A DNA stretch of 64,000 bases, taken from NCBI RefSeq assembly GCF_000270245.1, contig NC_015635.1, positions 4,588,001 to 4,652,000 of the forward strand, in the 5' to 3' direction. Shown piece after piece: positions 1 to 64,000 of this stretch; position 1 is the stretch's first letter; every line of letters starts with the position of its first letter. A program made the position numbers and the translations under genes. A model generated the notes under the pieces. That model searched no databases. It was given only the letters and a program-made list of their open reading frames with translations, and had not been told where the DNA came from. This DNA is from Microlunatus phosphovorus NM-1 (GTDB lineage Bacteria; Actinomycetota; Actinomycetes; Propionibacteriales; Propionibacteriaceae).

Positions 1-744
1 GAAGCCGTACGCCGCGGTCGCGGCGAGCGCTGGGTCGAGGGGATCTTCGGGCTGCACGCTCGGCACGCCGGCAACGCGATCGGCTACGACACCATCGCGG
101 CCTCCGGCGAGCACGCCTGCACCCTGCACTGGATCCGCAACGACGGCGATCTGCGCGAGGGTGACCTGCTGCTGCTCGACGCCGGCATCGAGCTGGACAC
201 TCTCTACACGGCTGACATCACCCGTACGCTGCCGGTCAGCGGCCACTTCAGCGATGACCAGCGGATGGTCTACGAAGCGGTACTGGAAGCCCAACAGGCC
301 GGGATCGACGCCGCGAAGCCAGGGGTGAAGTTCGCTGATGTGCACAAGGCCGCGATCACGGTGCTCGCCCACAAGCTGGAGGAGTGGGGACTGCTGCCGG
401 TCAGCGCCGAGGAGTCACTGTCGACCGACGGCGGGCAGCATCGCCGGTGGATGGTGCACGGCACCTCACACCACCTCGGCATCGACGTCCACGACTGTGC
501 CCAGGCACGACGGGAGAAGTACCGCGACGGTGTCCTCGAGGAAGGCATGGTCATCACCGTCGAGCCGGGTCTCTACTTCAAGGCCGACGACGAACTCGTG
601 CCGGAGAACCTGCGCGGCATCGGCGTACGGATCGAGGACGACATCGTGATCACCGCTGACGGTGCGGAGAACCTGTCCGCCGCACTCCCCCGCTCCAGTG
701 CGGATGTCGAGGCCTGGATGGCTACTCTGCTGCCTCGTGACTGA
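1..744 (+). CDS. pepP: Xaa-Pro aminopeptidase (M24 family), 3' part
   Basis: The 5' end lies outside the window; 247 codons and the TGA remain. This is the catalytic pita-bread domain of an M24 metallopeptidase that removes an N-terminal residue preceding proline. The five dinuclear-metal ligands are visible in order: Asp in LLDAG, Asp in TADITRT, His in HGTSHHLG, Glu in TVEPG and Glu in RIEDD. The HGTSHHLGIDVHD stretch is typical of PepP-type enzymes. The missing part would be the N-terminal non-catalytic domain. Its stop overlaps the GTG start of the next gene, so the two are probably translationally coupled. The family assignment is secure; the choice between PepP and a close paralogue is inference. 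Confidence 0.93.
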   Translation, partial: EAVRRGRGERWVEGIFGLHARHAGNAIGYDTIAASGEHACTLHWIRNDGDLREGDLLLLDAGIELDTLYTADITRTLPVSGHFSDDQRMVYEAVLEAQQAGIDAAKPGVKFADVHKAAITVLAHKLEEWGLLPVSAEESLSTDGGQHRRWMVHGTSHHLGIDVHDCAQARREKYRDGVLEEGMVITVEPGLYFKADDELVPENLRGIGVRIEDDIVITADGAENLSAALPRSSADVEAWMATLLPRD

Positions 745-1699
745 GCCCTCCTCCGCCTCCGGCACCACACCGAGCGCGCGTCCGTCGCTGCCCACCCTGG
801 TCGAACAGGGCCGCGGCGGGATGCTGCTGTTCGGCATCACCCCGCCGAAGACGAGCACCACGGTGGAGGACCGAGCGCGGATCGCCGGCATCACCCTGCA
901 GCGGTTGGCGCACCTCGATCTCGACGGGCTGCTGCTGTACGACATCGATGACGAGAGCGACCGGGTCACCGACGACCGACCGTTTCCGTATCTGTCGACC
1001 ATCGACCCGGCTGCCTACTACGTCGATCACCTCGGCGCCTGGCACAAGCCCGTGGTCCTCTACCGGTCGGTCGGCAAATACGGACCCGATCAGCTCGGCG
1101 CCTGGTTGGATCAGACCGATCCCAGCCAGCAGCTCGGCGTCTTCGTCGGAGCCTGCTCGCGTGACCATGTGGTCCGTACGACGCTGCGTCAGGCCCAGCA
1201 GCTGCGCGCCGATCGGCAGCCCGACCTCGCCCTGGGCGCGGTGATGATCACCGAGCGACACACCGCCCGGGGCGACGAGCACCTGCGGATGCTTGCCAAG
1301 CAGGAGGCCGGCTGCTCGTTCTTCGTCAGCCAGGTGATCTACGACATCGACGGCACCAGGAGCGTCCTGTCGGACTACTTCTACGCGTGTGCAGAACGCG
1401 GCATCGCGCCGCGCCCGGTGATCTTCACCCTGGCGATGTGCGGATCCCTCAAGACACTGGATTTCTTGCAGTGGTTGGGAATCCAGGTTCCTCGCTGGTT
1501 GCAGAACGACCTCAGGTACACCGACGACCCGTTGCACGTGAGCTACGCGCATTGCCTGCACGCGGCCGAGGATCTCGCCGCCTTCTGTCGGCGGCTCGGG
1601 ATCCCGTACGGCTTCAACGTGGAGAGTGTGGCCATCCGCAAGGCCGAGATCGAAGCCGCCGTGGAGCTGGCCGGCAACTTGCGACCTCTGCTGAGATGA
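737..1699 (+). CDS. Methylenetetrahydrofolate reductase-like TIM-barrel protein
   Basis: 320 aa. I chose GTG 737 because it overlaps the upstream TGA and removes a non-conserved extension. MTHFR-like features are the N-terminal LFGITPPKTS strand-loop, the PVVLYRSVGKY strand, the GAVMITERHTARGDEH segment and the SQVIYD and CGSLKTLDFLQWLG segments. In classical MetF the first motif is FEFFPP with a catalytic Glu; here that position is Gly, so the usual proton donor is missing. It is shorter than two-domain eukaryotic MTHFR and similar in size to bacterial MetF. It may be one of the divergent actinobacterial MTHFRs or an enzyme with another folate-related role. Fold assignment good, reaction uncertain. 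Confidence 0.75.
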   Translation: MTEPSSASGTTPSARPSLPTLVEQGRGGMLLFGITPPKTSTTVEDRARIAGITLQRLAHLDLDGLLLYDIDDESDRVTDDRPFPYLSTIDPAAYYVDHLGAWHKPVVLYRSVGKYGPDQLGAWLDQTDPSQQLGVFVGACSRDHVVRTTLRQAQQLRADRQPDLALGAVMITERHTARGDEHLRMLAKQEAGCSFFVSQVIYDIDGTRSVLSDYFYACAERGIAPRPVIFTLAMCGSLKTLDFLQWLGIQVPRWLQNDLRYTDDPLHVSYAHCLHAAEDLAAFCRRLGIPYGFNVESVAIRKAEIEAAVELAGNLRPLLR

Positions 1700-1892
1700 C
1701 GAGCACACTCAGAGAAACATCCATCTTCTTACCGCCGGTGGTTGGCGGCGTGGCGCAGCAGTGACCGTGTTCGTGGCCGGTAGAGCTCGACTTCCGTACT
1801 TCTGTGGCCCGCCGGCGCTAGACGTACACCTCGGGCTGGAGACTCCGGGCAGACCCGGCACGAGAGGTGGACCGACGCTCGGGGTGCCCGGC

Positions 1893-2396
1893 TCACTCGA
1901 AGGCGGCGGCGCGGCCACCCGGACGCTGCTGCAGCATCTCCCGAGCCTGGACCGCGACCTTGTGCTCGCAGAGCACCTCGTATTTGGTGGCCACCGTCTG
2001 GGTCACGGAGGTGAAGTCGCGCTTGCCCCGGGTCATGGCGTAGCCGACGGCGGCGAAGGTGAGCCCGATGGCGATGCCGATCGCCAGACAGGTCACCAGC
2101 ATCAGCGCCACGCTCGGCGGGTTGGCGAAGATCAACATCACGATGCCGACCAACAGACCGGTCGAGATGCCCGAGGAGACGCCTTGAGACAGCACGGTGC
2201 TCCAGGACTTACGGCCGAGCACCCGCTCCACAGACTTCAGGTCGGTCCCGACGATCGCCAGGTTCTGCACCGGAAAGCGCTCGTCGGCCAAGTAGTCCAC
2301 CGCCTTCTGGGCGTCGGCGTAGCTGTTGAAGATGCCCACCGACTGGGGAAACTGCAACTCGAACAGCGAACCGGGCTGCGGACGCTGGAAGGACAT
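1893..2396 (-). CDS. YflT/GSP17M-domain general stress membrane protein
   Basis: 167 aa. ATG 2396 is preferred over an in-frame GTG at 2405 because a strong AGAGG Shine-Dalgarno overlaps that GTG and is well spaced for the ATG. The N-terminal half (SVGIFNSYADAQKAVDYLADERFPVQNLAIVGTDL) is the ferredoxin-like YflT/general-stress-17M domain that recognises a residue pair 'YADAQ...L'. Two hydrophobic segments follow at about residues 75-115, interrupted by a short NPP turn, then a polar C-terminal tail. The role is unknown; homologues are often stress-induced small membrane proteins. It has its own promoter (TAGAAT at 2432-2437) and faces no operon partner. Residues 1700-1892 between it and the upstream plus-strand gene hold nothing I recognise. 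Confidence 0.8.
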   Translation of the reverse strand: MSFQRPQPGSLFELQFPQSVGIFNSYADAQKAVDYLADERFPVQNLAIVGTDLKSVERVLGRKSWSTVLSQGVSSGISTGLLVGIVMLIFANPPSVALMLVTCLAIGIAIGLTFAAVGYAMTRGKRDFTSVTQTVATKYEVLCEHKVAVQAREMLQQRPGGRAAAFE

Positions 2397-2431
2397 GGGG
2401 GCCACCTCTTGACGGGTTCAGTGCACCCAGG

Positions 2432-2437
2432 ATTCTA
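2432..2437 (-). promoter_or_regulatory. Likely -10 box (TAGAAT) of the stress membrane protein gene
   Basis: TAGAAT reads on the minus strand about 36 nt upstream of the ATG at 2396, leaving a short leader that carries the AGAGG ribosome-binding site. No good -35 TTGACA is seen at 17 nt, so this is a partial match. Confidence 0.4.
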
Positions 2438-2543
2438 CCGCTCGACCCTGTGCATCGACTGTGTCCGCGAGACCCCCGCGAACTGGCCGCGAGGTCTCGG
2501 TGAAAACCGCGAATGCGTCCAGAGGCTCCGAACCAGGCCGTCC

Positions 2544-4094
2544 TCAGCGGCGCCAACCGGCCAGCGTGACGACCAGCTTGTCCTCGACCGGCCGCGGCGA
2601 ACTCTGGGTGTAGTTGCTGAGCATCGAGAAGACATACAGGTGCCCGTCTCGACCCTTGACATATCCGCTGAGCGCCGTCACCCCGGTCAGCGAACCGGTC
2701 TTCGCCCACGCGTTGTTCTCTGCCCGAGTGCCGTTCATCCGATAGCGCAGCGTGCCGCCGACCATCCGGTTGGTGTTGCCGGCCACCGGCAGCGACGCCT
2801 TGAAGGCCGGGAACCACGGCTCGGACTGAACCGCAACCAGCAGTGTCCCGAGAGCCCGCGGAGTCAGCGTGTTGGCCCGGGTCAGCCCGGATCCGTCGGA
2901 GAGCGACACGCCGGTCATCGGCACTTTCCGCAGGGTCAGGTACGCCCGGGTCGCCGCCAGCCCGTTCGTCCAGGTGCCGACCGCACCGGAACGCTTGGCA
3001 CCCATCGCCTTGGTCAGCGCCTCGGCATGCATGTTGTTGGACAGCTTCATGAACGGCACCAGCAGGTCCTTCAGCCGCATCGAGTGGTCGGTCGCGAGCA
3101 CCGTGCGCTTGCCGTCCGGCGTGGCGAGCACTGTCGTACCGCCCTTCACCGAGACGCCCGCCTTCTTCAATTCCGCCCGGAAGATCGCCGCCGCGTACAG
3201 GTCGGGCCGGTTGACACTGATCAGCGCACTGCCGGAGCCTCCGCTGGGCACCCGGCCACGCACGGTGATGGTGCCCGACCCGTACGATCGGCCGACGCCC
3301 ACGGTCCACGATGAGCCCTTCGCGCCGGTCTTGGTGAGGTTCTTGATCGACAGGTACGACTTCGCCGCCGCCGGTGTCGTGGTGATCTTGGCCTTCTTGC
3401 CGACCGCGCCGGCGCGATACGTGATGATCACCGTGCCGGAGTCGTAGTCGGCGTTCGGCGCCAATGTCAGGGCCGAGATCGGCGCGGCGTAGTACGCGTC
3501 GGCATAGCTGGTGCGCCAGGCCGGGTTGTAGCGAACACTGTCGAAGTACGTCGCGTCGACGACCAGCTTGCCGGTCACGGTCTTGATCCCGGCAGCCCGG
3601 ACCTGCTTGGCCAACGAGGCATAGTCGCTCTGCCGGGCCGTGGGATCCCCGTATCCCTTGAGATAGAGCCGACCGTTCAGGGTGCTGCCGGTGACCTTGG
3701 CCCGCTTGATCACCTGGGTCTGGAACCGATAGTCCGGACCCAGGGTGTGCATCGCCGCCGCGGCGGTGACGATCTTCGTGTTCGACGCTGGGATGGTGGC
3801 CTGGCTGCCCTTGCGTTGATAGAGCTCACTGCCCGTCGCAGCGTCGAGCACGGCCACCGCAGTCTTGCCCTTGGTGATCCGGGAGTCCTTCATCAAGGTC
3901 GTGAGCTTCTTGGCCAGCGCCGGATCGCTCACCGGTGCTGCAGCTGCCTGGGGAAGCTGCTGGGGCGGGGCCACGAGTGCGGCACTGGTGATCATCAGCC
4001 CGGCCGCAACCGCGGCGACGAGCGAACGGGGGGTGATGGTCATCGCGATACGCCGCGTGAGCATCCCGCCCAGCTGGGGAAGTGATCTGGACAC
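2544..4094 (-). CDS. dacB: D-alanyl-D-alanine carboxypeptidase / endopeptidase, PBP4 (S13) type
   Basis: 516 aa. The GTG at 4094 has an AGGAGG site about 5 nt upstream, so the long RR-containing n-region is probably real; a hydrophobic signal segment follows at about 20-45 (PRSLVAAVAAGLMITSAALVA). The three serine-acylase motifs are present in order: SxxK as SNTK near residue 104 (PASNTKIV), SxN as SNN near 350 (KLSNNMHAE) and KTG near 463 (WAKTGSLTG). The long stretch between the first two motifs is the domain insertion typical of PBP4/S13 enzymes. It should trim or cleave peptidoglycan peptides outside the membrane. It is monocistronic or follows the LuxR gene's minus-strand direction without overlap. 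Confidence 0.93.
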   Translation of the reverse strand: MSRSLPQLGGMLTRRIAMTITPRSLVAAVAAGLMITSAALVAPPQQLPQAAAAPVSDPALAKKLTTLMKDSRITKGKTAVAVLDAATGSELYQRKGSQATIPASNTKIVTAAAAMHTLGPDYRFQTQVIKRAKVTGSTLNGRLYLKGYGDPTARQSDYASLAKQVRAAGIKTVTGKLVVDATYFDSVRYNPAWRTSYADAYYAAPISALTLAPNADYDSGTVIITYRAGAVGKKAKITTTPAAAKSYLSIKNLTKTGAKGSSWTVGVGRSYGSGTITVRGRVPSGGSGSALISVNRPDLYAAAIFRAELKKAGVSVKGGTTVLATPDGKRTVLATDHSMRLKDLLVPFMKLSNNMHAEALTKAMGAKRSGAVGTWTNGLAATRAYLTLRKVPMTGVSLSDGSGLTRANTLTPRALGTLLVAVQSEPWFPAFKASLPVAGNTNRMVGGTLRYRMNGTRAENNAWAKTGSLTGVTALSGYVKGRDGHLYVFSMLSNYTQSSPRPVEDKLVVTLAGWRR

Positions 4095-4164
4095 TGGACC
4101 TCCTGGTGTGTCCGCACCATAACAACCGGGAGCCGAAGAATGCGGGAGGTCAGTCGGCAGGAGG

Positions 4165-6951
4165 TCAGTCGGGCAGGTTGACGCCGGTCAAGTCGGCCCG
4201 AGACCGTAGACCGAGCTTGGCCAGGATGTGTGAGACGTGGGTCTGCACCGTCCGCGGCGACAACCACAGCTGGCTGGCGATCTGGGGATTGGTCCGGCCG
4301 GCGCGGACCAGTCGTGCCACCCGGAGCTCGGTGGCGGTCAGACTGTCCGGTCCGAAATCGACCGTACGGTGCTTGCTGCGTGGCCCTCGGCGCAGCCCCA
4401 GGCGGCGGACCCGACCGAGCACCCGGTCCCGGTCGGGGATCGCCCCCATGTGTTGGTAGCCGGAAACCGCCCGTTCCAACGGCTCGCGAGCCAGGTCGGG
4501 GCGGCTGGTCCTCGCCGCCACACACGCCGCCTCCTCCCAGGCATAGGTCGCCAGCAGGTGCACGCCGTAGCCCTCGAAAGCCCGCGCCGCGGCAGTGAGC
4601 AGCTCGGCATCGGCTCGGCACATGCCGACCAGCTGATCCACCACGGGAGCGACGGCGGGACAGCCGGACACATCCAGGCCAGCGAGCCGAGAAGCCATCC
4701 GCTCGCAGAGCCCGAGGTCCCCGCCGGTCAGCGCGACCCGCGCCACATCGGGGGCGAGTGAGAGCATCCAAGCCGGGCTGATCTCCTCGGCGGCTGCCCA
4801 GAGTCGATGTGCCAGAGAGACTGCCTCTGGCAGCGCCGGTGTCACCTCCAGGACGGCGAGTTCCGCCCAGCCGGGGTCGTCGGCACCGAACTGCAGCGGC
4901 AAGGTCCGCTCCTCGAACAGCCGCAGTCGCTGCCGGGCGTCCGTCAGCCGACCACGGTGCGCCTCCAGGTAGGCCCGCTGACCAATCGCCGTGGAGATCC
5001 ATCCGCTGCCGATCTCCTCCGTCATCTCCAGTCCAGCATCGAGCTCCGCCGATGCGTCGTCCCACTCCCCGGCCAGGATCGCGACGCTGGCCGACACGAA
5101 GCAGTGGTACGGATCCAGCCAGCGGGCTCCCACGTCGGCGGAGGCTTCGCGGCAGCGCGTCACTGCTTCGGCCGCCGGCCCCACCCCGCGGGCAGCCAGC
5201 TCGAACACCGGAGGCCAGACCAACGCACTGCGCCGCGCCCGGACGCCGCTGTCGTCGCCGGCCAGCAGCTGTAGCTGCCGCTCGATCAGCACGGAGGCCT
5301 GGTCGGACCGCCCCCGCAGGTGCGCGGCGCAGCTCAGCAAGGTCAGCACGCTTGACTCGATCTGTCGTCGCTCCTCCGCCGCCGACTCCCCGAGCAGCGC
5401 GGTGGCGGTCTGCTCGGCCTCCCGCCACTGGCCTGCCATCGCGGTCACCCAGCACCGCAGTGCTCGGAGCTGGCGAGCGGCGGCCGGTGGGAGCCGGCCG
5501 GCCAGCAGCCGGTCGATCGAGTCCAGCGCCGCACTGGTCTCGCCGCGATCGAGCTGGGAACGGATCCGCAGCTCGTGCAGCTCCTGCCGGCACTGTGGGT
5601 CCTGACTGACGGCAAGCTGCGCCTCGGCCAACCGTTCCGCGGCCTGATGCTGCCCGGACCGTTGAAGGGCGGTCGCCCGCTCGACCGTGAGCCGGTCGTA
5701 ACCCGCCTCGGACCCGTCGACGACGATCTGCAGGTCACCGAGCAGGTCCGCGGTCACCGCCGGAGCGTGCGCGCTGGACTCCTCGGCGGCCGATCGGAGC
5801 GCGCGGGCAAGCTCGGCCTGGCCGGCCCCGCCCCGTACCCGATCGTCCGCCGAGCGCGCCAGATGCTCGGCCACCACCGCAGCCGGTGCCCCTCGGTCGC
5901 GCAACAGCTCGGCCGCCCGGCGATGCAGCGCCACGCGGTCGACCTCCTCGAGCTGCGCGTACGCGGCCTCGCGGTACAGCTCGTGACTGAAGTCCAGGGA
6001 TTTGACATCGCTCCAGACCGCCAGCCCAGAGCGCACGGCCCGGTCGGCGGCCGTCCACCGCGAGGCGCTCGACAGATACGACATGGCGCCGAGATCCTCC
6101 AGCGAGGCGCCGCTGCCCAGCACGGTCATCGCACCCAGCAACTCGGTGACCGACTCGTCCAACTGGCTGAGATGGCCGCGTACCAGCGCCGCAAGACCGT
6201 CGGTGTTCGGCGGCGGGTCCCCCACCAGCTCGATGGTGCCCGCACCGGCCCGGTCCAGAAGGCCGCCGGCCTCGAGCGCGTTCACCATCTCGGTCGCGAA
6301 CAGCGGATTCCCGCCAGATCCCTGCAGATGCGCCGACAGCCGAGGTCCCGGCGCTCGCCCGGTGAGCCGCCGGACCAGCCCACCGACCATGACGGTGTCC
6401 ATCGCCGGCAAGGTCACTCGGCACCGGACCTGTCCGGTGAGCAGCTCGACACCCTCCGACCGCGGATAGCTGCGCGCTGAAATGAGCATCATCAGCGGCA
6501 GATCTCGGGCCGCCCAGACCAGTCGGCGCAACACTCGCAGCGAGGCCGCGTCGGCCTGATGCGCATCGTCGACCCAGCAGACGACCGGGCCCAACGCGCA
6601 CCGAGCGTCCACCCGCTCGAGGGCGATCTCGGCCGGGTCGGCGGCCTCGCTGGGACCGACCAGCTCGTGGATGACGGCGAAGCTGACCCGGCGATGCCGT
6701 TCCTGGGCTCGGGCGCTCAGCACCCAGGACCCACCGGCCCGGGCGGCAGCGACCACGGCGCGGCACAGATGGGACTTGCCGATCCCCGGCGGACCCTCGA
6801 CCAGCACCGAGTCGCCCCGATGAAGGGGAGCAGCGATCACCCCGTCGACCACCGTGCGCAGCCAGGTCTCGATCTCGGCCCGCGAGCCTTCCCCCGGCGC
6901 CTCGATCCGCTCACCGGGGTCCGGGAGCCAGCGCATACCGGATCTTCCCAT
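4165..6951 (-). CDS. Large ATP-binding LuxR-family transcriptional regulator (LAL/MalT-like)
   Basis: 928 aa from ATG 6951; ATG 6936 (MRWLPDPGE) is an equally possible start. It has an N-terminal P-loop ATPase (Walker A GPPGIGKS about residue 50, Walker B VVCWVDDAHQAD about 120), a long helical TPR-like middle (about 280-850) rich in Ala/Leu/Glu, and a C-terminal LuxR helix-turn-helix (LTATELRVARLVRAGRTNPQIA...SPRTVQTHVSHILAKLGLRSRADL). Such proteins bind a small ligand or partner in the helical region and activate genes near or far. The effector is unknown. It is divergent from the membrane-protein/propeller operon at 7109, with 157 bp between, which makes that operon a plausible target; this is inference. 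Confidence 0.88.
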   Translation of the reverse strand: MGRSGMRWLPDPGERIEAPGEGSRAEIETWLRTVVDGVIAAPLHRGDSVLVEGPPGIGKSHLCRAVVAAARAGGSWVLSARAQERHRRVSFAVIHELVGPSEAADPAEIALERVDARCALGPVVCWVDDAHQADAASLRVLRRLVWAARDLPLMMLISARSYPRSEGVELLTGQVRCRVTLPAMDTVMVGGLVRRLTGRAPGPRLSAHLQGSGGNPLFATEMVNALEAGGLLDRAGAGTIELVGDPPPNTDGLAALVRGHLSQLDESVTELLGAMTVLGSGASLEDLGAMSYLSSASRWTAADRAVRSGLAVWSDVKSLDFSHELYREAAYAQLEEVDRVALHRRAAELLRDRGAPAAVVAEHLARSADDRVRGGAGQAELARALRSAAEESSAHAPAVTADLLGDLQIVVDGSEAGYDRLTVERATALQRSGQHQAAERLAEAQLAVSQDPQCRQELHELRIRSQLDRGETSAALDSIDRLLAGRLPPAAARQLRALRCWVTAMAGQWREAEQTATALLGESAAEERRQIESSVLTLLSCAAHLRGRSDQASVLIERQLQLLAGDDSGVRARRSALVWPPVFELAARGVGPAAEAVTRCREASADVGARWLDPYHCFVSASVAILAGEWDDASAELDAGLEMTEEIGSGWISTAIGQRAYLEAHRGRLTDARQRLRLFEERTLPLQFGADDPGWAELAVLEVTPALPEAVSLAHRLWAAAEEISPAWMLSLAPDVARVALTGGDLGLCERMASRLAGLDVSGCPAVAPVVDQLVGMCRADAELLTAAARAFEGYGVHLLATYAWEEAACVAARTSRPDLAREPLERAVSGYQHMGAIPDRDRVLGRVRRLGLRRGPRSKHRTVDFGPDSLTATELRVARLVRAGRTNPQIASQLWLSPRTVQTHVSHILAKLGLRSRADLTGVNLPD

Positions 6952-7108
6952 CTTCGCCCGCCTGCCGGGGCCGAATACCGATGGCGGATGATTCCGGTCC
7001 GGTTCGCCGAGTCCTGCTCGTCGTCGGCGGATGTCTCCCCGCCGGTCGGTCCTTACGGTCGGGGACGAAGACGACTCTGACGAATCCGAACCGAGAGCAG
7101 GTGCAACC

Positions 7109-7693
7109 ATGGTCGACTTGATCGGATTGCTGATTGCCGGATACTTCGTCACCTTGCCGGTGCTGGGCATGCTGGTCGCCCTGGTCTTGATCGCGATCGG
7201 TCCCAAACCGATCACCGCCGCGCGGGTGTACGAGACCCTGCTGCGCCAGTTCCTGCTGTTCGGGATCGGGCTGGCCTACGTCGTCAACTTCATCTTCCAC
7301 AGCTTCTTCGGCGAGCTGGCTGCCTCGCTGATCGGCTGGGAGGACAGTCCCTTCCAGTTCGAGGTCGGGGTCGCCAGCCTGGGCTTCGGGCTGGTCGGCT
7401 TCTTCGCCATCAGCCGTGACACCGCCGTCCGGTTCGCCGCGCTGCTCGGTCCGGCAGCATTCGTCTGGGGTGCCGCAGTCGGGCATATCATCCAGATCGT
7501 CACCGCCGGCAACCACTCACCCGGAAACGCAGGGTTCATGCTGTACGCCGACATCCTCTTGCCGTTCATCAGCTTCGTGCTGCTCTGGCTGGCCGCCCGC
7601 CACCCGTTGCCAGAGGGCCAGGACGCACCGGATGGAGTGGGTGGCACCGCGGATCTGCGGCCGCGCGTCAGCCACGGGAGCCCCCGGCGGTGA
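7109..7693 (+). CDS. DUF6790-like polytopic membrane protein
   Basis: 194 aa. ATG 7109 is chosen because the upstream in-frame region is charged and non-conserved, and the protein then opens with a membrane segment (VDLIGLLIAGYFVTLPVLGMLVALVLIAIG). About five hydrophobic helices follow, with a charged loop containing HSFFGELAASLIGWEDSPFQ and a conserved-looking VWGAAVGHIIQIVTAGNHSPGNAG stretch, features I associate with a family of small membrane proteins of unknown function (DUF6790). The C-terminal 25 residues are polar. Its TGA overlaps the GTG of the secreted propeller protein (GTGA), so the pair is probably co-expressed. Confidence 0.7.
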   Translation: MVDLIGLLIAGYFVTLPVLGMLVALVLIAIGPKPITAARVYETLLRQFLLFGIGLAYVVNFIFHSFFGELAASLIGWEDSPFQFEVGVASLGFGLVGFFAISRDTAVRFAALLGPAAFVWGAAVGHIIQIVTAGNHSPGNAGFMLYADILLPFISFVLLWLAARHPLPEGQDAPDGVGGTADLRPRVSHGSPRR

Positions 7694-10600
7694 CCGGATG
7701 CCTCGCGCGGTGGCTCAGCCTGGTGATCAGTACGGCTTTGATCCTCGGATTGCTGGTCGCCACTTCGTCCGAAGCCGACGCCAAACCACGCAAGCCGAAA
7801 CCTTCCACGCCGCCGCTGACTGCTACCCCGTTGACGTGTCCCAACTCCGATCCCGACCAGGACTATCTGTGCTCGATCGGGCCGACGTACACGCTGCCAG
7901 GGCTGACCGACCTGAACGGCTGGACCGAATCCGAGCGGAGCATCCTGTACGGCGACTTGGACGGCGACGGGGTCGACGAAATGGTGGCACGCGGACGTAC
8001 CGGTCTGGAGGTCTACCGGTTCGACGCCACGTTCGGGCAGTGGAGCCAGGTGCGGATCGACACCACGATCCTGTCCGACCATGACGGCTGGGGAGACCCG
8101 ATGTACGGCTCGACCATCCAGTTGGGCGACGTCGACGGCAACGGCAAGGCCGAGGTGGTCGCCCGCAGCGCGGCGGGTCTCGTGGTGGCCGCCTATGCCT
8201 GGGACCAGGCGACCAACGTCGGGACGTGGACCTGGCTGAGCAAGGCGGGCCCGCTGACCAACGCCGACGGTTCCAGTCAGCCGCGCTACTACGAGTCGAT
8301 CCAGCTGGTGCCACTCGGCAGCACAGCCGGGTCGACTCGAGTCAACCTGATGGCCCGCGGGTCCGACGGGCTCAGCCTCTACCGCTATCAGAGCGGCACC
8401 TGGCAGAAGTCAGCTGTCAGCCCGACGTTCTCCGACGCCCAGGGCTGGTATCAGCCGCAGTACTACGCCACGATCACCGCCTGGGATGCCACGACAGTCG
8501 TCGCCCGCGCCGCGAACGGCCTGTTCACGGTCACGTTCGCCGCCGGCACCGGCACCGGTGACAACTGGGGCAGTTGGACTGGGCCGACGCCGGGCGCGGC
8601 GAGTGGTGTCTGGACCGACGGCCAAGGCTGGAACCAAGCCCAGTACTACTCCACCATCACTCCGCTCCGCGGTCACGGCACCCAGATCATCATGGCCGCT
8701 CGGGTGCCCGGGGGCATCGGCACGGCCACCCGGCAGCCCGATGGCAGCTGGACGGCCAACCCGATCGCCACCGGCGCCGACAGCATCTGGAGCCAGCCGA
8801 TGCACCATGCCACCGCCCAGTCCGGCGACATCGACGGCGACGGTGCCGACGAGTTTCTCGTTCGTGGTCCGGACGGCATGCTCACCTACCCGGTCGACGC
8901 CGCCACCGGCAGATTCCTCGGTCCGGTGTCCGCACGAGTCCCGGCACTGATCGATGCGGACTGGTCCGACGCCTCCCGCTACGGCACCATCGCGACCGCC
9001 CAACTGGAGAAGGGCAAGGGCCGGGCGCTGCTGGCCCGCGGCGGCCACGGCATGCGGACTTGGCGATATGACACGACCACCAAGACCTTTGCCCGCTACC
9101 GTCCGTACGGCAATTTCCCCGCCCTCGATGCGACGGCGTTGACCAAGCTGCAGGGCGAACTCGGACTGTCCATTCCGATCCGGCAGACCTTCACCGACCC
9201 GACCCGTGACAACTCGTCGGACACGCTGAATGACTATCGGACCAGCATCGAGAAGGGGTGCCAAGGCACTCCGGTACGCATGAACCCGAGCCAGTACTCG
9301 AGCTGCGCTCCGCCGACCGGCTCTGGTGTCAGCACCGAGACCTGGACCGCCGTGTCGAACCAGCTGATCGCCGAGCTGTATTGGGCCAGCAATGTCGTCG
9401 ACCACTTCGAGGCCGTCAACTCCCTGCAATGGCAACTCTTCGACGACGAGGACGGCCAGCTGCCGGCGACCGTCGCGGCGCTGAATCTCGACGAGTCATC
9501 GGCGACCCGCTCACTGGCGCCGGCCGACGACACCTCAGAGCTGGAGGGGATCTACAGCAACGAGTTCAAGATCTTGTCGGCATTCACCGCTCTGGTTCCA
9601 CCCATCGCCTTCGTCCTGAACTTCAGCTCGGCGGCGCTGAGCCTCGCCGCGGCAGCCACACCGAGAAGCAGCCCGGACCATGCGGGCGGCGACCGGTTCG
9701 CCAAGACGTACAACGAAATCCTCGCGACCATGACGACGAACCAGGAGGAACTGGAGACCCAGATCGCCAGCCATCGCCACGATGTGCTCGCCGACTACGG
9801 ACTGTTGGCCACGGTCGGGCACCTCGTGGGATCGCAGACCTGGACCCTGAACCAGGAGGCCGCCGTCAGTGCCGGCCGTCAGGCATTCCAGACCTGGATC
9901 TACCAGAAGTTCGTTCCCGTGCTGTGGGACTACTGGGACGTCAAGGAGTGTCGAACCTGGGACCAGCCGATCTATGTCGACCTCTACAACGATCCGTACA
10001 CGCCGGCGTGCACGCTTCCGCAGGCCGACGCTGCCGTCCAGGTGCTCAACCTGGTGGACGGGTTCTACGGATTGCTTCCCCGCCAACAGATGTGCTCGCC
10101 GTCACCGCACCCAATCCCTCAGGTCTGGTGGTGGGACTGCAGTTTTGTCGGACTGAGCCAGGCTGGCTACAAGGATGCCGTCACGGTGCTCTTCGGCCCG
10201 ATCAGCGACGACTGCACCTACGACGGCTCCGGCGACGACCACGCCTGGGACTACAGCTGCAACCTCGGCCTCAGCCTCTCCCAGGTGCTCGACTGGGACG
10301 ATATCTCGCACCACGGATGCACCTGGGACACCCCCGACTTCCCGCGCAATTGGGACGACAATCCTGGCGGTGAGTGCAACGGTGTCCAGCCGCAGAGTCT
10401 GGTTGCCGGCGCCGCGCATCTGCGTGGTCGACAAGCCGGCCAGATCACCATGACCCTGCGACAACCCGTACCGAAGAAGTTCGACCTTCGCGGCGCTGAG
10501 GTCTACCTCGAAGACGTCCTGCACGAAAGCGAAGTCGGCGAAGAACTCGTCAACCACCGCAGCGACAACGACGCCTTCCCCGTGGGCACCACGGTGGCCC

Positions 10601-10953
10601 GCGGCGCCACGGCCGACCGCGCGCAGTTCACCATCAGACCGAAGCAGGCCAAGAAGAAGCACGGCCGGCAGAAGACCCCGACGGCGACCGTCCACGGCTC
10701 CCTCCGGATTCACCAGGGCCAGCTCGAGGTGAGGCTCCGGATCGACGAAGCCGCCTTCGATCAGCCGCAGACCTGTGCCGACGACAGCCTGGCCCACCTC
10801 AACACCCACATCGTGGTGTCCAACGCCAAGAAGCGCCAGCATGCCCAGTTCCTCGCGATCAGTCCGTGGACCTGCGTCGACCCGCCCGGACCACGGCCCG
10901 TGAGCCAGCTGACGTACGGCGCGCAGCGCGGACCGATCAAGGCCGGCCGATGA
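7690..10953 (+). CDS. Large secreted VCBS/FG-GAP propeller protein with helical domain
   Basis: 1087 aa. An N-terminal signal segment (LVISTALILGLLVATSSEADA, about 10-31) is followed by a low-complexity Lys/Pro linker and six or seven propeller blades to about residue 475. Blades share YYxTI, DxDGDGxDE and ARGxxGLxxYR motifs; the calcium-type DxDxDG loops are best at LDGDGVDE, VDGNGKAE and IDGDGADE. About 520-760 is mainly helical and includes a hydrophobic hairpin near 628-656 (FTALVPPIAFVLNFSSAALSLAAAA). A Cys/Trp-rich part (about 780-880) and a basic beta-rich C-terminus with KKKHGRQK follow. The function is unknown; a cell-surface adhesin, toxin-like or enzyme-carrier role is possible. 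Starts at a GTGA overlap with the gene before. Confidence 0.8.
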   Translation: MTGCLARWLSLVISTALILGLLVATSSEADAKPRKPKPSTPPLTATPLTCPNSDPDQDYLCSIGPTYTLPGLTDLNGWTESERSILYGDLDGDGVDEMVARGRTGLEVYRFDATFGQWSQVRIDTTILSDHDGWGDPMYGSTIQLGDVDGNGKAEVVARSAAGLVVAAYAWDQATNVGTWTWLSKAGPLTNADGSSQPRYYESIQLVPLGSTAGSTRVNLMARGSDGLSLYRYQSGTWQKSAVSPTFSDAQGWYQPQYYATITAWDATTVVARAANGLFTVTFAAGTGTGDNWGSWTGPTPGAASGVWTDGQGWNQAQYYSTITPLRGHGTQIIMAARVPGGIGTATRQPDGSWTANPIATGADSIWSQPMHHATAQSGDIDGDGADEFLVRGPDGMLTYPVDAATGRFLGPVSARVPALIDADWSDASRYGTIATAQLEKGKGRALLARGGHGMRTWRYDTTTKTFARYRPYGNFPALDATALTKLQGELGLSIPIRQTFTDPTRDNSSDTLNDYRTSIEKGCQGTPVRMNPSQYSSCAPPTGSGVSTETWTAVSNQLIAELYWASNVVDHFEAVNSLQWQLFDDEDGQLPATVAALNLDESSATRSLAPADDTSELEGIYSNEFKILSAFTALVPPIAFVLNFSSAALSLAAAATPRSSPDHAGGDRFAKTYNEILATMTTNQEELETQIASHRHDVLADYGLLATVGHLVGSQTWTLNQEAAVSAGRQAFQTWIYQKFVPVLWDYWDVKECRTWDQPIYVDLYNDPYTPACTLPQADAAVQVLNLVDGFYGLLPRQQMCSPSPHPIPQVWWWDCSFVGLSQAGYKDAVTVLFGPISDDCTYDGSGDDHAWDYSCNLGLSLSQVLDWDDISHHGCTWDTPDFPRNWDDNPGGECNGVQPQSLVAGAAHLRGRQAGQITMTLRQPVPKKFDLRGAEVYLEDVLHESEVGEELVNHRSDNDAFPVGTTVARGATADRAQFTIRPKQAKKKHGRQKTPTATVHGSLRIHQGQLEVRLRIDEAAFDQPQTCADDSLAHLNTHIVVSNAKKRQHAQFLAISPWTCVDPPGPRPVSQLTYGAQRGPIKAGR

Positions 10954-11627
10954 CCGAAGGGCACGCAGTGGCAGAGATGGAACGACGACCGGTCGAACGG
11001 CTCGTCTTCTTTACCGACGCCGCCGTGGCGATCGCCCTGACCTTGCTCATCCTGCCGCTGATGGAGGACGTCGGCGAGGCCACGGCGCACGGTGCGGACA
11101 CCTACGAGTACCTCGCCGACAACGTCGATCCGCTGATCAGCTTCGTGGTCAGCTTCGTCATCATCGCGCGCTACTGGCGGCTGCATGACACCGTGTTCCG
11201 GCACGCCGAGTACGAGCTACCAGGGCTGTTCGGCCTCGACATGGCCTGGCTGCTGTGCATCGTGTTCCTGCCGGTCGCCACCGCACTCGTCGGTTCCGCG
11301 GCCCCCGACCGGGTGCAGTACGTCCTCTACATCGGCACCATCCTGGCAGCCAGCCTGTTGCTGACCGTGATGGTGATCCGTTTCCGTGCCGATCCGAGCT
11401 CCTGGAAGAAGGGTCACGAGCTCCCCGCGTCGTTCGTCACCGGCTGCCGAGTCGCCTCGACCCTGATCGCCATAGCCCTGGTCATCACGATGATCTTTCC
11501 GGCGATCGGCTATCTGTCACTGGTGCTGCTGGTGCTCTCCGGCCGGCTCACCAAACTGGTCTCTCGACGCCGATCCACCCTCGACCGGTCCCAGACCGAT
11601 GGACACGCGAGCGACGGCACCACCTGA
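10950..11627 (+). CDS. TMEM175-family integral membrane protein (potassium channel-like)
   Basis: 225 aa. ATG 10950 overlaps the preceding TGA (ATGA), so it belongs to the operon starting at 7109. The first helix carries ERLVFFTDAAVAIALTLLILPL, which matches the bacterial TMEM175 signature R-x3-FSDG-x-xAIAxTLL apart from SDG to TDA. Five more hydrophobic segments follow, then a polar tail. TMEM175 proteins form tetrameric K+-permeable channels; whether this variant conducts is not known. The substitution in the FSDG motif is the main caution. Confidence 0.75.
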   Translation: MTEGHAVAEMERRPVERLVFFTDAAVAIALTLLILPLMEDVGEATAHGADTYEYLADNVDPLISFVVSFVIIARYWRLHDTVFRHAEYELPGLFGLDMAWLLCIVFLPVATALVGSAAPDRVQYVLYIGTILAASLLLTVMVIRFRADPSSWKKGHELPASFVTGCRVASTLIAIALVITMIFPAIGYLSLVLLVLSGRLTKLVSRRRSTLDRSQTDGHASDGTT

Positions 11628-11645
11628 TCTGTCGCCTCGGCCGGA

Positions 11646-11651
11646 TACCCT
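11646..11651 (+). promoter_or_regulatory. -10 box (TACCCT) of a leaderless promoter
   Basis: The hexamer ends 6 nt before the GTG at 11658 and there is no Shine-Dalgarno, so transcription should begin at or next to the start codon. Confidence 0.55.
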
Positions 11652-11657
11652 CGCCTC

Positions 11658-12959
11658 GTGGCGCGTGAGACCTCGGTCTTCATCTCCCGGCTGAAGAACC
11701 TGCCCGTCCTGGACGTGGCGAGCGACCAGCTCGGGCGGGTTCGCGACGTCATCGTGCAGCGCCGCGCCGACGGCCGACCGCCTCGGGTCAAGGGTCTGCT
11801 GGTCGAGTTGTTCGCCCGGCATCGCATCTTCATCTCGATGGCCCGGGTCCGCAGCATCGACCCGCTGCAAGTCGTCATCTCCGGCACGCTCAACACTCGC
11901 CGCTTCGAACGCCGGGAGTCGGAGATCCTGGTGATCGACGACCTCTTCGACCGACGAGCCGAGCGGATCGACCAGCAGGCACCGGCGGTGGTTTTCGATG
12001 TCGCCATGCAGGCGGTCCGGATGCACGAGTGGGAGCTCAGCGAGGTCGCCATCCGCGACGCCAAACCCCGCAGCTTCGGTCGCCGGGGTCACGTGACCAT
12101 CCTCGACTGGGATGACGTACGGATCAGCGGGATGGACGACACCGGCCAAGGCACCGAGCATCTGCTGGCCGTCTTCGAGGACATGAAGCCGGCCGACATC
12201 GCCCGGGAGCTGCACGACATGTCCTCCGAGCGCCGCGCCGAGGTGGCTGCCGCGCTGGACGACGAGACTCTCGCCCATGCGCTCGAGGAGTTGCCGGAGG
12301 AGGAGCAGGTGCAGCTCATCGAGGGGCTCGACCCGGAACGGGCCGCCGATGTGCTCGAGGAGATGGATCCCGACGACGCCGCCGACCTGATCGCCGAGCT
12401 CGCACCCGAGGTCGCGGAGCGACTGCTGAACCGGATGGAGCCGGAGGAGGCCAAGGACGTACGCCGGCTGCTCGTCTACGAGGACTTCACCGCCGGCGGC
12501 ATGATGACCCCGGAGCCGGTGATCCTGCCGCCGGGCGCCACCGTGGCCGAGGCGCTGGCCAAGGTGCGCGACGCCGAACTCACCCCCGCCCTCGCGTGCA
12601 TGGTCTACGTGTGCCGCTCCCCATTGGAGACGCCGACCGGACGCTATATCGGCGGTGTCCACTTCCAGCGGCTGCTGCGTGAACCGCCGTCCACCCTCGT
12701 GTCGACACTCGTCGACTCCGAGTTGGAGCCGCTCACTCCGCAGACCCGGCTGGGTGTCGTATCGCGTTACTTCGCGACCTACAACCTGGTGAACGCGCCG
12801 GTGGTCGATGCCGCCAAACGGCTGCATGGTGCGGTCACCGTCGACGATGTCCTCGACCACGTGCTGCCGCCTGACTGGCGCGGCACCCAGATGGATGCGC
12901 TGTCTGCGCAGGCCGCGCTCGGCCGGCGCGGTCGGGGTCGGGCGGTGAGTGGTGGCTAA
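11658..12959 (+). CDS. Cytoplasmic PRC-barrel / MgtE-N / CBS protein
   Basis: 433 aa, GTG start behind a leaderless promoter. Residues about 5-85 and again about 95-165 look like PRC-barrel type beta domains (SRLKNLPVLDVASDQLGRVRDVIV). About 170-285 is the MgtE N-terminal superhelical domain (LLAVFEDMKPADIARELHDM, EELPEEEQVQLIEGLDPERAADVLEEMDPDDAADLIAEL). Two CBS motifs follow (GGMMTPEPVILPPGATVAEAL and the segment ending VVDAAKRLHGAVTVDDVLDHVLP). The MgtE transmembrane channel domain is absent, so it is not a transporter by itself; it may be a Mg2+- or nucleotide-sensing partner. It overlaps the DUF1003 gene by 11 nt. Confidence 0.88.
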   Translation: MARETSVFISRLKNLPVLDVASDQLGRVRDVIVQRRADGRPPRVKGLLVELFARHRIFISMARVRSIDPLQVVISGTLNTRRFERRESEILVIDDLFDRRAERIDQQAPAVVFDVAMQAVRMHEWELSEVAIRDAKPRSFGRRGHVTILDWDDVRISGMDDTGQGTEHLLAVFEDMKPADIARELHDMSSERRAEVAAALDDETLAHALEELPEEEQVQLIEGLDPERAADVLEEMDPDDAADLIAELAPEVAERLLNRMEPEEAKDVRRLLVYEDFTAGGMMTPEPVILPPGATVAEALAKVRDAELTPALACMVYVCRSPLETPTGRYIGGVHFQRLLREPPSTLVSTLVDSELEPLTPQTRLGVVSRYFATYNLVNAPVVDAAKRLHGAVTVDDVLDHVLPPDWRGTQMDALSAQAALGRRGRGRAVSGG

Positions 12960-13503
12960 GGCGGAGCGGGACGCAGAGCGGCTCAACACCCCCGGTCGCC
13001 GGAAGCGCTCGCTGCTGCCCCGCTTCCGTTGGGATCGAGACACCTTCGGCCAGTTCGCCGAAGGGTTTGCCAGGTTCATGGGCACCGCGCGTTTCCTGGC
13101 CTGGATGACGATCATCATCATCTGTTGGGTGCTGTGGAACATCCCCTTCGGACCACCGCGCCCGCAATTCGACGCGTACCCGTTCATCTTCTTGACCTTG
13201 GTCTTGTCGTTGCAGGCCTCGTACGCGGCCCCGCTGATCCTGCTCGCCCAGAACCGGCAGGAGGCCCGGGACCGCGTAGCGCTGGAACGGGACCGGGAGC
13301 AGGCCACGCAGAGCCGGGCCGACATGGACTATCTCGCCCGGGAGATCGCCGGCCTGCGGATGTCGGTCGGCGAGCTGGCCACTCGTGACTACCTGCGCTC
13401 GGAGCTGCGCAGCGAGCTGCGCTCGATCCTGGCCGAGCTGGACGACGAGGAGCGAGAGCGGGAGCGGAGCCAGCTGGGTGAGCATCGTCGAGGCGAGCGC
13501 TGA
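12949..13503 (+). CDS. DUF1003 membrane protein
   Basis: 184 aa, GTG start inside the end of the MgtE-N/CBS gene. It has a basic N-terminus, a conserved region before the first helix (RFMGTARFLAWMTIIIICWVLWN), a short loop with FDAYPFIFLTLVLSLQASYAAPLILLAQNRQ, which is the DUF1003 signature, and a long charged C-terminal helix likely to form a coiled coil (about 110-184, with repeated RSELRSELRS). In actinobacteria this gene often sits beside the MgtE-N/CBS protein, suggesting joint action in cation or envelope homeostasis. Function not established. Confidence 0.85.
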   Translation: MVAKAERDAERLNTPGRRKRSLLPRFRWDRDTFGQFAEGFARFMGTARFLAWMTIIIICWVLWNIPFGPPRPQFDAYPFIFLTLVLSLQASYAAPLILLAQNRQEARDRVALERDREQATQSRADMDYLAREIAGLRMSVGELATRDYLRSELRSELRSILAELDDEERERERSQLGEHRRGER

Positions 13504-13508
13504 CTTCG

Positions 13509-14414
13509 TTGGGTGCTGACGAATCACCGCCCGATCTCGAGCTGGCCCGTCGACTGGTCGCCGAGCAGTTTCCCCGGTGGGCCGACCTGCCGGTCCGCGA
13601 GGTGGAGCTCAGCGGCTGGGACAACCGGACGTACCGGCTCGGCGACGAGCTGAGTGTCAGGCTTCCTCGGTCACGGTATTACCGAGAGCAGGTCGCCAAG
13701 GAGCAGCTTTGGCTGCCGATCCTGGCGCCGCAACTGCCCCTCCCGATCCCACAGCCGGTTGCTCGCGGGCGGCCCGGACTCGGCTATCCGCACGAGTGGT
13801 CGGTGTACCGCTGGATCCAAGGCTCTCCGGTCCGGCTCGACCTGATCGAGGACCCGGTCTCCTTCGCCCAGGCGGTCGCCGAGTTCCTGGTGGCGCTGCG
13901 TGCCTGTGAGGCGACCGACGGACCACTCCCTGGCCAGCACAACTTCTGGCGAGGAGCACCGTTCGAGGTGTACGCCGACGAGGCCCATCGCTCGTTGGGG
14001 GAACTCCGTGATCTTGGCGAGCTGTCGCCGGCCGAGACTCGAAGTGCCAACGCGATCCTGGCGGAGGCAGTCGCCAGCACCTGGCCGGGTCCGCCAGTCT
14101 GGTTCCACGGCGACGTCGCGTACGGAAACCTGCTGGTCCGGGACGGTCGGCTGGCAGCGGTGATCGACTTCGGCTGCAGCGGCGCCGGCGATCCGGCCTG
14201 CGACCTGGTGCTGGCCTGGACCCTGCTGCCGCGTACGGCTCGGCCGGTATACGCCCAGACACTCGGGCTCGATCATGACACGTGGGCCCGCGCTCGCGGC
14301 TGGGCGCTGTGGAAGGCGCTGATCACCGTGGTCGGCCAGCGCGAGAACAATTCGATCGCCGCCGAGGAAGCCCGACGGGTGATCCGCGAGGTGCTGACCG
14401 ATCCGGTGCACTGA
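13509..14414 (+). CDS. APH-fold phosphotransferase
   Basis: 301 aa. The only suitable start is TTG 13509, 5 nt after the DUF1003 stop. The kinase-like signature is intact: WFHGDVAYGNLLV contains the catalytic Asp and the Asn of the HGDxxxxN motif, and AVIDFGCSGAGDPACDLVLAW contains the metal-binding Asp. The N-terminal lobe has an ELSGWDNRTYRLGDELSVRLPRS glycine-loop-like stretch. This subgroup resembles the chromosomal 'aminoglycoside phosphotransferase family' and is usually not a resistance determinant; the true substrate is unknown. It ends 122 nt before mrp. Confidence 0.85.
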   Translation: MGADESPPDLELARRLVAEQFPRWADLPVREVELSGWDNRTYRLGDELSVRLPRSRYYREQVAKEQLWLPILAPQLPLPIPQPVARGRPGLGYPHEWSVYRWIQGSPVRLDLIEDPVSFAQAVAEFLVALRACEATDGPLPGQHNFWRGAPFEVYADEAHRSLGELRDLGELSPAETRSANAILAEAVASTWPGPPVWFHGDVAYGNLLVRDGRLAAVIDFGCSGAGDPACDLVLAWTLLPRTARPVYAQTLGLDHDTWARARGWALWKALITVVGQRENNSIAAEEARRVIREVLTDPVH

Positions 14415-14524
14415 GCGGCCGTTGCCTCGTGGTCGGGATACGTCATCGGGATACGTCAGCAGGAGCGGCGGCCCGCTCGACCACCTTGCTGGAGAGACGG
14501 CACCGGATCGCGGGCGTACCCAAC

Positions 14525-14530
14525 TAACCT
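14525..14530 (+). promoter_or_regulatory. -10 box (TAACCT) of the leaderless mrp promoter
   Basis: TAACCT is followed by exactly 6 nt and the GTG at 14537, with no Shine-Dalgarno between. Confidence 0.6.
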
Positions 14531-14536
14531 GGTCGA

Positions 14537-15703
14537 GTGCCCGTCTCGACCGCCGCTCCACTGCTCGACCGCGTCCGTACCGCCCTGGGCGGGGTGATCG
14601 ATCCCGAGATCCGGCGACCGATCACCGAACTGGGCATGGTCGCGGCCTGTGAGGAGAACGCGCCCGGCGCCGTCCGGGTCGAGGTGCTGCTGACGGTTTC
14701 CGGTTGCCCGATGCGCGACACGCTCCGACGCGATGTGACGGCCGCGGTCTCCGCGGTCGAGGGCGTCGAGTCGGTCCAGGTCGATCTCGGCGTGATGAAC
14801 GATCAGCAACGAGCCCAGCTCCGGGACCACCTGAAGGGCGGCCAGGCGGAACGGGAGATCGTGTTCGCCCGGCCCGACTCGCTGACCACGGTGATCGCGG
14901 TCGCGTCCGGCAAGGGTGGAGTCGGCAAGTCCTCGGTGACGGTCAACCTGGCGATGGCGTTGACCCGGCTGGGCCGTACGGTCGGAGTGCTGGACGCCGA
15001 TATCTACGGTCACTCGATCCCGGCGATGCTCGGGGTCGCCGACGCCCGTCCGACCGCGGTCGAGGACATGATCATGCCGGTGCCCACCAACGGGCTGAAG
15101 GCCATCTCGATCGGGATGCTCAAGCCCAGCCGGGACCAGGTGGTCGCCTGGCGCGGGCCGATCCTGGACCGGGCGCTGACTCAGATGCTGGCCGACGTCT
15201 ATTGGGGCGACCTGGACTTCCTGCTGCTGGATCTGCCTCCTGGTACCGGCGATGTGGCGATCTCCCTCGGCCAGAAACTGCCCAATGCCGAGGTGATCGT
15301 GGTGACCACTCCGCAGCAGGCGGCGGCCGAGGTGGCCGAGCGCGCCGGCACGATGGCTTCGATGATGAACCAGCGAGTGATCGGTGTCATCGAGAACATG
15401 GCCTATCTGGAGACCGTCTGCCCGCACTGCCACGAGAGCCATCGGGTCGAGGTGTTCGGTTCCGGCGGCGGCCAGGAGGTGGCGGCGAAGCTGACCACTC
15501 GGCTGGGCTACCAGGTGCCGGTGCTCGGTCAGGTGCCCCTGGATCCGACGCTGCGCGTCGCGGGCGACGAAGGCGTACCGGTCACTGCCGGCGACCCGGA
15601 TTCGCCCTCCGGCCTCGCCCTCACCGCGATCGCCGAGCAGTTGGCCAAGCGCGGTCGCGGACTCGCCGGCCGCCAACTGGGCGTCTCCCCCACCGGCCGC
15701 TGA
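14537..15703 (+). CDS. mrp: Mrp/NBP35-family ATP-binding iron-sulfur carrier
   Basis: 388 aa. Residues about 5-95 form the MIP18/DUF59 domain (DRVRTALGGVIDPEIRRPITELGMV). The deviant Walker A GKGGVGKSSV lies near residue 125, with the MRP signature DADIYGHSIPAMLG and the DLPPGTGDVAIS strand after it. A CPHC pair near 295 would bridge the dimer and hold the transient 4Fe-4S cluster. It should load Fe-S clusters on apoproteins in the cytosol. The gene converges on tatB; in mycobacteria mrp also lies close to the sigE-htrA-tatB block. Strong family match. Confidence 0.95.
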   Translation: MPVSTAAPLLDRVRTALGGVIDPEIRRPITELGMVAACEENAPGAVRVEVLLTVSGCPMRDTLRRDVTAAVSAVEGVESVQVDLGVMNDQQRAQLRDHLKGGQAEREIVFARPDSLTTVIAVASGKGGVGKSSVTVNLAMALTRLGRTVGVLDADIYGHSIPAMLGVADARPTAVEDMIMPVPTNGLKAISIGMLKPSRDQVVAWRGPILDRALTQMLADVYWGDLDFLLLDLPPGTGDVAISLGQKLPNAEVIVVTTPQQAAAEVAERAGTMASMMNQRVIGVIENMAYLETVCPHCHESHRVEVFGSGGGQEVAAKLTTRLGYQVPVLGQVPLDPTLRVAGDEGVPVTAGDPDSPSGLALTAIAEQLAKRGRGLAGRQLGVSPTGR

Positions 15704-15773
15704 CCCCACTCCGCACGTAGCCGCCCGCTTGCGGGTTCGTCCCGGTGGGTTAGTCGGGCTCACACGGTCGTAT

Positions 15774-15908
15774 GTGGCCCGGCGGCGCCATCCGTACCCG
15801 TCCCCCGCCGAACCCGCGATCGTCCGTGGCCCCGCGGCGCCATCCGTACCCGTCCCCCGCCGAACCCGCGATCGTCCGTGGCCCCGCGGCGCCATCCGTA
15901 CGCGTCCC
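15774..15908. repeat. 52-bp direct tandem repeat, about 2.6 copies
   Basis: Units begin at 15774, 15826 and 15878 with GTGGCCC and run through GGCGCCATCCGTACCC and GAACCCGCGATCGTCC. Copies 1 and 2 differ at one base near their start (CCGG versus CCCG); the third is truncated after about 34 bp and then diverges. It is non-coding and lies between convergent genes. Confidence 0.9.
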
Positions 15909-15932
15909 CCCACTCCGCACCAGTTCGTGTGG

Positions 15933-16021
15933 CCCAACTCCGACTTCGCACCATTTAGTTGCACTGCGCACCAGGTGCGCCTGGTGCGCAGTGACAGCAA
16001 ATGGTGCGAAGTCGAGTTGGG
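15933..16021. repeat. 89-bp nested palindrome (family B, copy 1)
   Basis: Outer arms are CCCAACTC and GACTTCGCACCATTT, matched by AAATGGTGCGAAGTC and GAGTTGGG. An inner hairpin CACTGCGCACCAGG / CCTGGTGCGCAGTG encloses TGCG. The outer arm recurs at 26959-27034. It sits between the 3' ends of mrp and tatB, where it could act as a two-way terminator. Confidence 0.85.
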
Positions 16022-16061
16022 TCGACAGCACCCCCGGCTCGGGGGTGGGGTGGGGAATGGG

Positions 16062-16541
16062 TTAGGTCGCGTCCGGGTCGAACGGGGTCAGCACTCGAGG
16101 GCTGGCGACGCCGTTGGTCGCCGCCACGCCAACCGCTGCCGCACCAACGGCTGCCGCGGCACCCACCGTCCCAGCGGCGGAGCCGTTCGACCGCGACGCG
16201 CTCTTGGCGTCGTCGACTGCCGCCGTCACATCGGAGGCCGCAGTACGCCCCGCGGCCGTGCCCTCGGCGAGTTCCTTCTTGACATCGTCGACCAGGGGTT
16301 CGACGTCATCGAGCAGGTGCTTCTGGATGAAGGTCTTGGGGTTCAGATCCCGTACGTCGACATCGGAGAACTCCGGGCCGAGCTCGTCCTTCAACTGCTG
16401 CTGCGCGCTGCCGGCCATGGTCCGTACGTAGTTGATCACCCGAGCCGCCTTCCGGGCGAACTCGGGGAGCTTCTCCGGGCCGAACAGGATCACGGCGAGG
16501 ACCGCCAGGACCAGGAGCTCCGGAGCCCCTACGTCGAACAT
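16062..16541 (-). CDS. tatB: Twin-arginine translocase subunit TatB
   Basis: 159 aa. The N-terminus has the single membrane helix and amphipathic turn of TatA/B proteins (GAPELLVLAVLAVILFGPEKLPEFARKAARVINYVRTMA); Glu near the start of the helix and FGPEKLP favour TatB. The C-terminal half is Ala-rich and probably disordered. It should form the TatBC receptor for folded, RR-signal proteins. tatC is not in the window. The gene follows htrA by 9 nt, and a TAGCGT box overlapping the htrA stop codon could give it its own leaderless promoter. The sigE/anti-sigma/htrA/tatB order is the same as in mycobacteria. Confidence 0.93.
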   Translation of the reverse strand: MFDVGAPELLVLAVLAVILFGPEKLPEFARKAARVINYVRTMAGSAQQQLKDELGPEFSDVDVRDLNPKTFIQKHLLDDVEPLVDDVKKELAEGTAAGRTAASDVTAAVDDAKSASRSNGSAAGTVGAAAAVGAAAVGVAATNGVASPRVLTPFDPDAT

Positions 16542-16547
16542 CTGCTC

Positions 16548-16553
16548 ACGCTA
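16548..16553 (-). promoter_or_regulatory. Possible internal -10 box (TAGCGT) for tatB
   Basis: TAGCGT on the minus strand uses the htrA TAG stop as its first three bases and is followed by 6 nt and the tatB ATG. The 6 nt (GAGCAG) could also serve as a weak ribosome-binding site, so this is a weaker case than others. Confidence 0.35.
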
Positions 16554-18041
16554 ACCTTCACGACTCCCCAAAGTCACTTCAGCGGTCTGCTGCTGCGCGC
16601 CGCGTTGATAGGTCAGAGTGACCTTATCGCCGGGACGATGGATCCGGATGGCAACGATCAGCTCCTCGGCGGTGTCGACCGGCTGGTCATCGATCTTGGT
16701 GATCACATCGTCCACCCGAAGGCCCGCCTGGTCGGCCGGTCCATCGGCATCCACCTGGGACAACCGGACGCCGTCGGCGGCGTCACCGCCGACATTGACG
16801 CCGATCACGGGATAGGTCGCCTTGCCGTCGGAGATCAGCAGCTTGCCGATCACCATCGCCTGGTTGATCGGGATCGCGAAGCCCAGACCGATGTTGCCGC
16901 CTGCGTCGGCGCTCTGCCCCATCGTCAAGATCGCGGAGTTCACGCCGATCACCCGCGCACCCGCGTCGACCAGCGGCCCACCGGAGTTGCCCGGATTGAT
17001 GGCTGCGTCAGTCTGGATGCCGTTGATGTAGGCGCTCGGCGAGTCGGCGCCGGCGTTGGAGTTGACCACCACCGGGCGGTTCTTCGCACTCACGATCCCC
17101 TGGGTGACCGTGCTGGCCAGCGCCAGCGGCGAGCCGATCGCCACCACGGACTCGCCGACCTGGACATTGTCGGAGTCACCGATCGCCATCGGGGTCAGCT
17201 CGTGCTCCTCCTCCAGTTTGATCACCGCGAGATCGTACGACGGGCTGCGCCCCACGAGCTTGGCCTCGACTCGGGCCCCGTCGGAGAACACCACCGTGAT
17301 CCGACCGCCGTCGGCGGCGTCGGCGATCACGTGGTTGTTGGTCATGATGTGGCCGTCGGAGTCCAGCACGAATCCCGAGCCGGTCCCACCGGATCGGCCC
17401 GAGCCGACGCGGATCATCACCGTGCTGGGCAGCGCCGTCGCGGCGACCTGCACGGTGTCGATCTGGTTGGGTGCGGCGGGCACTGGTGTCTGCGGTGCAC
17501 CGCCGGTCCTCGACGGCCGCGGCAACGGTGCGCTGCTGGGTGTGGTCGACGTCGGTGCGGTGGATCCGGCGAGCTTCGCGCCGCCGTAGCCGGCCGCCGT
17601 GCCGACCAGTGCCGCCAACAGGACCGAGAGCAGCAGGATGAGTCCGGTACGCGGTCGACGCGGCGATCCGCCGCCGGCAACCGGCACCTGTCTTGGGCCG
17701 GGCGGCGGCGCCGGCGAATGCACCACGGTCGGCGGCCCTGAAACGGGCGGCCCCGAAATGGGCGGCCCCGCGGTCGGTGGCGGCCCACTCCGCGGGCTTG
17801 CCGAACCGTGGCTCGAGACGTACGGCGAACCGGTCGGCGGCGGATAGCTCGACGCGTAGGTCGGCAGCACCTGGGTGGGATCCTCGACCGGTGGCGGCTG
17901 CTGACCGAACGGACCGTAGTAGGCGTTTGCCGGATCGCCGTGTTGAGTCGAGTCCGACCGGTCCCGGAAGAACCAGTCCGCGCTGGACTCATCCGCGGCC
18001 CGGTCTCCGTCCGGTCCCGCCGAGCGGTCCTGGTCAGTCAC
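16551..18041 (-). CDS. htrA: HtrA/DegP-type membrane-anchored serine protease with PDZ domain
   Basis: 496 aa. A Pro-rich cytoplasmic N-terminus (about 1-130, with GPPxS 5-residue repeats) is followed by one membrane helix (about 132-152) and an extracellular S1C protease. The catalytic triad is visible as His near 239 (TNNHVIAD), Asp near 271 (YDLAVIKL) and Ser near 350 (GNSGGPLV). A C-terminal PDZ domain (about 395-490) contains LRVDDVITKIDDQPVDTAEEL. It should degrade or process misfolded envelope proteins. It lies 13 nt downstream of the anti-sigma/RseB gene, so it is probably in the sigE operon and could serve as the site-1-like protease for that anti-sigma factor, by analogy with DegS; this is inference. 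Confidence 0.95.
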   Translation of the reverse strand: MTDQDRSAGPDGDRAADESSADWFFRDRSDSTQHGDPANAYYGPFGQQPPPVEDPTQVLPTYASSYPPPTGSPYVSSHGSASPRSGPPPTAGPPISGPPVSGPPTVVHSPAPPPGPRQVPVAGGGSPRRPRTGLILLLSVLLAALVGTAAGYGGAKLAGSTAPTSTTPSSAPLPRPSRTGGAPQTPVPAAPNQIDTVQVAATALPSTVMIRVGSGRSGGTGSGFVLDSDGHIMTNNHVIADAADGGRITVVFSDGARVEAKLVGRSPSYDLAVIKLEEEHELTPMAIGDSDNVQVGESVVAIGSPLALASTVTQGIVSAKNRPVVVNSNAGADSPSAYINGIQTDAAINPGNSGGPLVDAGARVIGVNSAILTMGQSADAGGNIGLGFAIPINQAMVIGKLLISDGKATYPVIGVNVGGDAADGVRLSQVDADGPADQAGLRVDDVITKIDDQPVDTAEELIVAIRIHRPGDKVTLTYQRGAQQQTAEVTLGSREG

Positions 18042-18054
18042 TTCTCGTCACCGC

Positions 18055-19614
18055 TCATCGCCCTAGGATGCGGGACCAGCCCGCACGAACGCGCTCAATC
18101 GTAGTCTGGCCGCGGAAAGCCTTGTGTGGCAGCGCGGCGACGGCTGCGGTCAGCGTGACGGGTGACCCATCGGTCACCACGGTCAGCACGACATCGCCCG
18201 AGGACCAGGTCGCGGTGCTCGGCATCCCGCTCGTGACCCAGGCACCAAGGGTCTTGTTCTGGGTACTGCCGGCCGGTGCGTCCTCCAGCCGGCCGCGCTG
18301 TTCGACGACACTGACCGTGGTGAGTCCGTCGCTGTAGATCAGATGCACGAGGTCCGGGTGGGCGGGACCATCGGTACGGATCCGCTGCAACTGCAGACCG
18401 GCCAGCCGATCGAAGCAGATCCAACCGTTCTTGCGCAGCTCGGCTGCCCGCGAGAGCGTGAGCGTGGTCGTCGTCCGTGCCGGCGAGGCAGGCAACGCGA
18501 CCGTATCCTCGCTCACCTGCCCCATCTGCAGGTCGGTCAACCGGCTCGAGGTCACCAGGTTGCCGTAACCATCGAAGGTCTCCTGTCCCAGGATGAGAAA
18601 GGTCTGCTCGCCGATCCACCAGCGGGCTACCACGCCGTCCGCCTCGTCGTCGGCCGCCGGCTCGGCTCCGCCGGCTGTCTGATCGCCTGGCTGATCAGGA
18701 GCCGGCACCGACGGGTCGACCGCCTCGACCACGACAGCGGGACGACCGCCATACAGCTGTCCCTTCCAGCCACGCAGCGTATAGCGGCGCGCCAGCAACT
18801 GGACCAAGTCGGCATCGGCCAGTCGACTCGAGTGCTCCGACTCGATATAGGTCAGCGTGACCGGCGCCGCCGACGAGTCCGACGGCACGGTCCGCAGCTC
18901 CAAACCGGTATCGCCGCGGCTGATCACCTGCACCGTGTTGCTCACCTGCTGTCCGTCGCGGGTCAGTGTGACGACCTGGTTCGCGGTGTAACTCGACTCC
19001 CAGCCGGCCTGGCCGGCGCGCACCAAGACCTTGATCGCTTTCGACTTCGACAGCGGCTTGCCCGACCGCGAGATCGGCTCCGGGCGATCCATATTGGTGC
19101 CGGTGACCGGTGCCAGACCCTGCAAAGCCCCACTGACCCGCCCGTCCAAGGGAAAGCCAGAGACGGCAGTGGTGAACTCGATGGTGGCCTGCCTCGTCGG
19201 ATCGACGTTCGCCAGACTCACGGCCGGCGCGCTGACGTAACCGATGCCGAGGATGGCCAGCACGGCCAGGCTGGACCCCAGCACAGCCGCGAGCACGCGC
19301 GCACGTACCAGCTGCTGGCGAGTAGGCAGCCGACCAGGTGTCTGGGTGCGGCGAAACGGACGCGTCCACAGTGGCTCGGTGGCCTCGTCGCCGGCGATCG
19401 AGACGAGGCGATCCGACAGATCGACCGGCGCCGAGTCCAAGGTGCCGGCTGCGGTCAGCAGCGATCGGATGTGCCGCATCTCCGCGACGTCTCGTCGGCA
19501 GTCGGCACAATCGACCAGATGGGCCAGAAGCCGCTCGCGGTCACTGTCCCCCAGCGCACCATCGACGTACGCCGACCGGAGTTCGTCCAGGTCAGCGCAG
19601 GACTCCGGCCTCAC
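18055..19614 (-). CDS. Fused RseA-like zinc anti-sigma factor and RseB-like sensor
   Basis: 519 aa. The GTG at 19614 overlaps the sigE stop (GTGA). The N-terminus is a zinc-binding anti-sigma domain: Cys6, His32, Cys36 and Cys39 give the CxnHx3Cx2C pattern (AHLVDCADC). One membrane helix follows at about 100-125 ([25 protein letters not shown]). The extracellular 390 residues resemble MucB/RseB: a LolA-like front part, then a C-terminal domain with [42 protein letters not shown] and [23 protein letters not shown]. In E. coli RseA and RseB are separate; mycobacterial RseA lacks this part. It likely holds SigE inactive and senses envelope lipid or protein stress in the same chain. Confidence 0.8.
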
Positions 19615-20333
19615 GAACCCCTCGCGTACCCCGGTATCGACTGACCGGCCAGCGCCGGCATCCCGCCCTGTTCGACCTCGACACCCAGATAGCGCTCGCG
19701 CTCGCCGCTCGGGCGCCGGTGTGCCAGCGCCGTACGCAACTGCGCCCGACCACGGTGGATGCGGCTGCGGACGGTGCCGATCTTGGTGTCCAAGACCGCA
19801 GCGATCTCCTCGTACGTCAGTCCCTCGATGTCACAGAGCACCACGGCGGCGCGGAACTCCGGCGACAGGGCCGCCAGGGCGGCGGCGACGTCATGATCGA
19901 GACCGGCGTCGGCGAGCACCTCCGACGGCGTGGGCCAGTTGCTCGGCAGCCGCTCGTCGGCGCCGTCGGCGAGTCCGTCGAAGCGGATCTTCTGCTTGCG
20001 GCGGGCTGAGTCCAAGAACAGGTTGGTGGTGATGCGGTGCAGCCAGCCTTCGAACGTACCCGGCTGGAAGGTGTGCAGTGAGCGGAAGACCCGGACGAAA
20101 ACATCCTGGGTGAGATCCTCGGCATCGTGGGGGTTGCCGGTCAGCCGGTACGCCAACCGATAGACCCGCGCACTGTGGTCCCGGACGATCTGCTCCCAGC
20201 TCGGCGGCGTCCACTGCTGCGGGGCTGGGGGCGCCCAGGTCCGACCGGGAGCAGCCGTCCCTGCTGCACTCGACACCGCGGGAGTCGACCCCGCGGTCGT
20301 CGGGACGGTTTCAGGCGCCGGCCAGTGAGTCAC
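19611..20333 (-). CDS. sigE: ECF RNA polymerase sigma factor SigE
   Basis: 240 aa. GTG 20333 is chosen because a strong GGGAGG lies 4-6 nt upstream; longer versions begin in non-conserved sequence. Region 2 ([32 protein letters not shown] ... [17 protein letters not shown]) and region 4 ([50 protein letters not shown]) are complete, separated by about 50 residues. The N-terminal 45 residues are Pro/Ala-rich. It is coupled to the anti-sigma gene. A role in envelope stress is inferred from the htrA/tatB context and from mycobacterial SigE. Positions 20334-20495 hold the promoter region; I could not identify a certain ECF -35/-10. Confidence 0.93.
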
Positions 20334-20495
20334 GACGCCTCCCTTCCCTTGCTTGTCGATCACCAACGGACTCTTATTCTCCCGGATGATTCTGGGCAGA
20401 GACTGAGACGAAGCTGTCAGCAGCCTGTGCGCCGGGCCGCTTGTGACCAAAGTCTCGGTGAGCGATGTCTCCCCGAAATCAACGTCGCAGGTCGC

Positions 20496-21395
20496 TCAGA
20501 CGTTCCCGATCGGCAGACCTGCTGCCTCCAGCGCAGCGACCAGGCCGGCGACCTCGGCCTCGGTCGCCACCGGCATCGGCGAACGCAGCAGGCCGTTGCC
20601 GTATCCCTGTAGCCGCAGACCGGCCTTGACCAGGATGCAGCCTTGGGTGGCGAAGACGCCAGTGAAGATCGGCAGCAGCTTCCGGTGCCAGGCCAGGGCG
20701 CCGGCCACGTCACCGCCCAGATAGGCCTCGATCAACGACCGCATCCCGACTGCGCTGAAGTGAGTCGAGGTGCCGACCACCCCGACCGCGCCGATCGAGA
20801 GCAGTGGCAGCGTCATGCCATCATCGCCGGAGTAGTAGGCCAGATCGGTGGCGGCCAGCACCTTCGCCGACGCCTGGAGATCGCCCTTGGCATCCTTCAC
20901 CGCGACGATCCGCGGGTGCTCGGCCAGCCGGAGCATGGTGTCGGTGGCGATCGGAACGCCCGCGCGATGCGGGATGTCGTACAGCATGATCGGCAGCTCG
21001 GATGCGTCGGCCACGGCCGTGAAGTGCATCAGCACACCGCTTTGCGGCGGCCGCGAGTAGTAAGGGGTGACGACCAGCAGTCCGGCCGCGCCGTCCTGGG
21101 CCGCCGCCGCGGCCAGCGTTCGAGTGTGCTCGGTGCTGAACGTGCCGACCCCGGCCAGGACGGTGCTGCGGTCCCCGACTGCGGCCACGACAACCCGGAG
21201 CAACTCGCTCTTCTCCGCGTCGGTGGTGGTCGGCGACTCCCCGGTCGTCCCGCTGATCACCAATCCGTCGTTCCCCAGCTCGTCGACCAGGTACGTCGCC
21301 AGCGCCGCAGCACCGTCGTAGTCGACCTTCCCCTCGTCGGTGAACGGGGTCACCATCGCCGTGAGCAGGCGTCCGAACGGAGGCGCGGGGGTCAT
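20496..21395 (-). CDS. dapA: 4-hydroxy-tetrahydrodipicolinate synthase
   Basis: 299 aa. It condenses pyruvate and aspartate semialdehyde in the first committed lysine/diaminopimelate step. The aldolase barrel motifs are clear: GTTGESPTT, VTPYYSRPPQ, the catalytic Tyr in MLYDIPHRAG (about 137) and the Schiff-base Lys in IVAVKDAKGD (about 165). Length is normal. Starts at ATG 21395 behind a leaderless promoter, divergent from the O-methyltransferase with 179 bp between start codons. With dapC, dapD and dapE it makes four diaminopimelate genes within 26 kb. Confidence 0.96.
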   Translation of the reverse strand: MTPAPPFGRLLTAMVTPFTDEGKVDYDGAAALATYLVDELGNDGLVISGTTGESPTTTDAEKSELLRVVVAAVGDRSTVLAGVGTFSTEHTRTLAAAAAQDGAAGLLVVTPYYSRPPQSGVLMHFTAVADASELPIMLYDIPHRAGVPIATDTMLRLAEHPRIVAVKDAKGDLQASAKVLAATDLAYYSGDDGMTLPLLSIGAVGVVGTSTHFSAVGMRSLIEAYLGGDVAGALAWHRKLLPIFTGVFATQGCILVKAGLRLQGYGNGLLRSPMPVATEAEVAGLVAALEAAGLPIGNV

Positions 21396-21401
21396 TGAGG
21401 C

Positions 21402-21407
21402 ATCCTA
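21402..21407 (-). promoter_or_regulatory. -10 box (TAGGAT) of the leaderless dapA promoter
   Basis: TAGGAT on the minus strand is followed by GCCTCA and the ATG of dapA at 21395, with no Shine-Dalgarno. Confidence 0.6.
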
Positions 21408-21560
21408 ACCGTGGAATTTGTCGTCTAAGCCAGGCGATCACTGGTCAAACAATAGAAGTTACTGCATCCGGAGCCGACTCCCGTGAGTCGGTCGCCGGCC
21501 CGTGACCGCCTGCTGCAACCACATGTTATTGCCCCGGCGCCTGCTTCAGCCGGCAACCAC

Positions 21561-21566
21561 TAGGCT
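21561..21566 (+). promoter_or_regulatory. -10 box (TAGGCT) of the leaderless O-methyltransferase promoter
   Basis: TAGGCT ends 8 nt before the GTG at 21575. An in-frame TTG at 21566 would overlap the box, which argues for the GTG as start. Confidence 0.5.
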
Positions 21567-21574
21567 TGACGTCC

Positions 21575-22237
21575 GTGACCGCCGTACCTGTCAAGACCCC
21601 TGTGAAGTCCGCTCCCAAGGCCGCGTCCTGGGCGTACGCGGAGGATCTCGTCGCCGAGTCCGAAGCCGCCGCCGAAGCACGCGCGGCTGCCGCGCCCCTG
21701 GGCGTCGCACCGCTGGGCCGGGGCACCGCGAGCGCATTGACGTTCTTGGCGTCCGTGGTCCACGCCAAGGCGGTCGTGGAGATCGGCACCGGATCCGGGG
21801 TTTCCGGGCTGGCCCTGTTCGCCGGCATGAAGCCGGACGGCATCCTCACCAGCATCGACATCGAGCCGGAGCACCAACGGGTCGCCCGGAAGGCGTTCCT
21901 GTCGGTCGGCATCCCGACCCAGCGCTTCCGGTTGATCGCCGGCGCCGCGTTGAATGTGCTCCCCCGGCTCAGCGACGGGGCGTACGACCTGGTCTTCATC
22001 GACGCCGACAAGGTCGAATACCCCGCGTACGTGGAGCAGGGCGTACGACTGCTGCGTCCCGGCGGCATCCTGGCCGTCGACAACGCGCTGTGGCACGACC
22101 GCACCGCCGACCCCAGCAACGACGACGACGAGACCATCGCCATCCGCGACGCGCTGAGCATGGTCACCGACGACGAGAGCCTGCGCCCCGCCCTGCTCCC
22201 CGTCGGCGACGGCCTCCTGGTCGCCGTCAAGCTCTGA
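21575..22237 (+). CDS. SAM-dependent O-methyltransferase (CCoAOMT type)
   Basis: 220 aa from GTG 21575. The class I methyltransferase core is clear: motif I VVEIGTGSGVSGLALF, the acidic end of strand 2 (LTSIDIEPEHQRVARKAF), YDLVFIDADKVEYPAYVEQGVRLLRPGGILAVDNALWHDRTADPS with the metal-binding DAD...DN pattern of cation-dependent COMTs. The substrate is unknown. In M. tuberculosis a homologous gene (Rv1220c) sits beside sigE; here dapA lies between. It converges on the DUF559 gene across a 68-bp palindrome. Confidence 0.9.
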   Translation: MTAVPVKTPVKSAPKAASWAYAEDLVAESEAAAEARAAAAPLGVAPLGRGTASALTFLASVVHAKAVVEIGTGSGVSGLALFAGMKPDGILTSIDIEPEHQRVARKAFLSVGIPTQRFRLIAGAALNVLPRLSDGAYDLVFIDADKVEYPAYVEQGVRLLRPGGILAVDNALWHDRTADPSNDDDETIAIRDALSMVTDDESLRPALLPVGDGLLVAVKL

Positions 22238-22251
22238 CGCCAGCCCACCCC

Positions 22252-22319
22252 GATCTGCTCGATCTTGTCGGTTCTGCTCTATCTCTAGGTAGTGCAGCGC
22301 CGACAAACCCGAGCAGATC
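22252..22319. repeat. 68-bp dispersed palindrome (family A, copy 1)
   Basis: Arms begin GATCTGCTCGATCTTGTCGG and end CCGACAAACCCGAGCAGATC; an inner arm pair CTGCTCTATCT / AGGTAGTGCAG brings the middle close to a continuous hairpin. It starts 14 nt after the O-methyltransferase stop and ends 18 nt from the stop of the convergent DUF559 gene. Confidence 0.9.
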
Positions 22320-22337
22320 CGGCGGCCCTCCAGACCC

Positions 22338-23279
22338 TCACCCCGCCTGGGGAAAGCGCTTGGCGCGGTCGAATGCACGGAGGATCCGATCCTCGATGAC
22401 CTGTGGAGTCCACAGGTCATCCCAGGTCCACCGCACGACCTGCCAGCCCTGATCTCGGATGGCGTCCTCGCGCAGCTTCTCGCGGAGCACGGCCTCCTCG
22501 ATCGTCTCTCCCGGGCGGAGGAATCGTCCGTACTTCACCTTTCCGTCGAACTCCCCGACGGTACGCCGTTCCAGCCAGGCGAAGTCGCACCGGCCGACCA
22601 ACTGGCCGCAGTGGTCGAGCACCTCGTACTGCAGCGTGGGTGCCGGCACGGGCATCCGCTGGATCCTGATCCGGCTGAACGACTCACCAACGCTCTCACT
22701 TCGTCCATCGGCGAACGCGAGCACTCTGCGTGCCTGTGGTGCTCCCAACCACGACCTGGCTTGCTCGACGCTCTCCGCGAGCTGCCCGACATCGGCACCG
22801 AGCGCGAGTCCGCCATCAGCGACGGCGACCGCTTGCTCGTACGACGCGGTCCGTGCGAGATCCACGACCGTACGAGCAAGGGAAGTCACCGGGTGACCGT
22901 CGATGACCCCACGATCGAGGTCTCTCAGCGGTGAGCCATGCACCCGTAGGGCAGGGCGGACCGCCCCGCCACCTCGTCGGTCACGGGTCACGTGGACGGT
23001 CTCCGTCATCGCCGGAAATAGTGGCAGCCGATGAAGGGCGGCAGCCGACCCATGACTCAGCGCTGCCCTCGGATGCAGTTGCGGCATGGTGCCATCGATC
23101 AGCTGGAGGTGTCGGGTCCGCAGCGCCCACGGGTCGGCAGCGTCAGCAACGCCGGACGCCCGGAGATAGGCACCTCGGCGTAGCCGGATGAGCTCGCCTC
23201 GGCGGACCATTCGGGCCACCTCGTCGCTCGTCACCCCAAGCCGCCGGAAGTCACTGGCAAGAATCACGTTGTTGTCCAT
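22338..23279 (-). CDS. AbiEi-like N-terminal / DUF559 endonuclease-like protein
   Basis: 313 aa. The N-terminus (VILASDFRRLGVTSDEVARMVRRGELIRLRRGAYL) is the winged-helix 'AbiEi antitoxin N-terminal' type domain; a middle domain has RAALSHGSAAALHRLPL and HPVTSLARTVVDLAR. The C-terminal part (about 200-300) resembles the very-short-patch-repair/DUF559 nuclease fold: GRCDFAWLERRTVGEFDGKVKYG gives an Asp...Glu-x-x-Lys arrangement and RDQGWQVVRWTWDDL is the usual closing motif. Such genes are common in actinobacteria, often without a partner; their role is not settled. None of the neighbours looks like an AbiEii toxin. The gene is bracketed by two family A palindromes. Confidence 0.8.
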   Translation of the reverse strand: MDNNVILASDFRRLGVTSDEVARMVRRGELIRLRRGAYLRASGVADAADPWALRTRHLQLIDGTMPQLHPRAALSHGSAAALHRLPLFPAMTETVHVTRDRRGGGAVRPALRVHGSPLRDLDRGVIDGHPVTSLARTVVDLARTASYEQAVAVADGGLALGADVGQLAESVEQARSWLGAPQARRVLAFADGRSESVGESFSRIRIQRMPVPAPTLQYEVLDHCGQLVGRCDFAWLERRTVGEFDGKVKYGRFLRPGETIEEAVLREKLREDAIRDQGWQVVRWTWDDLWTPQVIEDRILRAFDRAKRFPQAG

Positions 23280-23330
23280 GCAGGACAGCCGACCCGTTGT
23301 GGCAGCCCAAACGCCAACCCGACGTCGGGG

Positions 23331-23339
23331 TTATCCACA
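23331..23339 (+). other. DnaA-box-like TTATCCACA with inverted half partner
   Basis: TTATCCACA is a perfect consensus DnaA box. Five nt later TGGACAA (23345-23351) reads TTGTCCA on the other strand, making an imperfect inverted pair just upstream of the DUF559 gene. One isolated pair is not an origin. Confidence 0.5.
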
Positions 23340-23392
23340 GATAGTGGACAACTTTCTTCGCGGTCACGTACGCGGATCTTGGCGCCCGCCAC

Positions 23393-23460
23393 GATCTGCT
23401 CGATCTTGTCGGATCTGCACCATCTACAGATAGAGCGACGCCAACAAGATCGAGCAGATC
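23393..23460. repeat. 68-bp dispersed palindrome (family A, copy 2)
   Basis: Arms GATCTGCTCGATCTTGTCGG and CCAACAAGATCGAGCAGATC; inner ATCTACAGATAGAGCGA. It lies between the 5' end of the DUF559 gene and the 3' end of glgC (stop at 23506), so it follows glgC. Confidence 0.9.
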
Positions 23461-23505
23461 CCGGGTCGAAAGCACGGGTACGGCCGCGTGACGACCAGCG
23501 CCGAA

Positions 23506-24732
23506 CTACCGCCGGACGGTGATGCCTTTGCCGACCACGGTGATGCCGCCGTCGGAGATGGTGTAGCCGCGGGCACGGTCCTCGTCGAGATCGACGCCCA
23601 CGGTCGCACCGGCCTCGACCAGCACGTTCTTGTCGAGGATGGCGCGCTCGATCACCGCGCCCTCGCCGATCCGGGCGTTCTCGAAGATCACCGACTGACG
23701 GATGTTGGCGTTGTTGGCCACCCGGACATTCGGGGACAGCACGGACTGGTCGATCCGCCCTCCGGAGATGATGCAACCTGGGCTGACGATCGAGTCCGTG
23801 GCGGTGCCGTTGAGGGTGAACTTGGCACCCGGCAACTGCGGCATATTGCTCCAGATCGGCCACCTGGTGTTGTAGAGGTTGAACACCGGGTCGACCGAGA
23901 CCAGATCCATGTGAGCCTCGTGGTAGGCATCGACCGAGCCGACGTCACGCCAGTACGCCTTGTCGCGCTCCCCCGTGCCCGGCACGTCGTTCTTGGTGAA
24001 GTCGTAGACCTGGGCGTTTCCTTGGGACACGAAGCTCGGAATGATGTCGCCGCCCATGTCATGACGTGAGTCGAGGTTCGACGAGTCCGCGAACAGCGCC
24101 TCCACCAGGGCCTCGCAGGTGAAGATGTAGTTGCCCATCGAGGCGAACGACGCATTCGGGTCGTCCGGCAGCCCGGGCGGATCGGCAGGTTTCTCCAGGA
24201 ACTCCTTGATCTTGTTGTCCTCGCCCGCATCGATCACTCCGAAGGCGCTCGCCTGCTCGCGTGGCACCCGGATGCCGGCCACCGTGCAGTCGAGACCACC
24301 CTCGATGTGCGCGTCCAGCATCTGCGAGACGTCCATCCGGTAGATGTTGTCCGCACCGAACACCACCACGTAGTCGGGATTCTCGTCGACGAACAGGTTC
24401 ATCGACTGGAAGATCGCATCGGCGCTGCCCTGGTACCACCGGGGGCCGAGGCGCTGCTGCGCCGGCACCGGGGTCACATAGTTGCCGAGCAGTGTCGACA
24501 TCCGCCAGGTCAGCGAGATGTGCCGGTCGAGCGAGTGGGACTTGTACTGGGTCAGGACGGCGATCTGTCGCATCTCGGCGTTGGCGAGATTGGACAGCAC
24601 GAAGTCGATCAGTCGATAGGTCCCGCCGAAGGGGACGGCGGGCTTGGCGCGGTCCTTCGTGAGCGGCATCAGCCGTTTGCCTTCGCCGCCGGCCAGGACG
24701 ATCGCAAGAACCTTGGGACGCGAGGTTGCCAT
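23506..24732 (-). CDS. glgC: Glucose-1-phosphate adenylyltransferase
   Basis: 408 aa. It makes ADP-glucose from ATP and glucose 1-phosphate for glycogen. The pyrophosphorylase loop [26 protein letters not shown], the GTADAIF-like substrate loop ([14 protein letters not shown]) and [14 protein letters not shown] are present, followed by the left-handed beta-helix tail ([20 protein letters not shown]). ATG 24732 has a leaderless -10 box upstream; a longer version from 24762 would run through that box. It is divergent from glgA with 213 bp between, as in mycobacteria (Rv1213/Rv1212c). Confidence 0.96.
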
Positions 24733-24739
24733 GTGTTGA

Positions 24740-24745
24740 AACCTA
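24740..24745 (-). promoter_or_regulatory. -10 box (TAGGTT) of the leaderless glgC promoter
   Basis: TAGGTT on the minus strand, then 7 nt (TCAACAC), then the ATG at 24732; no Shine-Dalgarno in between. Confidence 0.55.
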
Positions 24746-24945
24746 TCCTTGCTCGACGCCAATGCCGGGACCGGTGCCCGGATCCGGATTCAACCTAGGC
24801 GCTTCCACGGTCGGGCGACAAGCGGCCAAGCACGTGTCTCGTGCCGACGGTGATCACCGTCCGGTCAGCACCCCGGTCGGGGCTCGCGCTCACAAGATCA
24901 GCGGTCCCTTTTCGACACCGTACGGGCTGTGCAACGATGCCCAGC

Positions 24946-26151
24946 ATGAGCCCAGCGAACGGTGACCGTCTCAGCATCTCGTTGTTCACCCGGGAGTACC
25001 CGCCCTCGATCTACGGCGGCGCCGGCGTGCACGTCGCCCAACTCGTCCCCCAGTTGCGCAAGCTGATCGATGTCGACGTGCAGTGCATGGGCGAGCCTCG
25101 CGAAGGGGCGACCGCCCACCCGGAGACCTATCCCGAGGGAGCCAACGCCGCCCTGCGCGTCTTCGGAGCCGACCTGGCGATGGCGGCCGCTGTGCCGCAG
25201 GTCGATCTGATCCACTCCCACACCTGGTACGCGAATCTGGGCGGCATGCTCGGCGCGATGTTCCAGGACATCCCGCACGTGACCACCGCGCACTCGCTGG
25301 AGCCGCACCGTCCATGGAAGGCCGAGCAGCTCGGCGGCGGCTACCGGCTGTCGTCCTGGGCGGAGCGCACCGCCTTCGAGGCCGCCGACGCGGTGATCGC
25401 GGTGAGTGCCGGGATGCGCACCGACACCCTGGACTCGTACCGAGACCTGGATCCGGCCAAGGTGCATGTGGTCCGCAACGGCATCGACACCGACGAGTTC
25501 GCCCCCGACGCGGGCACCGACATCGTGACCGATCTCGGGATCGACCTCGACAAGCCGTCCGTGGTCTTCGTCGGGCGGATCACCCGGCAGAAGGGGCTGA
25601 TCCACCTGGTCCGGGCTGCCGAGTATCTCGACCCGGACACCCAGCTCGTGCTGCTGGCCGGCGCCCCCGACACCCCCGAGATCGCGCAGCAGATCGGCGA
25701 TGCGTTCGCGACGGTCGAGGCGAAGCGGGGCAACGTGATCTGGATCGAGAAGATGCTGCCGCGGGCACAGGTCCGGCAGGTGCTCTCGCATGCGACGGTG
25801 TTCGCCTGCCCGTCGGTGTACGAGCCGCTCGGCATCGTCAACCTCGAGGCGATGGCCTGCGAGACCGCCGTGGTCGCCTCGGCGGTCGGCGGCATCCCCG
25901 AGGTCGTCGTCGACGGCGAGACCGGCTATCTGGTGCCCTACGATCCGGCCCAGGCCGATGACCCCGCGGCCGTCGCCGAGTTCGAGCAGGGCATGGCGAC
26001 CAAGATCAACGAGTTGACCCGGGATCCGGATCGTGCGTCAGCTTTCGGACTGGCGGGTCGGCAGCGGTGCATCGACGAGTTCTCCTGGGCCAAGATCGCC
26101 GCGGAGACCGTCGACGTCTACCGTGCCGCGATCGCCGCACACGCCGGCTGA
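24946..26151 (+). CDS. glgA: GT4 glycogen synthase / maltose-1-phosphate synthase
   Basis: 401 aa. ATG 24946 (MSPANGDRLSISLFTREYPPSIYGGAGVHV) gives a conventional N-terminus; ATG 24937 is an alternative. Actinobacterial GT4-type 'GlgA': the acceptor-side loop YPPSIYGGAGVHV, IHSHTWYANLGG, the donor-site VFVGRITRQKGLIHLVRAA and the E-x7-E motif EPLGIVNLEAMACETAVVAS. The mycobacterial orthologue (GlgM) joins ADP-glucose and glucose 1-phosphate to maltose 1-phosphate rather than simply elongating glycogen; which reaction runs here cannot be read from sequence alone. Divergent partner of glgC. Confidence 0.93.
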   Translation: MSPANGDRLSISLFTREYPPSIYGGAGVHVAQLVPQLRKLIDVDVQCMGEPREGATAHPETYPEGANAALRVFGADLAMAAAVPQVDLIHSHTWYANLGGMLGAMFQDIPHVTTAHSLEPHRPWKAEQLGGGYRLSSWAERTAFEAADAVIAVSAGMRTDTLDSYRDLDPAKVHVVRNGIDTDEFAPDAGTDIVTDLGIDLDKPSVVFVGRITRQKGLIHLVRAAEYLDPDTQLVLLAGAPDTPEIAQQIGDAFATVEAKRGNVIWIEKMLPRAQVRQVLSHATVFACPSVYEPLGIVNLEAMACETAVVASAVGGIPEVVVDGETGYLVPYDPAQADDPAAVAEFEQGMATKINELTRDPDRASAFGLAGRQRCIDEFSWAKIAAETVDVYRAAIAAHAG

Positions 26152-26191
26152 AACTCGATCCTGCGGCTTCGGTCATGAGCTGGCCTCGATC

Positions 26192-26884
26192 ATGATCGGG
26201 CCGAATCGGTACGCCGATCGGGTCGAGGGCGGTCTGGTCCTGGCCGACGAGATCGTGCGTACGGTCGAACCGTCCCTGCTCACGAGTGATCCAGGCGGCG
26301 CGGGTCTCGGAGCGGTCAGCCCGGTCGTGCTCGCCCTGCCGCGAGGAGGCGTACCCGTCGCCGCTCCGGTCGCACAGGCTCTCGGGGTCCCGCTGTCAGT
26401 GCTGGTGGTACGCAAGCTCGGCGCACCCGGGCAGCCCGAACTGGCCATCGGGGCGATTGCCGCGATCGGTGACCGGGTCGAACAGGTGATCAACACCGAC
26501 TGGGTGCGTCAACTGGGCTTGTCCGATCGTCGGCTGTCCCGTCTGATCGACCGCGAGACCGCCGTGCTGCAGAGCCGGGTCGCGGCGTTCGGTTCGGCGC
26601 CACCGGTCGCCGGGCGCGTGGTGATCGTCGTGGACGACGGGCTGGCCACCGGGGCCACCATGCGCGCCGCCGTGGCGGCCGTCCGCCGGGCCGGCGCATC
26701 GTTGGTGATCGCAGCTGCGCCGGTCGGCGCGGCAGAAGCCTGCCACGATCTGGAGCAGTTGGCCGACCTGGTGGTCTGCCCGCGCCGCCCTGACCCGTTC
26801 CGCGCGGTCGGTGAGCACTATCGAGACTTCACCCAGACAACCGACTCCGAGGTGCTCGAGATCCTCGGCCGCTCCGGTCCCTGA
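26192..26884 (+). CDS. Phosphoribosyltransferase-domain protein
   Basis: 230 aa, ATG 26192. The PRPP-binding loop VVIVVDDGLATGATMRAAV is typical of type I phosphoribosyltransferases; LALPRGGVPVAAPVAQALGVPLSVLVVRKLGAPGQPELAIGAIA is the conserved front motif of the family of stand-alone actinobacterial PRTases of unknown substrate. No second domain (hydrolase or kinase) is attached, unlike many homologues. It lies 40 nt after glgA but without a clear ribosome-binding site, so operon membership is uncertain. Confidence 0.85.
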   Translation: MIGPNRYADRVEGGLVLADEIVRTVEPSLLTSDPGGAGLGAVSPVVLALPRGGVPVAAPVAQALGVPLSVLVVRKLGAPGQPELAIGAIAAIGDRVEQVINTDWVRQLGLSDRRLSRLIDRETAVLQSRVAAFGSAPPVAGRVVIVVDDGLATGATMRAAVAAVRRAGASLVIAAAPVGAAEACHDLEQLADLVVCPRRPDPFRAVGEHYRDFTQTTDSEVLEILGRSGP

Positions 26885-26958
26885 CCTCATCGTCGTTCCG
26901 AGACGAATCTTGCGGCCGCTCCGGTCGCCCGGATCCGACTCCTCGACCCGGCCCCGAT

Positions 26959-27034
26959 CCCGACTTCGCACCATTTCGGTCTACCCCGCATGGGGTGTAC
27001 CCGGTGCGCAGTCGCATGAAATGGTGCGAAGTGG
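26959..27034. repeat. 76-bp nested palindrome (family B, copy 2)
   Basis: Outer arms CGACTTCGCACCATTTC and GAAATGGTGCGAAGT match copy 1 at 15933-16021; an inner TACCCC / GGGGTGTA pair differs, but GGTGCGCAGT to the right is shared. Again between convergent 3' ends (phosphoribosyltransferase and ybaK). Confidence 0.8.
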
Positions 27035-27111
27035 GAGACGGACCGCTCCGGTAACCAGAGCGTGGGAGACGGACCGCTCCGGTAACCAGAGCGTGGGAGA
27101 CGGAATCGCTC
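27031..27111. repeat. 31-bp tandem repeat, 2 full copies and a partial
   Basis: Units start at 27031, 27062 and 27093 with GTGGGAGACGGACCGCTCC; the third diverges into the ybaK stop codon. The two full copies are identical. The array touches the right arm of the family B palindrome. Confidence 0.9.
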
Positions 27112-27589
27112 AGGCGACGGGAAGCTCCTCGCCGTCGGTCATGGCCACCAGATCGGCGTACGTGAGCGGGAAGACCGCGTGCGGGATGCCACCACCGACC
27201 CACAGCTGGTCGTACGCCGCCAGGTCGACGTCGATGATGGTCCGGATGGGGCGCGGGTGACCGAACGGCGCCACACCGCCGATCGGCTGGGACGTGTGTT
27301 CGCGGACGAACTCCGCGCTGGCCCGTTTGATGGTGACGCCGATCCGACTACCGAGGTCACGGATGTTCACCCGATGCGCGCCGCTGGTCATCACCATCAA
27401 GGGTTCACCGTCACCGGTGGTGAAGACCAACGAGTTCGCAATGGCGCCGACCTCGCAGCCGATCTGGTCAGCAGCTGCCTGCGCTGTCGGAGCGGCGTCC
27501 TCGAGGATCCACACCCGGCCCGGGAGACCGTTCTCGGCGAGGATCGCGTTGATCTTCTCCACGCTGGGATGTACGGCGGCGGTCGACAT
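27110..27589 (-). CDS. YbaK/ProX-type aminoacyl-tRNA deacylase
   Basis: 159 aa from ATG 27589. The YbaK/EbsC editing-domain signature is clear: VHPSVEKINAILAENGLPGRVWILEDAAPTAQAAADQIGCEVGAIANSLVF, the GDGEPLMVMTSGAHRVN strand with its conserved Ser-Gly-x-x-Arg, and GGVAPFGHPRPIRTIID near the catalytic Lys/Gly-Gly region. It should hydrolyse mischarged tRNA, for example Cys-tRNAPro or Ala-tRNAPro, in the cytosol. CAGGAT 8-13 nt upstream of the start may be a degenerate leaderless -10. Its 3' end is covered by the 31-bp repeat. Confidence 0.9.
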   Translation of the reverse strand: MSTAAVHPSVEKINAILAENGLPGRVWILEDAAPTAQAAADQIGCEVGAIANSLVFTTGDGEPLMVMTSGAHRVNIRDLGSRIGVTIKRASAEFVREHTSQPIGGVAPFGHPRPIRTIIDVDLAAYDQLWVGGGIPHAVFPLTYADLVAMTDGEELPVA

Positions 27590-27626
27590 GGCGAGCATCC
27601 TGACATGCCCCAGCACAGAACATGCA

Positions 27627-27660
27627 GAACGGCCCCCCGCATGTCTGCGGGAGGCCGTTC
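27627..27660 (-). terminator. Hairpin terminator after the DUF3117 gene
   Basis: GAACGGCC and CCCGCA pair with TGCGGG and GGCCGTTC around a short loop. It lies 20 nt beyond the DUF3117 stop and upstream of ybaK. No long U tract follows. Confidence 0.6.
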
Positions 27661-27679
27661 ACTCGTCGTGGTGCCAGGA

Positions 27680-27847
27680 CTAGCCGACTACCTCTTGCAG
27701 CGCGCCGGCGAGCTCGGCGGCCTCATCGGCGTTGAGTTCGACAACCAATCGGCCACCCCCTTCGAGCGGGACTCGCATGACGATTCCCCGACCCTCCTTG
27801 GTGACCTCCATCGGGCCGTCACCCGTCCGCGGCTTCATGGCAGCCAT
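27680..27847 (-). CDS. DUF3117 microprotein (Rv1211-like)
   Basis: 55 aa, too short for most gene callers. The translation begins MAAMKPRTGDGPMEVTKEGR and continues with GIVMRVPLEGGGRLVVELNA, ending ALQEVVG. This is nearly the same as the actinobacterial DUF3117 protein known in M. tuberculosis as Rv1211, a universal small cytosolic protein of unproven role. A GAGG site lies 8-9 nt upstream of the ATG at 27847. In mycobacteria it is next to glgA/glgC, and here it is 1.5 kb from glgA. Strong match. Confidence 0.93.
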   Translation of the reverse strand: MAAMKPRTGDGPMEVTKEGRGIVMRVPLEGGGRLVVELNADEAAELAGALQEVVG

Positions 27848-27949
27848 GTGCGCATCCTCATCTGTCGTCTTCCAGAACTATCGACACCGATTATTCCGTA
27901 CTCGACCAACTTTCGCCTATGCGGGTCACGAGATCAGACACCAGGCTCC

Positions 27950-27955
27950 TATAGT
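27950..27955 (+). promoter_or_regulatory. -10 box (TATAGT) of the leaderless enoyl-CoA hydratase promoter
   Basis: TATAGT is followed by CCACAC and the ATG at 27962. One of the best leaderless examples in the window. Confidence 0.65.
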
Positions 27956-27961
27956 CCACAC

Positions 27962-28762
27962 ATGCCTGGGGATTCTGTGCTGGTCGAACGTCTCGGCGGG
28001 GTCGGACTGGTCCGGCTGAATCGCCCGGACGCTCTGAACGCTCTGGACCTGGCGACCAAGCAGTTGTTGCTGACCTCGTTGCAGGATCTCGCCGCGGATC
28101 GCGGCATCCGCTGCGTGGTGCTCACTGGGTCGGGGCGAGCGTTCTGTGTCGGCCAGGACCTTCGGGAGCACGCCGTCGACCTCGAGCAGGCCGGCGCCGA
28201 CGAAGTGTTGAGCACCGTTGCCGAGCACTACAACCCGATCGCGACCCTGCTGCACACGATGGACAAGCCGGTGATCGCCGCGGTCAACGGGATCGCCGCC
28301 GGGGCTGGTGCCTCGCTGGCATTCCTGGCCGACTATCGGATCGTGGCAGAGAGTGCCGGCTTCAACCTGGCGTTCGCGCAGATCGGGTTGAGCTGTGACA
28401 CCGGTTGCTCCTGGACACTCCCCCGCCTGGTCGGTCCCACGGTCGCCTTCCGGCTGCTCTATCTGGGTGGCACGATCTCGGCCGAGGAGTCGCTGCGACT
28501 CGGCATTGCCTCGGAGGTCGTGCCCGACACCGAGTTCGACGATCGAGCAACCGAACTCGCCGCACGCCTTGCGGCAGGTCCGACGCAAGCGTACGCAGCG
28601 ATCCGGCAGGCACTGGCGTACGCGGCGAGCAACACGCTGACGGATGCGCTGGCTCGCGAGGCTGAGCTGATGCAGCGTACCGGGGCTACCCCGGATCATC
28701 GCCGCGCAGTGGATGCCTTCTTGGCGAAGCAGCCGCCCACCTTCACCGGTCAGCGCAGCTGA
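27962..28762 (+). CDS. Enoyl-CoA hydratase/isomerase, PaaG-like
   Basis: 266 aa. The crotonase oxyanion-hole segments are GSGRAFCVGQDLREHAVD and AVNGIAAGAGASLAFLADYRI. GLSCDTGCSWTLPRLVG keeps the Asp used by PaaG (GLIPDCGG type) rather than the Glu pair of classical hydratases, and the end AFLAKQPPTFTGQ matches PaaG. It may therefore be an isomerase of phenylacetate-type or other unsaturated acyl-CoA; no other paa genes are in the window. Leaderless start at ATG 27962. Its last 20 nt overlap the convergent SRPBCC gene. Confidence 0.88.
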   Translation: MPGDSVLVERLGGVGLVRLNRPDALNALDLATKQLLLTSLQDLAADRGIRCVVLTGSGRAFCVGQDLREHAVDLEQAGADEVLSTVAEHYNPIATLLHTMDKPVIAAVNGIAAGAGASLAFLADYRIVAESAGFNLAFAQIGLSCDTGCSWTLPRLVGPTVAFRLLYLGGTISAEESLRLGIASEVVPDTEFDDRATELAARLAAGPTQAYAAIRQALAYAASNTLTDALAREAELMQRTGATPDHRRAVDAFLAKQPPTFTGQRS

Positions 28763-29213
28763 GCCTGCCTAAGGCACGCAAGCTGCTCAGGAAGCCGGCT
28801 CGCATCACCGGCGTCAGCAGACCGGCCAGCCGGGTGACCACCCGCCCGCCGACCACGTCGACGATCTCAGTGCACCGCACCTCAGTCCCGTGAGCCGCCG
28901 GCACCAGCTCGAAGGCACCAGGTCCGGTGAAGTACGGACCGAGGTGCAGCACCTCCAACAGGCCCGGCTCGGCCGCGGTCGGCGGACGCCAGGCCGTGAC
29001 GATGAAGCGATCGAGCAGGCCCGCGGGAAACCTGCCGAGCCACCAACCGGAGAGCGCGTCGCAGCGGACACCCAGACCCGAGGTCCGCTCGCCTACCACC
29101 CGCACGGTGGTGACCGGGATCCAACGCCGCTGCCCGATCCAGTCGACCAGCACGTCCCAGACCGCCGCCGGAGGTGCCGGAATCCCATGGCTGACGCGCA
29201 GCTCGAGACTCAC
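28743..29213 (-). CDS. SRPBCC (START-like) lipid/ligand-binding protein
   Basis: 156 aa. GTG 29213 overlaps the upstream gene's stop (GTGA). The opening VSHGIPAPPAAVWDVLVDWIGQRRWIP is the usual polyketide-cyclase/START pattern, followed by alternating beta strands and a C-terminal amphipathic helix (LAGLLTPVMRAGFLSSLRALGRL). Ligand unknown; proteins like this bind or modify small hydrophobic molecules. It ends inside the 3' end of the enoyl-CoA hydratase gene on the other strand. Confidence 0.8.
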   Translation of the reverse strand: MSLELRVSHGIPAPPAAVWDVLVDWIGQRRWIPVTTVRVVGERTSGLGVRCDALSGWWLGRFPAGLLDRFIVTAWRPPTAAEPGLLEVLHLGPYFTGPGAFELVPAAHGTEVRCTEIVDVVGGRVVTRLAGLLTPVMRAGFLSSLRALGRLSCADR

Positions 29214-29620
29214 CTGAGGTATTCGACCTTGGGTTCGCCGCCTGGTTCCGTTCCCGGTGGCACCTGGTGCGTCGACCCATCGCCGGCCGGCCCTTCGTCA
29301 CCGGATGCTTTGTCCGACTGGTACTCGATCCCGTGCTCGACCAGCAGAGCCTCGAGGTCGGCGATCCGCCGGTCCCGTTCGGCGACCTCGCCGCTGAGCC
29401 GATCCAGCACGTCGTCCACCTGGCTCATCGCATAACCGCGCACCGCAACCCCGAATCGAAGTCGTCGCAGATCCTCCCCGGTCAAGTCGCGATCAATGGG
29501 CAGATCCTGACGGAAGACGTCCCGCGTCGGCTCTGCCGGCATCGATCCCAGCCCTCCTGCCGCCACGATGGCGGCGACCCCGAGCGCAGCCACGACGACC
29601 ACGGCGATGAACCATTCCAC
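29210..29620 (-). CDS. Membrane-anchored DivIVA-domain protein
   Basis: 136 aa from GTG 29620. One N-terminal membrane helix (EWFIAVVVVAALGVAAIVAAGGLG) is followed by a DivIVA-type motif: LTGEDLRRLRFGVAVRGYAMSQVDDVLDRLSGEVAERDRRIADLEALLVEHG, that is, FGxxxRGYxxxxVDxxLDxL plus a short coiled coil. The tail is Pro/Gly-rich. DivIVA proteins mark negatively curved membrane and organise poles and septa in actinobacteria; this small anchored form is not Wag31 itself. CAGGAT 7-12 nt upstream may be a weak leaderless -10. Coupled to the SRPBCC gene. Confidence 0.85.
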   Translation of the reverse strand: MEWFIAVVVVAALGVAAIVAAGGLGSMPAEPTRDVFRQDLPIDRDLTGEDLRRLRFGVAVRGYAMSQVDDVLDRLSGEVAERDRRIADLEALLVEHGIEYQSDKASGDEGPAGDGSTHQVPPGTEPGGEPKVEYLR

Positions 29621-29692
29621 GCCTCGATCCTGCCACGCCAACCCGTACCGTCGTGGCCTGCCGAGCTCGCCGACCTCCCCAGCCCGTCTTCT

Positions 29693-29727
29693 GTTCCGTG
29701 GTCCCCCTCCTGGGGGGACCACGGAAC
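29693..29727. terminator. Strong hairpin terminator after the LOG-family gene
   Basis: A perfect 15-bp stem GTTCCGTGGTCCCCC / GGGGGACCACGGAAC with a 5-nt loop, 24 nt beyond the stop of the LOG-family gene. No U tract is seen, which is common for GC-rich actinobacteria. Confidence 0.75.
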
Positions 29728-29750
29728 AAGACCGTGCGGCCGGCGTGGAC

Positions 29751-30512
29751 TCAGCGAGGGTCGCGGGAGGCGCGCATGATGGCGACGGCCTCGTCGACAT
29801 CGTCGGTGACCTGCATCAGTTGGGCATCGGGCTCGGAGATGCATCCGTAGTCGAGCACCGAGTCGCGGATCCAGTCCACCAGTCCCTGCCAGTAGTGGCT
29901 GCCGAACAGCACCACCGGGAACGAGGTCACCTTGCGGGTCTGGACCAGCGTGAGCGCCTCGAAAAGCTCGTCGAAGGTGCCGAAGCCGCCGGGCAGCACC
30001 ACGAAGCCCTGCGCGTACTTCACGAACATCGTCTTCCTGGCGAAGAAGTAGCGGAAGTTGATGCCGAGGTTGACGTAGTCGTTGAGGCCCTGTTCGAACG
30101 GCAGCTCGATGCCGAGCCCGACCGATCGCCCGCCCGCCTCGGCAGCCCCTTTGTTGGCCGCTTCCATGATCCCCGGGCCGCCACCGGTGATCACCGTGAA
30201 ACCCGACTGCGCCAACTGCCGCCCCAACTCGACCGCGGCGGCGTAGCTCCAGTGGTCGGGAGCCGTCCGCGCCGAACCGAACACACTGATCGCCGGTCCG
30301 AGCTCGGCCAGGGTGCCGAATCCCTCGACGAACTCGGTCTGGATCCGCATCACCCGCCACGGATCGGTGTGCACCCAATCCGTCGGTCCACGGGAGTCGA
30401 GCAACCGCTGGTCGGTCGTGGTCCCTGGCACCTGGTCGTCGGTACGTAGCACTGGTCCCTGGAAGGACCGAACCCGCCGCTTCCCCCGGGTGATGGGGAT
30501 CTCCTCACTCAC
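29751..30512 (-). CDS. LOG-family (TIGR00730) nucleotide phosphoribohydrolase
   Basis: 253 aa. The LOG signature motifs are present: ISVFGSART at the Rossmann start, TGGGPGIMEAANKGAAEAGG and LPGGFGTFDELFEALTLVQ (PGGxGTxxE). A 55-60-residue basic N-terminal extension makes it longer than Rv1205-type LOGs. Members release adenine from AMP-type cytokinin nucleotides or cleave other purine monophosphates. GTG 30512 has a leaderless -10 box directly upstream. It follows dapE in the same direction but is separated from it by a family A palindrome. Confidence 0.9.
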   Translation of the reverse strand: MSEEIPITRGKRRVRSFQGPVLRTDDQVPGTTTDQRLLDSRGPTDWVHTDPWRVMRIQTEFVEGFGTLAELGPAISVFGSARTAPDHWSYAAAVELGRQLAQSGFTVITGGGPGIMEAANKGAAEAGGRSVGLGIELPFEQGLNDYVNLGINFRYFFARKTMFVKYAQGFVVLPGGFGTFDELFEALTLVQTRKVTSFPVVLFGSHYWQGLVDWIRDSVLDYGCISEPDAQLMQVTDDVDEAVAIMRASRDPR

Positions 30513-30519
30513 CCGGCTG

Positions 30520-30525
30520 ACCCTA
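30520..30525 (-). promoter_or_regulatory. -10 box (TAGGGT) of the leaderless LOG-family promoter
   Basis: TAGGGT on the minus strand, then CAGCCGG, then the GTG at 30512; no ribosome-binding site. Confidence 0.55.
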
Positions 30526-30549
30526 GTACCCGCTCACCCCGCACCCTCA

Positions 30550-30617
30550 CAGCTGCTCGATCTTGTCGGTTCTGCTCGATCTGCAGGTAGTGCAGATCCA
30601 ACAAGATCGAGCAGATC
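30550..30617. repeat. 68-bp dispersed palindrome (family A, copy 3)
   Basis: The left arm reads CAGCTGCTCGATCTTGTCGG and the right arm CCAACAAGATCGAGCAGATC, with an inner CTGCAGGTAGTGCAG hairpin. It lies 18 nt past the dapE stop and upstream of the LOG-family gene. Confidence 0.9.
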
Positions 30618-30635
30618 CCAGAGTGAGCCGGGCAA

Positions 30636-31727
30636 CTAGCCCAGCCAGGCGAGCAGCGCGTCCCGGCAGCGGTAGACCTCCGCCGCCGGGCAGAACTCGT
30701 CGTCGGCGTGGGCCTTGCTCGGGTTTCCCGGACCGAAGTTGACCGCCGGGATGCCCATCTCGGCGAAGCGGGCCACGTCGGTCCAGCCGAACTTCGCGCT
30801 GGCCTCGGCCCCGACAGCAGCCAAGAACTCCGCCGCGGCGGGCTGGTCGAGCCCCGGCCGAGCGCCGATCGCGACGTCGGTCACCGTCAACTCGAAACCG
30901 GGCAGCACATCACGGACGTACGCCTCGGCTTCGGCAGCGGACTTGTCCGGCGCGAACCGATAGTTGATCTCCACCCGGCAGCGATCCGGGATGACGTTGC
31001 CCGCGATGCCGCCGCTGATCGAGACCGCGTTCAGACCCTCGCGATAGGTCAGGCCGTCGACCTCGACCTGAGCCGGCACGTGATCGGCAAGCAGGTGTAG
31101 CAAGGCACCCGCGTCGTGGATCGCGTTGTGACCCATCCAGGCTCGAGCCGAGTGCGCTGCTCGGCCGGTCAGTTCGCAGGCCAGCCGCATCGTGCCCTGG
31201 CAGCCACCCTCGATCTGGGCACTGGTCGGCTCGCACAGCACAGCGAAATCGCCGGTCAGCAACTCAGGGCGCTCCCGGCCGATCCGGCCCAGTCCGTTGA
31301 GCTCCGCCTCGACCTCCTCGTTGTCGTAGAAGATCCAGGTGAGGTCGCGTTGCGGTGCAGTCAGGGCAGCCGCACACACCAGTTGAACGGCGACGCCACC
31401 CTTCATGTCGCAGGCCCCGCGGCCCCAGATCTCCAAGTCAGCGCCCGCACCCTCTCGCCAGTGCGGCACATTCGACGCGATCGGCACCGTGTCGAGGTGG
31501 CCGGCAATCACCACCCGACCGGCCCGACCCAGGTGGGTGCGGGCGATCACCACGTTCCCGTCGCGGATGACCTCCAGATGGCCGTACGCGCGGAGGGCCT
31601 GGTCGACCGTGTCCGCGATCCGCCGCTCGGTGCCGCTGACCGACTCGATGTCGATCAAGGTCGCCAGCAGCTCGACCGGATCGGAGGTGAGATCGAGCAC
31701 CGGGGTTTCCAGCAACGGTTCAGGCAT
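30636..31727 (-). CDS. dapE: Succinyl-diaminopimelate desuccinylase
   Basis: 363 aa. It removes succinate from N-succinyl-LL-diaminopimelate. The M20 metallopeptidase ligands are visible: VVIAGHLDTVP (His, Asp), GRGACDMKGG (bridging Asp), FYDNEEVEAE (catalytic Glu and ligand Glu) and the late NPSKAHADDE (His). ATG 31727 follows a leaderless -10 box (TAAGGT). It is divergent from dapD, with only 35 bp between the two start codons, so the two pathway genes share one promoter region. The same divergent pair exists in mycobacteria. Confidence 0.95.
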   Translation of the reverse strand: MPEPLLETPVLDLTSDPVELLATLIDIESVSGTERRIADTVDQALRAYGHLEVIRDGNVVIARTHLGRAGRVVIAGHLDTVPIASNVPHWREGAGADLEIWGRGACDMKGGVAVQLVCAAALTAPQRDLTWIFYDNEEVEAELNGLGRIGRERPELLTGDFAVLCEPTSAQIEGGCQGTMRLACELTGRAAHSARAWMGHNAIHDAGALLHLLADHVPAQVEVDGLTYREGLNAVSISGGIAGNVIPDRCRVEINYRFAPDKSAAEAEAYVRDVLPGFELTVTDVAIGARPGLDQPAAAEFLAAVGAEASAKFGWTDVARFAEMGIPAVNFGPGNPSKAHADDEFCPAAEVYRCRDALLAWLG

Positions 31728-31734
31728 GATCCGC

Positions 31735-31740
31735 ACCTTA
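31735..31740 (-). promoter_or_regulatory. -10 box (TAAGGT) of the leaderless dapE promoter
   Basis: TAAGGT on the minus strand is followed by GCGGATC and the dapE ATG. It lies 10 bp from the opposed dapD -10 box, so polymerase footprints must overlap. Confidence 0.6.
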
Positions 31741-31750
31741 CCGACGCCGG

Positions 31751-31756
31751 TATCCT
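31751..31756 (+). promoter_or_regulatory. -10 box (TATCCT) of the leaderless dapD promoter
   Basis: TATCCT is followed by CGGCGC and the dapD ATG at 31763. Opposed to the dapE box. Confidence 0.65.
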
Positions 31757-31762
31757 CGGCGC

Positions 31763-32728
31763 ATGAGTGCGCCTGCCCCCACCGTGAACCCGGCCGACTC
31801 GACGCCCACCGAAACGCGGTCTGCCGCCGGTTGGGGTGTGGTGACCGTGCACGCCTCCGGCGCATTGGACGCCTGGTTCCCCGAGCCCCGGCTGGGCTCC
31901 GATCCAGGTGAGCTGCCGGTCGGCATCGATCAGCTGATCGGGTCTGATCCGCTTCGCGAGGTCCGGACCGAGCTGACCTCGATCACGATCGACCTCGACG
32001 CGCCCCCGGCCGACACCGTGGACGCCTACCTGCGGCTGCATCTGCTCAGCCACCGGCTCGTCCAGCCCCGCTCGATCAATCTGGACGGCGTCTTCGGGGC
32101 GCTGCCGAACGTGGTCTGGACCTCCGCAGGTCCCTGCGCGGTCGCCGGATTCGAAAGCGTACGACTGGGGCTACGCGCCAAGCACGGTCAGGTCACCGTC
32201 TACGGCGTCGACAAATTCCCGCGGATGGTCGACTACGTGCTGCCGAGCGGTGTACGGATCGCCGACGCCGACCGAGTGCGACTGGGCGCTCATCTGGCGG
32301 CCGGCACCACCGTGATGCATGAGGGCTTCGTCAACTTCAACGCCGGCACCCTGGGCACCTCGATGGTGGAGGGCCGGATTTCCGCCGGAGTGATCGTGGG
32401 TGCGGATTCCGACATCGGCGGCGGCGCCTCGATCATGGGCACCCTGTCCGGTGGCGGCAAGCAGCAGATCTCGGTCGGCGAGCGCTGCCTGCTGGGGGCC
32501 AACGCGGGCATCGGTATCTCCCTCGGTGACGACTGCATCGTCGAGGCCGGGCTCTATGTCACGGCCGCGACAAAGGTCAGCCTGCCGGGCGGTCAGGTGG
32601 TCAAGGCCGCCGAGTTGTCCGGGCAGAGCGGACTGCTCTACATCCGCAACTCGGTGAGTGGCGCCATCGAGGTACGTCGACGGGCCGGCCAGGCCGTCGA
32701 GCTGAACGCCGTGCTGCACGCCAACTGA
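31763..32728 (+). CDS. dapD: Tetrahydrodipicolinate N-succinyltransferase (actinobacterial type)
   Basis: 321 aa. It adds succinyl from succinyl-CoA to tetrahydrodipicolinate. The N-terminal mixed domain (to about 130) is followed by a left-handed beta-helix built from hexapeptide-like repeats ([88 protein letters not shown]). Length and motifs match the trimeric actinobacterial DapD rather than the shorter proteobacterial enzyme. Leaderless start at 31763. Next gene starts 20 nt downstream. Confidence 0.95.
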
Positions 32729-32747
32729 GGCGGGGCAGCCAGTCACC

Positions 32748-33611
32748 GTGCCTTCTCGCAACGCCCGCTTCGGCGGCTGCGTCATCGTCGGCGTCCTGCT
32801 GCTCGCCGCAGTAGTCGCCCTCGCGGTCGGCGGATTCTCCTGGATCGCCGGGAAGTGGCAGCCCGCACCGGTGCCCGGCAAGCAGCGCTGCGTGGCGACC
32901 GCCGGGGCCAACTCGACGGCCGTCAGCCTGGAGCAGGCGCACTACGCGTCGATCATCGCCGGATTGTCGGTGAAGCGCGGACTGCCACCGCGGGCGGCGT
33001 CGATCGCGCTCGCCACCGCCTACCAGGAGTCCGGAATCCGCAATCTCGACTATGGTGACCGAGACTCCGTCGGGCTGTTCCAGCAGCGCCCGTCGCAAGG
33101 CTGGGGCACCGAGAAGCAGCTGATGGATCCGCACTATGCCGCAGGCAAGTTCTACAACGCCTTGGTGAAGGTCTCGAACTGGCAGACCCGCGATATCACC
33201 GAGGTCGCCCAGAAGGTGCAGATCTCCGGCCATCCGGAGGCATACCGCGATCATGAGGCCGATGCCAGGGTGCTGGCCAGCACCCTGACCGGCCAGACTC
33301 CGGCCGGGTTCACCTGCCTGGACCGGACCGGGGCCGACGGCGACGCGAAGGGACTCCGCTCGGCGCTGACCGTGACCTTCGGGTCGGCGGCGAAGGCCTC
33401 CGCGGAGGGGAAGGTCTTGACGATCACCGCCGAGTCGAAGGACGACGCGTGGGCGTACGGCTCCTTCGCGGTCGCGAACTCCGCCCAGTACGGCACTGTG
33501 CAGGTGGTGGTCGGCAACAAGCAGTGGAACACCAACGCCAAGAAGCTGCCGGATTGGGTGGCTGCCGAGGATCCCTTGTATCCCAAGCAGGTGAGGATCA
33601 CCGTCCGCTGA
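32748..33611 (+). CDS. Membrane-anchored lysozyme-like (transglycosylase-fold) protein
   Basis: 287 aa, GTG 32748 with a GAGG-rich stretch just after the dapD stop. There is an N-terminal membrane helix (VIVGVLLLAAVVALAVGGFSWIAG), then a lysozyme-fold region: AASIALATAYQESGIRNLDYGDRDSVGLFQQRPSQGWGT, where the Glu of YQESG would be the catalytic acid and GLFQQRPSQGWG is the usual substrate-groove motif. The C-terminal 100 residues form an unrecognised beta-rich domain. Homologues are often misnamed heavy-metal transporters. A role in peptidoglycan cleavage is inferred from the fold. Confidence 0.78.
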   Translation: MPSRNARFGGCVIVGVLLLAAVVALAVGGFSWIAGKWQPAPVPGKQRCVATAGANSTAVSLEQAHYASIIAGLSVKRGLPPRAASIALATAYQESGIRNLDYGDRDSVGLFQQRPSQGWGTEKQLMDPHYAAGKFYNALVKVSNWQTRDITEVAQKVQISGHPEAYRDHEADARVLASTLTGQTPAGFTCLDRTGADGDAKGLRSALTVTFGSAAKASAEGKVLTITAESKDDAWAYGSFAVANSAQYGTVQVVVGNKQWNTNAKKLPDWVAAEDPLYPKQVRITVR

Positions 33612-33676
33612 GAAGCCGCGAGCACGAGCAACGAATCAAGATCAACCACCCGACCCAAACCAGAAGGACCACAGTC

Positions 33677-34276
33677 ATGCGCATCCTCCTCGTCGGCGCG
33701 TCCGGCACCCTCGGCACCGCAGTCGCCGACGCGCTCCGCGTCGACGCCGAGCTGATCACCGCCTCCCGCCATGGAGACCATCCGGTTGACATCACGGATC
33801 CGGACAGCATCGCCGCTCTGCTCGAGAGCATCGGCACGGTCGATGCCATTGCCTGCAGCGCCGGAGTGACCCCGTTCAAGCCGCTGACCGAGCTCACCCG
33901 GGCCGACTATCTGGCCGGGCTGACCGACAAGCTCCTCGGCCAGATCGAGCTCGTCAGCCAAGGCATCGACCATCTCAGCGATGGCGGCAGCTTCACCCTG
34001 GTCAGCGGGGTGCTGGCCTACGATCCGATCGTCACCGGAGCGGTCGCCGCCACCGTCAACGGCGCCCTCGACGCGTTCGTCCGAGCAGCTGCCATCGAGC
34101 TGCCGCGCGGGTTGCGGATCAACGCGGTGAGCGCGACGGTCTTCGAAGAAGCTTGGGACGCGTACGCCGACTACTTCCCCGGCCACAAGCCCGTTGCCGT
34201 CGCTGAAGCCGGCCGAGCGTATGTGAAGTCGGTCCGCGGCCGCCAGACCGGCCAGATCTACCGCGTCGGCTACTGA
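33677..34276 (+). CDS. Short SDR-fold protein lacking the YxxxK catalytic pair
   Basis: 199 aa; AAGGA lies 9-13 nt before the ATG. The Rossmann glycine motif GASGTLG and the AIACSAGVTPF strand (NNAG equivalent) are present. Where typical SDRs have Ser...Tyr-x3-Lys, this has LVSGVLAYDPIVTGAVAATVNGALDAF, so the Tyr is Ala and the Lys is Asn; the Ser is kept. The end (GRQTGQIYRVGY) matches a subgroup of short SDRs that share this loss. It may bind nucleotide without being a standard oxidoreductase. It ends 35 bp before the copper promoter but is not clearly co-regulated. Confidence 0.85.
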   Translation: MRILLVGASGTLGTAVADALRVDAELITASRHGDHPVDITDPDSIAALLESIGTVDAIACSAGVTPFKPLTELTRADYLAGLTDKLLGQIELVSQGIDHLSDGGSFTLVSGVLAYDPIVTGAVAATVNGALDAFVRAAAIELPRGLRINAVSATVFEEAWDAYADYFPGHKPVAVAEAGRAYVKSVRGRQTGQIYRVGY

Positions 34277-34310
34277 TCCGAACCTTCCCCGGCAGATCGT
34301 CCGATCTGGA

Positions 34311-34330
34311 ATACCCTAGGGGGGTATAAT
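34311..34330 (+). promoter_or_regulatory. CsoR-type copper operator with TATAAT -10 box
   Basis: ATACCCTAGGGGGGTAT is an inverted repeat of the CsoR/RicR kind (TACCC...GGGTA). Its right end runs into a perfect TATAAT at 34325-34330. A repressor here would cover the -10 region of the copB promoter. The csoR gene is not in the window. Confidence 0.75.
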
Positions 34331-34395
34331 GCTCAGGGTGGAGTGCGGCGAACAAGCCATGGCCGCCGAACGTCTCGACTGAGCTTGAGGACCAG

Positions 34396-36606
34396 ATGAG
34401 CGACCACCAGCAGCACAGCAACCCCGACCACGTCACGCACGACGAGCACGCCGGCCACCAGCACCACGGTCAACCTGCCGATCAGGCGGGCCATCCCGCC
34501 GCCCCGACCGGGCAACCCACCCGTGGTGGGCACTCAGAGCACGGCGGGGACGCCGGTCATGGCGGTCATGGGGATCACGTCGGCCAGTTCCGCCGGTTGT
34601 TCTGGATCATGCTGGTGGTGGCGGTCCCGGTGATCGTGTTCTCGGGCATGTTCGCCATGCTGTTGGGCTATCAGCTGCCCGCTCCGTCATGGATCGGCTG
34701 GATCTCGCCGGTGCTCGGCACCGTCATGTATGCCTGGGGTGGGAAGCCGTTCCTGACCGGTGCGATAGGCGAGATCAAGGGTCGGCAGCCGGGGATGATG
34801 CTGTTGATCGCGCTGGCGATCACGGTCGCCTTCCTCGCCTCCTGGGGCGCCAGCCTCGGCGTGCTGCACCACGAGCTGGACTTCTGGTGGGAGCTGGCGC
34901 TGCTGATCGTGATCATGCTGCTCGGTCACTGGATCGAGATGCGATCCCTGGCCCAGACCACCTCCGCGCTCGACTCGCTGGCCGCGCTGTTGCCGGACGA
35001 GGCCGAACGGGTGAGCGGCGACGGCACCGAGCTGGTCGCACCCGCCGATCTCCGGCTCGGTGACGTGGTCGTGGTCCGGCCAGGTGGCCGGGTCCCGGCC
35101 GACGGCAGCATCCGGTCCGGCTCGGCCAGCATGGACGAGTCGATGATCACCGGCGAGTCGAAGCCGGTCCACCGCGGCGAAGGCGACCCGGTCGTCGCCG
35201 GCACTGTCGCGACCGACTCCGGACTACGGGTGGAGATCACCGCCGTCGGCGAGGACACCGCCCTGGCCGGCATCCGACGGCTGGTCAGCGACGCGCAGAG
35301 TTCCTCCTCTCGGGCGCAGCGGATCGCCGACCGGGCCGCGGCGTTGCTGTTCTGGTTCGCACTGGGCGCCGGCGCGATCACAGCGATCGTATGGACCCTG
35401 GTCGGGCTGCCCGACGAGGGTGTGGTCCGCACCATCACAGTGCTGGTGATCGCCTGCCCGCACGCTCTGGGTCTGGCCATTCCACTGGTGGTCTCGATCG
35501 CCACCGAGCGCGCCGCCCGCGGCGGCGTCCTGGTCAAGGACCGGCTCGCGCTGGAATCGATGCGGACCGTCGACACGGTGCTGTTCGACAAGACCGGCAC
35601 GCTCACCAAGGGCCAACCCACGGTGACCGCGATCGAGCCGATCCCCGGCGGGGAGTGGAGTGCAGGTGAGGTGCTGCGGCTGGCGGCGAGCGCCGAAGCC
35701 GACTCCGAGCACCCACTGGCCAAGGCCATCGTGGGCGCCGCCGGGCAGCGCGACCTGGGCCTCAGCCCGGCCAACGACTTCAGCTCCTCCCCTGCTGTGG
35801 GTGTCACCGCGACCGTCGACGGCCATCGGGTTCACGTCGGTGGACCGAATCTGCTGCAGGAGCAGGGGGCCGACGAACTGCCGATCGCCGACCAGTGGCG
35901 TACCGACGGTGCGATCATCCTGCATGTGCTGGTCGACGACCGGGTGGCCGGTGCACTCCGGCTGGCCGATGAGATCCGCAGCGAGTCCCGGCAGTCCGTC
36001 GCAGCGCTGCACGAGCGCAACGTCCAGGTGGTGATGATCACCGGCGACGCCGAGGCCGTCGCCGCATCGGTGGCGGCCGAGCTGGGCATCAACCGCTACT
36101 TCGCCGGCGTACGTCCAGAGGACAAGGCGGGCAAGGTCCAGCAGCTCCAGCACGAAGGCCGGCGGGTGGCCATGGTCGGGGACGGCGTCAACGACGCACC
36201 TGCACTGGCGCAGGCCGATGTCGGGATTGCGATCGGTGCCGGCACTGACGTGGCGATCGCCTCCGCCGGGGTGATCCTGGCCAGCGACAACCCGCGGTCG
36301 GTGCTCTCGGTGATCGAGTTGTCCAAGGCCAGCTACCGCAAGATGAAGCAGAACCTGTGGTGGGCGGCCGGCTACAACCTGATCTCGGTCCCGCTTGCCG
36401 CTGGGGTCTTGGCTCCGATCGGATTCGTGCTGCCCATGTCAGTCGGGGCGATACTCATGTCGCTGTCCACGATCGTCGTCGCCGCCAACGCCCAGCTGCT
36501 GCGCAGGCTGGACCTTCGGCCCGACACGATCGTGCCGGACCGGCACCGACCAACAGCCCCACCCGGCGTACGCGCCCTGAGATCGACGAGGCGTCCCCAG
36601 CGATGA
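34396..36606 (+). CDS. copB: CopB-type (P1B-3) copper P-type ATPase
   Basis: 736 aa. The N-terminus (about 1-60) is strongly His-rich (HQQHSN, HDEHAGHQHHG, HGGHGDH) instead of a CxxC domain. P-type motifs are in order: MITGES near 255, the membrane CPH triplet (VIACPHALG, about 355) that marks P1B-3 ATPases, DKTGTLTKG near 398, SEHPLAKA and [12 protein letters not shown]. It should export Cu(II)/Ag-like ions. GAGG precedes the ATG by 7 nt, and the promoter at 34311 carries a CsoR-type site. CPH and His-rich tail distinguish it from the CPC-type copA further down. Confidence 0.95.
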   Translation: MSDHQQHSNPDHVTHDEHAGHQHHGQPADQAGHPAAPTGQPTRGGHSEHGGDAGHGGHGDHVGQFRRLFWIMLVVAVPVIVFSGMFAMLLGYQLPAPSWIGWISPVLGTVMYAWGGKPFLTGAIGEIKGRQPGMMLLIALAITVAFLASWGASLGVLHHELDFWWELALLIVIMLLGHWIEMRSLAQTTSALDSLAALLPDEAERVSGDGTELVAPADLRLGDVVVVRPGGRVPADGSIRSGSASMDESMITGESKPVHRGEGDPVVAGTVATDSGLRVEITAVGEDTALAGIRRLVSDAQSSSSRAQRIADRAAALLFWFALGAGAITAIVWTLVGLPDEGVVRTITVLVIACPHALGLAIPLVVSIATERAARGGVLVKDRLALESMRTVDTVLFDKTGTLTKGQPTVTAIEPIPGGEWSAGEVLRLAASAEADSEHPLAKAIVGAAGQRDLGLSPANDFSSSPAVGVTATVDGHRVHVGGPNLLQEQGADELPIADQWRTDGAIILHVLVDDRVAGALRLADEIRSESRQSVAALHERNVQVVMITGDAEAVAASVAAELGINRYFAGVRPEDKAGKVQQLQHEGRRVAMVGDGVNDAPALAQADVGIAIGAGTDVAIASAGVILASDNPRSVLSVIELSKASYRKMKQNLWWAAGYNLISVPLAAGVLAPIGFVLPMSVGAILMSLSTIVVAANAQLLRRLDLRPDTIVPDRHRPTAPPGVRALRSTRRPQR

Positions 36607-36646
36607 CCCGCTGCCACCTCTGGGTCGAGCATGACGACCTTGTCGG

Positions 36647-36688
36647 ATACCCCATAGGGGTATAAGGTAGAGATACCCCCGAGGGGTA
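36647..36688 (+). promoter_or_regulatory. Tandem CsoR-type operators of the second copper promoter
   Basis: Operator 1, ATACCCCATAGGGGTAT (36647-36663), is a perfect 7-bp inverted repeat about ATA. Operator 2, TACCCCCGAGGGGTA (36674-36688), follows 10 bp later. A -10-like TATAAG/TAAGGT (36661-36668) overlaps the end of operator 1. They control copZ and the genes after it. Confidence 0.78.
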
Positions 36689-36722
36689 CGAGAGACATTT
36701 GCCAGAAGGGAACGATCAAGCG

Positions 36723-36935
36723 ATGAGCACGAGCGAGTACCAGGTGACCGGCATGAGCTGCGGGCACTGCGAGATGTCGATCCGGGAAGAGGTTGGCCAG
36801 CTGATCGGCGTACAGCGGATCGAGGTCAGCGCGGCCACCGGCACCCTGGTGGTGACCAGTTCGGAGCCGTTGTCCGACGCTGCCGTCTACGGGGCGGTCG
36901 AGGAGGCCGGATATTCAGCAGTGCGAGTGGCATGA
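36723..36935 (+). CDS. copZ: CopZ-like heavy-metal-associated (HMA) copper chaperone
   Basis: 70 aa, a single ferredoxin-like HMA domain with the metal motif GMSCGHC near residue 10-16. ATG 36723 has AGAAGGGA upstream. Such proteins carry Cu(I) in the cytosol to CsoR and to the CPC-type ATPase. It lies directly behind the twin CsoR-type operators, and its TGA overlaps the next ATG (ATGA). Confidence 0.93.
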   Translation: MSTSEYQVTGMSCGHCEMSIREEVGQLIGVQRIEVSAATGTLVVTSSEPLSDAAVYGAVEEAGYSAVRVA

Positions 36936-37873
36936 ACGCCGCCGGACGCCTCGGTGTCTACGGCGCCACTCTGGTGCTGATCTTCGGCGGCGCGTTCGCC
37001 GCCGGCTCGGCGTTCGTTCCGGACGCGACGGTCGCGGCCCGGCAGCAGCCGGCCCCATCCGGTCACGAGTCAACACAGCATGAGTCAACAGAGGCGGATA
37101 ACGGCGGCGGTGGGGAGCATTCCGCCGGCCAAGCCGAGACCGCAACACTCCGGGGACTGTCGCTGGTCCAGGACGACCTCGTCCTCGGCCCGGTGACCAC
37201 GCCGACGAAGGTCGGGAAGGCCGGTGAGCTGTCTTTCACCGTCCTCGGTGCCGACGACAAGCCGTTCACCGACTTCGCCGTATCGCACGAGAAGGAATTG
37301 CACCTGATCGTGGTTCGCAGCGACGGGCAGCGTTTCGAGCACGTGCACCCCACGATGGATCCGCAGACGGGGACCTGGTCGGTGCCGTGGACCTGGACCG
37401 AGGCGGGGACGTACCGGGTGTTCACCGACTTCGTACCCAACGGTGAGAACGCTCCGAATGTCACGCTGACCCGCACCGTCGAGGTGGCCGGCGACGTGAC
37501 GCCGCGACCAGCGACCGCGGTGCAGCGTACCGACACCGTCGGCGGCTACCAGGTGAGCCTCAGCGGCGACCTGGCCGCCGGGGAGTCACGCCAGCTGACC
37601 CTCGAGGTCACCCGGAACGGCCGGCCGGTCACCACGCTGCAGCCCTACCTGGGAGCCTTCGGGCACCTGGTCGCGCTGCGGGAGGGCGACCTGGCCTTCC
37701 TGCACGTGCATGCCGAAGGCGAGGACCCGGCGCCGGGGGCGACTGCCGGCCCGGCGATCTCCTTCGCCGCCGAGGCTCCGACGGCCGGACGCTATCTGCT
37801 CTACCTGGATTTCCAGGTCGACGGCACCGTGCACACCGCGTCGTTCGTGCTCGACGCCAGCAACCACAACTGA
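36932..37873 (+). CDS. Secreted/anchored His-motif protein of copper clusters
   Basis: 313 aa, coupled to copZ. An N-terminal membrane segment ([22 protein letters not shown]) is followed by a polar linker containing HESTQHEST and [10 protein letters not shown], then two beta domains. Each domain has an HxH-type site: [10 protein letters not shown] in the first and [12 protein letters not shown] in the second, with preceding HLIVV and GHLVAL strands. The domains resemble YtkA/CopC-like beta sandwiches. It probably binds copper outside the membrane, either for storage or hand-over; function is inferred from neighbours. It has no multicopper-oxidase motifs. Confidence 0.75.
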
Positions 37874-37904
37874 GCAACCACCAAGCAGGGAGAGGCGAGC
37901 ATGG

Positions 37905-40187
37905 ATGACCGAGTCGGCGGCTGAAGTCCAGCAGCTGGGGTCGAGCTATGAGCTGGAGATCGGCGGCATGACGTGCGCGTCGTGCGCGAACCGGATCGAA
38001 CGGAAGCTGAACAAGCTGGACGGTGTGACCGCTTCGGTCAACTACGCCACCGAGAAGGCGAAGGTCGAGGTCCCGGCCGGTTACGATCCGGCGCTGCTCA
38101 TCACCGAGGTCGAGAAGACCGGCTACACCGCCACCCTGCCAGCCCCCAAGAAGGTCTCGACAACCTCGGCCGGGGCGATCGGCACTGGCGAGGATGAGGT
38201 CGATCACGAGCTGGTGTCGCTGCGGAACCGGCTGATCGGGTCGGTCGTGCTGGCGGTGCCCGTCATCGTGCTGGCGATGCTTCCCGCACTGCAGTTCACC
38301 TACTGGCAGTGGGCCTCACTCGCCCTGGCCGCACCGGTGATCGTCTGGGGCGCCTGGCCGTTCCACAAGGCGGCCTGGACCAACCTGCGCCATGGCGCAG
38401 CGACCATGGACACCTTGATCTCGCTGGGCACCACGGCGGCGTTCCTGTGGTCGCTGTATGCGCTGTTCTTCGGCACTGCCGGCGAACCGGGCATGACCCA
38501 CCCCTTCGAGTTGACCGTCGCCCCCAGCGACGGTGCCGCCAACATCTACCTCGAGGTCGCGGCCGGGGTGACCATGTTCATCCTGGCGGGCCGCTATTTC
38601 GAGAAGCGGTCCAAACGGCAGGCGGGGGCCGCCCTGCGGGCCCTGCTGGAACTCGGCGCCAAGGAGGTCGCCGTCCTGCGGGGCGGCGTGGAGACGCTGA
38701 TCGGAGTCGAGGACCTGAGAGTGGGCGACGAGTTCATCGTCCGGCCCGGCGAGAAGATCGCCACCGACGGAGTGATCGTGACCGGTACGTCGGCGGTCGA
38801 CGCCTCGATGCTGACCGGGGAGTCGGTGCCGGTCGAGGTCGGTGTCGGCGACACCGTCACCGGTGCGACGGTCAACGCCGGTGGCCGGCTGGTGGTCCGC
38901 GCCACTCGGGTCGGCGCCGACACCCAGCTGGCGCAGATGGCGAAGCTGGTCGAGGACGCGCAGTCGGGCAAGGCCGAGGTGCAGCGACTTGCCGACCGGA
39001 TCTCCGGGGTGTTCGTGCCGATCGTGATCGCGATTGCGGTTGGCACACTCGGCGTGTGGTTGGGTGCCGGGTTCGGCACGACGGCCGCGTTCACGGCCGC
39101 GGTGGCGGTGCTGATCATCGCCTGCCCCTGCGCGTTGGGTCTGGCTACGCCGACCGCGCTGCTGGTCGGCACCGGTCGCGGCGCGCAACTCGGCATCTTG
39201 ATCAAGGGCCCCGAGGTGCTGGAGTCGACCCGAAAGATCGACACCGTCGTACTCGACAAGACCGGCACGGTGACCAGCGGCAAGATGACCCTGGTCGAGG
39301 TGCACACCGCCCCTGACACCGATCGAAGCGAGCTGCTACGGCTTGCCGGAGCGTTGGAGAACGCCTCCGAGCACCCGATTGCCAAGGCCATCGTGAAGGG
39401 GGCGGTCGAGGAGGTCGGGGCGCTGCCCACACCGGAGGACTTCGCCAACGTCGAAGGCAAGGGTGTGCAGGGCATCGTCGACGGGCACGCCGTGCTGGTC
39501 GGCCGGGAGACGTTGCTGGCCGAGTGGTCGCAGCAGCTGCCCGACGACCTGGCCGCGGCCAAGGCCGCCGCCGAGAGCGAGGGCAAGACGGCGGTCGCGG
39601 TCGGCTGGGACGGTCAGGCTCGCGGGGTGCTGGTGGTCGCGGACGCCGTCAAACCGACCAGTACGCAGGCCGTCGCCCAGCTGAAGGGCCTGGGGCTGAC
39701 CCCGATCCTGCTGACCGGTGACAACGAGACGGTGGCTCGGCAGATCGCCGCCGAGGTCGGCATCGACCGGGTCATCGCCGAGGTGCTGCCCGCAGGCAAG
39801 GTCGAGGTCGTGTCCCGGCTGCAGGCTGAGGGCAAGGTCGTGGCCATGGTCGGCGACGGCGTCAACGACGCCCCCGCCCTGGCCCAAGCCGATCTCGGTC
39901 TGGCGATGGGCAGCGGCACCGATGTGGCGATCGAGGCCTCCGACATCACCCTGGTCCGCGGTGATCTGCGCGCGGCCGCCGACGCGATTCGGCTGTCTCG
40001 CAGGACCCTGGGCACCATCAAGACCAATCTGTTCTGGGCGTTCGCGTACAACGTCGCCGCGATCCCGCTCGCCGCACTCGGTCTGCTGAACCCGATGCTG
40101 GCCGGTGCCGCGATGGCGTTCTCCAGCGTCTTCGTGGTCGGCAACAGCCTGCGACTGCGCAGCTTCCGGTCCAACGCCACGAACTGA
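37905..40187 (+). CDS. copA: CopA-type (P1B-1) Cu(I) P-type ATPase
   Basis: 760 aa from ATG 37905 with an AGGGAGAGG stretch upstream; a second ATG at 37901 is out of frame. It has one N-terminal HMA domain with GMTCASC (about 20-26), eight expected membrane helices, MLTGES near 305, the CPC triplet (ACPCALG, about 410), DKTGTVTSG near 452, SEHPIAKA and [10 protein letters not shown] near 650. It exports Cu(I) from the cytosol and completes a four-gene copper block with CopB, CopZ and the secreted His-motif protein. Motifs are all intact. Confidence 0.96.
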
Positions 40188-40219
40188 TTTTCAGCCTCTC
40201 CGGAAACCCGTAGCCCTAG

Positions 40220-40241
40220 TATCTGCGTATAAATGCAGATA
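40220..40241 (+). promoter_or_regulatory. ArsR/SmtB-type operator overlapping the CDF promoter
   Basis: TATCTGC and GCAGATA form a perfect 7-bp inverted repeat separated by GTATAAAT, whose TATAAA could be the -10. It lies 41 bp upstream of the CDF ATG. Position and A/T-rich palindromic form fit a metal-responsive ArsR repressor. Confidence 0.65.
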
Positions 40242-40281
40242 GATTGATAGGGCCCCATTTCCCAACGGAAGCTGCACACAG

Positions 40282-41322
40282 ATGTCCGGCCACCGCCACG
40301 TCCACGAGCCCGGCGCTCACGAGGGTCATCACCACCCGACGGGTGTCAAGGGCTTCTTCCACGGCTTGTTCGTGCCACACAGCCATGACGCAGCCGACTC
40401 CATCGACGACGCTCTGGAGGCCAACCAGGAAGGTGTGCGTGCGCTGAAGATCAGCCTGCTGGTTCTCGCCGCGACCGCCGCCCTGCAGATCGTCGTCGTG
40501 GCAGTCAGCGGGTCGGTAGCACTCCTTGCCGACACCATCCACAACTTCTCCGATGCCCTGACCGCGGTGCCGCTGTGGGTGGCGTTCATTCTGGGGCGTC
40601 GGGTCGCCACCCGCCGCTACACCTTCGGGTTCGGTCGAGTCGAGGACCTGGCCGGTCTGTTCATCGTCGCGATGATCGCGATGTCGGCGGTGGTGGCGGG
40701 CTATGAGTCGATCCGCCGGTTCTTTGTGCCCCAGTCGGTCGAAAACCTCGGCTGGGTGCTCGTGGCGGGATTGATCGGTTTCGCCGGCAACGAGGTCGTC
40801 GCCACCTACCGGATCCGAGTGGGACGCCGGATCGGGTCCGCCGCGTTGGTCGCCGACGGCGTACACGCCCGGACCGACGGCTTCACCTCGCTTGCCGTGG
40901 TGGCGGGGGTGGTCGGCATCTGGCTCGGATTCCCCCTGGCTGACCCGATCGTCGGTCTGCTGATCAGCCTCGCGATCTTCGTGCTGCTGTTCGGCACGGC
41001 TCGCGACATCGGCCGTCGCCTCCTCGACGGCGTCGACCCCAACCTGGTCGACCAGGCCGAGCAGACCCTGTCAGCCGTGCCAGGCGTGGAAGCAGTCTCC
41101 GACACGCGCCTGCGCTGGCTGGGCCACCGGCTCAGCGTCGAAGCCACGATCACCACCGATCCGGACATGTCGGTCGCCGACTTCCACCAGATCGAGCACA
41201 TCGCTGACGCCGCCCTCCGCCACGCCATGGCCAGCATCGGCGTGGTCCGTCTGACGCCCGACGTCCACCGCGGGTCCGCAGAGTCGACATCGGAAGGGAT
41301 ACTGCTGAAGACCGAGTCCTAG
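40282..41322 (+). CDS. Cation diffusion facilitator (CDF) metal exporter
   Basis: 346 aa. A His-rich N-terminus (HRHVHEPGAHEGHHHP) precedes six membrane helices. The metal site is visible in helix 2 (LADTIHNFSDALT: His and Asp) and helix 5 (VADGVHARTDGFTS: Asp, His, Asp), and a cytosolic ferredoxin-like C-terminal domain follows (about 245-325, RLRWLGHRLSVEATI). In M. tuberculosis the CDF protein Rv2025c is controlled by the Ni/Co sensor KmtR; the adjacent ArsR gene here has KmtR-like residues, so Ni/Co or Zn export is more likely than copper. Substrate is inference. Confidence 0.92.
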   Translation: MSGHRHVHEPGAHEGHHHPTGVKGFFHGLFVPHSHDAADSIDDALEANQEGVRALKISLLVLAATAALQIVVVAVSGSVALLADTIHNFSDALTAVPLWVAFILGRRVATRRYTFGFGRVEDLAGLFIVAMIAMSAVVAGYESIRRFFVPQSVENLGWVLVAGLIGFAGNEVVATYRIRVGRRIGSAALVADGVHARTDGFTSLAVVAGVVGIWLGFPLADPIVGLLISLAIFVLLFGTARDIGRRLLDGVDPNLVDQAEQTLSAVPGVEAVSDTRLRWLGHRLSVEATITTDPDMSVADFHQIEHIADAALRHAMASIGVVRLTPDVHRGSAESTSEGILLKTES

Positions 41323-41375
41323 GACGTCCGGAATTGTTGTCCCGGCAGAGACAGGGACCGAGAGGACTTGACGAC

Positions 41376-41750
41376 ATGGCTCGTGAGGATGAGCAGCAGG
41401 GCGACGAGTCCGACGACGCCGACCTGGTCGCGCTGGCGGTGGAGATCTTCGCCATGCTCGCGGACCCGACCCGGGTCAAGATCATCCTGACGCTCATCGG
41501 TGGTGAAAGCTCGGTCAACAACCTCGCTGTCGCAGTCGGCAAGCCCTCGTCGGCTGTCTCCCAGCACCTCGCCAAACTCCGCCTGGCCCGTATTCTGCTC
41601 ACCCGCCAAGAAGGCAACCGGGTCTACTACCGGCTCGCCAACGAGCACGTCGCTCAACTCGTCACCGATGCCCTGCACCAGGCCGAGCACAGCATCGGGC
41701 ATCCCCGGCACCATGCCCGGCCGGTCATCCGAGAGGTTGAAAGCAGCTGA
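41376..41750 (+). CDS. ArsR/SmtB-family metal-sensing repressor, KmtR-like
   Basis: 124 aa from ATG 41376, with GAGAGGA upstream. It contains a winged helix (EIFAMLADPTRVKIILTLIGGESSVNNLAVAVGKPSSAVSQHLAKLRLARILLTRQEGNRVYYRL). There is no alpha3 Cys box (ELCVCD), so it is not an ArsR/CadC sensor. The alpha5 helix and tail read NEHVAQLVTDALHQAEHSIGHPRHHARP: taking the first His as 0, Glu is +13, His +14 and a His pair +21/+22, close to the KmtR His88, Glu101, His102, His110, His111 pattern. It likely represses the CDF gene at 40220-40241. It is 53 nt downstream of that gene. Confidence 0.85.
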   Translation: MAREDEQQGDESDDADLVALAVEIFAMLADPTRVKIILTLIGGESSVNNLAVAVGKPSSAVSQHLAKLRLARILLTRQEGNRVYYRLANEHVAQLVTDALHQAEHSIGHPRHHARPVIREVESS

Positions 41751-41807
41751 CCGCAACCGCTACCCGGTCGAGTGCTCCGACCTTCACAGAATCTGGCGCG
41801 TCGTCGA

Positions 41808-42473
41808 TCAGGACCCCAGACCGGCTTCTCGCGCCGCGATGATCGCAGCCGCGCGGTCGCGCAGCGAGAGCTTGGTGAGCACGTTCGCGACGTGATTGCG
41901 GACCGTCTTCGGACTCAGCACCAGCCGTCGCGAAATGGTGGCGTTGTCGAAGCCACGGGCTACCAGGTCCAGCACCTCGCGCTCCCGATCGGTGAGCTCG
42001 GGAAACGGTACGCGAACCGCGGCACGGCCGCCGACCACCTGGGCCATCGCCCGGGCGGCGACCTGTGCGCCCAGGATCATCTCGCCGTTGGCGACTGCCC
42101 GAACCGCGCGTTCGACCTCCTCCGGGGCTGCGGCCTTGAGCAGATATCCCCTCGCGCCGGCGCGGACGGCAGCGGCCACCGAGGTGTCGTCATCGCTCAT
42201 GGTGATCACCAGCACCGCGATCTCGGGGTGGCTGTGCGAGAGCCACCGAGTCAACTCGATGCCGGATTCATCCATGGCGTCAGCTGCGCCGTGGAGTTGC
42301 AGGTCCATCATCACCACCCGCGGTGGCGAGGCGATCGCTCGTTCGAGCTCGACCCGGTTCGCCGCCTGACCCGACACCTCGATGCCGGGCAGGGAGGACA
42401 GCAGACCGACCATGCCGAGTCGGAACACGGGGTGGTCGTCGACGACGACCACCGTGATCGCCTGATCGGTCAT
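41808..42473 (-). CDS. NarL/FixJ-type response regulator
   Basis: 221 aa. Receiver domain (VVVVDDHPVFRLGMVGLL, phospho-Asp in VVMMDLQLHG near 57, Lys near 113 in YLLKAAAPEE) and LuxR-type output (LTDREREVLDLVARGFDNATISRRLVLSPKTVRNHVANVLTKLSLRDRAAAI). The ATG overlaps the kinase stop (ATGA), so it forms a pair with the sensor gene upstream. Its targets are unknown. It converges on the ArsR gene with 57 bp between. Confidence 0.94.
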   Translation of the reverse strand: MTDQAITVVVVDDHPVFRLGMVGLLSSLPGIEVSGQAANRVELERAIASPPRVVMMDLQLHGAADAMDESGIELTRWLSHSHPEIAVLVITMSDDDTSVAAAVRAGARGYLLKAAAPEEVERAVRAVANGEMILGAQVAARAMAQVVGGRAAVRVPFPELTDREREVLDLVARGFDNATISRRLVLSPKTVRNHVANVLTKLSLRDRAAAIIAAREAGLGS

Positions 42474-44569
42474 CGGGGCCCTCCGTTCGGCTGAAGCAGT
42501 CCAGCTGGCCCGCACGGCTCGTCCGGCTGTCGCGGTCCGTCCGGCCGTCGCAGTCCGTCCGGTTGTCGCAGTTCGTCCGGCTGTCGCAGCGGCAGGATCG
42601 CGGTCACCACCGTGCCGGTCGGTTGTCCGGGTGTGATGACCAGACTGCCGCCCTGCTCCTCGGCACGCTCCAGCATCGAACGGGTGCCGACCCCACCGAC
42701 AGCGTTGGCGCCGATCCCATTTCCGTTGTCGGCGCAGACCAGCCGCAGAGACAACCGATCCACGGTGATCTCCAGCCGGCAGTGGTCGACCCCGCTGTGT
42801 CGGGCAGCGTTCGTGACCGCCTCGCCGGCGATCCCGTACGCGGCCTCGGCCAGCCCGTCCGGCAGACCTGCCAGCTCCGTAGCGGCAGCCGCTGGGCACA
42901 CCAACTCGACCGTCATGCCGGCGGCGCGCTGCTGCTCCACCAGCTCGAGCAGCGCTGCGTAGAGTCCCAGCTCCAGGAGCACAGGCGGCAGCAGACTGCG
43001 GGAGGCGGATCGGACATCGTCGATGCGTCGGGACAGCTCAGTCTGCAACCCGGCCACCATGGTGCCGGCCGCCGCTGGATCAGCACCGAGGGTGTTCTGC
43101 ACGCCCTGCAGCCCGAGTCGCAGCCCGGCCAGCCAGGGCACCAGTCCGTCGTGTAGCTCACGTCGGATCACCTGCCGCTCCCGCAACCGAGCGGTGGTCA
43201 GACGTTCACGGGTCGTCTCCAGCGCGGCGGCGTTGTCGGCGAGTACGACGGCGGCGGTCACGACCTCCAGCAGTCGTTCCAGTGAGCTGCGTCCACGCCC
43301 GTCGAGCAGCTCGCCCGCCGGCAGGGTGATCTCCACCTGGCCGACGACTCGACCTCGGTGCACCAACTGGTGTTGCTCCGGCGCCGCAGTCGGGCTCCCC
43401 CAGCGGCCACGTACCTCGAGGTCTTCGGATTCCCGGTCATCGCTGCTGCGGAGAGTGACCGACTCCAGCCGCAAGGCGCGGCCGAGCGTCTCGGCCACCG
43501 AATCCAGCAGCGCCTGCTCCGACTCGGCCCGGCCCAACGCCGAGCCGAGCTGTGCGGCAACCGCCGTCGGATCCGAACCCGCTCCGTACACCATCCGCCG
43601 GACTCGACGCTGCAGCCACAGCCGGGATGGCTGCAGCGCGGCAACCACGGCCGCGGTGCCGACAAGCGCTGCGGCCGTCTGGTTGCCGATCAGCCCTGAG
43701 ATGACGACGCTCACCAGCAGGTAGACCGCGATCAGCACCGCGGTCAGCGAACCTGCCACGGCAGCGCGCGAGATCGACAGCTCCAGGCCCCAGAGCCGTT
43801 GCCGGGCCACGACCGCCAGGATCGCGATCGGGAAGACCGTCTGGCAGGCCAGATGCAACGCCGGCACCGTCCAGTCCGGGACCAGGCCGTACGGCAACAA
43901 CAGCGGCAGGAATGACAGGGCCAGCACGGCGGTGCCCGTCGCCAGCCAGCGCAGGCCTTCGCGTTCGCCTGCTGGCGCAGTTCGCCGCCGACGCTCCACG
44001 GCGGCGGCGGTGACGAGCCCCCAGAGCACCGCGACGAGGATCACTGCCGCGATGGCCGCAAGAGCGTCCTCCGGGAGAGCCTGTCCGAGCACCCCGAAGC
44101 CGAGCGTCAGCAGCATCCCCGGCGCCGCGCACAGCCACGCCGCCCGATCGACGTCCCGGCGTACCAGCCAGGGAACGACCAGGAACAGGCTCATCGTGCC
44201 CGGCACCCACGCCGTGGAATAGAGCGCCTCGATGACCGGTGCATCGGGCAGCCGTCCGACTTGGCTTGCCTGAGCCCAGGCACCCCCGAACGCGGCCAGA
44301 CCGCCACCGACCGCGGCGACCAGCAAGAAGATGATCACGACATGCCGCCGGCGCGCCAGCAGCACCGACGCCACCGTGCCGTAGACGGCCGCCATCGTCG
44401 CGTCGGTGACCACGAAGAGCCAGTCGTCGGAGAATGCCTCCGGGCCGGCGGAGGTGAAGAAGAGCACCAGCGCTGACAGGCAGAGCACCCAGCAACCCAC
44501 GGTGACAGCCCAGGCCGCCCCCGGAGAACCGGGGACGGCCTGCTGCCGAGGGACGGCGATGGTGATCAT
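42470..44569 (-). CDS. Polytopic membrane sensor histidine kinase (HPK7 type)
   Basis: 699 aa. About ten hydrophobic segments occupy residues 20-345 with no obvious extracellular domain. They are followed by a GAF-like region (about 360-470), the dimerisation helix with the phospho-acceptor His (ERQVIRRELHDGLVPWLAGLRLGLQ) and a HATPase domain (GEAVTNAARHSGVDHCRLEI, VCADNGNGIG, GGVGTRSMLERAEEQGG). The end carries four 6-residue repeats (LRQPDE type) encoded by an 18-bp tandem repeat. The ligand is unknown; sensing within the membrane is likely. Pairs with the response regulator downstream. Confidence 0.93.
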   Translation of the reverse strand: MITIAVPRQQAVPGSPGAAWAVTVGCWVLCLSALVLFFTSAGPEAFSDDWLFVVTDATMAAVYGTVASVLLARRRHVVIIFLLVAAVGGGLAAFGGAWAQASQVGRLPDAPVIEALYSTAWVPGTMSLFLVVPWLVRRDVDRAAWLCAAPGMLLTLGFGVLGQALPEDALAAIAAVILVAVLWGLVTAAAVERRRRTAPAGEREGLRWLATGTAVLALSFLPLLLPYGLVPDWTVPALHLACQTVFPIAILAVVARQRLWGLELSISRAAVAGSLTAVLIAVYLLVSVVISGLIGNQTAAALVGTAAVVAALQPSRLWLQRRVRRMVYGAGSDPTAVAAQLGSALGRAESEQALLDSVAETLGRALRLESVTLRSSDDRESEDLEVRGRWGSPTAAPEQHQLVHRGRVVGQVEITLPAGELLDGRGRSSLERLLEVVTAAVVLADNAAALETTRERLTTARLRERQVIRRELHDGLVPWLAGLRLGLQGVQNTLGADPAAAGTMVAGLQTELSRRIDDVRSASRSLLPPVLLELGLYAALLELVEQQRAAGMTVELVCPAAAATELAGLPDGLAEAAYGIAGEAVTNAARHSGVDHCRLEITVDRLSLRLVCADNGNGIGANAVGGVGTRSMLERAEEQGGSLVITPGQPTGTVVTAILPLRQPDELRQPDGLRRPDGPRQPDEPCGPAGLLQPNGGPR
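42518..42589 (-). repeat. 18-bp in-frame tandem repeat, 4 copies, in the kinase gene tail
   Basis: Four 18-bp units of the form TCCGTCCGGCTGTCGCAG lie end to end with one to three differences each. On the coding strand they give LRQPDE, LRQPDG, LRRPDG and PRQPDE at the kinase C-terminus. The number of copies could vary between strains. Confidence 0.9.
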
Positions 44570-44592
44570 CGTCTGGACCTCATCACTCGACC

Positions 44593-45270
44593 CTAGCGGC
44601 GATCTCCGAGCAGGAAGCCGAGCGCGACCACCAGCAGCCAGAGCGGACCGACGAAGCCGGCCATGTACTGCAAGGGCGAGACTCCCAGCAGCGCGGTGAG
44701 CGCACCCAGCACCAGGCTCACCACCCCGATCCAGCGCGGCGCGGCACCTCGCAACGAGGCCAGCCCGAGAGCGACGGCACTCACCCCGGCGGCCACCCAC
44801 AGCCACGAGATGGTCGCCACCCAGTGGGAGTAGAACGACACATCGGTGGCCGGCATCATCCCCGGTGTGGCCAGCCCGAAGATGAACTCGGTGTTCAGCC
44901 CAGCACCCATGATCAAGATCGCGGATGTGATCACCAGTCCGATGGCCGCCACGTTCGGCAGCAGCGAGTCGGCCGGCGCCTGTGCGTCCAGTCGGCGTTT
45001 GAGGCCGGCAGCGAAGATCATCAGCAGCAGCGCGGCGATGGTGGTGGTGAGATGGAAGCCGATCAGCACCGGCACCTTGGTGGACAGCTGCTCGGCGACC
45101 CACGCGGCGGTCGGCGGTGTGGCGGCGTCGTACACCGGGCTCGCCATCGTCGAGAGCTGAATACTGGCGACCGCGCTTCCGCCGGCGAGGACGCCTGCGG
45201 CTGCCCAGCCGCGTTTGGCTCCCCGCGACGAGACCGGCTGCTCCACTCGCGCCTGATCGATCGTTGTCAT
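44593..45270 (-). CDS. DUF4386-like polytopic membrane protein
   Basis: 225 aa, ATG 45270 with GGAAGGAA upstream. About six hydrophobic helices. The first (GWAAAGVLAGGSAVASIQLSTMASPVYDAA), an N-terminal cytosolic tail of 20 residues and the WVAEQLSTKVPVLIGFHLTTTIAALLLMIFAAGLKRRL segment suggest the DUF4386-type family, but I am not certain. No catalytic motif is visible. It precedes the kinase gene by 23 bp in the same direction and may be the partner that the two-component pair monitors or controls; this is inference. Confidence 0.6.
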   Translation of the reverse strand: MTTIDQARVEQPVSSRGAKRGWAAAGVLAGGSAVASIQLSTMASPVYDAATPPTAAWVAEQLSTKVPVLIGFHLTTTIAALLLMIFAAGLKRRLDAQAPADSLLPNVAAIGLVITSAILIMGAGLNTEFIFGLATPGMMPATDVSFYSHWVATISWLWVAAGVSAVALGLASLRGAAPRWIGVVSLVLGALTALLGVSPLQYMAGFVGPLWLLVVALGFLLGDRR

Positions 45271-45290
45271 CTGATTCCTTCCCCGAAAGG

Positions 45291-45310
45291 CACCGGCCGA
45301 TTTGCCGGTG
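45291..45310. terminator. Short hairpin upstream of the membrane-protein gene
   Basis: CACCGGC / GCCGGTG with a 6-nt loop, in the 149 bp between dapC and the membrane-protein gene. Too short to be sure; it could close the dapC transcript. Confidence 0.35.
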
Positions 45311-45419
45311 TGGAACCACGATCACCCGCCCGGGCGCCCAGAGATCAGGGCGCGGCGTCCCGACTTTCCGGGCGGATCAGTACGGGCACGATCGGCGCGG
45401 CGCAGTCAGCACGACCACG

Positions 45420-46544
45420 TCATACGGCCAGCCGAGCGACGGCGGCAGCGATCCGTTCATCGGTGCCGGTCAGCGCGACCCGGACGTGTTGCGCGGCGGC
45501 GGCGCCGTAGAAGTCGCCCGGTGCGGCCAGAATGCCGCGCTCGGCCAGCCAGGCCACCGAATCACGTCCCGACTCACCGCGAGTCGCCCACAGATACAGC
45601 GACCCCTCGGAGTGGTCGATGGTGAAGCCCGCCTGCTCCAAGGCCGGCCTCAGCAGCGCGCGCCGACGCCGATAGCGCTCGTACTGCTCGACGACATGGC
45701 TCTGATCGTCCAACAGCACCCGCATCGCCTCCTGGACCGGCCGTGGCACGATCATCCCGGCGTGCTTGCGGACGGCCAGCAACTCGGCGACCAGTGCTGC
45801 GTCGCCGGCGACGAAACCGGCCCGATAGCCGGCCAAGTTGGAGCGTTTGGACAGCGAGTGGAGTGCCAGCAGCCCGGTGTGGTCACCATCGCAGATGGAC
45901 GGATGGAGCACCGAGACCGGCTCAGCGTCCCAGCCGAATTCGCCGTAGCACTCGTCGGAGGCGACGATTGCGCCGCGCTCCCGGGCCCAGTCGACCCGGC
46001 GCTTCAGCTCGTCGGCGGACAGGATCTGACCGGTCGGGTTGCCGGGCGAGTTCAGCCAGACCAGCCCCGGCACCTGGGTGAGCGTGGTCAGATCATCGAC
46101 AGCTGCCGCCTGGCAGCCGGCAATCCGGGCACCGACCTCGTACGTCGGATAGGCCATCGTCGGGAACACGACCAGGTCATCCGGTCCCAGACCCAACAGC
46201 GTCGGCAGCCAGGCGACCAGTTCCTTGGTGCCGATCACCGGCAGGGTGGCGTCGGGGACGAGCCCGGTCGCTCCCCAGCGGCGCCCGAGATAGCCCGCGA
46301 TCGCCTCCCGCAGCCGAGGCGTGCCCGCAGTCTGCGGATAGCCGGGGCTGTCGGCAGCGTCGGCGAGCGCGCGTTGGCCTAGTTGAGGGGTCGGGTCGAC
46401 CGGGGTGCCGACCGACAGATCGATGATCCCGTCGGGATGGGTGGCGGCAACGGCCTTGGCCTCGGCCAGGGAGTCCCAGGGGAAGTCCGGCAGGCTGGCC
46501 GCCAGCCGACGCCGCCCGCGAGCGCGCGAGCCGGCCTGGCTCAC
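45420..46544 (-). CDS. dapC: N-succinyldiaminopimelate aminotransferase
   Basis: 374 aa. GTG 46544 overlaps the ferredoxin stop (GTGA). It is a PLP-dependent class I/II aminotransferase: IDLSVGTPVDPTP, GYPQTAGTPRLREAI, GLVWLNSPGNPTGQ with the conserved Asn, SDECYGEFGW, and the Schiff-base Lys in LHSLSKRSNLAGYRAGF. The order ferredoxin-dapC is the one found in mycobacteria, where this enzyme transaminates N-succinyl-2-amino-6-oxopimelate. It feeds DapE, whose gene is 14 kb away in the window. Confidence 0.92.
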   Translation of the reverse strand: MSQAGSRARGRRRLAASLPDFPWDSLAEAKAVAATHPDGIIDLSVGTPVDPTPQLGQRALADAADSPGYPQTAGTPRLREAIAGYLGRRWGATGLVPDATLPVIGTKELVAWLPTLLGLGPDDLVVFPTMAYPTYEVGARIAGCQAAAVDDLTTLTQVPGLVWLNSPGNPTGQILSADELKRRVDWARERGAIVASDECYGEFGWDAEPVSVLHPSICDGDHTGLLALHSLSKRSNLAGYRAGFVAGDAALVAELLAVRKHAGMIVPRPVQEAMRVLLDDQSHVVEQYERYRRRRALLRPALEQAGFTIDHSEGSLYLWATRGESGRDSVAWLAERGILAAPGDFYGAAAAQHVRVALTGTDERIAAAVARLAV

Positions 46545-46864
46545 TCCTCGCCCTGCGGCGGCAGGGCCTCGATCAGCGGGTGATCCTTGTCGATGACGCC
46601 CATCTTGGCCGCGCCACCGGGCGAGCCCAGGTCGTTGAAGAAGTCGACGTTGGCGTTGTAGTACTCGCTCCACTCATCGGGCGTGTCGTCCTCGTAGAAG
46701 ATCGCCTCGACGGGGCAGACCGGCTCGCACGCACCACAGTCGACGCACTCGTCGGGGTGGATGTAAAGCATCCGCTTGCCCTCGTAGATGCAGTCGACCG
46801 GACACTCCTCCACGCAGGCACGGTCTTTGACATCCACACACGGCTGCGCGATGACGTACGTCAC
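46541..46864 (-). CDS. fdxA: 7Fe ferredoxin
   Basis: 107 aa from GTG 46864 with GAGGAGA upstream. The first cluster motif (CVDVKDRACVEECPVDC) is the 3Fe-4S/4Fe-4S type, the second is CVDCGACEPVCPVEAI. The C-terminal 55 residues (DEWSEYYNANVDFF) are the usual actinobacterial FdxA/FdxC extension. It carries electrons in the cytosol, for example to P450s. It is the first gene of the fdxA-dapC pair and divergent from the GNAT gene; AGTATC/GATACT at 46960-46965 may contain the two opposed -10 boxes. Confidence 0.95.
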   Translation of the reverse strand: MTYVIAQPCVDVKDRACVEECPVDCIYEGKRMLYIHPDECVDCGACEPVCPVEAIFYEDDTPDEWSEYYNANVDFFNDLGSPGGAAKMGVIDKDHPLIEALPPQGEE

Positions 46865-47002
46865 GAGAGTTCTCTCCTCGGTATGTGAGTGTGACCGCTG
46901 GGGGTCGGTCGACCGGGTTTCGGAGCGCCCGGCCGATGCGGCCACACGACTGTGGTCCTAGTATCGCGCTTCCGGTTGTCGGCGGAAGTTGGTCTCGGAG
47001 TG

Positions 47003-47971
47003 ATGGACATCGCACTCGGCAAAGCACGGGTAGGTGAGCGTTGGGTGCTGCGCTGCCGGCAGCCCGACGGCTCGGCCACCGACGTGACCGGGTGGCTGGT
47101 CTCGGTGACCTCGGATGCGGTCACCATCGAGTCCGCGAGCCAGCCGCCGCGCACCATCGGGCGGGATCGCATCATCGTCGCCAAACGAGTGCCGGCCGCG
47201 GCCGGCGGACCCGACCCCCGCCGTACGCCGGCCGATGAGCTGGAGCGCGCGGTGCTCACCGGCTGGCTGGCTGACAGCGAGGCGCTGGGCGAATGGACCT
47301 TGCGCGCCGGTGGTGGATTCTCCGCGCGGGCCAACTCGGTGCTGGCGGTGGGCGATCCGGGGGTGCCGCTCCCCCAGGCCGTCGAGCGGGTGATCGGGTA
47401 TGCCCAGGCGCACGGCATCGCTCCCCAGGCGCAGGTGATCGTGGGTTCCGCCGCTGACCACGGGTTGGTCGCCTTGGGCTGGCTCCCGGTGCACGTGACC
47501 ACCGAGGTCCTGGTCTGCCGACTCACCACGCTGCTCGGCGACGGTATGCCCGATCCACGGGTCGAGGTGAGTGAGGAACTGGACGACGGCTGGCTGGCGG
47601 CATTCGGACGCAGCCGGCCGCATGATGCCGACCCCGAGGTCGTCCGCCGGATCTTGACCGGCCAGCCGCCCACGGCGTACGCGTCTGTCCTCGCCGAGGA
47701 CGGCGAGAGGATCGCCGCGATCGCTCGCGGCCATGTCAGCGGATCCTGGCTGGGCCTGATGGCCATCTGGACCGAACCCGAGCACCGCCGCCGGGGTCTC
47801 GCCACGGCCATGATGCGCTCGCTCGGTCACTGGGCAGCCCGTCGTGGTGCCCGCTACGTCTACCTGCAGGTCGCCCAGCAGAATCTGACCGCTCAGCAGG
47901 CGTACGCCCGGCTCGGCTTCGTCCACCACCACAGCTATCGCTACTTGGCTCCGCCGACAGCCCTTCCGTGA
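47003..47971 (+). CDS. GNAT-family N-acetyltransferase with N-terminal beta-barrel-like domain
   Basis: 322 aa from ATG 47003. GGAG sits 3-6 nt upstream, and GTG 47000 is an alternative. Residues about 1-60 form a small beta domain (ARVGERWVLRCRQPDGSATDVTGWLVSVTSDAVTIES), about 75-190 is a degenerate GNAT-like half, and about 200-315 is a complete GNAT domain with the acetyl-CoA loop WTEPEHRRRGLATAMM and QQNLTAQQAYARLGFVHHHSY. The substrate is unknown. A family A palindrome begins right at the stop codon. Confidence 0.88.
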   Translation: MDIALGKARVGERWVLRCRQPDGSATDVTGWLVSVTSDAVTIESASQPPRTIGRDRIIVAKRVPAAAGGPDPRRTPADELERAVLTGWLADSEALGEWTLRAGGGFSARANSVLAVGDPGVPLPQAVERVIGYAQAHGIAPQAQVIVGSAADHGLVALGWLPVHVTTEVLVCRLTTLLGDGMPDPRVEVSEELDDGWLAAFGRSRPHDADPEVVRRILTGQPPTAYASVLAEDGERIAAIARGHVSGSWLGLMAIWTEPEHRRRGLATAMMRSLGHWAARRGARYVYLQVAQQNLTAQQAYARLGFVHHHSYRYLAPPTALP

Positions 47972-48039
47972 GATCTGCTCGATCTTGTTGGATCTGCGCT
48001 ACCTGTAGATAGCGCGAATCCGACAAGATCGAGCAACAT
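47972..48039. repeat. 68-bp dispersed palindrome (family A, copy 4)
   Basis: Left arm GATCTGCTCGATCTTGTTGG; right arm CCGACAAGATCGAGCAACAT, so the last bases have decayed. It begins 1 nt after the GNAT stop and lies between convergent genes. Confidence 0.85.
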
Positions 48040-48075
48040 TTGCCCAGTGCAGCCAGCAGTTGATCGGCCCACGGA

Positions 48076-49230
48076 TCACGGAGCGCGGAGGCGGAGCACC
48101 TGGCCCTCGTCGGTGAGCAGCCAGATCGAGCCGTCCGGAGCCTGCTCGACCTCCCGGACCCGGCGTCCCAGGTTCCACTCGTCACCCTTGATGGCGTCCG
48201 TGCCGTCCAGGTTCACCCGGATCAGGGCCTGGCCGGACAGCGCGCCCAGGAACGCATCACCCTGCCATTGCGGGAACATCGCACCGCGGTAGATCATCAG
48301 GCTGCCCGGCGACACGCTCGGATTCCACCACACCTTGGGAGCCTCGAACCCGTCCCCATCGGCGTGATCGGGGATGTCCGCGCCACCGTAGTGCGACCCG
48401 TTGGACGCCTTGGGCCAGCCGTAGTTGGCGCCGGCGCGCACCAGATTCAACTCGTCGCCGCCTTGTGGCCCCATCTCGGAGTTCCACAGATTGCCATCGG
48501 CGTCGAAGGCGATGCCGAGCGGGTTGCGATGACCGTACGTCCAGATCTCCGCCGCCACCCCACCCCGGTCGGCGAACGGGTTACCGTCCGCGGGCTGGCC
48601 CTCCGGCGTCAGGCGCAGGATCTTGCCCAGGTTCGCGCCCAGGTCCTGGGCGGGATCGAACTTCTGCCGCTCCCCCGAGGAGACGAACAGGTACGCGCCG
48701 TCCGGCGAGAAAGCCAGCCGGTGACCGTAGTGGCCGCTCCCGCTCACTTTGGGCTGCTGCCGCCAGATCACTGTCAGGTCGCTCAGTGCAGGGGATCCGC
48801 CGTCGGCGGTGAGCTTTGCCCGGCCCACGGCCGCGCCGGAACCGCCCTCACCGGCCTCCGCCCAACTGACGTACACCGTCGATGTCGAGGCGAAGTCCGG
48901 TGCCGCGATGACGTCGCCGAAGCCACCCTGCCCCGCGTGCACGACGTCCGGTACGCCGTCGACCTCGAGCAGTTGCCCGTCGGTGGTTCGGAGCGTGAGG
49001 TCGCCCCCACGTCCGCTGATCAGTGCCCGGCCATCCGGCAGGAAAGTCATCGCCCACGGCTCGTCCAGCTCCGCGATCTCCTCGATCACGAAGGGACGGC
49101 CGTTCGGTGCAGCGGTGGCAGCCGAAGTTGACTCAGCGGCTGGGCCGACGGACCGCTCCCCTTCGGGTGCGGCCGTACATCCAGCCAGCAGCCCGAGCGC
49201 AATCGCCACGATCCCGACCCGACGCATCAT
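48076..49230 (-). CDS. PQQ-type glucose/sorbosone dehydrogenase-like lipoprotein
   Basis: 384 aa. A lipoprotein signal peptide with lipobox LLAGC (Cys about 18) is followed by a six-bladed propeller of the GSDH family: LDEPWAMTFLPDGRALISGRGGDLTLRT, GHYGHRLAFSPDGAYLFVSSGERQ, WTYGHRNPLGIAFDADGNLWNSEMGPQGGDELNLVRAGANYGWP, a well-conserved signature. The His in YGHR is the usual catalytic/PQQ-side residue. It acts on the outer face of the membrane, on a sugar or sugar alcohol not known here. Leaderless start at ATG 49230. Confidence 0.9.
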   Translation of the reverse strand: MMRRVGIVAIALGLLAGCTAAPEGERSVGPAAESTSAATAAPNGRPFVIEEIAELDEPWAMTFLPDGRALISGRGGDLTLRTTDGQLLEVDGVPDVVHAGQGGFGDVIAAPDFASTSTVYVSWAEAGEGGSGAAVGRAKLTADGGSPALSDLTVIWRQQPKVSGSGHYGHRLAFSPDGAYLFVSSGERQKFDPAQDLGANLGKILRLTPEGQPADGNPFADRGGVAAEIWTYGHRNPLGIAFDADGNLWNSEMGPQGGDELNLVRAGANYGWPKASNGSHYGGADIPDHADGDGFEAPKVWWNPSVSPGSLMIYRGAMFPQWQGDAFLGALSGQALIRVNLDGTDAIKGDEWNLGRRVREVEQAPDGSIWLLTDEGQVLRLRAP

Positions 49231-49236
49231 GACGCG

Positions 49237-49242
49237 AAGCTA
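49237..49242 (-). promoter_or_regulatory. -10 box (TAGCTT) of a leaderless promoter
   Basis: TAGCTT on the minus strand, then CGCGTC, then ATGATG at 49230; no Shine-Dalgarno. Confidence 0.55.
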
Positions 49243-49271
49243 CCCGCTATCACAATCCGGAGCCTCACCAC

Positions 49272-49339
49272 GATCTGCTCGATCTTGTTGGATCTGCACT
49301 ATCTGTAGATCGAGCGAAGCCGACAAGATCGAGCAGATC
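49272..49339. repeat. 68-bp dispersed palindrome (family A, copy 5)
   Basis: Arms GATCTGCTCGATCTTGTTGG and CCGACAAGATCGAGCAGATC are near-perfect complements. It ends 8 nt from the stop of the VanW gene, and upstream of the lipoprotein gene. Confidence 0.92.
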
Positions 49340-49346
49340 CGTGGGG

Positions 49347-51320
49347 CTAGCGCTTGCAGGTGATCCGGTCGGTCGGGGCGTAGCGCCAGAAGAACTTCTC
49401 CGTCTTGACGACCTTGCCGTCGTTGCTGAAGATCCGCGAGTAGTTCACGTCGAAACCCTGGACCGGCGCCTGCGCCTCGCACTTGGGACTGTCGTCGGTG
49501 ATGTCACGCCCGGTCGTGAAGTTCGACTTGGCCAGGTTGGACGAGGCGATCTTGTCGTAGGTCTTGGTCGACCACATCTTGACTGTGATCGAGCCCCGCG
49601 AGCCGGGCGTCGACTTCTTCACGTACGCCTGTACCAGCACGCCGTACTTGGTGTTGTTCTGGAACTTCAGGTCCAGCGTCGGCCAGGCGACGGTGGCCTC
49701 CCGGCCGGGCGGGTAGCGATCGATGTAGAGCGTGTGCGGCTGGTGCTGGATGTCCTTCAGACCCGCGAAGAACATGGCATTGAACGTGGTGGTCGCGCTC
49801 TGCGAGACACCACCGCCCAGCTCCTTCTTGAACTTGCCGCCCTGGATGATGTAGCCCTCCACGAAGCCGTTGGCGGCGGTCCGCTCACCGACGATCCCGT
49901 TCAGGGAGAAGGTGTCCCCCGGCTTCAGCACCGTGTTGTTGATCAGCTGCGCGGCCCGATTGATGTTCACATTGCGGTAGTAGGCATAGGGGAAGTACGT
50001 GGTGAACTCGCCCGTCACTCGTTTGATGCCGAGCTTCTCGGCATCGGCGGTGGAGAAGGCCGCTTTGGCGCCGGTCAACTGAACCTCCGCGCGGCGATCC
50101 TTGCCGGTCTTCGCGAGCACCGGCTCGACCGCGCCGGCCAGATCCGCTGCCTTGACGGTCGTGCCGTTCACTGCCGGGATCACCTTCGGCTTGCCGTCGA
50201 CCAGCCGTACGGTCGCATTCCTCGGCTTCTTCAACTCGACCTTCGCCAGTGCCGGGCCGGCTTCGGAGTGCAGCTTCTTCGGGTCCAGCTGAGCCTTCAC
50301 CGTGCCATCGGCCACCACGACGTCGATCGAGTTGCCGATCATCGCCGGGGTGATGGTGAACGAGCCGGCCGTTCCGGCCTTCACAGTGACCGGGCCCGAG
50401 ACGGCAGGCTTCGCGTACGAGGCCACCACGTCCGCCACCTCGGCGGTGGTGATCTCCGGCTCGGTGATCGTCGCCGGAAGCTCCACGACTGCCGTGGACG
50501 GACCGAGGAAGGCAGCCTCGATCACCCCACCCGCCTTCTCCTGGTCCAGGCTCACTCCATCGCGGCCCTTGGTCTGCTCGATCTTGGCGCCATCGAAGGC
50601 GAGCTTGGCGTTCTTGGGCTTTCGGTCCAGATCGGCGGCCAGCGCAGCGACAGCGGCGGTCAGCTTCTGCTGGTCGGTCACCACGACCGGGTCGGTGTCC
50701 GAGCCACCCGTCAAGACCTGCCAGATGTGGCGCGGATCCAGACTCCGCCCACCACCGGCCGCCGAGATGCTCGCCGGGTAATCCACGCTCAGCCCGGCAT
50801 CGGCAGGCTGCACGGTCGCCTTCTGGTCGCCGGCGGTCACCGAGATGGGCGCGGTCGCGCGGTCGCCCAGCTCGCCCTGCAACTGCTGGATGGCCTGCTC
50901 CGTCGTCAGCCCGCCGACCGCGATGCCGGCGATCTGGGCGTCCTTCGGCAGCTTGTCGCCGGCCATCAGATAGCCGATCAGGTACACCGCACCCACCAAC
51001 ACCACGACCGCACCGGCGACGATGGCCACCAGCCGGGCCCGCTTCTGGCCGGCCGGCGACCCTGCGCTCTCCGCTGACACGGTGGTCTCCGACGAGACCG
51101 CGCCGTCCGACGTCGCAGACTCGGCCGCCGCAGGCGGCTCGGCGAAATCAAGCTGCTCCGCCGGGTCTGCCTGCTGCGTCTCATCGGGCGACTGCGCTGG
51201 TTCAGCGGGCAATGGTCCCCGGATCACGGTCGCATCCGGATCGATCGGATCTTCGGGTGACCCATGGGGCCGCCGAGCGTCGTCGGGCGGCCCGCTCGGC
51301 GGCGGGGACTGGCTGGTCAC
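49347..51320 (-). CDS. VanW-domain protein with peptidoglycan-binding-like repeats
   Basis: 657 aa. GTG 51320 has GAGG 7 nt upstream; a TTG at 51326 is the alternative. The first 100 residues are Pro/Glu/Ser-rich and cytosolic; one membrane helix follows (LVAIVAGAVVVLVGAVYLIGYLMAG). Two YoaR/PG_binding_4-like domains (DAQIAGIAVGGLTTEQAIQQLQ and the later GTVKAQLDPKKLHSEAG...VRLVDGKPKVIPAVNG) precede the VanW domain near 445-580 (NVNINRAAQLINNTVLKPGDTFSLNGIVGERTAANGF, GGGVSQSATTTFNAMFFAGL). It probably acts on the cell wall, but the exact reaction of VanW proteins is not known. Confidence 0.9.
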   Translation of the reverse strand: MTSQSPPPSGPPDDARRPHGSPEDPIDPDATVIRGPLPAEPAQSPDETQQADPAEQLDFAEPPAAAESATSDGAVSSETTVSAESAGSPAGQKRARLVAIVAGAVVVLVGAVYLIGYLMAGDKLPKDAQIAGIAVGGLTTEQAIQQLQGELGDRATAPISVTAGDQKATVQPADAGLSVDYPASISAAGGGRSLDPRHIWQVLTGGSDTDPVVVTDQQKLTAAVAALAADLDRKPKNAKLAFDGAKIEQTKGRDGVSLDQEKAGGVIEAAFLGPSTAVVELPATITEPEITTAEVADVVASYAKPAVSGPVTVKAGTAGSFTITPAMIGNSIDVVVADGTVKAQLDPKKLHSEAGPALAKVELKKPRNATVRLVDGKPKVIPAVNGTTVKAADLAGAVEPVLAKTGKDRRAEVQLTGAKAAFSTADAEKLGIKRVTGEFTTYFPYAYYRNVNINRAAQLINNTVLKPGDTFSLNGIVGERTAANGFVEGYIIQGGKFKKELGGGVSQSATTTFNAMFFAGLKDIQHQPHTLYIDRYPPGREATVAWPTLDLKFQNNTKYGVLVQAYVKKSTPGSRGSITVKMWSTKTYDKIASSNLAKSNFTTGRDITDDSPKCEAQAPVQGFDVNYSRIFSNDGKVVKTEKFFWRYAPTDRITCKR

Positions 51321-51329
51321 GGACAAACC

Positions 51330-51887
51330 TCACTGGGGCCGGGCCACACTCCGTCGGCCACCATCGCTGAACGAGCTTCGATAGTACGTGAGTGGCTCAC
51401 GTACCGAAGACTCGCCGAGGCCGTCACCACCCGAGTGCAGCGGGCCGGTGTGAGCAACCTCACCGACCACGATGGTGTGGTCACCCGCCTCGTGCAGCGC
51501 CACCGTCTGACAGTCAAGCCAGGCCAGGCAGCCGTCCAGGACCGGAGCAGCGGAGAACGGTGCGTCGGTGGCCGCGACACCAACGAACTGCGCCTCGTAC
51601 GCCCGGCCGGGCGCCGCGAACCGGCGCCCGAGATCGCCCTGGTCAGCGGCCAGGATCGAGACCGCCCAGCTGCCGGCGCGGATGATCGGGTCATGGCAGC
51701 GAGACTGCCGACCAACGGAGACCAGCACCAACGGCGGCGTCAGCGACACCGAGGCCAGCGAGGTGACCGTCATCGCGTACACCTGATCCTCCAGCCGGCA
51801 GGCGAGGACGGCAACACCGGTGGACCAGTGGGCGAGCGCATGCCGGAACGCCTCGGGCGTGACTCTCAGAGGCTCAGTCTGCGACAT
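51330..51887 (-). CDS. Flavin reductase-like FMN-binding protein
   Basis: 185 aa from ATG 51887, overlapping the 3' end of mshB by 14 nt. It is a split-barrel flavin reductase domain: FRHALAHWSTGVAVLACRLEDQVYAMTVTSLASVSLTPPLVLVSVGRQSRCHDPI, GSWAVSILAADQGDLGRRFA and the late GDHTIVVGEVAH. Members reduce FMN/FAD with NAD(P)H to serve a monooxygenase; no such partner is in the window. It is followed by the VanW gene after 9 bp in the same direction. Confidence 0.9.
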   Translation of the reverse strand: MSQTEPLRVTPEAFRHALAHWSTGVAVLACRLEDQVYAMTVTSLASVSLTPPLVLVSVGRQSRCHDPIIRAGSWAVSILAADQGDLGRRFAAPGRAYEAQFVGVAATDAPFSAAPVLDGCLAWLDCQTVALHEAGDHTIVVGEVAHTGPLHSGGDGLGESSVREPLTYYRSSFSDGGRRSVARPQ

Positions 51888-52809
51888 CGAGCCCAGCGAA
51901 CACATCGTGCGCCCAGTCGTCACCTGGATACGCGACGCCCGCGGCCAGCAGGTAGTACTCATGGGCCCACATCGCCTCGCCCAGCACCTCGATGCCGGCG
52001 AAGAACTGCCCGTCGGGAGTGATCTGGGTTGCGTGCGCCCGCATCGCATCCATCTTGCGAGCCACCCACGCGGCACCGTCGATCTCCACCGAGATCGCAT
52101 CGTCCGGGGCCGCCATCGGTCCTAGGGGGCCCTCCGGATCCAGTCCGCCGAAGGTGTCCGTGTCACCCGCCGCCCGCAGCGCCCGCAGTCCCTCCCGCAG
52201 CCGCGACTCGCTCATCGCGGTCCACAGCAGTCGGTCGATCTGCCAGGCAGCGCCGAGATCAGGGCGGTAGTGCGGCATCGCGGCGAGCTGGTAGGCATAC
52301 ATCGCCACCCGATGTGCCTGGATGTGGTCCGGATGTCCGTAGCCGCCGACCTCGTTGTAGGTGATCAGCACCTGAGGCCGCCGGTCCCGGATCAGCGTGA
52401 CCAGCTCGTTGGCCGCCTCCAGCAGGTCGGTGGTCCAGAAGATGCCTTCGCGCAGCACGTCGCGAGCGGTGGCTCTGCCGTCGGCGGCCCACGCCATGCC
52501 GGAGTCACGGAACCTGTGGTCCCCACCGAGCCGGACGTAGTCGCTGACCCCGAGGATGTCCATCGCCGCCTTGAGCTCGACCAGCCGGTGCTCCCCCAGC
52601 ACGTCGCTGTGCTCAGCGGCAAGATGCGCCAGGTCGGGGACCAGCACCTCCCCTTCCTCACCGAGGGTGCAGGTGACCAGCGTGACCGCAGCACCCTCGT
52701 CGACATAGCGCGCCATGGTGACGCCGTTGTTGATCGACTCGTCGTCGGGATGGGCGTGCACCAGCATCAGGCGCCGGGCGGATCGGGAATCGTGGTCGGC
52801 CGAGGTCAC
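51874..52809 (-). CDS. mshB: GlcNAc-inositol deacetylase of mycothiol synthesis
   Basis: 311 aa. GTG 52809 is chosen because a TAGTGT box lies exactly 6 nt upstream; GTG 52815 would lie within that spacer. It is a PIG-L/MshB metalloenzyme with the metal motif VHAHPDDESINNG (His, Asp, Asp) near residue 20 and the third ligand in GYGHPDHIQAHR near 145. It removes acetyl from GlcNAc-Ins in the cytosol. Mycothiol is the actinobacterial thiol, which supports the taxonomic call. The other msh genes are not in the window. Confidence 0.93.
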   Translation of the reverse strand: MTSADHDSRSARRLMLVHAHPDDESINNGVTMARYVDEGAAVTLVTCTLGEEGEVLVPDLAHLAAEHSDVLGEHRLVELKAAMDILGVSDYVRLGGDHRFRDSGMAWAADGRATARDVLREGIFWTTDLLEAANELVTLIRDRRPQVLITYNEVGGYGHPDHIQAHRVAMYAYQLAAMPHYRPDLGAAWQIDRLLWTAMSESRLREGLRALRAAGDTDTFGGLDPEGPLGPMAAPDDAISVEIDGAAWVARKMDAMRAHATQITPDGQFFAGIEVLGEAMWAHEYYLLAAGVAYPGDDWAHDVFAGLDVAD

Positions 52810-52815
52810 GGCCAC

Positions 52816-52821
52816 ACACTA
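52816..52821 (-). promoter_or_regulatory. -10 box (TAGTGT) of the leaderless mshB promoter
   Basis: TAGTGT on the minus strand fits in the 14-bp gap between the oligopeptide ATPase stop and mshB, so mshB can be transcribed apart from the transporter operon. Confidence 0.5.
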
Positions 52822-52823
52822 CG

Positions 52824-53870
52824 TCAGACGACCGCCCGTGGCTCGGCGAAGTGACACGCCGACTGATGCTCGCCCACCCCATCGGGTCGCATGATCAACA
52901 GCGGCTCGGTGGTGCTGCAGATCTCCTGCGCCTTCCAGCAGCGGGTGTGGAACCGGCAGCCGCTCGGCGGGTTCGCCGGACTCGGTACGTCTCCGGTGAG
53001 CACGATCTGCTCCCGCGCGGTGCGTAGGGTCGGGTCGGGCACCGGAACGGCTGACAGCAAGGCCTGAGTGTAGGGATGCGTCGGCCGCGAGTAGATCTCG
53101 TCCTCGTCACCGATCTCGACGATCTTGCCGAGATACATCACCGCCACCCGGTCGGAGATGTGCCGCACCACGGACAGGTCGTGGGCGATGAAGACGTACG
53201 CCAGCCCGAGCTCTTCCTGCAGCCCTTCCATCAGATTCACGACCTGCGCCTGCACCGAGACGTCCAGCGCCGAGACCGGCTCGTCGCAGATGATCACCTT
53301 CGGGTTGAGGGCGACCCCCCGAGCGATCCCGATCCGCTGCCGCTGGCCGCCGGAGAACTGGTGCGGGTAGCGGTTGATGTGCTCGGGATTCAGGCCCACC
53401 AGGGACAACAGCTCACGTACCCGCTCCCGACGGCGCTCCTTCGGCACCACGTCCGGGTGGATCTCGAACGGTTCTCCGATGATGTCACCGACGGTCATCC
53501 GGGGGTTGAGCGAGGTGTACGGATCCTGGAACACGATCTGGATGTCGCGCCGCAGCTTTCGCATGGCGCTGCCCTGCTGCTCGTACATCGGCACGCCGTC
53601 GAACAGCACCGACCCGGAGGTCGGCTCCTCCAGTCGCATCAACGTCCGGCCCAGGGTGGACTTACCGCAGCCGGACTCGCCGACCACGCCCAGGGTCTCG
53701 CCCTTGTAGAGCTGGAACGAGACGCCGTCCAGCGCCTTGACGTGACCGACGGTGCGGCGGAAGACCCCCGCCTTGATCGGGTAGTGCTTCACCAGGTCCG
53801 TGGCCTCGAGGATCACCTCGCTCGCCCGGGGTGGTTTCGTGGCCGTCGTGGTCGTCTGCTCGTCAGGCAT
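52824..53870 (-). CDS. dppF: Peptide ABC importer ATPase, DppF/OppF type
   Basis: 348 aa. Walker [11 protein letters not shown], signature [14 protein letters not shown], Walker [15 protein letters not shown]-loop IAHDLSV. The C-terminal oligopeptide/dipeptide extension carries a four-Cys-type region ([14 protein letters not shown]), probably a 4Fe-4S or structural motif seen in this family. It overlaps the DppD stop by 8 nt and is the last gene of the importer operon. Confidence 0.94.
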
Positions 53871-54927
53871 CGGTACGCACCGCCTCTCCGCTCAGTACCG
53901 ACTCGGCGAAGTGGCAGGCCGAGTAGCGATGGTGCCCGATCTCGCGCAGCTCCGGCGGCGGATCGGCTCGGCAGATGTCCTGGGCGTAGCGACACCGAGG
54001 GTTGAAGGCACACCCGGCGGGGATCCTGGTCAGGTTGGGGGGCAGTCCTTTGATCGCCGCCAGCTGCTGGCCCTTCTGGTCCAGCCGCGGGATGGACTCC
54101 AGCAGCCCCTGGGTGTACGGGTGGCCCGGGTTGCCGTACAGGTCGAAGACATCGGCGCGCTCGACGATCCGCCCGGCGTACATGACGGCGATCTTGTCCG
54201 CCACGTCGGCCACCACCCCGAGGTCGTGCGTGATCAGGATGAGCCCCATCTTGCGCTCCTCCTGCAACTCCTTGAGTAGTCGCATGATCTGCGCCTGCAC
54301 CGTCACGTCGAGCGCGGTGGTCGGCTCGTCGGCGATCAACACGGCCGGATCGAGGGCGATCGCCATCGCGATCATGATCCGCTGCCGCATACCGCCGGAG
54401 AACTGGTGCGGGAACGCCTTCAGCCGCTGTCGAGCGGCCGGGATCTGCACCCGCTCCATCAGCTGCGCCGCGCCGTCCATCGCGTCGGACTTGTTCAGCC
54501 CTCGGTGCTTGCGGAACATCTCCGCGATCTGCCAGCCGACCGGATAGACCGGGTTCAGCGCCGACAGCGCGTCCTGGAAGATCATCGAGATCTCCGGACC
54601 GCGGATCCGCCGCCGCTGGTCCTCGCTCAGCTTGAGGATGTCGGTACCGCAGTAGCGGATCTCACCGCCAGTGATGAAGCCGGGCGGGGTGTCGATGATG
54701 CCCATGATCGCCTGTGCGGTGACCGACTTGCCCGAGCCGGACTCGCCGAGCACGGCGAGTGTCTCGCCCTCGTCCAGGCTGAACGACACGCCGTTGAGGG
54801 CCTTCGCGACGCCGTCGCGGGTCCGGAACTCGACCTCGAGCCGGTCCACGTCGAGCAGCCGACCGTCGACCGGCTGCCAGCGAGGATTGTGGGGATCGAC
54901 TCGGAGCTCTTCGACTTGCTGGGTCAT
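53863..54927 (-). CDS. dppD: Peptide ABC importer ATPase, DppD/OppD type
   Basis: 354 aa from ATG 54927, with GAGAGG upstream. Walker [11 protein letters not shown], signature [14 protein letters not shown], Walker [14 protein letters not shown]-loop ITHDLGV, and the C-terminal Cys set [14 protein letters not shown]. It pairs with DppF to drive peptide uptake. It is separated from the permease gene upstream by 148 bp that contain a perfect 15-bp hairpin. Confidence 0.94.
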
Positions 54928-54953
54928 GGGCGGAGCCTCTCGCGAGTGCAGGA

Positions 54954-54992
54954 GCGATTCTGTGCGACACGTTCTTCGTCGCACAGAATCGC
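54954..54992. terminator. Perfect 15-bp hairpin between dppC and dppD
   Basis: GCGATTCTGTGCGAC and GTCGCACAGAATCGC flank ACGTTCTTC. It lies in the leader of dppD, 27 nt from its ATG. It may stop part of transcription or protect mRNA ends; no U tract follows. Confidence 0.6.
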
Positions 54993-55075
54993 GACGAACG
55001 AGCGAGATTCGCAGAGCCCGATGACCCCGGAGCACGGAGTGCGACCATCCAATACAGCCATGCTGCCAGCCCTCC

Positions 55076-56083
55076 TCAACGGAGCTTCGGGTCGATGGCG
55101 TCTCGGACGGCGTCGCCAAGCATGATGAACGACAACACGGTCAAAGACAGGAACAGGCTCGGAAACAGCAGCATGTGCGGTGCGTTGCGCACCGAGCCGA
55201 GGCCGGAGGCCTGTGAGATCGCCAGGCCCCAGGAGATCGCCGGGGGCTGAAGGCCGATGCCCAGGAAGGACAGCGAGGCCTCGATCGTGATGTAGACACC
55301 GAGGTCGATGGTGGCGATCACGATCACGGGTGCGATGGCGTTCGGCATGATGTGCGACCGGACGATCCGCCATGGCCCGGAGCCGAGCGCACGTGCCGCC
55401 GCCACGTACTCCGCGGGTTTGACCTGGACGACCGACGACCGCATGATCCGCATCAGCCGGGGCCAACTCAGCAGCGTCAGCACCAGCACGATCTTGCCGA
55501 CGATGACCACGTACGGATCCCCGGGCTTGTTCGGGAAGACGGTCAGGAACACGATGCCGCCGAGCAGCATCGGGATGGCGATGAAGATCTCGCCGAACCT
55601 GGAGAAGAACGAGTCGACCCAGCCGGCCCGGTAGCCGGCGATGATGCCGAACACCAGACCGATGATCAACACGAAGATGCTGGTCATCACGCCGACCAGA
55701 ATCGAGGCCCGGGCGCCGTAGATGGTCCGGGTGTACACGTCGTAGCCCTGCCCGTCCATGCCGAACCAGGCGTCGGCCGAGGGCTTCTCCCGCGCTCGGG
55801 AGAGGTCGGCGAAGTTGGGGTCGCCGTTGGTGAACAGACTGGGCCAGATGGCCATCAGGGCGAAGAAGCAGATCAGTGCGGCCGAGATCCAGAACAGCGG
55901 GTTGTGCCGCAACTCGGTCCAGGCGTCCTGCCACAGCGAGCGGCCCTCGACCTGGATCGCGGTCACTCCCGGCTGAGCCACCAGTGCCGGATCGGGCTGG
56001 TTGATCAGCCGGGTCCCGACCTCGTCGCCGACCACGTCGGCGCCAGTGATGCCCGGACCCTCCTGCGTCGGTCGTTCAGTCAT
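55076..56083 (-). CDS. dppC: Peptide ABC importer permease, DppC type
   Basis: 335 aa. A polar N-terminus of about 60 residues precedes OppC-type membrane topology: TELRHNPLFWISAALICFFALMAIWP, the periplasmic loop with the substrate-domain motif HWFGMDGQGYDVYTRTIYGARASILVG (as DAWFGMDGQGYDV), and the EAA loop near 225 (EYVAAARALGSGPWRIVRSHIMPN) that docks the ATPases. Six helices expected. It overlaps the DppB stop by 8 nt. Confidence 0.94.
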   Translation of the reverse strand: MTERPTQEGPGITGADVVGDEVGTRLINQPDPALVAQPGVTAIQVEGRSLWQDAWTELRHNPLFWISAALICFFALMAIWPSLFTNGDPNFADLSRAREKPSADAWFGMDGQGYDVYTRTIYGARASILVGVMTSIFVLIIGLVFGIIAGYRAGWVDSFFSRFGEIFIAIPMLLGGIVFLTVFPNKPGDPYVVIVGKIVLVLTLLSWPRLMRIMRSSVVQVKPAEYVAAARALGSGPWRIVRSHIMPNAIAPVIVIATIDLGVYITIEASLSFLGIGLQPPAISWGLAISQASGLGSVRNAPHMLLFPSLFLSLTVLSFIMLGDAVRDAIDPKLR

Positions 56084-56996
56084 GGCTGATCCTTGGGTCG
56101 AGTACGCCGTAGAGCAAGTCGACGAACAGGTTCACGAACAGGTAGATCAAGACGAGCACCGTGATGGTGCCCACCACGGAGGTCGCGTCCTTTTGATTGA
56201 TGCTCCGCCAGATGAAACTGCCGATCCCGTTGATGTTGAAGATCCGCTCGGTGATCAGGGCACCGCCCATCAGCGCGCCGATATCGAGACCGATGAAGGT
56301 GACCACGGCGATCAGCGAGTTGCGGAAGGTATGCACCCCGATCACCCGGTTGCGCGTCAGGCCCTTGGCCTTGGCGGTGCGCACGTAATCGGCCCGGAGG
56401 TTCTCCACCAAGCTGGTGCGGGTCAACCGGGCGACATAGGCCACGGATGTCGCGCCGAGCACGAAGGCCGGCATGAGTAACTGATAGAACGTGCCCTGGG
56501 TCGCGGTGACCGGGAACCAGCCGAGCCGGATGCCGAACACCAGCTGGGCGAGGCTGCCGATGACGAAGGTCGGGATGGAGATGACCACCAGCGTCGACAC
56601 CATCACCAGGTTGTCGATGAACTTGCCCTTCCGGATGCCGGCCAGGATGCCTGCGGTGATGCCGATCACGATCTCGATGACGATCGCCATCAGCGCCAGC
56701 TTGATGGTCACCGGATAGCGCTGGAGCAGTTCCTGGGCCACGCTGTTGCCGTAGAAGTTCGTGCCGAGGTCGCCCTGCACGAGCTTGCCCAGATAGAGCA
56801 CATATTGCACGACGAGCGGCTTGTCGAGGTTGTACTCGGCATTGAACGCCGCGATATAGGCGGGCGGACACGGTCGTTCACCGCACCGTCCCACGGTGGG
56901 GTCACCCAGCGCGAACACCAGCGCATAGATGATGAAGGTTGTCCCGATGATGACCGGGATCATCTGCAGGATGCGACGGATCGCGTAGGTGACCAC
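56076..56996 (-). CDS. dppB: Peptide ABC importer permease, DppB type
   Basis: 306 aa. GTG 56996 has AAGGAG 8 nt upstream. Typical DppB start (TYAIRRILQMIPVIIGTTFIIYALV), the periplasmic YNLDKPLVVQYVLYLGKLVQGDLGTNFYG segment and the EAA loop (ENLRADYVRTAKAKGLTRNRVIGVHTFRNSLIAVVTFIGLDIGALMGG). Six membrane helices. It lies downstream of the solute-binding protein gene, separated by a strong hairpin that would leave the binding protein more abundant. Confidence 0.94.
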   Translation of the reverse strand: MVTYAIRRILQMIPVIIGTTFIIYALVFALGDPTVGRCGERPCPPAYIAAFNAEYNLDKPLVVQYVLYLGKLVQGDLGTNFYGNSVAQELLQRYPVTIKLALMAIVIEIVIGITAGILAGIRKGKFIDNLVMVSTLVVISIPTFVIGSLAQLVFGIRLGWFPVTATQGTFYQLLMPAFVLGATSVAYVARLTRTSLVENLRADYVRTAKAKGLTRNRVIGVHTFRNSLIAVVTFIGLDIGALMGGALITERIFNINGIGSFIWRSINQKDATSVVGTITVLVLIYLFVNLFVDLLYGVLDPRISHD

Positions 56997-57073
56997 TGCA
57001 CCATCTCCTTTGGGTGGGGGGAACCCGCAGAATCATGAGCGACGAGGTCTGCTCGTCCGGCTCACGATGTGGG

Positions 57074-57105
57074 GTCGACCCGCCGGTTGTCCCCGGCGGG
57101 TCGAC
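57074..57105. terminator. Hairpin between the binding-protein gene and dppB
   Basis: A perfect 13-bp stem GTCGACCCGCCGG / CCGGCGGGTCGAC with a 6-nt loop, 18 nt past the binding-protein stop. It is the usual place for a partial terminator or mRNA stabiliser in such operons. Confidence 0.65.
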
Positions 57106-57122
57106 TCACGTCACGCAGAGCG

Positions 57123-58775
57123 TTACTTGACCGTGATGGCGCTGTAGTCCAGCACGCCGAACGCGTTCACCTTGACGTTGGTCACCTTGTCCGACCAGCC
57201 GACGACGGTCGCCGGATACCACATCGGAGAGGTCGGCAGGTCCTGGCCCAGCATCGCCTCGGCCTCCTGGTAGAGGGTGTTGGCCTGCGCCGGATCAGTC
57301 GCTGCAGCAGCCTCAGCCAGCTTCTTGTCGAAGGCCGGGTTGTCGTACTGAGCCCAGTTGGAGTCCGCACCCTTGGCGAACCGCGGTGCCAGGAAGTTCT
57401 CGATCGACGGGTAGTCCATCTGCCAACCGGACCTGATCAGGCCCTTCCAGTCCTTGGCATCGACGAACTTGTTGAACTGGGCGAAGTCAGGCACGGTGTT
57501 CACCTGGCAGTTGGCGCCGGTAGCGTTCTTGATCGAGTTGCAGGCCGCCTCAGCCCACGGGCCGTGACCGCCGTCGCCGTTGATCGTCAGGGTCAGCGTG
57601 CCCTTGTAACCACCGGCCTCCTCGTAGAGAGACTTGGCCTTGGCGGCATCGTAGGTGCAGTACTCACCGCAGGCGCCGGCCTTGTAGCCATCGACCACCG
57701 GGGAGACCCAGCCGTCGGCCGGCTTGACCGTGCCGCCGAAGATCTGCTCGGCGATCAGGTTCCGGTCGACCGCCAAGGAGAGCGCCTGACGAAGCTTCAG
57801 ATTGTCCTTCAGCTGCGGGTCGTACGGCGAGAACACGATCTCGGCGTAGCGGCCACCTTCACGAATCAGGTTGCGATCCGGCAGGTCGTTCTGGAACTGG
57901 CCGTCGATCCGCTGGTCGGTCGGGATGTTGTTGGTGTAGTCCAGGTTGTTGCCGACCACATCGGCGTACGCCGCGGCGTCATCCTGATAGACCCGGAAGG
58001 TGATCTTGTCGACCTGCGGCTTCTGGGCACCGGAATAGTCGGCGAACTTGCTCAGCACCGTCTCGGTGGCACTGATCGAGTCGATCTGGAACGGCCCGGC
58101 GCCGATCGGCTTCGCCTCGTACGCCTTGCGGTCGCTGAAGAAGGAATCCGGCAGCGGCGAGAAGGCCGAGTATCCGAGCCGAACCGGCAGGTTGGACACC
58201 TTCTCGCTGGTCTTGATGGTGAAGCTGGTGTCGTCCACCACCTTCAGGCCCGACATCTCCTTGGCCTTGGGTGCCTTGCCCTCGCAGTCGGCGGTGCCGT
58301 CGGACTTGGTGCCGCACTGCAGGTCGCCATACCCCTCGATCGGGCCGAAGAAGTAGCTGCCCGCCTGGCCGTTCGGGCCGTAGGAGGTGAAGTTCCAGGC
58401 GTCGACGAAGTTCTTCGCCTTGACGTCGGTGCCGTCCTGGAACTTATAGCCGGCCTTCAGCTTGACGGTGAAGTTCTGGTTGTCCGAGGTCTCGATGCTC
58501 TCGGCGATGTCCATCTCCGGAGCGGCAGTCTCAGTGTTGTAGTGCACCAGCTTCGCGGTGAACGCATCGATCACATTGCCGCCGCAGGTCTCACTGGTGG
58601 CACCCGGGATCAACGGGTTCTCCGGCGTGCAGCCGTTGATGACGATCTCGCCGCCGGCTTGGCCGCCCTCGTTCTCGGTTCCTGGCGACTCCCCGCTACC
58701 GCCGCTGCAGGCGGCTGCAAACAGCGCCACCGTGGTCACGCCGACCGCGAGTACGGCGCGAGCTCTTCCCCGCAT
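57123..58775 (-). CDS. dppA: Peptide ABC importer solute-binding lipoprotein (SBP family 5)
   Basis: 550 aa, ATG with AGGGAGGGG upstream. Lipoprotein signal (RAVLAVGVTTVALFAAAC, lipobox AAAC near 23). SBP_bac_5 pattern: ESIETSDNQNFTVKLKAGYKFQDGTDVKAKNFVDAWNF, YSAFSPLPDSFF, RQALSLAVDRNLIAEQIFGGTVKPADGWVSP and QANTLYQEAEAMLGQDLPTSPMWY. It captures peptides outside the membrane for the DppBCDF transporter. The operon runs from here leftward to dppF; the promoter lies in 58776-58954. Confidence 0.94.
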   Translation of the reverse strand: MRGRARAVLAVGVTTVALFAAACSGGSGESPGTENEGGQAGGEIVINGCTPENPLIPGATSETCGGNVIDAFTAKLVHYNTETAAPEMDIAESIETSDNQNFTVKLKAGYKFQDGTDVKAKNFVDAWNFTSYGPNGQAGSYFFGPIEGYGDLQCGTKSDGTADCEGKAPKAKEMSGLKVVDDTSFTIKTSEKVSNLPVRLGYSAFSPLPDSFFSDRKAYEAKPIGAGPFQIDSISATETVLSKFADYSGAQKPQVDKITFRVYQDDAAAYADVVGNNLDYTNNIPTDQRIDGQFQNDLPDRNLIREGGRYAEIVFSPYDPQLKDNLKLRQALSLAVDRNLIAEQIFGGTVKPADGWVSPVVDGYKAGACGEYCTYDAAKAKSLYEEAGGYKGTLTLTINGDGGHGPWAEAACNSIKNATGANCQVNTVPDFAQFNKFVDAKDWKGLIRSGWQMDYPSIENFLAPRFAKGADSNWAQYDNPAFDKKLAEAAAATDPAQANTLYQEAEAMLGQDLPTSPMWYPATVVGWSDKVTNVKVNAFGVLDYSAITVK

Positions 58776-58954
58776 GAACTGCCCCTCCCTACTGTGTGCG
58801 CGTGGAGCCGATCGGCCCCAGATGCGCGCGAAAACTCGGACATACGCAACTCAGCTGTACTGAGCAGTAACCCATTTCTAGGGCATCCAAGCAGTTACGG
58901 CAACTCTTAGGGAGATTTCTGTCACATACGCAACTAGATTGTGACGTCACGACA
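58776..58954. promoter_or_regulatory. Intergenic region upstream of the peptide importer with repeats and a palindrome
   Basis: It holds a 12-bp direct repeat ACATACGCAACT at 58840-58851 and 58924-58935 (73 bp between) and the perfect palindrome GTGACGTCAC at 58941-58950, candidates for regulator sites of the importer. I could not fix a -10 box. The region also contains the kinase gene's 3' end boundary. Confidence 0.5.
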
Positions 58955-60019
58955 TCAGGTCGCAAGATTCAGTGGCCGAAAGCCGTACAGGGCCACCAGC
59001 CGGCGCGCCGTCAGCGCCCGGTAGGGGATTACTCTGCCAAGCACATCTTGGTCCGGGTGGTACCCATCGAGCAAGGCCCCGACCGCAGACTGGGCGTCCG
59101 CGAGGCTGCCTTGACGCTCCCGGAGCAGCAGATGCTCGATCAGGTTCGCAAGATCAAGAGCGGGGTCGCCTGCGGCGACCAGATCGAAATCCAGCAGCCC
59201 GACACCGGCCGGGTGGAAGCCTCCGTCCGGTCCGGCAGCGAGCAGGATCTGGCCGTCGTGCAGATCCCGATGGATCACCCGCAGATCGGGTGTCGCCGAG
59301 GGAATCGAGTCCTCGGGCACCCCGACCGGCAACCCGTAGGCACGCGCCCAGTCCTCCCATCGAGTGGTGACCGCGACCTCGTCGCGTGGACCATGCACGG
59401 TCGAGCCGGCGAGTGCTGGACAGCGGTGTAGCTGCGCCAGCGCGGCACCCACGGCATGCAGCGCCTCGGCTGCCCGGGGCCCGCTCAGCAGCTCGGACAA
59501 CGGCGTGCCGGGCAATGCTTCGGTGACCAGAGCATCCTCGACCCCGTCGGACAACACCCGCGGAGTCCGGATGGGTAGCTGGTTTGCCCGGTGAGCCGCG
59601 TGATGCAGTCTGCCCAGTCGCCGACGCGGCACCAGCTTGGCGAACCGCGCTCCGCCATCCAGAGCGACGACCGCACGACGCTCCGGGCGGTGGGCCACCA
59701 GCCGGGCCCCAGGCCGACGCAGCAGTGCTGCGAGTTCGCCGAGTCGGCGGTCCGCGCCGGCCGGCTGGAGCACGACGCGGCCATGGCGTCGGGCGCCCAC
59801 GGTAGCGCCCGCCACCTTTCTCGCGATGTCCGCATCCGCGAACCATTGCCCGGCGACCCGGCTGCCGGAGTCACCGCGATCCGATTCCCCCGCGCACTCC
59901 TCCCCTGGCTCGAGGTCATCGAGGTCGAGCAGGAGATGCCCGTCGGTCCGTGGCCAGGCCCGGCGCAGGCTGAGACCTGCCGCCCCGAGATCGGCGAGCA
60001 CCTCGACGAAGGTGACCAT
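58955..60019 (-). CDS. APH-fold kinase A of the exporter/glycosyltransferase operon
   Basis: 354 aa from ATG 60019, which shares a base with the upstream stop (TGATG). The catalytic loop VIHRDLHDGQILL has the Asp but Gln where APHs have Asn; the metal Asp is in LLDFDLVAAGDPALDLANL. The N-terminal lobe (about 1-180) is weakly conserved, with ADADIARKVAGATVGARRHGRVVLQPAG. Similar in plan to the next kinase, suggesting paralogues. Substrate unknown; it is in an operon with an ABC exporter and a glycosyltransferase, so a sugar or lipid-linked sugar is a fair guess, not a resistance role. Confidence 0.78.
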   Translation of the reverse strand: MVTFVEVLADLGAAGLSLRRAWPRTDGHLLLDLDDLEPGEECAGESDRGDSGSRVAGQWFADADIARKVAGATVGARRHGRVVLQPAGADRRLGELAALLRRPGARLVAHRPERRAVVALDGGARFAKLVPRRRLGRLHHAAHRANQLPIRTPRVLSDGVEDALVTEALPGTPLSELLSGPRAAEALHAVGAALAQLHRCPALAGSTVHGPRDEVAVTTRWEDWARAYGLPVGVPEDSIPSATPDLRVIHRDLHDGQILLAAGPDGGFHPAGVGLLDFDLVAAGDPALDLANLIEHLLLRERQGSLADAQSAVGALLDGYHPDQDVLGRVIPYRALTARRLVALYGFRPLNLAT

Positions 60020-61284
60020 CAGACACACTTTCCGCCGGGACGCGAGACGAGGGCCTCGAGCTGTTCCTCGGCCCGCCCCAGCCGATCCACGATCTCCGAG
60101 CGCCACTCCTCGCGACCGCGCCGCAGCGGTTCGGTCAGCCGCTGCGCGGCGGCAGCTACTCCGTGCCACTCGGTCGATGCCGGCACTGCGCGCACACGGG
60201 CATAGCCGTCGAGCACCGCGGCGTACGCGGTCTCGGACATCCCGGCGGCCCGCAAGCTGCCGAGGTCTGCTCCAGGGTCGCCCCAGCCGGCCCGATCCCA
60301 ATCGGTGACTCCGATGCGCCCGTCGGCTGCAACGATCACCTGGTCGGCGGAGAAGTCACCATGGATTGGCCGGCTGCCGTGGATGCGCGGCGCCCGCGCC
60401 TCGAGCGCCTGCAGCATTGAGACAGTACGGCGGCGCAGCGCCGGCAGCACCGCAGACAGCTCCGACAGCACCGGACGCAGAGCTTGAGTATCCACCACGA
60501 TGTCTGCCGTACCTGGGGGCAGCGCGTCGTGGAGGTGGGCCAGTGCCGCGCCGACCTCGGCCAGCACGACCTCCGACGGTGACGTCCGTGACTGGTCACT
60601 CAGCACATGGTCCAGCGGCGTCCCTGACAGCCAGGAGACAACGGCCAACCCACGCCGCGCGGACACCGTACGCGTCGTCGGCAGCCGAACACCGTCGATG
60701 CCGGCCGCAGCGAGCTGTCCGGCCAGACGCCAACCCGCCATCGCGGCAGGCAGCTCACCTGGCCGATAGGCCCGCAGCATCAGGCCGGTCCGGCAGGGGT
60801 CGCCCTCGGGACGGCCGACCCAGCGACGCTGCGGCTTGTAGGTCAGCGTCGTCCAGGTCTCCACAGGTCGGCCGACCGCGGCGGACAGGCGGCCTGGATC
60901 CGCCAACGCCGGCAGGTCACGGTCGGCCGCCGGCCGGGCCACCAGCAGCGAGGTGGAGTTCACCAGCACGGCACCGTGGGGCGCTCGCTCGACCAGCTTG
61001 GCGAGCTTGGGCCTGGCCTCGGCGCTGACGGCGTACGTGAAGGCGGGGCCCGAGGCCAGGCGCAGACCGGCGATCAGACTGGTGCCTGGTTTGTATCGCA
61101 GATAACTGCGACCGAGCAGTTCTTCACCGACCCCCGCCAGCAGGCCGGACAGGGCGCCGCTGTCGGCGATCACGGCCACGCCCGGCACTTCCGGATCGTT
61201 CAGGCCCAGATCCCCGAGTGCCGGCTCGCCGGGACACGGAGCTGTGAGCCCGAGCGCGCCGCGAGCGTGCGCCGGTGAACTCAC
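60019..61284 (-). CDS. APH-fold kinase B of the exporter/glycosyltransferase operon
   Basis: 421 aa. GTG 61284 overlaps the exporter stop (GTGA). Catalytic loop PIHGDFSADQVIV (His-Gly-Asp, with Gln for the usual Asn) and metal Asp in GVTDWDRAGWGDPGADLGSL. The N-terminal 190 residues contain SYLRYKPGTSLIAGLRL and WTTLTYKPQRRWVGR, two Tyr-Lys-Pro segments that could be nucleotide-side strands. C-terminal helical tail (about 375-421). Same plan as kinase A, so the two may be a duplicated pair or subunits. No substrate can be assigned. Confidence 0.78.
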   Translation of the reverse strand: MSSPAHARGALGLTAPCPGEPALGDLGLNDPEVPGVAVIADSGALSGLLAGVGEELLGRSYLRYKPGTSLIAGLRLASGPAFTYAVSAEARPKLAKLVERAPHGAVLVNSTSLLVARPAADRDLPALADPGRLSAAVGRPVETWTTLTYKPQRRWVGRPEGDPCRTGLMLRAYRPGELPAAMAGWRLAGQLAAAGIDGVRLPTTRTVSARRGLAVVSWLSGTPLDHVLSDQSRTSPSEVVLAEVGAALAHLHDALPPGTADIVVDTQALRPVLSELSAVLPALRRRTVSMLQALEARAPRIHGSRPIHGDFSADQVIVAADGRIGVTDWDRAGWGDPGADLGSLRAAGMSETAYAAVLDGYARVRAVPASTEWHGVAAAAQRLTEPLRRGREEWRSEIVDRLGRAEEQLEALVSRPGGKCV

Positions 61285-63074
61285 CGCGAGCTCCCGACCA
61301 CGACGTCACCGGACGCGTTCAGCACCTCGTCGGGTCGCCCCGAGGTGAGGACCTGGCCGCGGTCCAGCCACACCACTAGGTCGCAGTCCCGCGCGGACTG
61401 CAGGTCGTGGGTGATGACGAACGTGGTCCGACCGCGCGTGAGCCGGTCGAGTGCGGCCTTGACCTCGGTCTCGGTGTCTGGATCGAGACCGGTCAGCGCC
61501 TCGTCCAGGATCACGATCGGGGCGTCACGAATCGCTGCTCGGGCGATGGCGATCCGCTGCCGCTGTCCGCCCGACAGCGTGGCCCCACGCTCCCCCAGCA
61601 CGGTGTCGTAGCCGTCCGGCAACCCGATGATGAAGTCGTGCGCACCGGCGAGCCGAGCCGCGGCGAGGATCTGTTCATCGGTCACCGCCTCCGGCGAACC
61701 GAGGGCGATGTTGTCCCGGATCGACGTGGCGAACAGCATGCTCTCCTGCAGCACGATCGAGATCTGCCGTCGGGTCGACGCCAGGGTGAGATCGGTCAGA
61801 TCGTGTCCGTCGATGCGGACCCGGCCGTAGTCGGGATCGCGCAGCCGGCAGACCAGTGACATCAGCGACGACTTCCCCGAACCCGATGGGCCCACCACCG
61901 CGACCCGCTGACCGCATTGGATGGACAGGTTCAGGCCGCGCAGCACCGGGTGGCCCGGCCGGTAGGCCAGGTGCACGTCCTCGAACCTGACGTAACCCCG
62001 GAAGGCCGGCGCCGGGCGCGCCCAGGACGGGTCGATGATCTCGATCCGCTCGTCCAGCACATCGATGATCCGCTCCCCCGAGGCTGAGGCCTTGGCGATC
62101 CGCCCGGTGTACTTGGCGATATCTCTCAGTGGCTTGAATGCCGTCTTCAGGTAGGTGAGGAACACCGTGAGTTCGCCGGGGGTCAGCTTGCCGGTGAGCA
62201 CCTGGTGGGCGCCGAAGAACAGCACCAGTCCGGTCGCGATACCGACCAGCACGTCGGTCTTGCGCTCCAAGCCGGCGGACAGCTTCTTGGCCTTGACCCC
62301 GTCGGCCAGGCTGCGCTGGTTGCTGCCGCCGAACCGCTCCTGCAGCCGCGATTCGAGCGAGTAGCTCTGCACCACCGCCATCGAGGACAGCGACTCGGTG
62401 GCCAGCGAGGCGAGATTGCCCTCCGCGCTCCGTTGACCGCGGGAGACGCGCACGATCCGCTTCGTCAGCCGGGTGCTGATCAACAGAAAGGTCGGGAAGA
62501 CGACCACCACGACCAAAGCCAGCTGCCAGTCCAGCAGTGCGATCACCACCAGCATCCCGCCCAGGGTCAGCAGGTTGCCGACCAGCGGGACCATCGCGGT
62601 CACCGCGGCTTCCTGCAACCGTCCGACATCGCCGGTGACCCGGGTCACGAGGTCGCCGGTGCGACGGCGATCGTGGAAGCTCATCGACAAGGCGTTCAGG
62701 TGGGCGTAAAGCTCCGAGCGGACCCTGGTCAGGACCCGGTTGCCGGCGAGCGCGAAACAGATCGTCATCAGATAGGACATCAGTGCCCGCAGGGCGACGA
62801 TCACCACCAGCCCGCCGGCGCAGACCCCGATCAGCAGGGTCATGCTGCCCAGATCAGCCTGTCGGGTGGCCAGCTCGGATCCGGAGGCAGCGACGACGGC
62901 GTCGATCACGTACGCCAGCGGCCAGGGCTCCAGCAGCCGGAAGCCGACCTCGGCGATCAGCGCGATCAGCCCGAGGACGAGCAGCCGCCGTTGTTCACCG
63001 ATGTGGTCGCGGAATCGGTGGGCGGTGGCCCGCAGTCCGGGCAGGGCGCCGTGCAGGGTGGTCGGTCTGGCCAT
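61281..63074 (-). CDS. ABC exporter half-transporter (membrane plus ATPase)
   Basis: 597 aa from ATG 63074, sharing a base with the upstream glycosyltransferase stop. Six-helix ABC exporter domain (about 25-320; FHDRRRTGDLVTRVTGDVGRLQE is the usual coupling segment) and ATPase with Walker A GPSGSGKSSL near 395, signature [16 protein letters not shown], Walker B PIVILDEALTGLD and H-loop FVITHDLQ. It probably works as a homodimer, exporting the product of the enclosing glycosyltransferase/kinase operon. No peptidase domain, so it is not a bacteriocin-type exporter. Confidence 0.92.
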   Translation of the reverse strand: MARPTTLHGALPGLRATAHRFRDHIGEQRRLLVLGLIALIAEVGFRLLEPWPLAYVIDAVVAASGSELATRQADLGSMTLLIGVCAGGLVVIVALRALMSYLMTICFALAGNRVLTRVRSELYAHLNALSMSFHDRRRTGDLVTRVTGDVGRLQEAAVTAMVPLVGNLLTLGGMLVVIALLDWQLALVVVVVFPTFLLISTRLTKRIVRVSRGQRSAEGNLASLATESLSSMAVVQSYSLESRLQERFGGSNQRSLADGVKAKKLSAGLERKTDVLVGIATGLVLFFGAHQVLTGKLTPGELTVFLTYLKTAFKPLRDIAKYTGRIAKASASGERIIDVLDERIEIIDPSWARPAPAFRGYVRFEDVHLAYRPGHPVLRGLNLSIQCGQRVAVVGPSGSGKSSLMSLVCRLRDPDYGRVRIDGHDLTDLTLASTRRQISIVLQESMLFATSIRDNIALGSPEAVTDEQILAAARLAGAHDFIIGLPDGYDTVLGERGATLSGGQRQRIAIARAAIRDAPIVILDEALTGLDPDTETEVKAALDRLTRGRTTFVITHDLQSARDCDLVVWLDRGQVLTSGRPDEVLNASGDVVVGSSR

Positions 63075-64000
63075 CAGGCTGCCCTCGGGTGGTCGCCATG
63101 GGCCAGCACTCGTTGGACGAGCGCCCGCCAGGTGTGCCGGGCCAGCACGGCCTCCCGACCGAGCCGCCGCAGTCTGATCCGCTCGTCCAGGTTGCCACGG
63201 AGATCGGTCAGTCCCTCGGTGAGGGCTGCGGCATCGCCGGGAGGGACCAGCCGGCCGAGCCGACCCTGGTCGAGCGCGGCCGGCAGCTGACCGACCGCGC
63301 TGGCGACCACCGGCACGCCGGCGGCCAGGTATTCGTACACCTTCAGCGGCGAGAAGTAGTCGTTGCCGCCGGCCGGGTAGGGCGCACAGCCGATGTCCAT
63401 CCGGTGCAGGTACGCCGTCACCTCGGCCGGGGACACCGCACCGGTCAGCTCCGCCCGATCCGCCAGTCCGGCCGCGGCCAGCCGGTGCTGTACGTCCTCG
63501 GCCATCGGGCCATCGCCCACGAGCAGCAATCTCCAGCTGCGGTCGGCTCGGATCAGTGGTTCCATGGCGCTGACCAGCGTGTCCAGCCCGTGCCACGGCT
63601 TCAGGGTGCCGAGGAAGCCGACGGTGAACGTGTCGCTGTCGACCGGGGCAACCGGGCCGAGCGGGAGCGTGATCCTGGTCGGGTCGACGCCGTTGGGCTC
63701 GACCAGCACGGCTCCTGGACGTGCCCCACGCTCGCGGGCCCAGGCACCGACCGGTTCGCTGACGCAGATCACGGTGTCGGCGCAGGACAGCGCGCTGTGG
63801 GCGACCGCCTCCGCTTCGTCGACGTGGACCAGCTCGCGGAATCGTTGCTGTTCCGCGACCAGTGGCGCGTTCACCTCGAGCACGCTGCGGATCCCGTGCT
63901 CGGCTGCCCATCGGGTGGCGGTACGCCCCCACAAGGCATACCGCTCGTAGACCAGGTCGGGCGCGATTGTGCTGAGCACCTCGGCAACGGCCGCGTCGCT
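63074..64000 (-). CDS. GT4-family glycosyltransferase, 3' part
   Basis: The gene enters from beyond the right edge; about 308 codons are visible. It is a GT-B retaining enzyme: PDLVYERYALWG acceptor-side helix, EPNGVDPTRI, FTVGFLGTLKPWHGLDTLVSAM, VGDGPMAEDVQHRLAAAGL and the donor-binding SPLKVYEYLAAGVPVVASAVG with the E-x7-E-like Lys/Glu pattern. It transfers a nucleotide-sugar residue to an unknown acceptor. Its stop overlaps the exporter start, so all four genes are coupled in one transcript. Confidence 0.9.
   Translation of the reverse strand, partial: SDAAVAEVLSTIAPDLVYERYALWGRTATRWAAEHGIRSVLEVNAPLVAEQQRFRELVHVDEAEAVAHSALSCADTVICVSEPVGAWARERGARPGAVLVEPNGVDPTRITLPLGPVAPVDSDTFTVGFLGTLKPWHGLDTLVSAMEPLIRADRSWRLLLVGDGPMAEDVQHRLAAAGLADRAELTGAVSPAEVTAYLHRMDIGCAPYPAGGNDYFSPLKVYEYLAAGVPVVASAVGQLPAALDQGRLGRLVPPGDAAALTEGLTDLRGNLDERIRLRRLGREAVLARHTWRALVQRVLAHGDHPRAA

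Follow-up and report, generated by a model that had tools for sequence, protein, structure and literature searches.

RseB is known as a sensor of lipopolysaccharide (LPS) in Gram-negative bacteria, and in mycobacteria the gene order SigE-RseA-HtrA-TatB is found. Other one-chain membrane anti-sigma factors, RsiV and RsiW among them, also carry an outer part on the same chain, but this part is unrelated. In E. coli, as far as the accessible parts of two sources describe it, DegS, RseP and ClpXP act on RseA in turn and RseB blocks DegS (PMC8103513, PMC4598750). Fusions of anti-sigma groups to further conserved domains are on record (PMC7406223), and in the accessible part of that article RseB and MucB occur in the reference list only. 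Judged at the level of titles and abstracts, at which a prior mention is possible, the literature searched describes neither an RseA-RseB fusion nor an RseB in Actinomycetota.

A fused gene in the sigE locus of Microlunatus phosphovorus

In the window, by which the whole 64,000-nucleotide stretch of Microlunatus phosphovorus NM-1 DNA is meant, the genes sigE, a fused anti-sigma/sensor gene, htrA and tatB follow each other in this order, all on the minus strand:

20481..20506, minus strand: possible SigE-type promoter GGAAC-N17-CGTT upstream of sigE (pattern search)
19611..20333, minus strand: sigE, ECF sigma factor (NCBIfam SigE NF007229)
18055..19614, minus strand: fused anti-sigma/RseB-like protein, 519 aa, GTG start
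19495..19599, minus strand: zf-HC2 anti-sigma domain, residues 6-40, Cx25Hx3Cx2C (Pfam PF13490, motif positions)
19240..19296, minus strand: single membrane helix, residues 107-125 (hydropathy 2.37)
19090..19239, minus strand: extracytoplasmic linker, residues 126-175 (low model confidence; no [FYWLM]xxxH)
18523..19059, minus strand: predicted RseB/LolA-like N-terminal domain, about residues 186-364 (AlphaFold2 model residues 59-237; Foldseek)
18067..18456, minus strand: predicted RseB C-terminal-type domain, about residues 387-516 (AlphaFold2 model residues 260-389; PF17188; profiles)
16551..18041, minus strand: htrA, trypsin-like protease with PDZ domain and predicted membrane helix (Pfam Trypsin_2, PDZ_2)
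16062..16541, minus strand: tatB (TatA_B_E; sec-independent translocase families)

The fused gene, for which the original prediction had named no strand, is a minus-strand frame of 519 codons whose GTG overlaps the sigE stop by 4 bases and which ends 13 bases short of htrA; the single-contig genome of 5,683,123 bases holds one match to the protein. Its residues 6-40 match Pfam zf-HC2 (PF13490) with 31.6 bits against a cut-off of 22.2, the zinc-motif residues being C6, H32, C36 and C39 (C6-x25-H32-x3-C36-x2-C39), and the three best hydropathy windows all lie at 106-109, which leaves one clear helix. The zinc anti-sigma domain and the one membrane helix that had been read from the sequence are thus both borne out, and with Hx3Cx2C in the N-terminal domain and an adjoining ECF sigma gene the protein has the traits of a class I zinc anti-sigma factor.

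The sigE product reaches 309.1 bits against NCBIfam SigE NF007229 (cut-off 265) and belongs to a group which we take to be ECF14. Translation probably starts at the GTG at 20333 rather than at the TTG at 20450 of the mechanical ORF, as judged from the arrangement GGGAGG-N4-GTG and from the resemblance of VTHWPAPE to MTQWPAPD of locus L058. The pattern GGAAC-N17-CGTT, which we assume to be a SigE-type promoter consensus, occurs twice in the window, once upstream of sigE, against 1.64 matches expected by chance; with a count so close to chance, the match carries no significance by itself. The htrA product has its helix at 133-151 and the motifs TNNHV, SYDLAV and GNSGGP. Beyond tatB, at 11658-15703, lie what we take to be an MgtE-type/CBS protein, a DUF1003-like protein, a phosphotransferase and Mrp, presumably in an order similar to that in mycobacteria.

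The outer part resembles RseB and MucB

Scanned alone, the window protein matches MucB_RseB_C (PF17188) over residues 416-452 with 13.9 bits and an E value of 0.061, below the cut-off of 30.1, and the Pfam scan gave no match of its sensor to RseB_N (PF03888) at E <= 1. When 14 fused sensors were scanned singly at the same threshold, PF03888 was found in nine and PF17188 in five of them, the window's sensor matching PF17188 only. A profile of these 14 sensors of the window's family retrieved P. aeruginosa MucB with an E value of 9.7e-7, designed armadillo proteins coming next in the list from 9.1e-5 through columns 33-149. With a profile of the window's sensor and 11 separate-gene sensors of named Actinomycetota, MucB was matched across both domains (E 2.6e-10) and E. 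coli RseB at 1.3e-3; hhalign against the E. coli RseB sequence alone was weak, with probabilities of 30.1% and 5.8%.

The AlphaFold2 model, built on these 12 sequences, is of middling confidence (mean pLDDT 68.4, pTM 0.66), with pLDDT below 50 over model residues 1-48, which are the linker. In a Foldseek search of the PDB its 15 best matches were RseB or MucB chains (E 2.1e-11 to 4.4e-9), although superposition was loose (TM by target 0.46-0.58, rmsd 7.1-14.6 A). The model and the fold search point, at that middling confidence, to a LolA-like domain followed by a small beta domain, and the profiles extend the RseB/MucB-family similarity over both domains, the window sequence alone staying below the Pfam cut-off. 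First after RseB and MucB in the fold search came M. tuberculosis LprG (rank 16, E 2.4e-5), as would be expected if a lipid-transfer domain of the LprG/LppX kind had by chance become fused to an anti-sigma factor; we regard this as very improbable, as the RseB/MucB matches span 325-348 columns against 211-228 for LprG, a second, RseB_C-like domain is present and the split homologues described below pass the Pfam MucB_RseB model.

Cumulatively, the predicted resemblance of the outer part to RseB is weak from the window sequence alone and firm once relatives are added. The extracellular part had originally been called RseB/MucB-like, with an AlphaFold comparison proposed as a check, and both the MucB profiles and the fold search uphold this; profile, fold and synteny evidence likewise agree on the claim of a one-chain anti-sigma/sensor protein beside sigE and a gene for a PDZ protease. 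RseB proper is a separate secreted protein; the sensor described here shares its chain with the anti-sigma domain and is for this reason filed as a fused variant.

Fused, split and sensor-less loci in Actinomycetota

SigE starting sets were drawn from 158 of 196 genomes of the same order (E <= 1e-40) and, at the level of the phylum, from 88 of 396 genomes (E <= 1e-30). Among 99 sigE regions chosen for spread and classed by profile and motif, 34 are fused, 34 split and 31 without detected sensor, proportions that are not frequencies; these and the other genomic counts come from related, author-chosen sequences and are not independent. The sensor-less class includes two cut contigs (L130, L133) and two loci that are perhaps not SigE orthologues (L153, L155). 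Eighty named sigE loci, mostly from Streptomyces and some cut short, add 11 with a split sensor and none with a fused one. Fused and two-gene forms are both spread through Actinomycetota, a pattern wider than the original prediction claimed. The survey for fusions that it had called for found them, and its one-chain form stands, but its contrast between two proteins in E. coli and a short mycobacterial RseA was incomplete, as RseA-like and RseB-like genes are adjacent in those 34 split regions. The short, sensor-less RseA ascribed to mycobacteria fits the four loci of family f7 (L114-L117), which have no sensor and, with a hydropathy after the zinc motif of at best 0.22-0.76, no membrane helix; that this family is mycobacterial is our guess.

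In the window and in the 22 other loci fetched from its family, a single uninterrupted frame encodes both the anti-sigma motif and the sensor, and the sensors of 13 relatives are 28-38% identical to that of the window; one of the 22 (L079) has the C-terminal sensor part only. A two-gene arrangement in the window, or a frameshift concealing one, is rejected on these frames. Family f2 of the same order has the two-gene form, in which a zinc-motif ORF of about 205 codons ends in an in-frame TGA and, after one codon, a GTG opens a second frame, about 352 codons long, with a signal-like hydrophobic stretch at its start. By script, TGA-N3-GTG was found in 15 of the 16 f2 loci (L015-L030), and L021, the remaining one, shows the same arrangement of ORFs. 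Readthrough of the in-frame stop was considered, and nothing was found in its favour. The existence of this form within the same order would allow the window gene to be an artefact in which faulty sequencing or assembly has merged two genes, an explanation that is barely credible given that 22 further loci of the window's family carry an unbroken frame as well.

All seven split sensors scanned pass Pfam MucB_RseB (cut-off 22.3), namely two of two from f2 (36.7 and 34.8 bits) and five of five named ones (29.6, 34.0, 26.6, 39.7 and 23.8 bits). Of 34 split sensors examined, 32 are hydrophobic close to where the homologous region begins, as judged by hydropathy only, and two match a rough lipobox pattern. 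A search of nine chosen genomes for unlinked sensor genes gave a sole match, in G008, which already has a linked gene.

How often the fusion arose

The SigE tree comprises 110 rows, with 15 of the 80 named loci used and with L130 and L133 (cut contigs), L153 and L155 (doubtful orthologues) and L156 (a second copy within one genome) left out. On it the fused/split label requires at least four changes. For the constraint test, L122, L123, L132, L134, L135, L136, L138, L139 and L140 were dropped for poor trimming or long branches; on the resulting 101 rows one origin for all 35 fused rows is rejected (p-AU 7.6e-42) and the grouping of the 33 fusions of the window's class is not rejected (p 0.54). 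L147 (f36) is placed among split loci with a support of 98, and L125 (f34) likewise with a weaker support of 86. The simplest reading would be that a split ancestor gave rise to fusions at least three times, although the tree gives no direction; transfer between lineages or, in f2, fission could also account for the pattern.

A juxtamembrane segment that accompanies separate sensors

In 104 of the 110 tree rows a membrane helix follows the zinc motif, and these make up the tail set. Within 35 residues past the helix, [FYWLM]-x3-H is found in 36 of 41 split, one of 28 sensor-less and two of 35 fused proteins, against about 4.9, 0.6 and 1.0 expected from shuffling; the pattern was picked after viewing the tails and the MucA residues, and kinship inflates the counts. 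The tails were also scored with a profile of the split tails, from which each split clade was left out when its own members were scored. Scores above the 99% shuffle level were reached by 33 of 41 split, nine of 35 fused and one of 28 sensor-less tails, the nine fused ones consisting of six f3 g22, two f3 g28 and one f34. The segment thus goes with a separate sensor and is rare without a sensor or after fusion. One sensor-less locus, L106 (f4 g23), has an RseA tail with Y-x3-H, and a search found no sensor match elsewhere in its genome; this suggests a recent loss.

The spacing equals that of Y166 and H170 in MucA, which was compared by published residue numbers, not by its sequence. In the available part of PMC7400510, MucA mutants of W158, R162 and H170, with H170A among them, lose MucB binding in a pull-down, and Y166A is a comparison mutant in later tests. 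As E. coli RseA reads Y-x6-H rather than aromatic-x3-His, the parallel is confined to MucA. Searching the PDB with just this motif of the tail gave no match.

The aromatic-x3-His motif is absent from the window protein and from its family, the linkers of which have a conserved pattern of their own, DPxxxARxEF...PL, and show no significant similarity to the split-RseA tail profile. Homology of the window linker to the split RseA tail, suggested by an ungapped f2 match found by eye, is not claimed, as the profile test gave 0.3 bits only.

The scarcity of the binding His in fused proteins would fit a relaxed affinity in cis, and it could also fit a sensor that acts in trans, on the adjacent chain of a dimer rather than on the stalk to which it is attached. 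Because the linker is disordered, such an exchange would be feasible, and the split form must, so we reason, act between two molecules; nevertheless, we deem action in trans quite improbable and favour shielding in cis.

Long and short fusions

Of the 23 loci in the window's family, 22 match the sensor profile over almost its whole length. Other fusions cover less of it: those of f3 g28 start at profile position 79-81 of 364 and that of f34 covers positions 131-342, each with most or part of the N-terminal domain, and f3 g22, f5, f8 and one f36 genome are fused to about the C-terminal part only. Fusions to the C-terminal part in which no lipid-binding domain was detected are L084-L089, L110, L118, L147 and L079; separate RseB-like genes that seemingly encode the C-terminal domain only are found as well (L123, L132). 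In P. aeruginosa, according to the part of PMC7400510 available, the MucA helix binds mainly to the C-terminal domain of MucB, and the lipid cavity lies in the N-terminal domain. By these domain roles, the short fusions would have the stalk-binding part and lack the lipid-binding part, and lipid sensing can therefore not be general.

Several fusions with just the C-terminal part are also what would be seen if the RseB-like part were a permanent stabiliser of the stalk, SigE being freed by cytoplasmic Clp degradation of the anti-sigma factor. Further points in favour of this are the 31 of 99 chosen regions that have sigma and anti-sigma genes without detected sensor, the 18 of 35 fused loci without htrA in the fetched region and the degradation of mycobacterial RseA by ClpC1P2, as stated in the accessible part of PMC11173970. 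On the other hand, the two-part form has been kept in 22 of 23 family loci despite the drift to 28-38% identity, and a stabiliser is in our judgement unlikely.

A proposed single-chain switch

We consider it rather probable that the window protein is instead a single-chain RseA/RseB switch whose release depends on HtrA and a Rip1-like protease. The cytoplasmic zinc domain would hold SigE, and at rest the sensor would cover the juxtamembrane segment of the chain it is part of. Upon envelope stress, a lipophilic ligand may enter the LolA-like domain and open the sensor. The stalk thus exposed would be cleaved by HtrA or, at loci without htrA, by a different site-1 protease, and a subsequent cut in the membrane by the Rip1-like protease would free SigE. 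Shielding, opening and the two cuts are proposed by analogy with E. coli RseA/RseB, and the original label of a simplified envelope-stress switch is likewise an inference. A candidate for the Rip1-like protease is a 432-codon ORF with HEVGH at about 1.66 Mb of the same genome, which scores 54.6 bits against TIGR00054 (RseP), far under the cut-off of 147.55.

As for HtrA, the fetched sequence contains an htrA-like frame in 17 of the 35 fused loci, the window being counted among these, in 23 of 34 split loci and in 26 of 31 without a detected sensor; in the window's family the figure is 15 of 23. No such frame was found in the fetched regions of the fused loci of f1 g3, g16 and g18, of all eight of f3, and of those of f5 and f36 (L064-L069, L078, L079, L084-L089, L102, L103, L110 and L147). 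With htrA nearby in no more than 17 of these 35 fused loci, HtrA cannot count as a constant partner of the fusion. The HtrA cut is proposed from the gene order of the window, and these data do not allow it to be generalised, which lowers our confidence in the switch.

As split sensors have a hydrophobic start and a lipobox in only two of 34, a free split sensor might be lost from a monoderm cell by diffusion, and the fusion would prevent this. A broader scenario, put forward tentatively and with less confidence than the switch itself, is that an old two-gene RseA-RseB system of Actinomycetota, with a ligand other than LPS, was several times made into a one-chain lipid-gated switch, that fusion made a strong contact between RseA and RseB unnecessary, so that the binding His decayed in the main fused lineages, and that some lineages gave up the lipid-binding domain and kept only the stalk-binding one.

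The recurrence of an RseB-like part as partner of SigE anti-sigma factors in a phylum that we take to lack LPS raises the question of what is sensed. Natural fusions are evidence that RseA and RseB work together, and the fusion offers a ready 1:1 construct for structure and cleavage assays. The survey also flags the aromatic-x3-His segment, which seems to be important as long as the sensor is not part of the same chain.

Comparison with known systems

The window protein resembles RseA/RseB of E. coli and MucA/MucB of P. aeruginosa in its class I anti-sigma domain, its one helix, its RseB/MucB-type part and the PDZ serine protease, but differs in being one chain instead of two and in lacking the binding His motif; its zinc motif is absent from the E. 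coli RseA sequence. Its host, which we take to be a monoderm without LPS, differs in this from E. coli and P. aeruginosa. Like the mycobacterial SigE-RseA-HtrA-TatB system, the locus has a sigma factor that passes NCBIfam SigE and the same gene order; unlike it, it has a sensor and a membrane helix, both of which are missing from the four f7 loci taken as mycobacterial. The split pairs of Actinomadura, Streptosporangium, Spongiactinospora and Actinorugispora also adjoin SigE homologues, with sensors 26-30% identical to that of the window, but they consist of two genes, their RseA has the juxtamembrane aromatic-x3-His, which the split actinobacterial RseA shares with MucA at the spacing of Y166 and H170, and their sensor has a signal-like start, as judged by hydropathy only.
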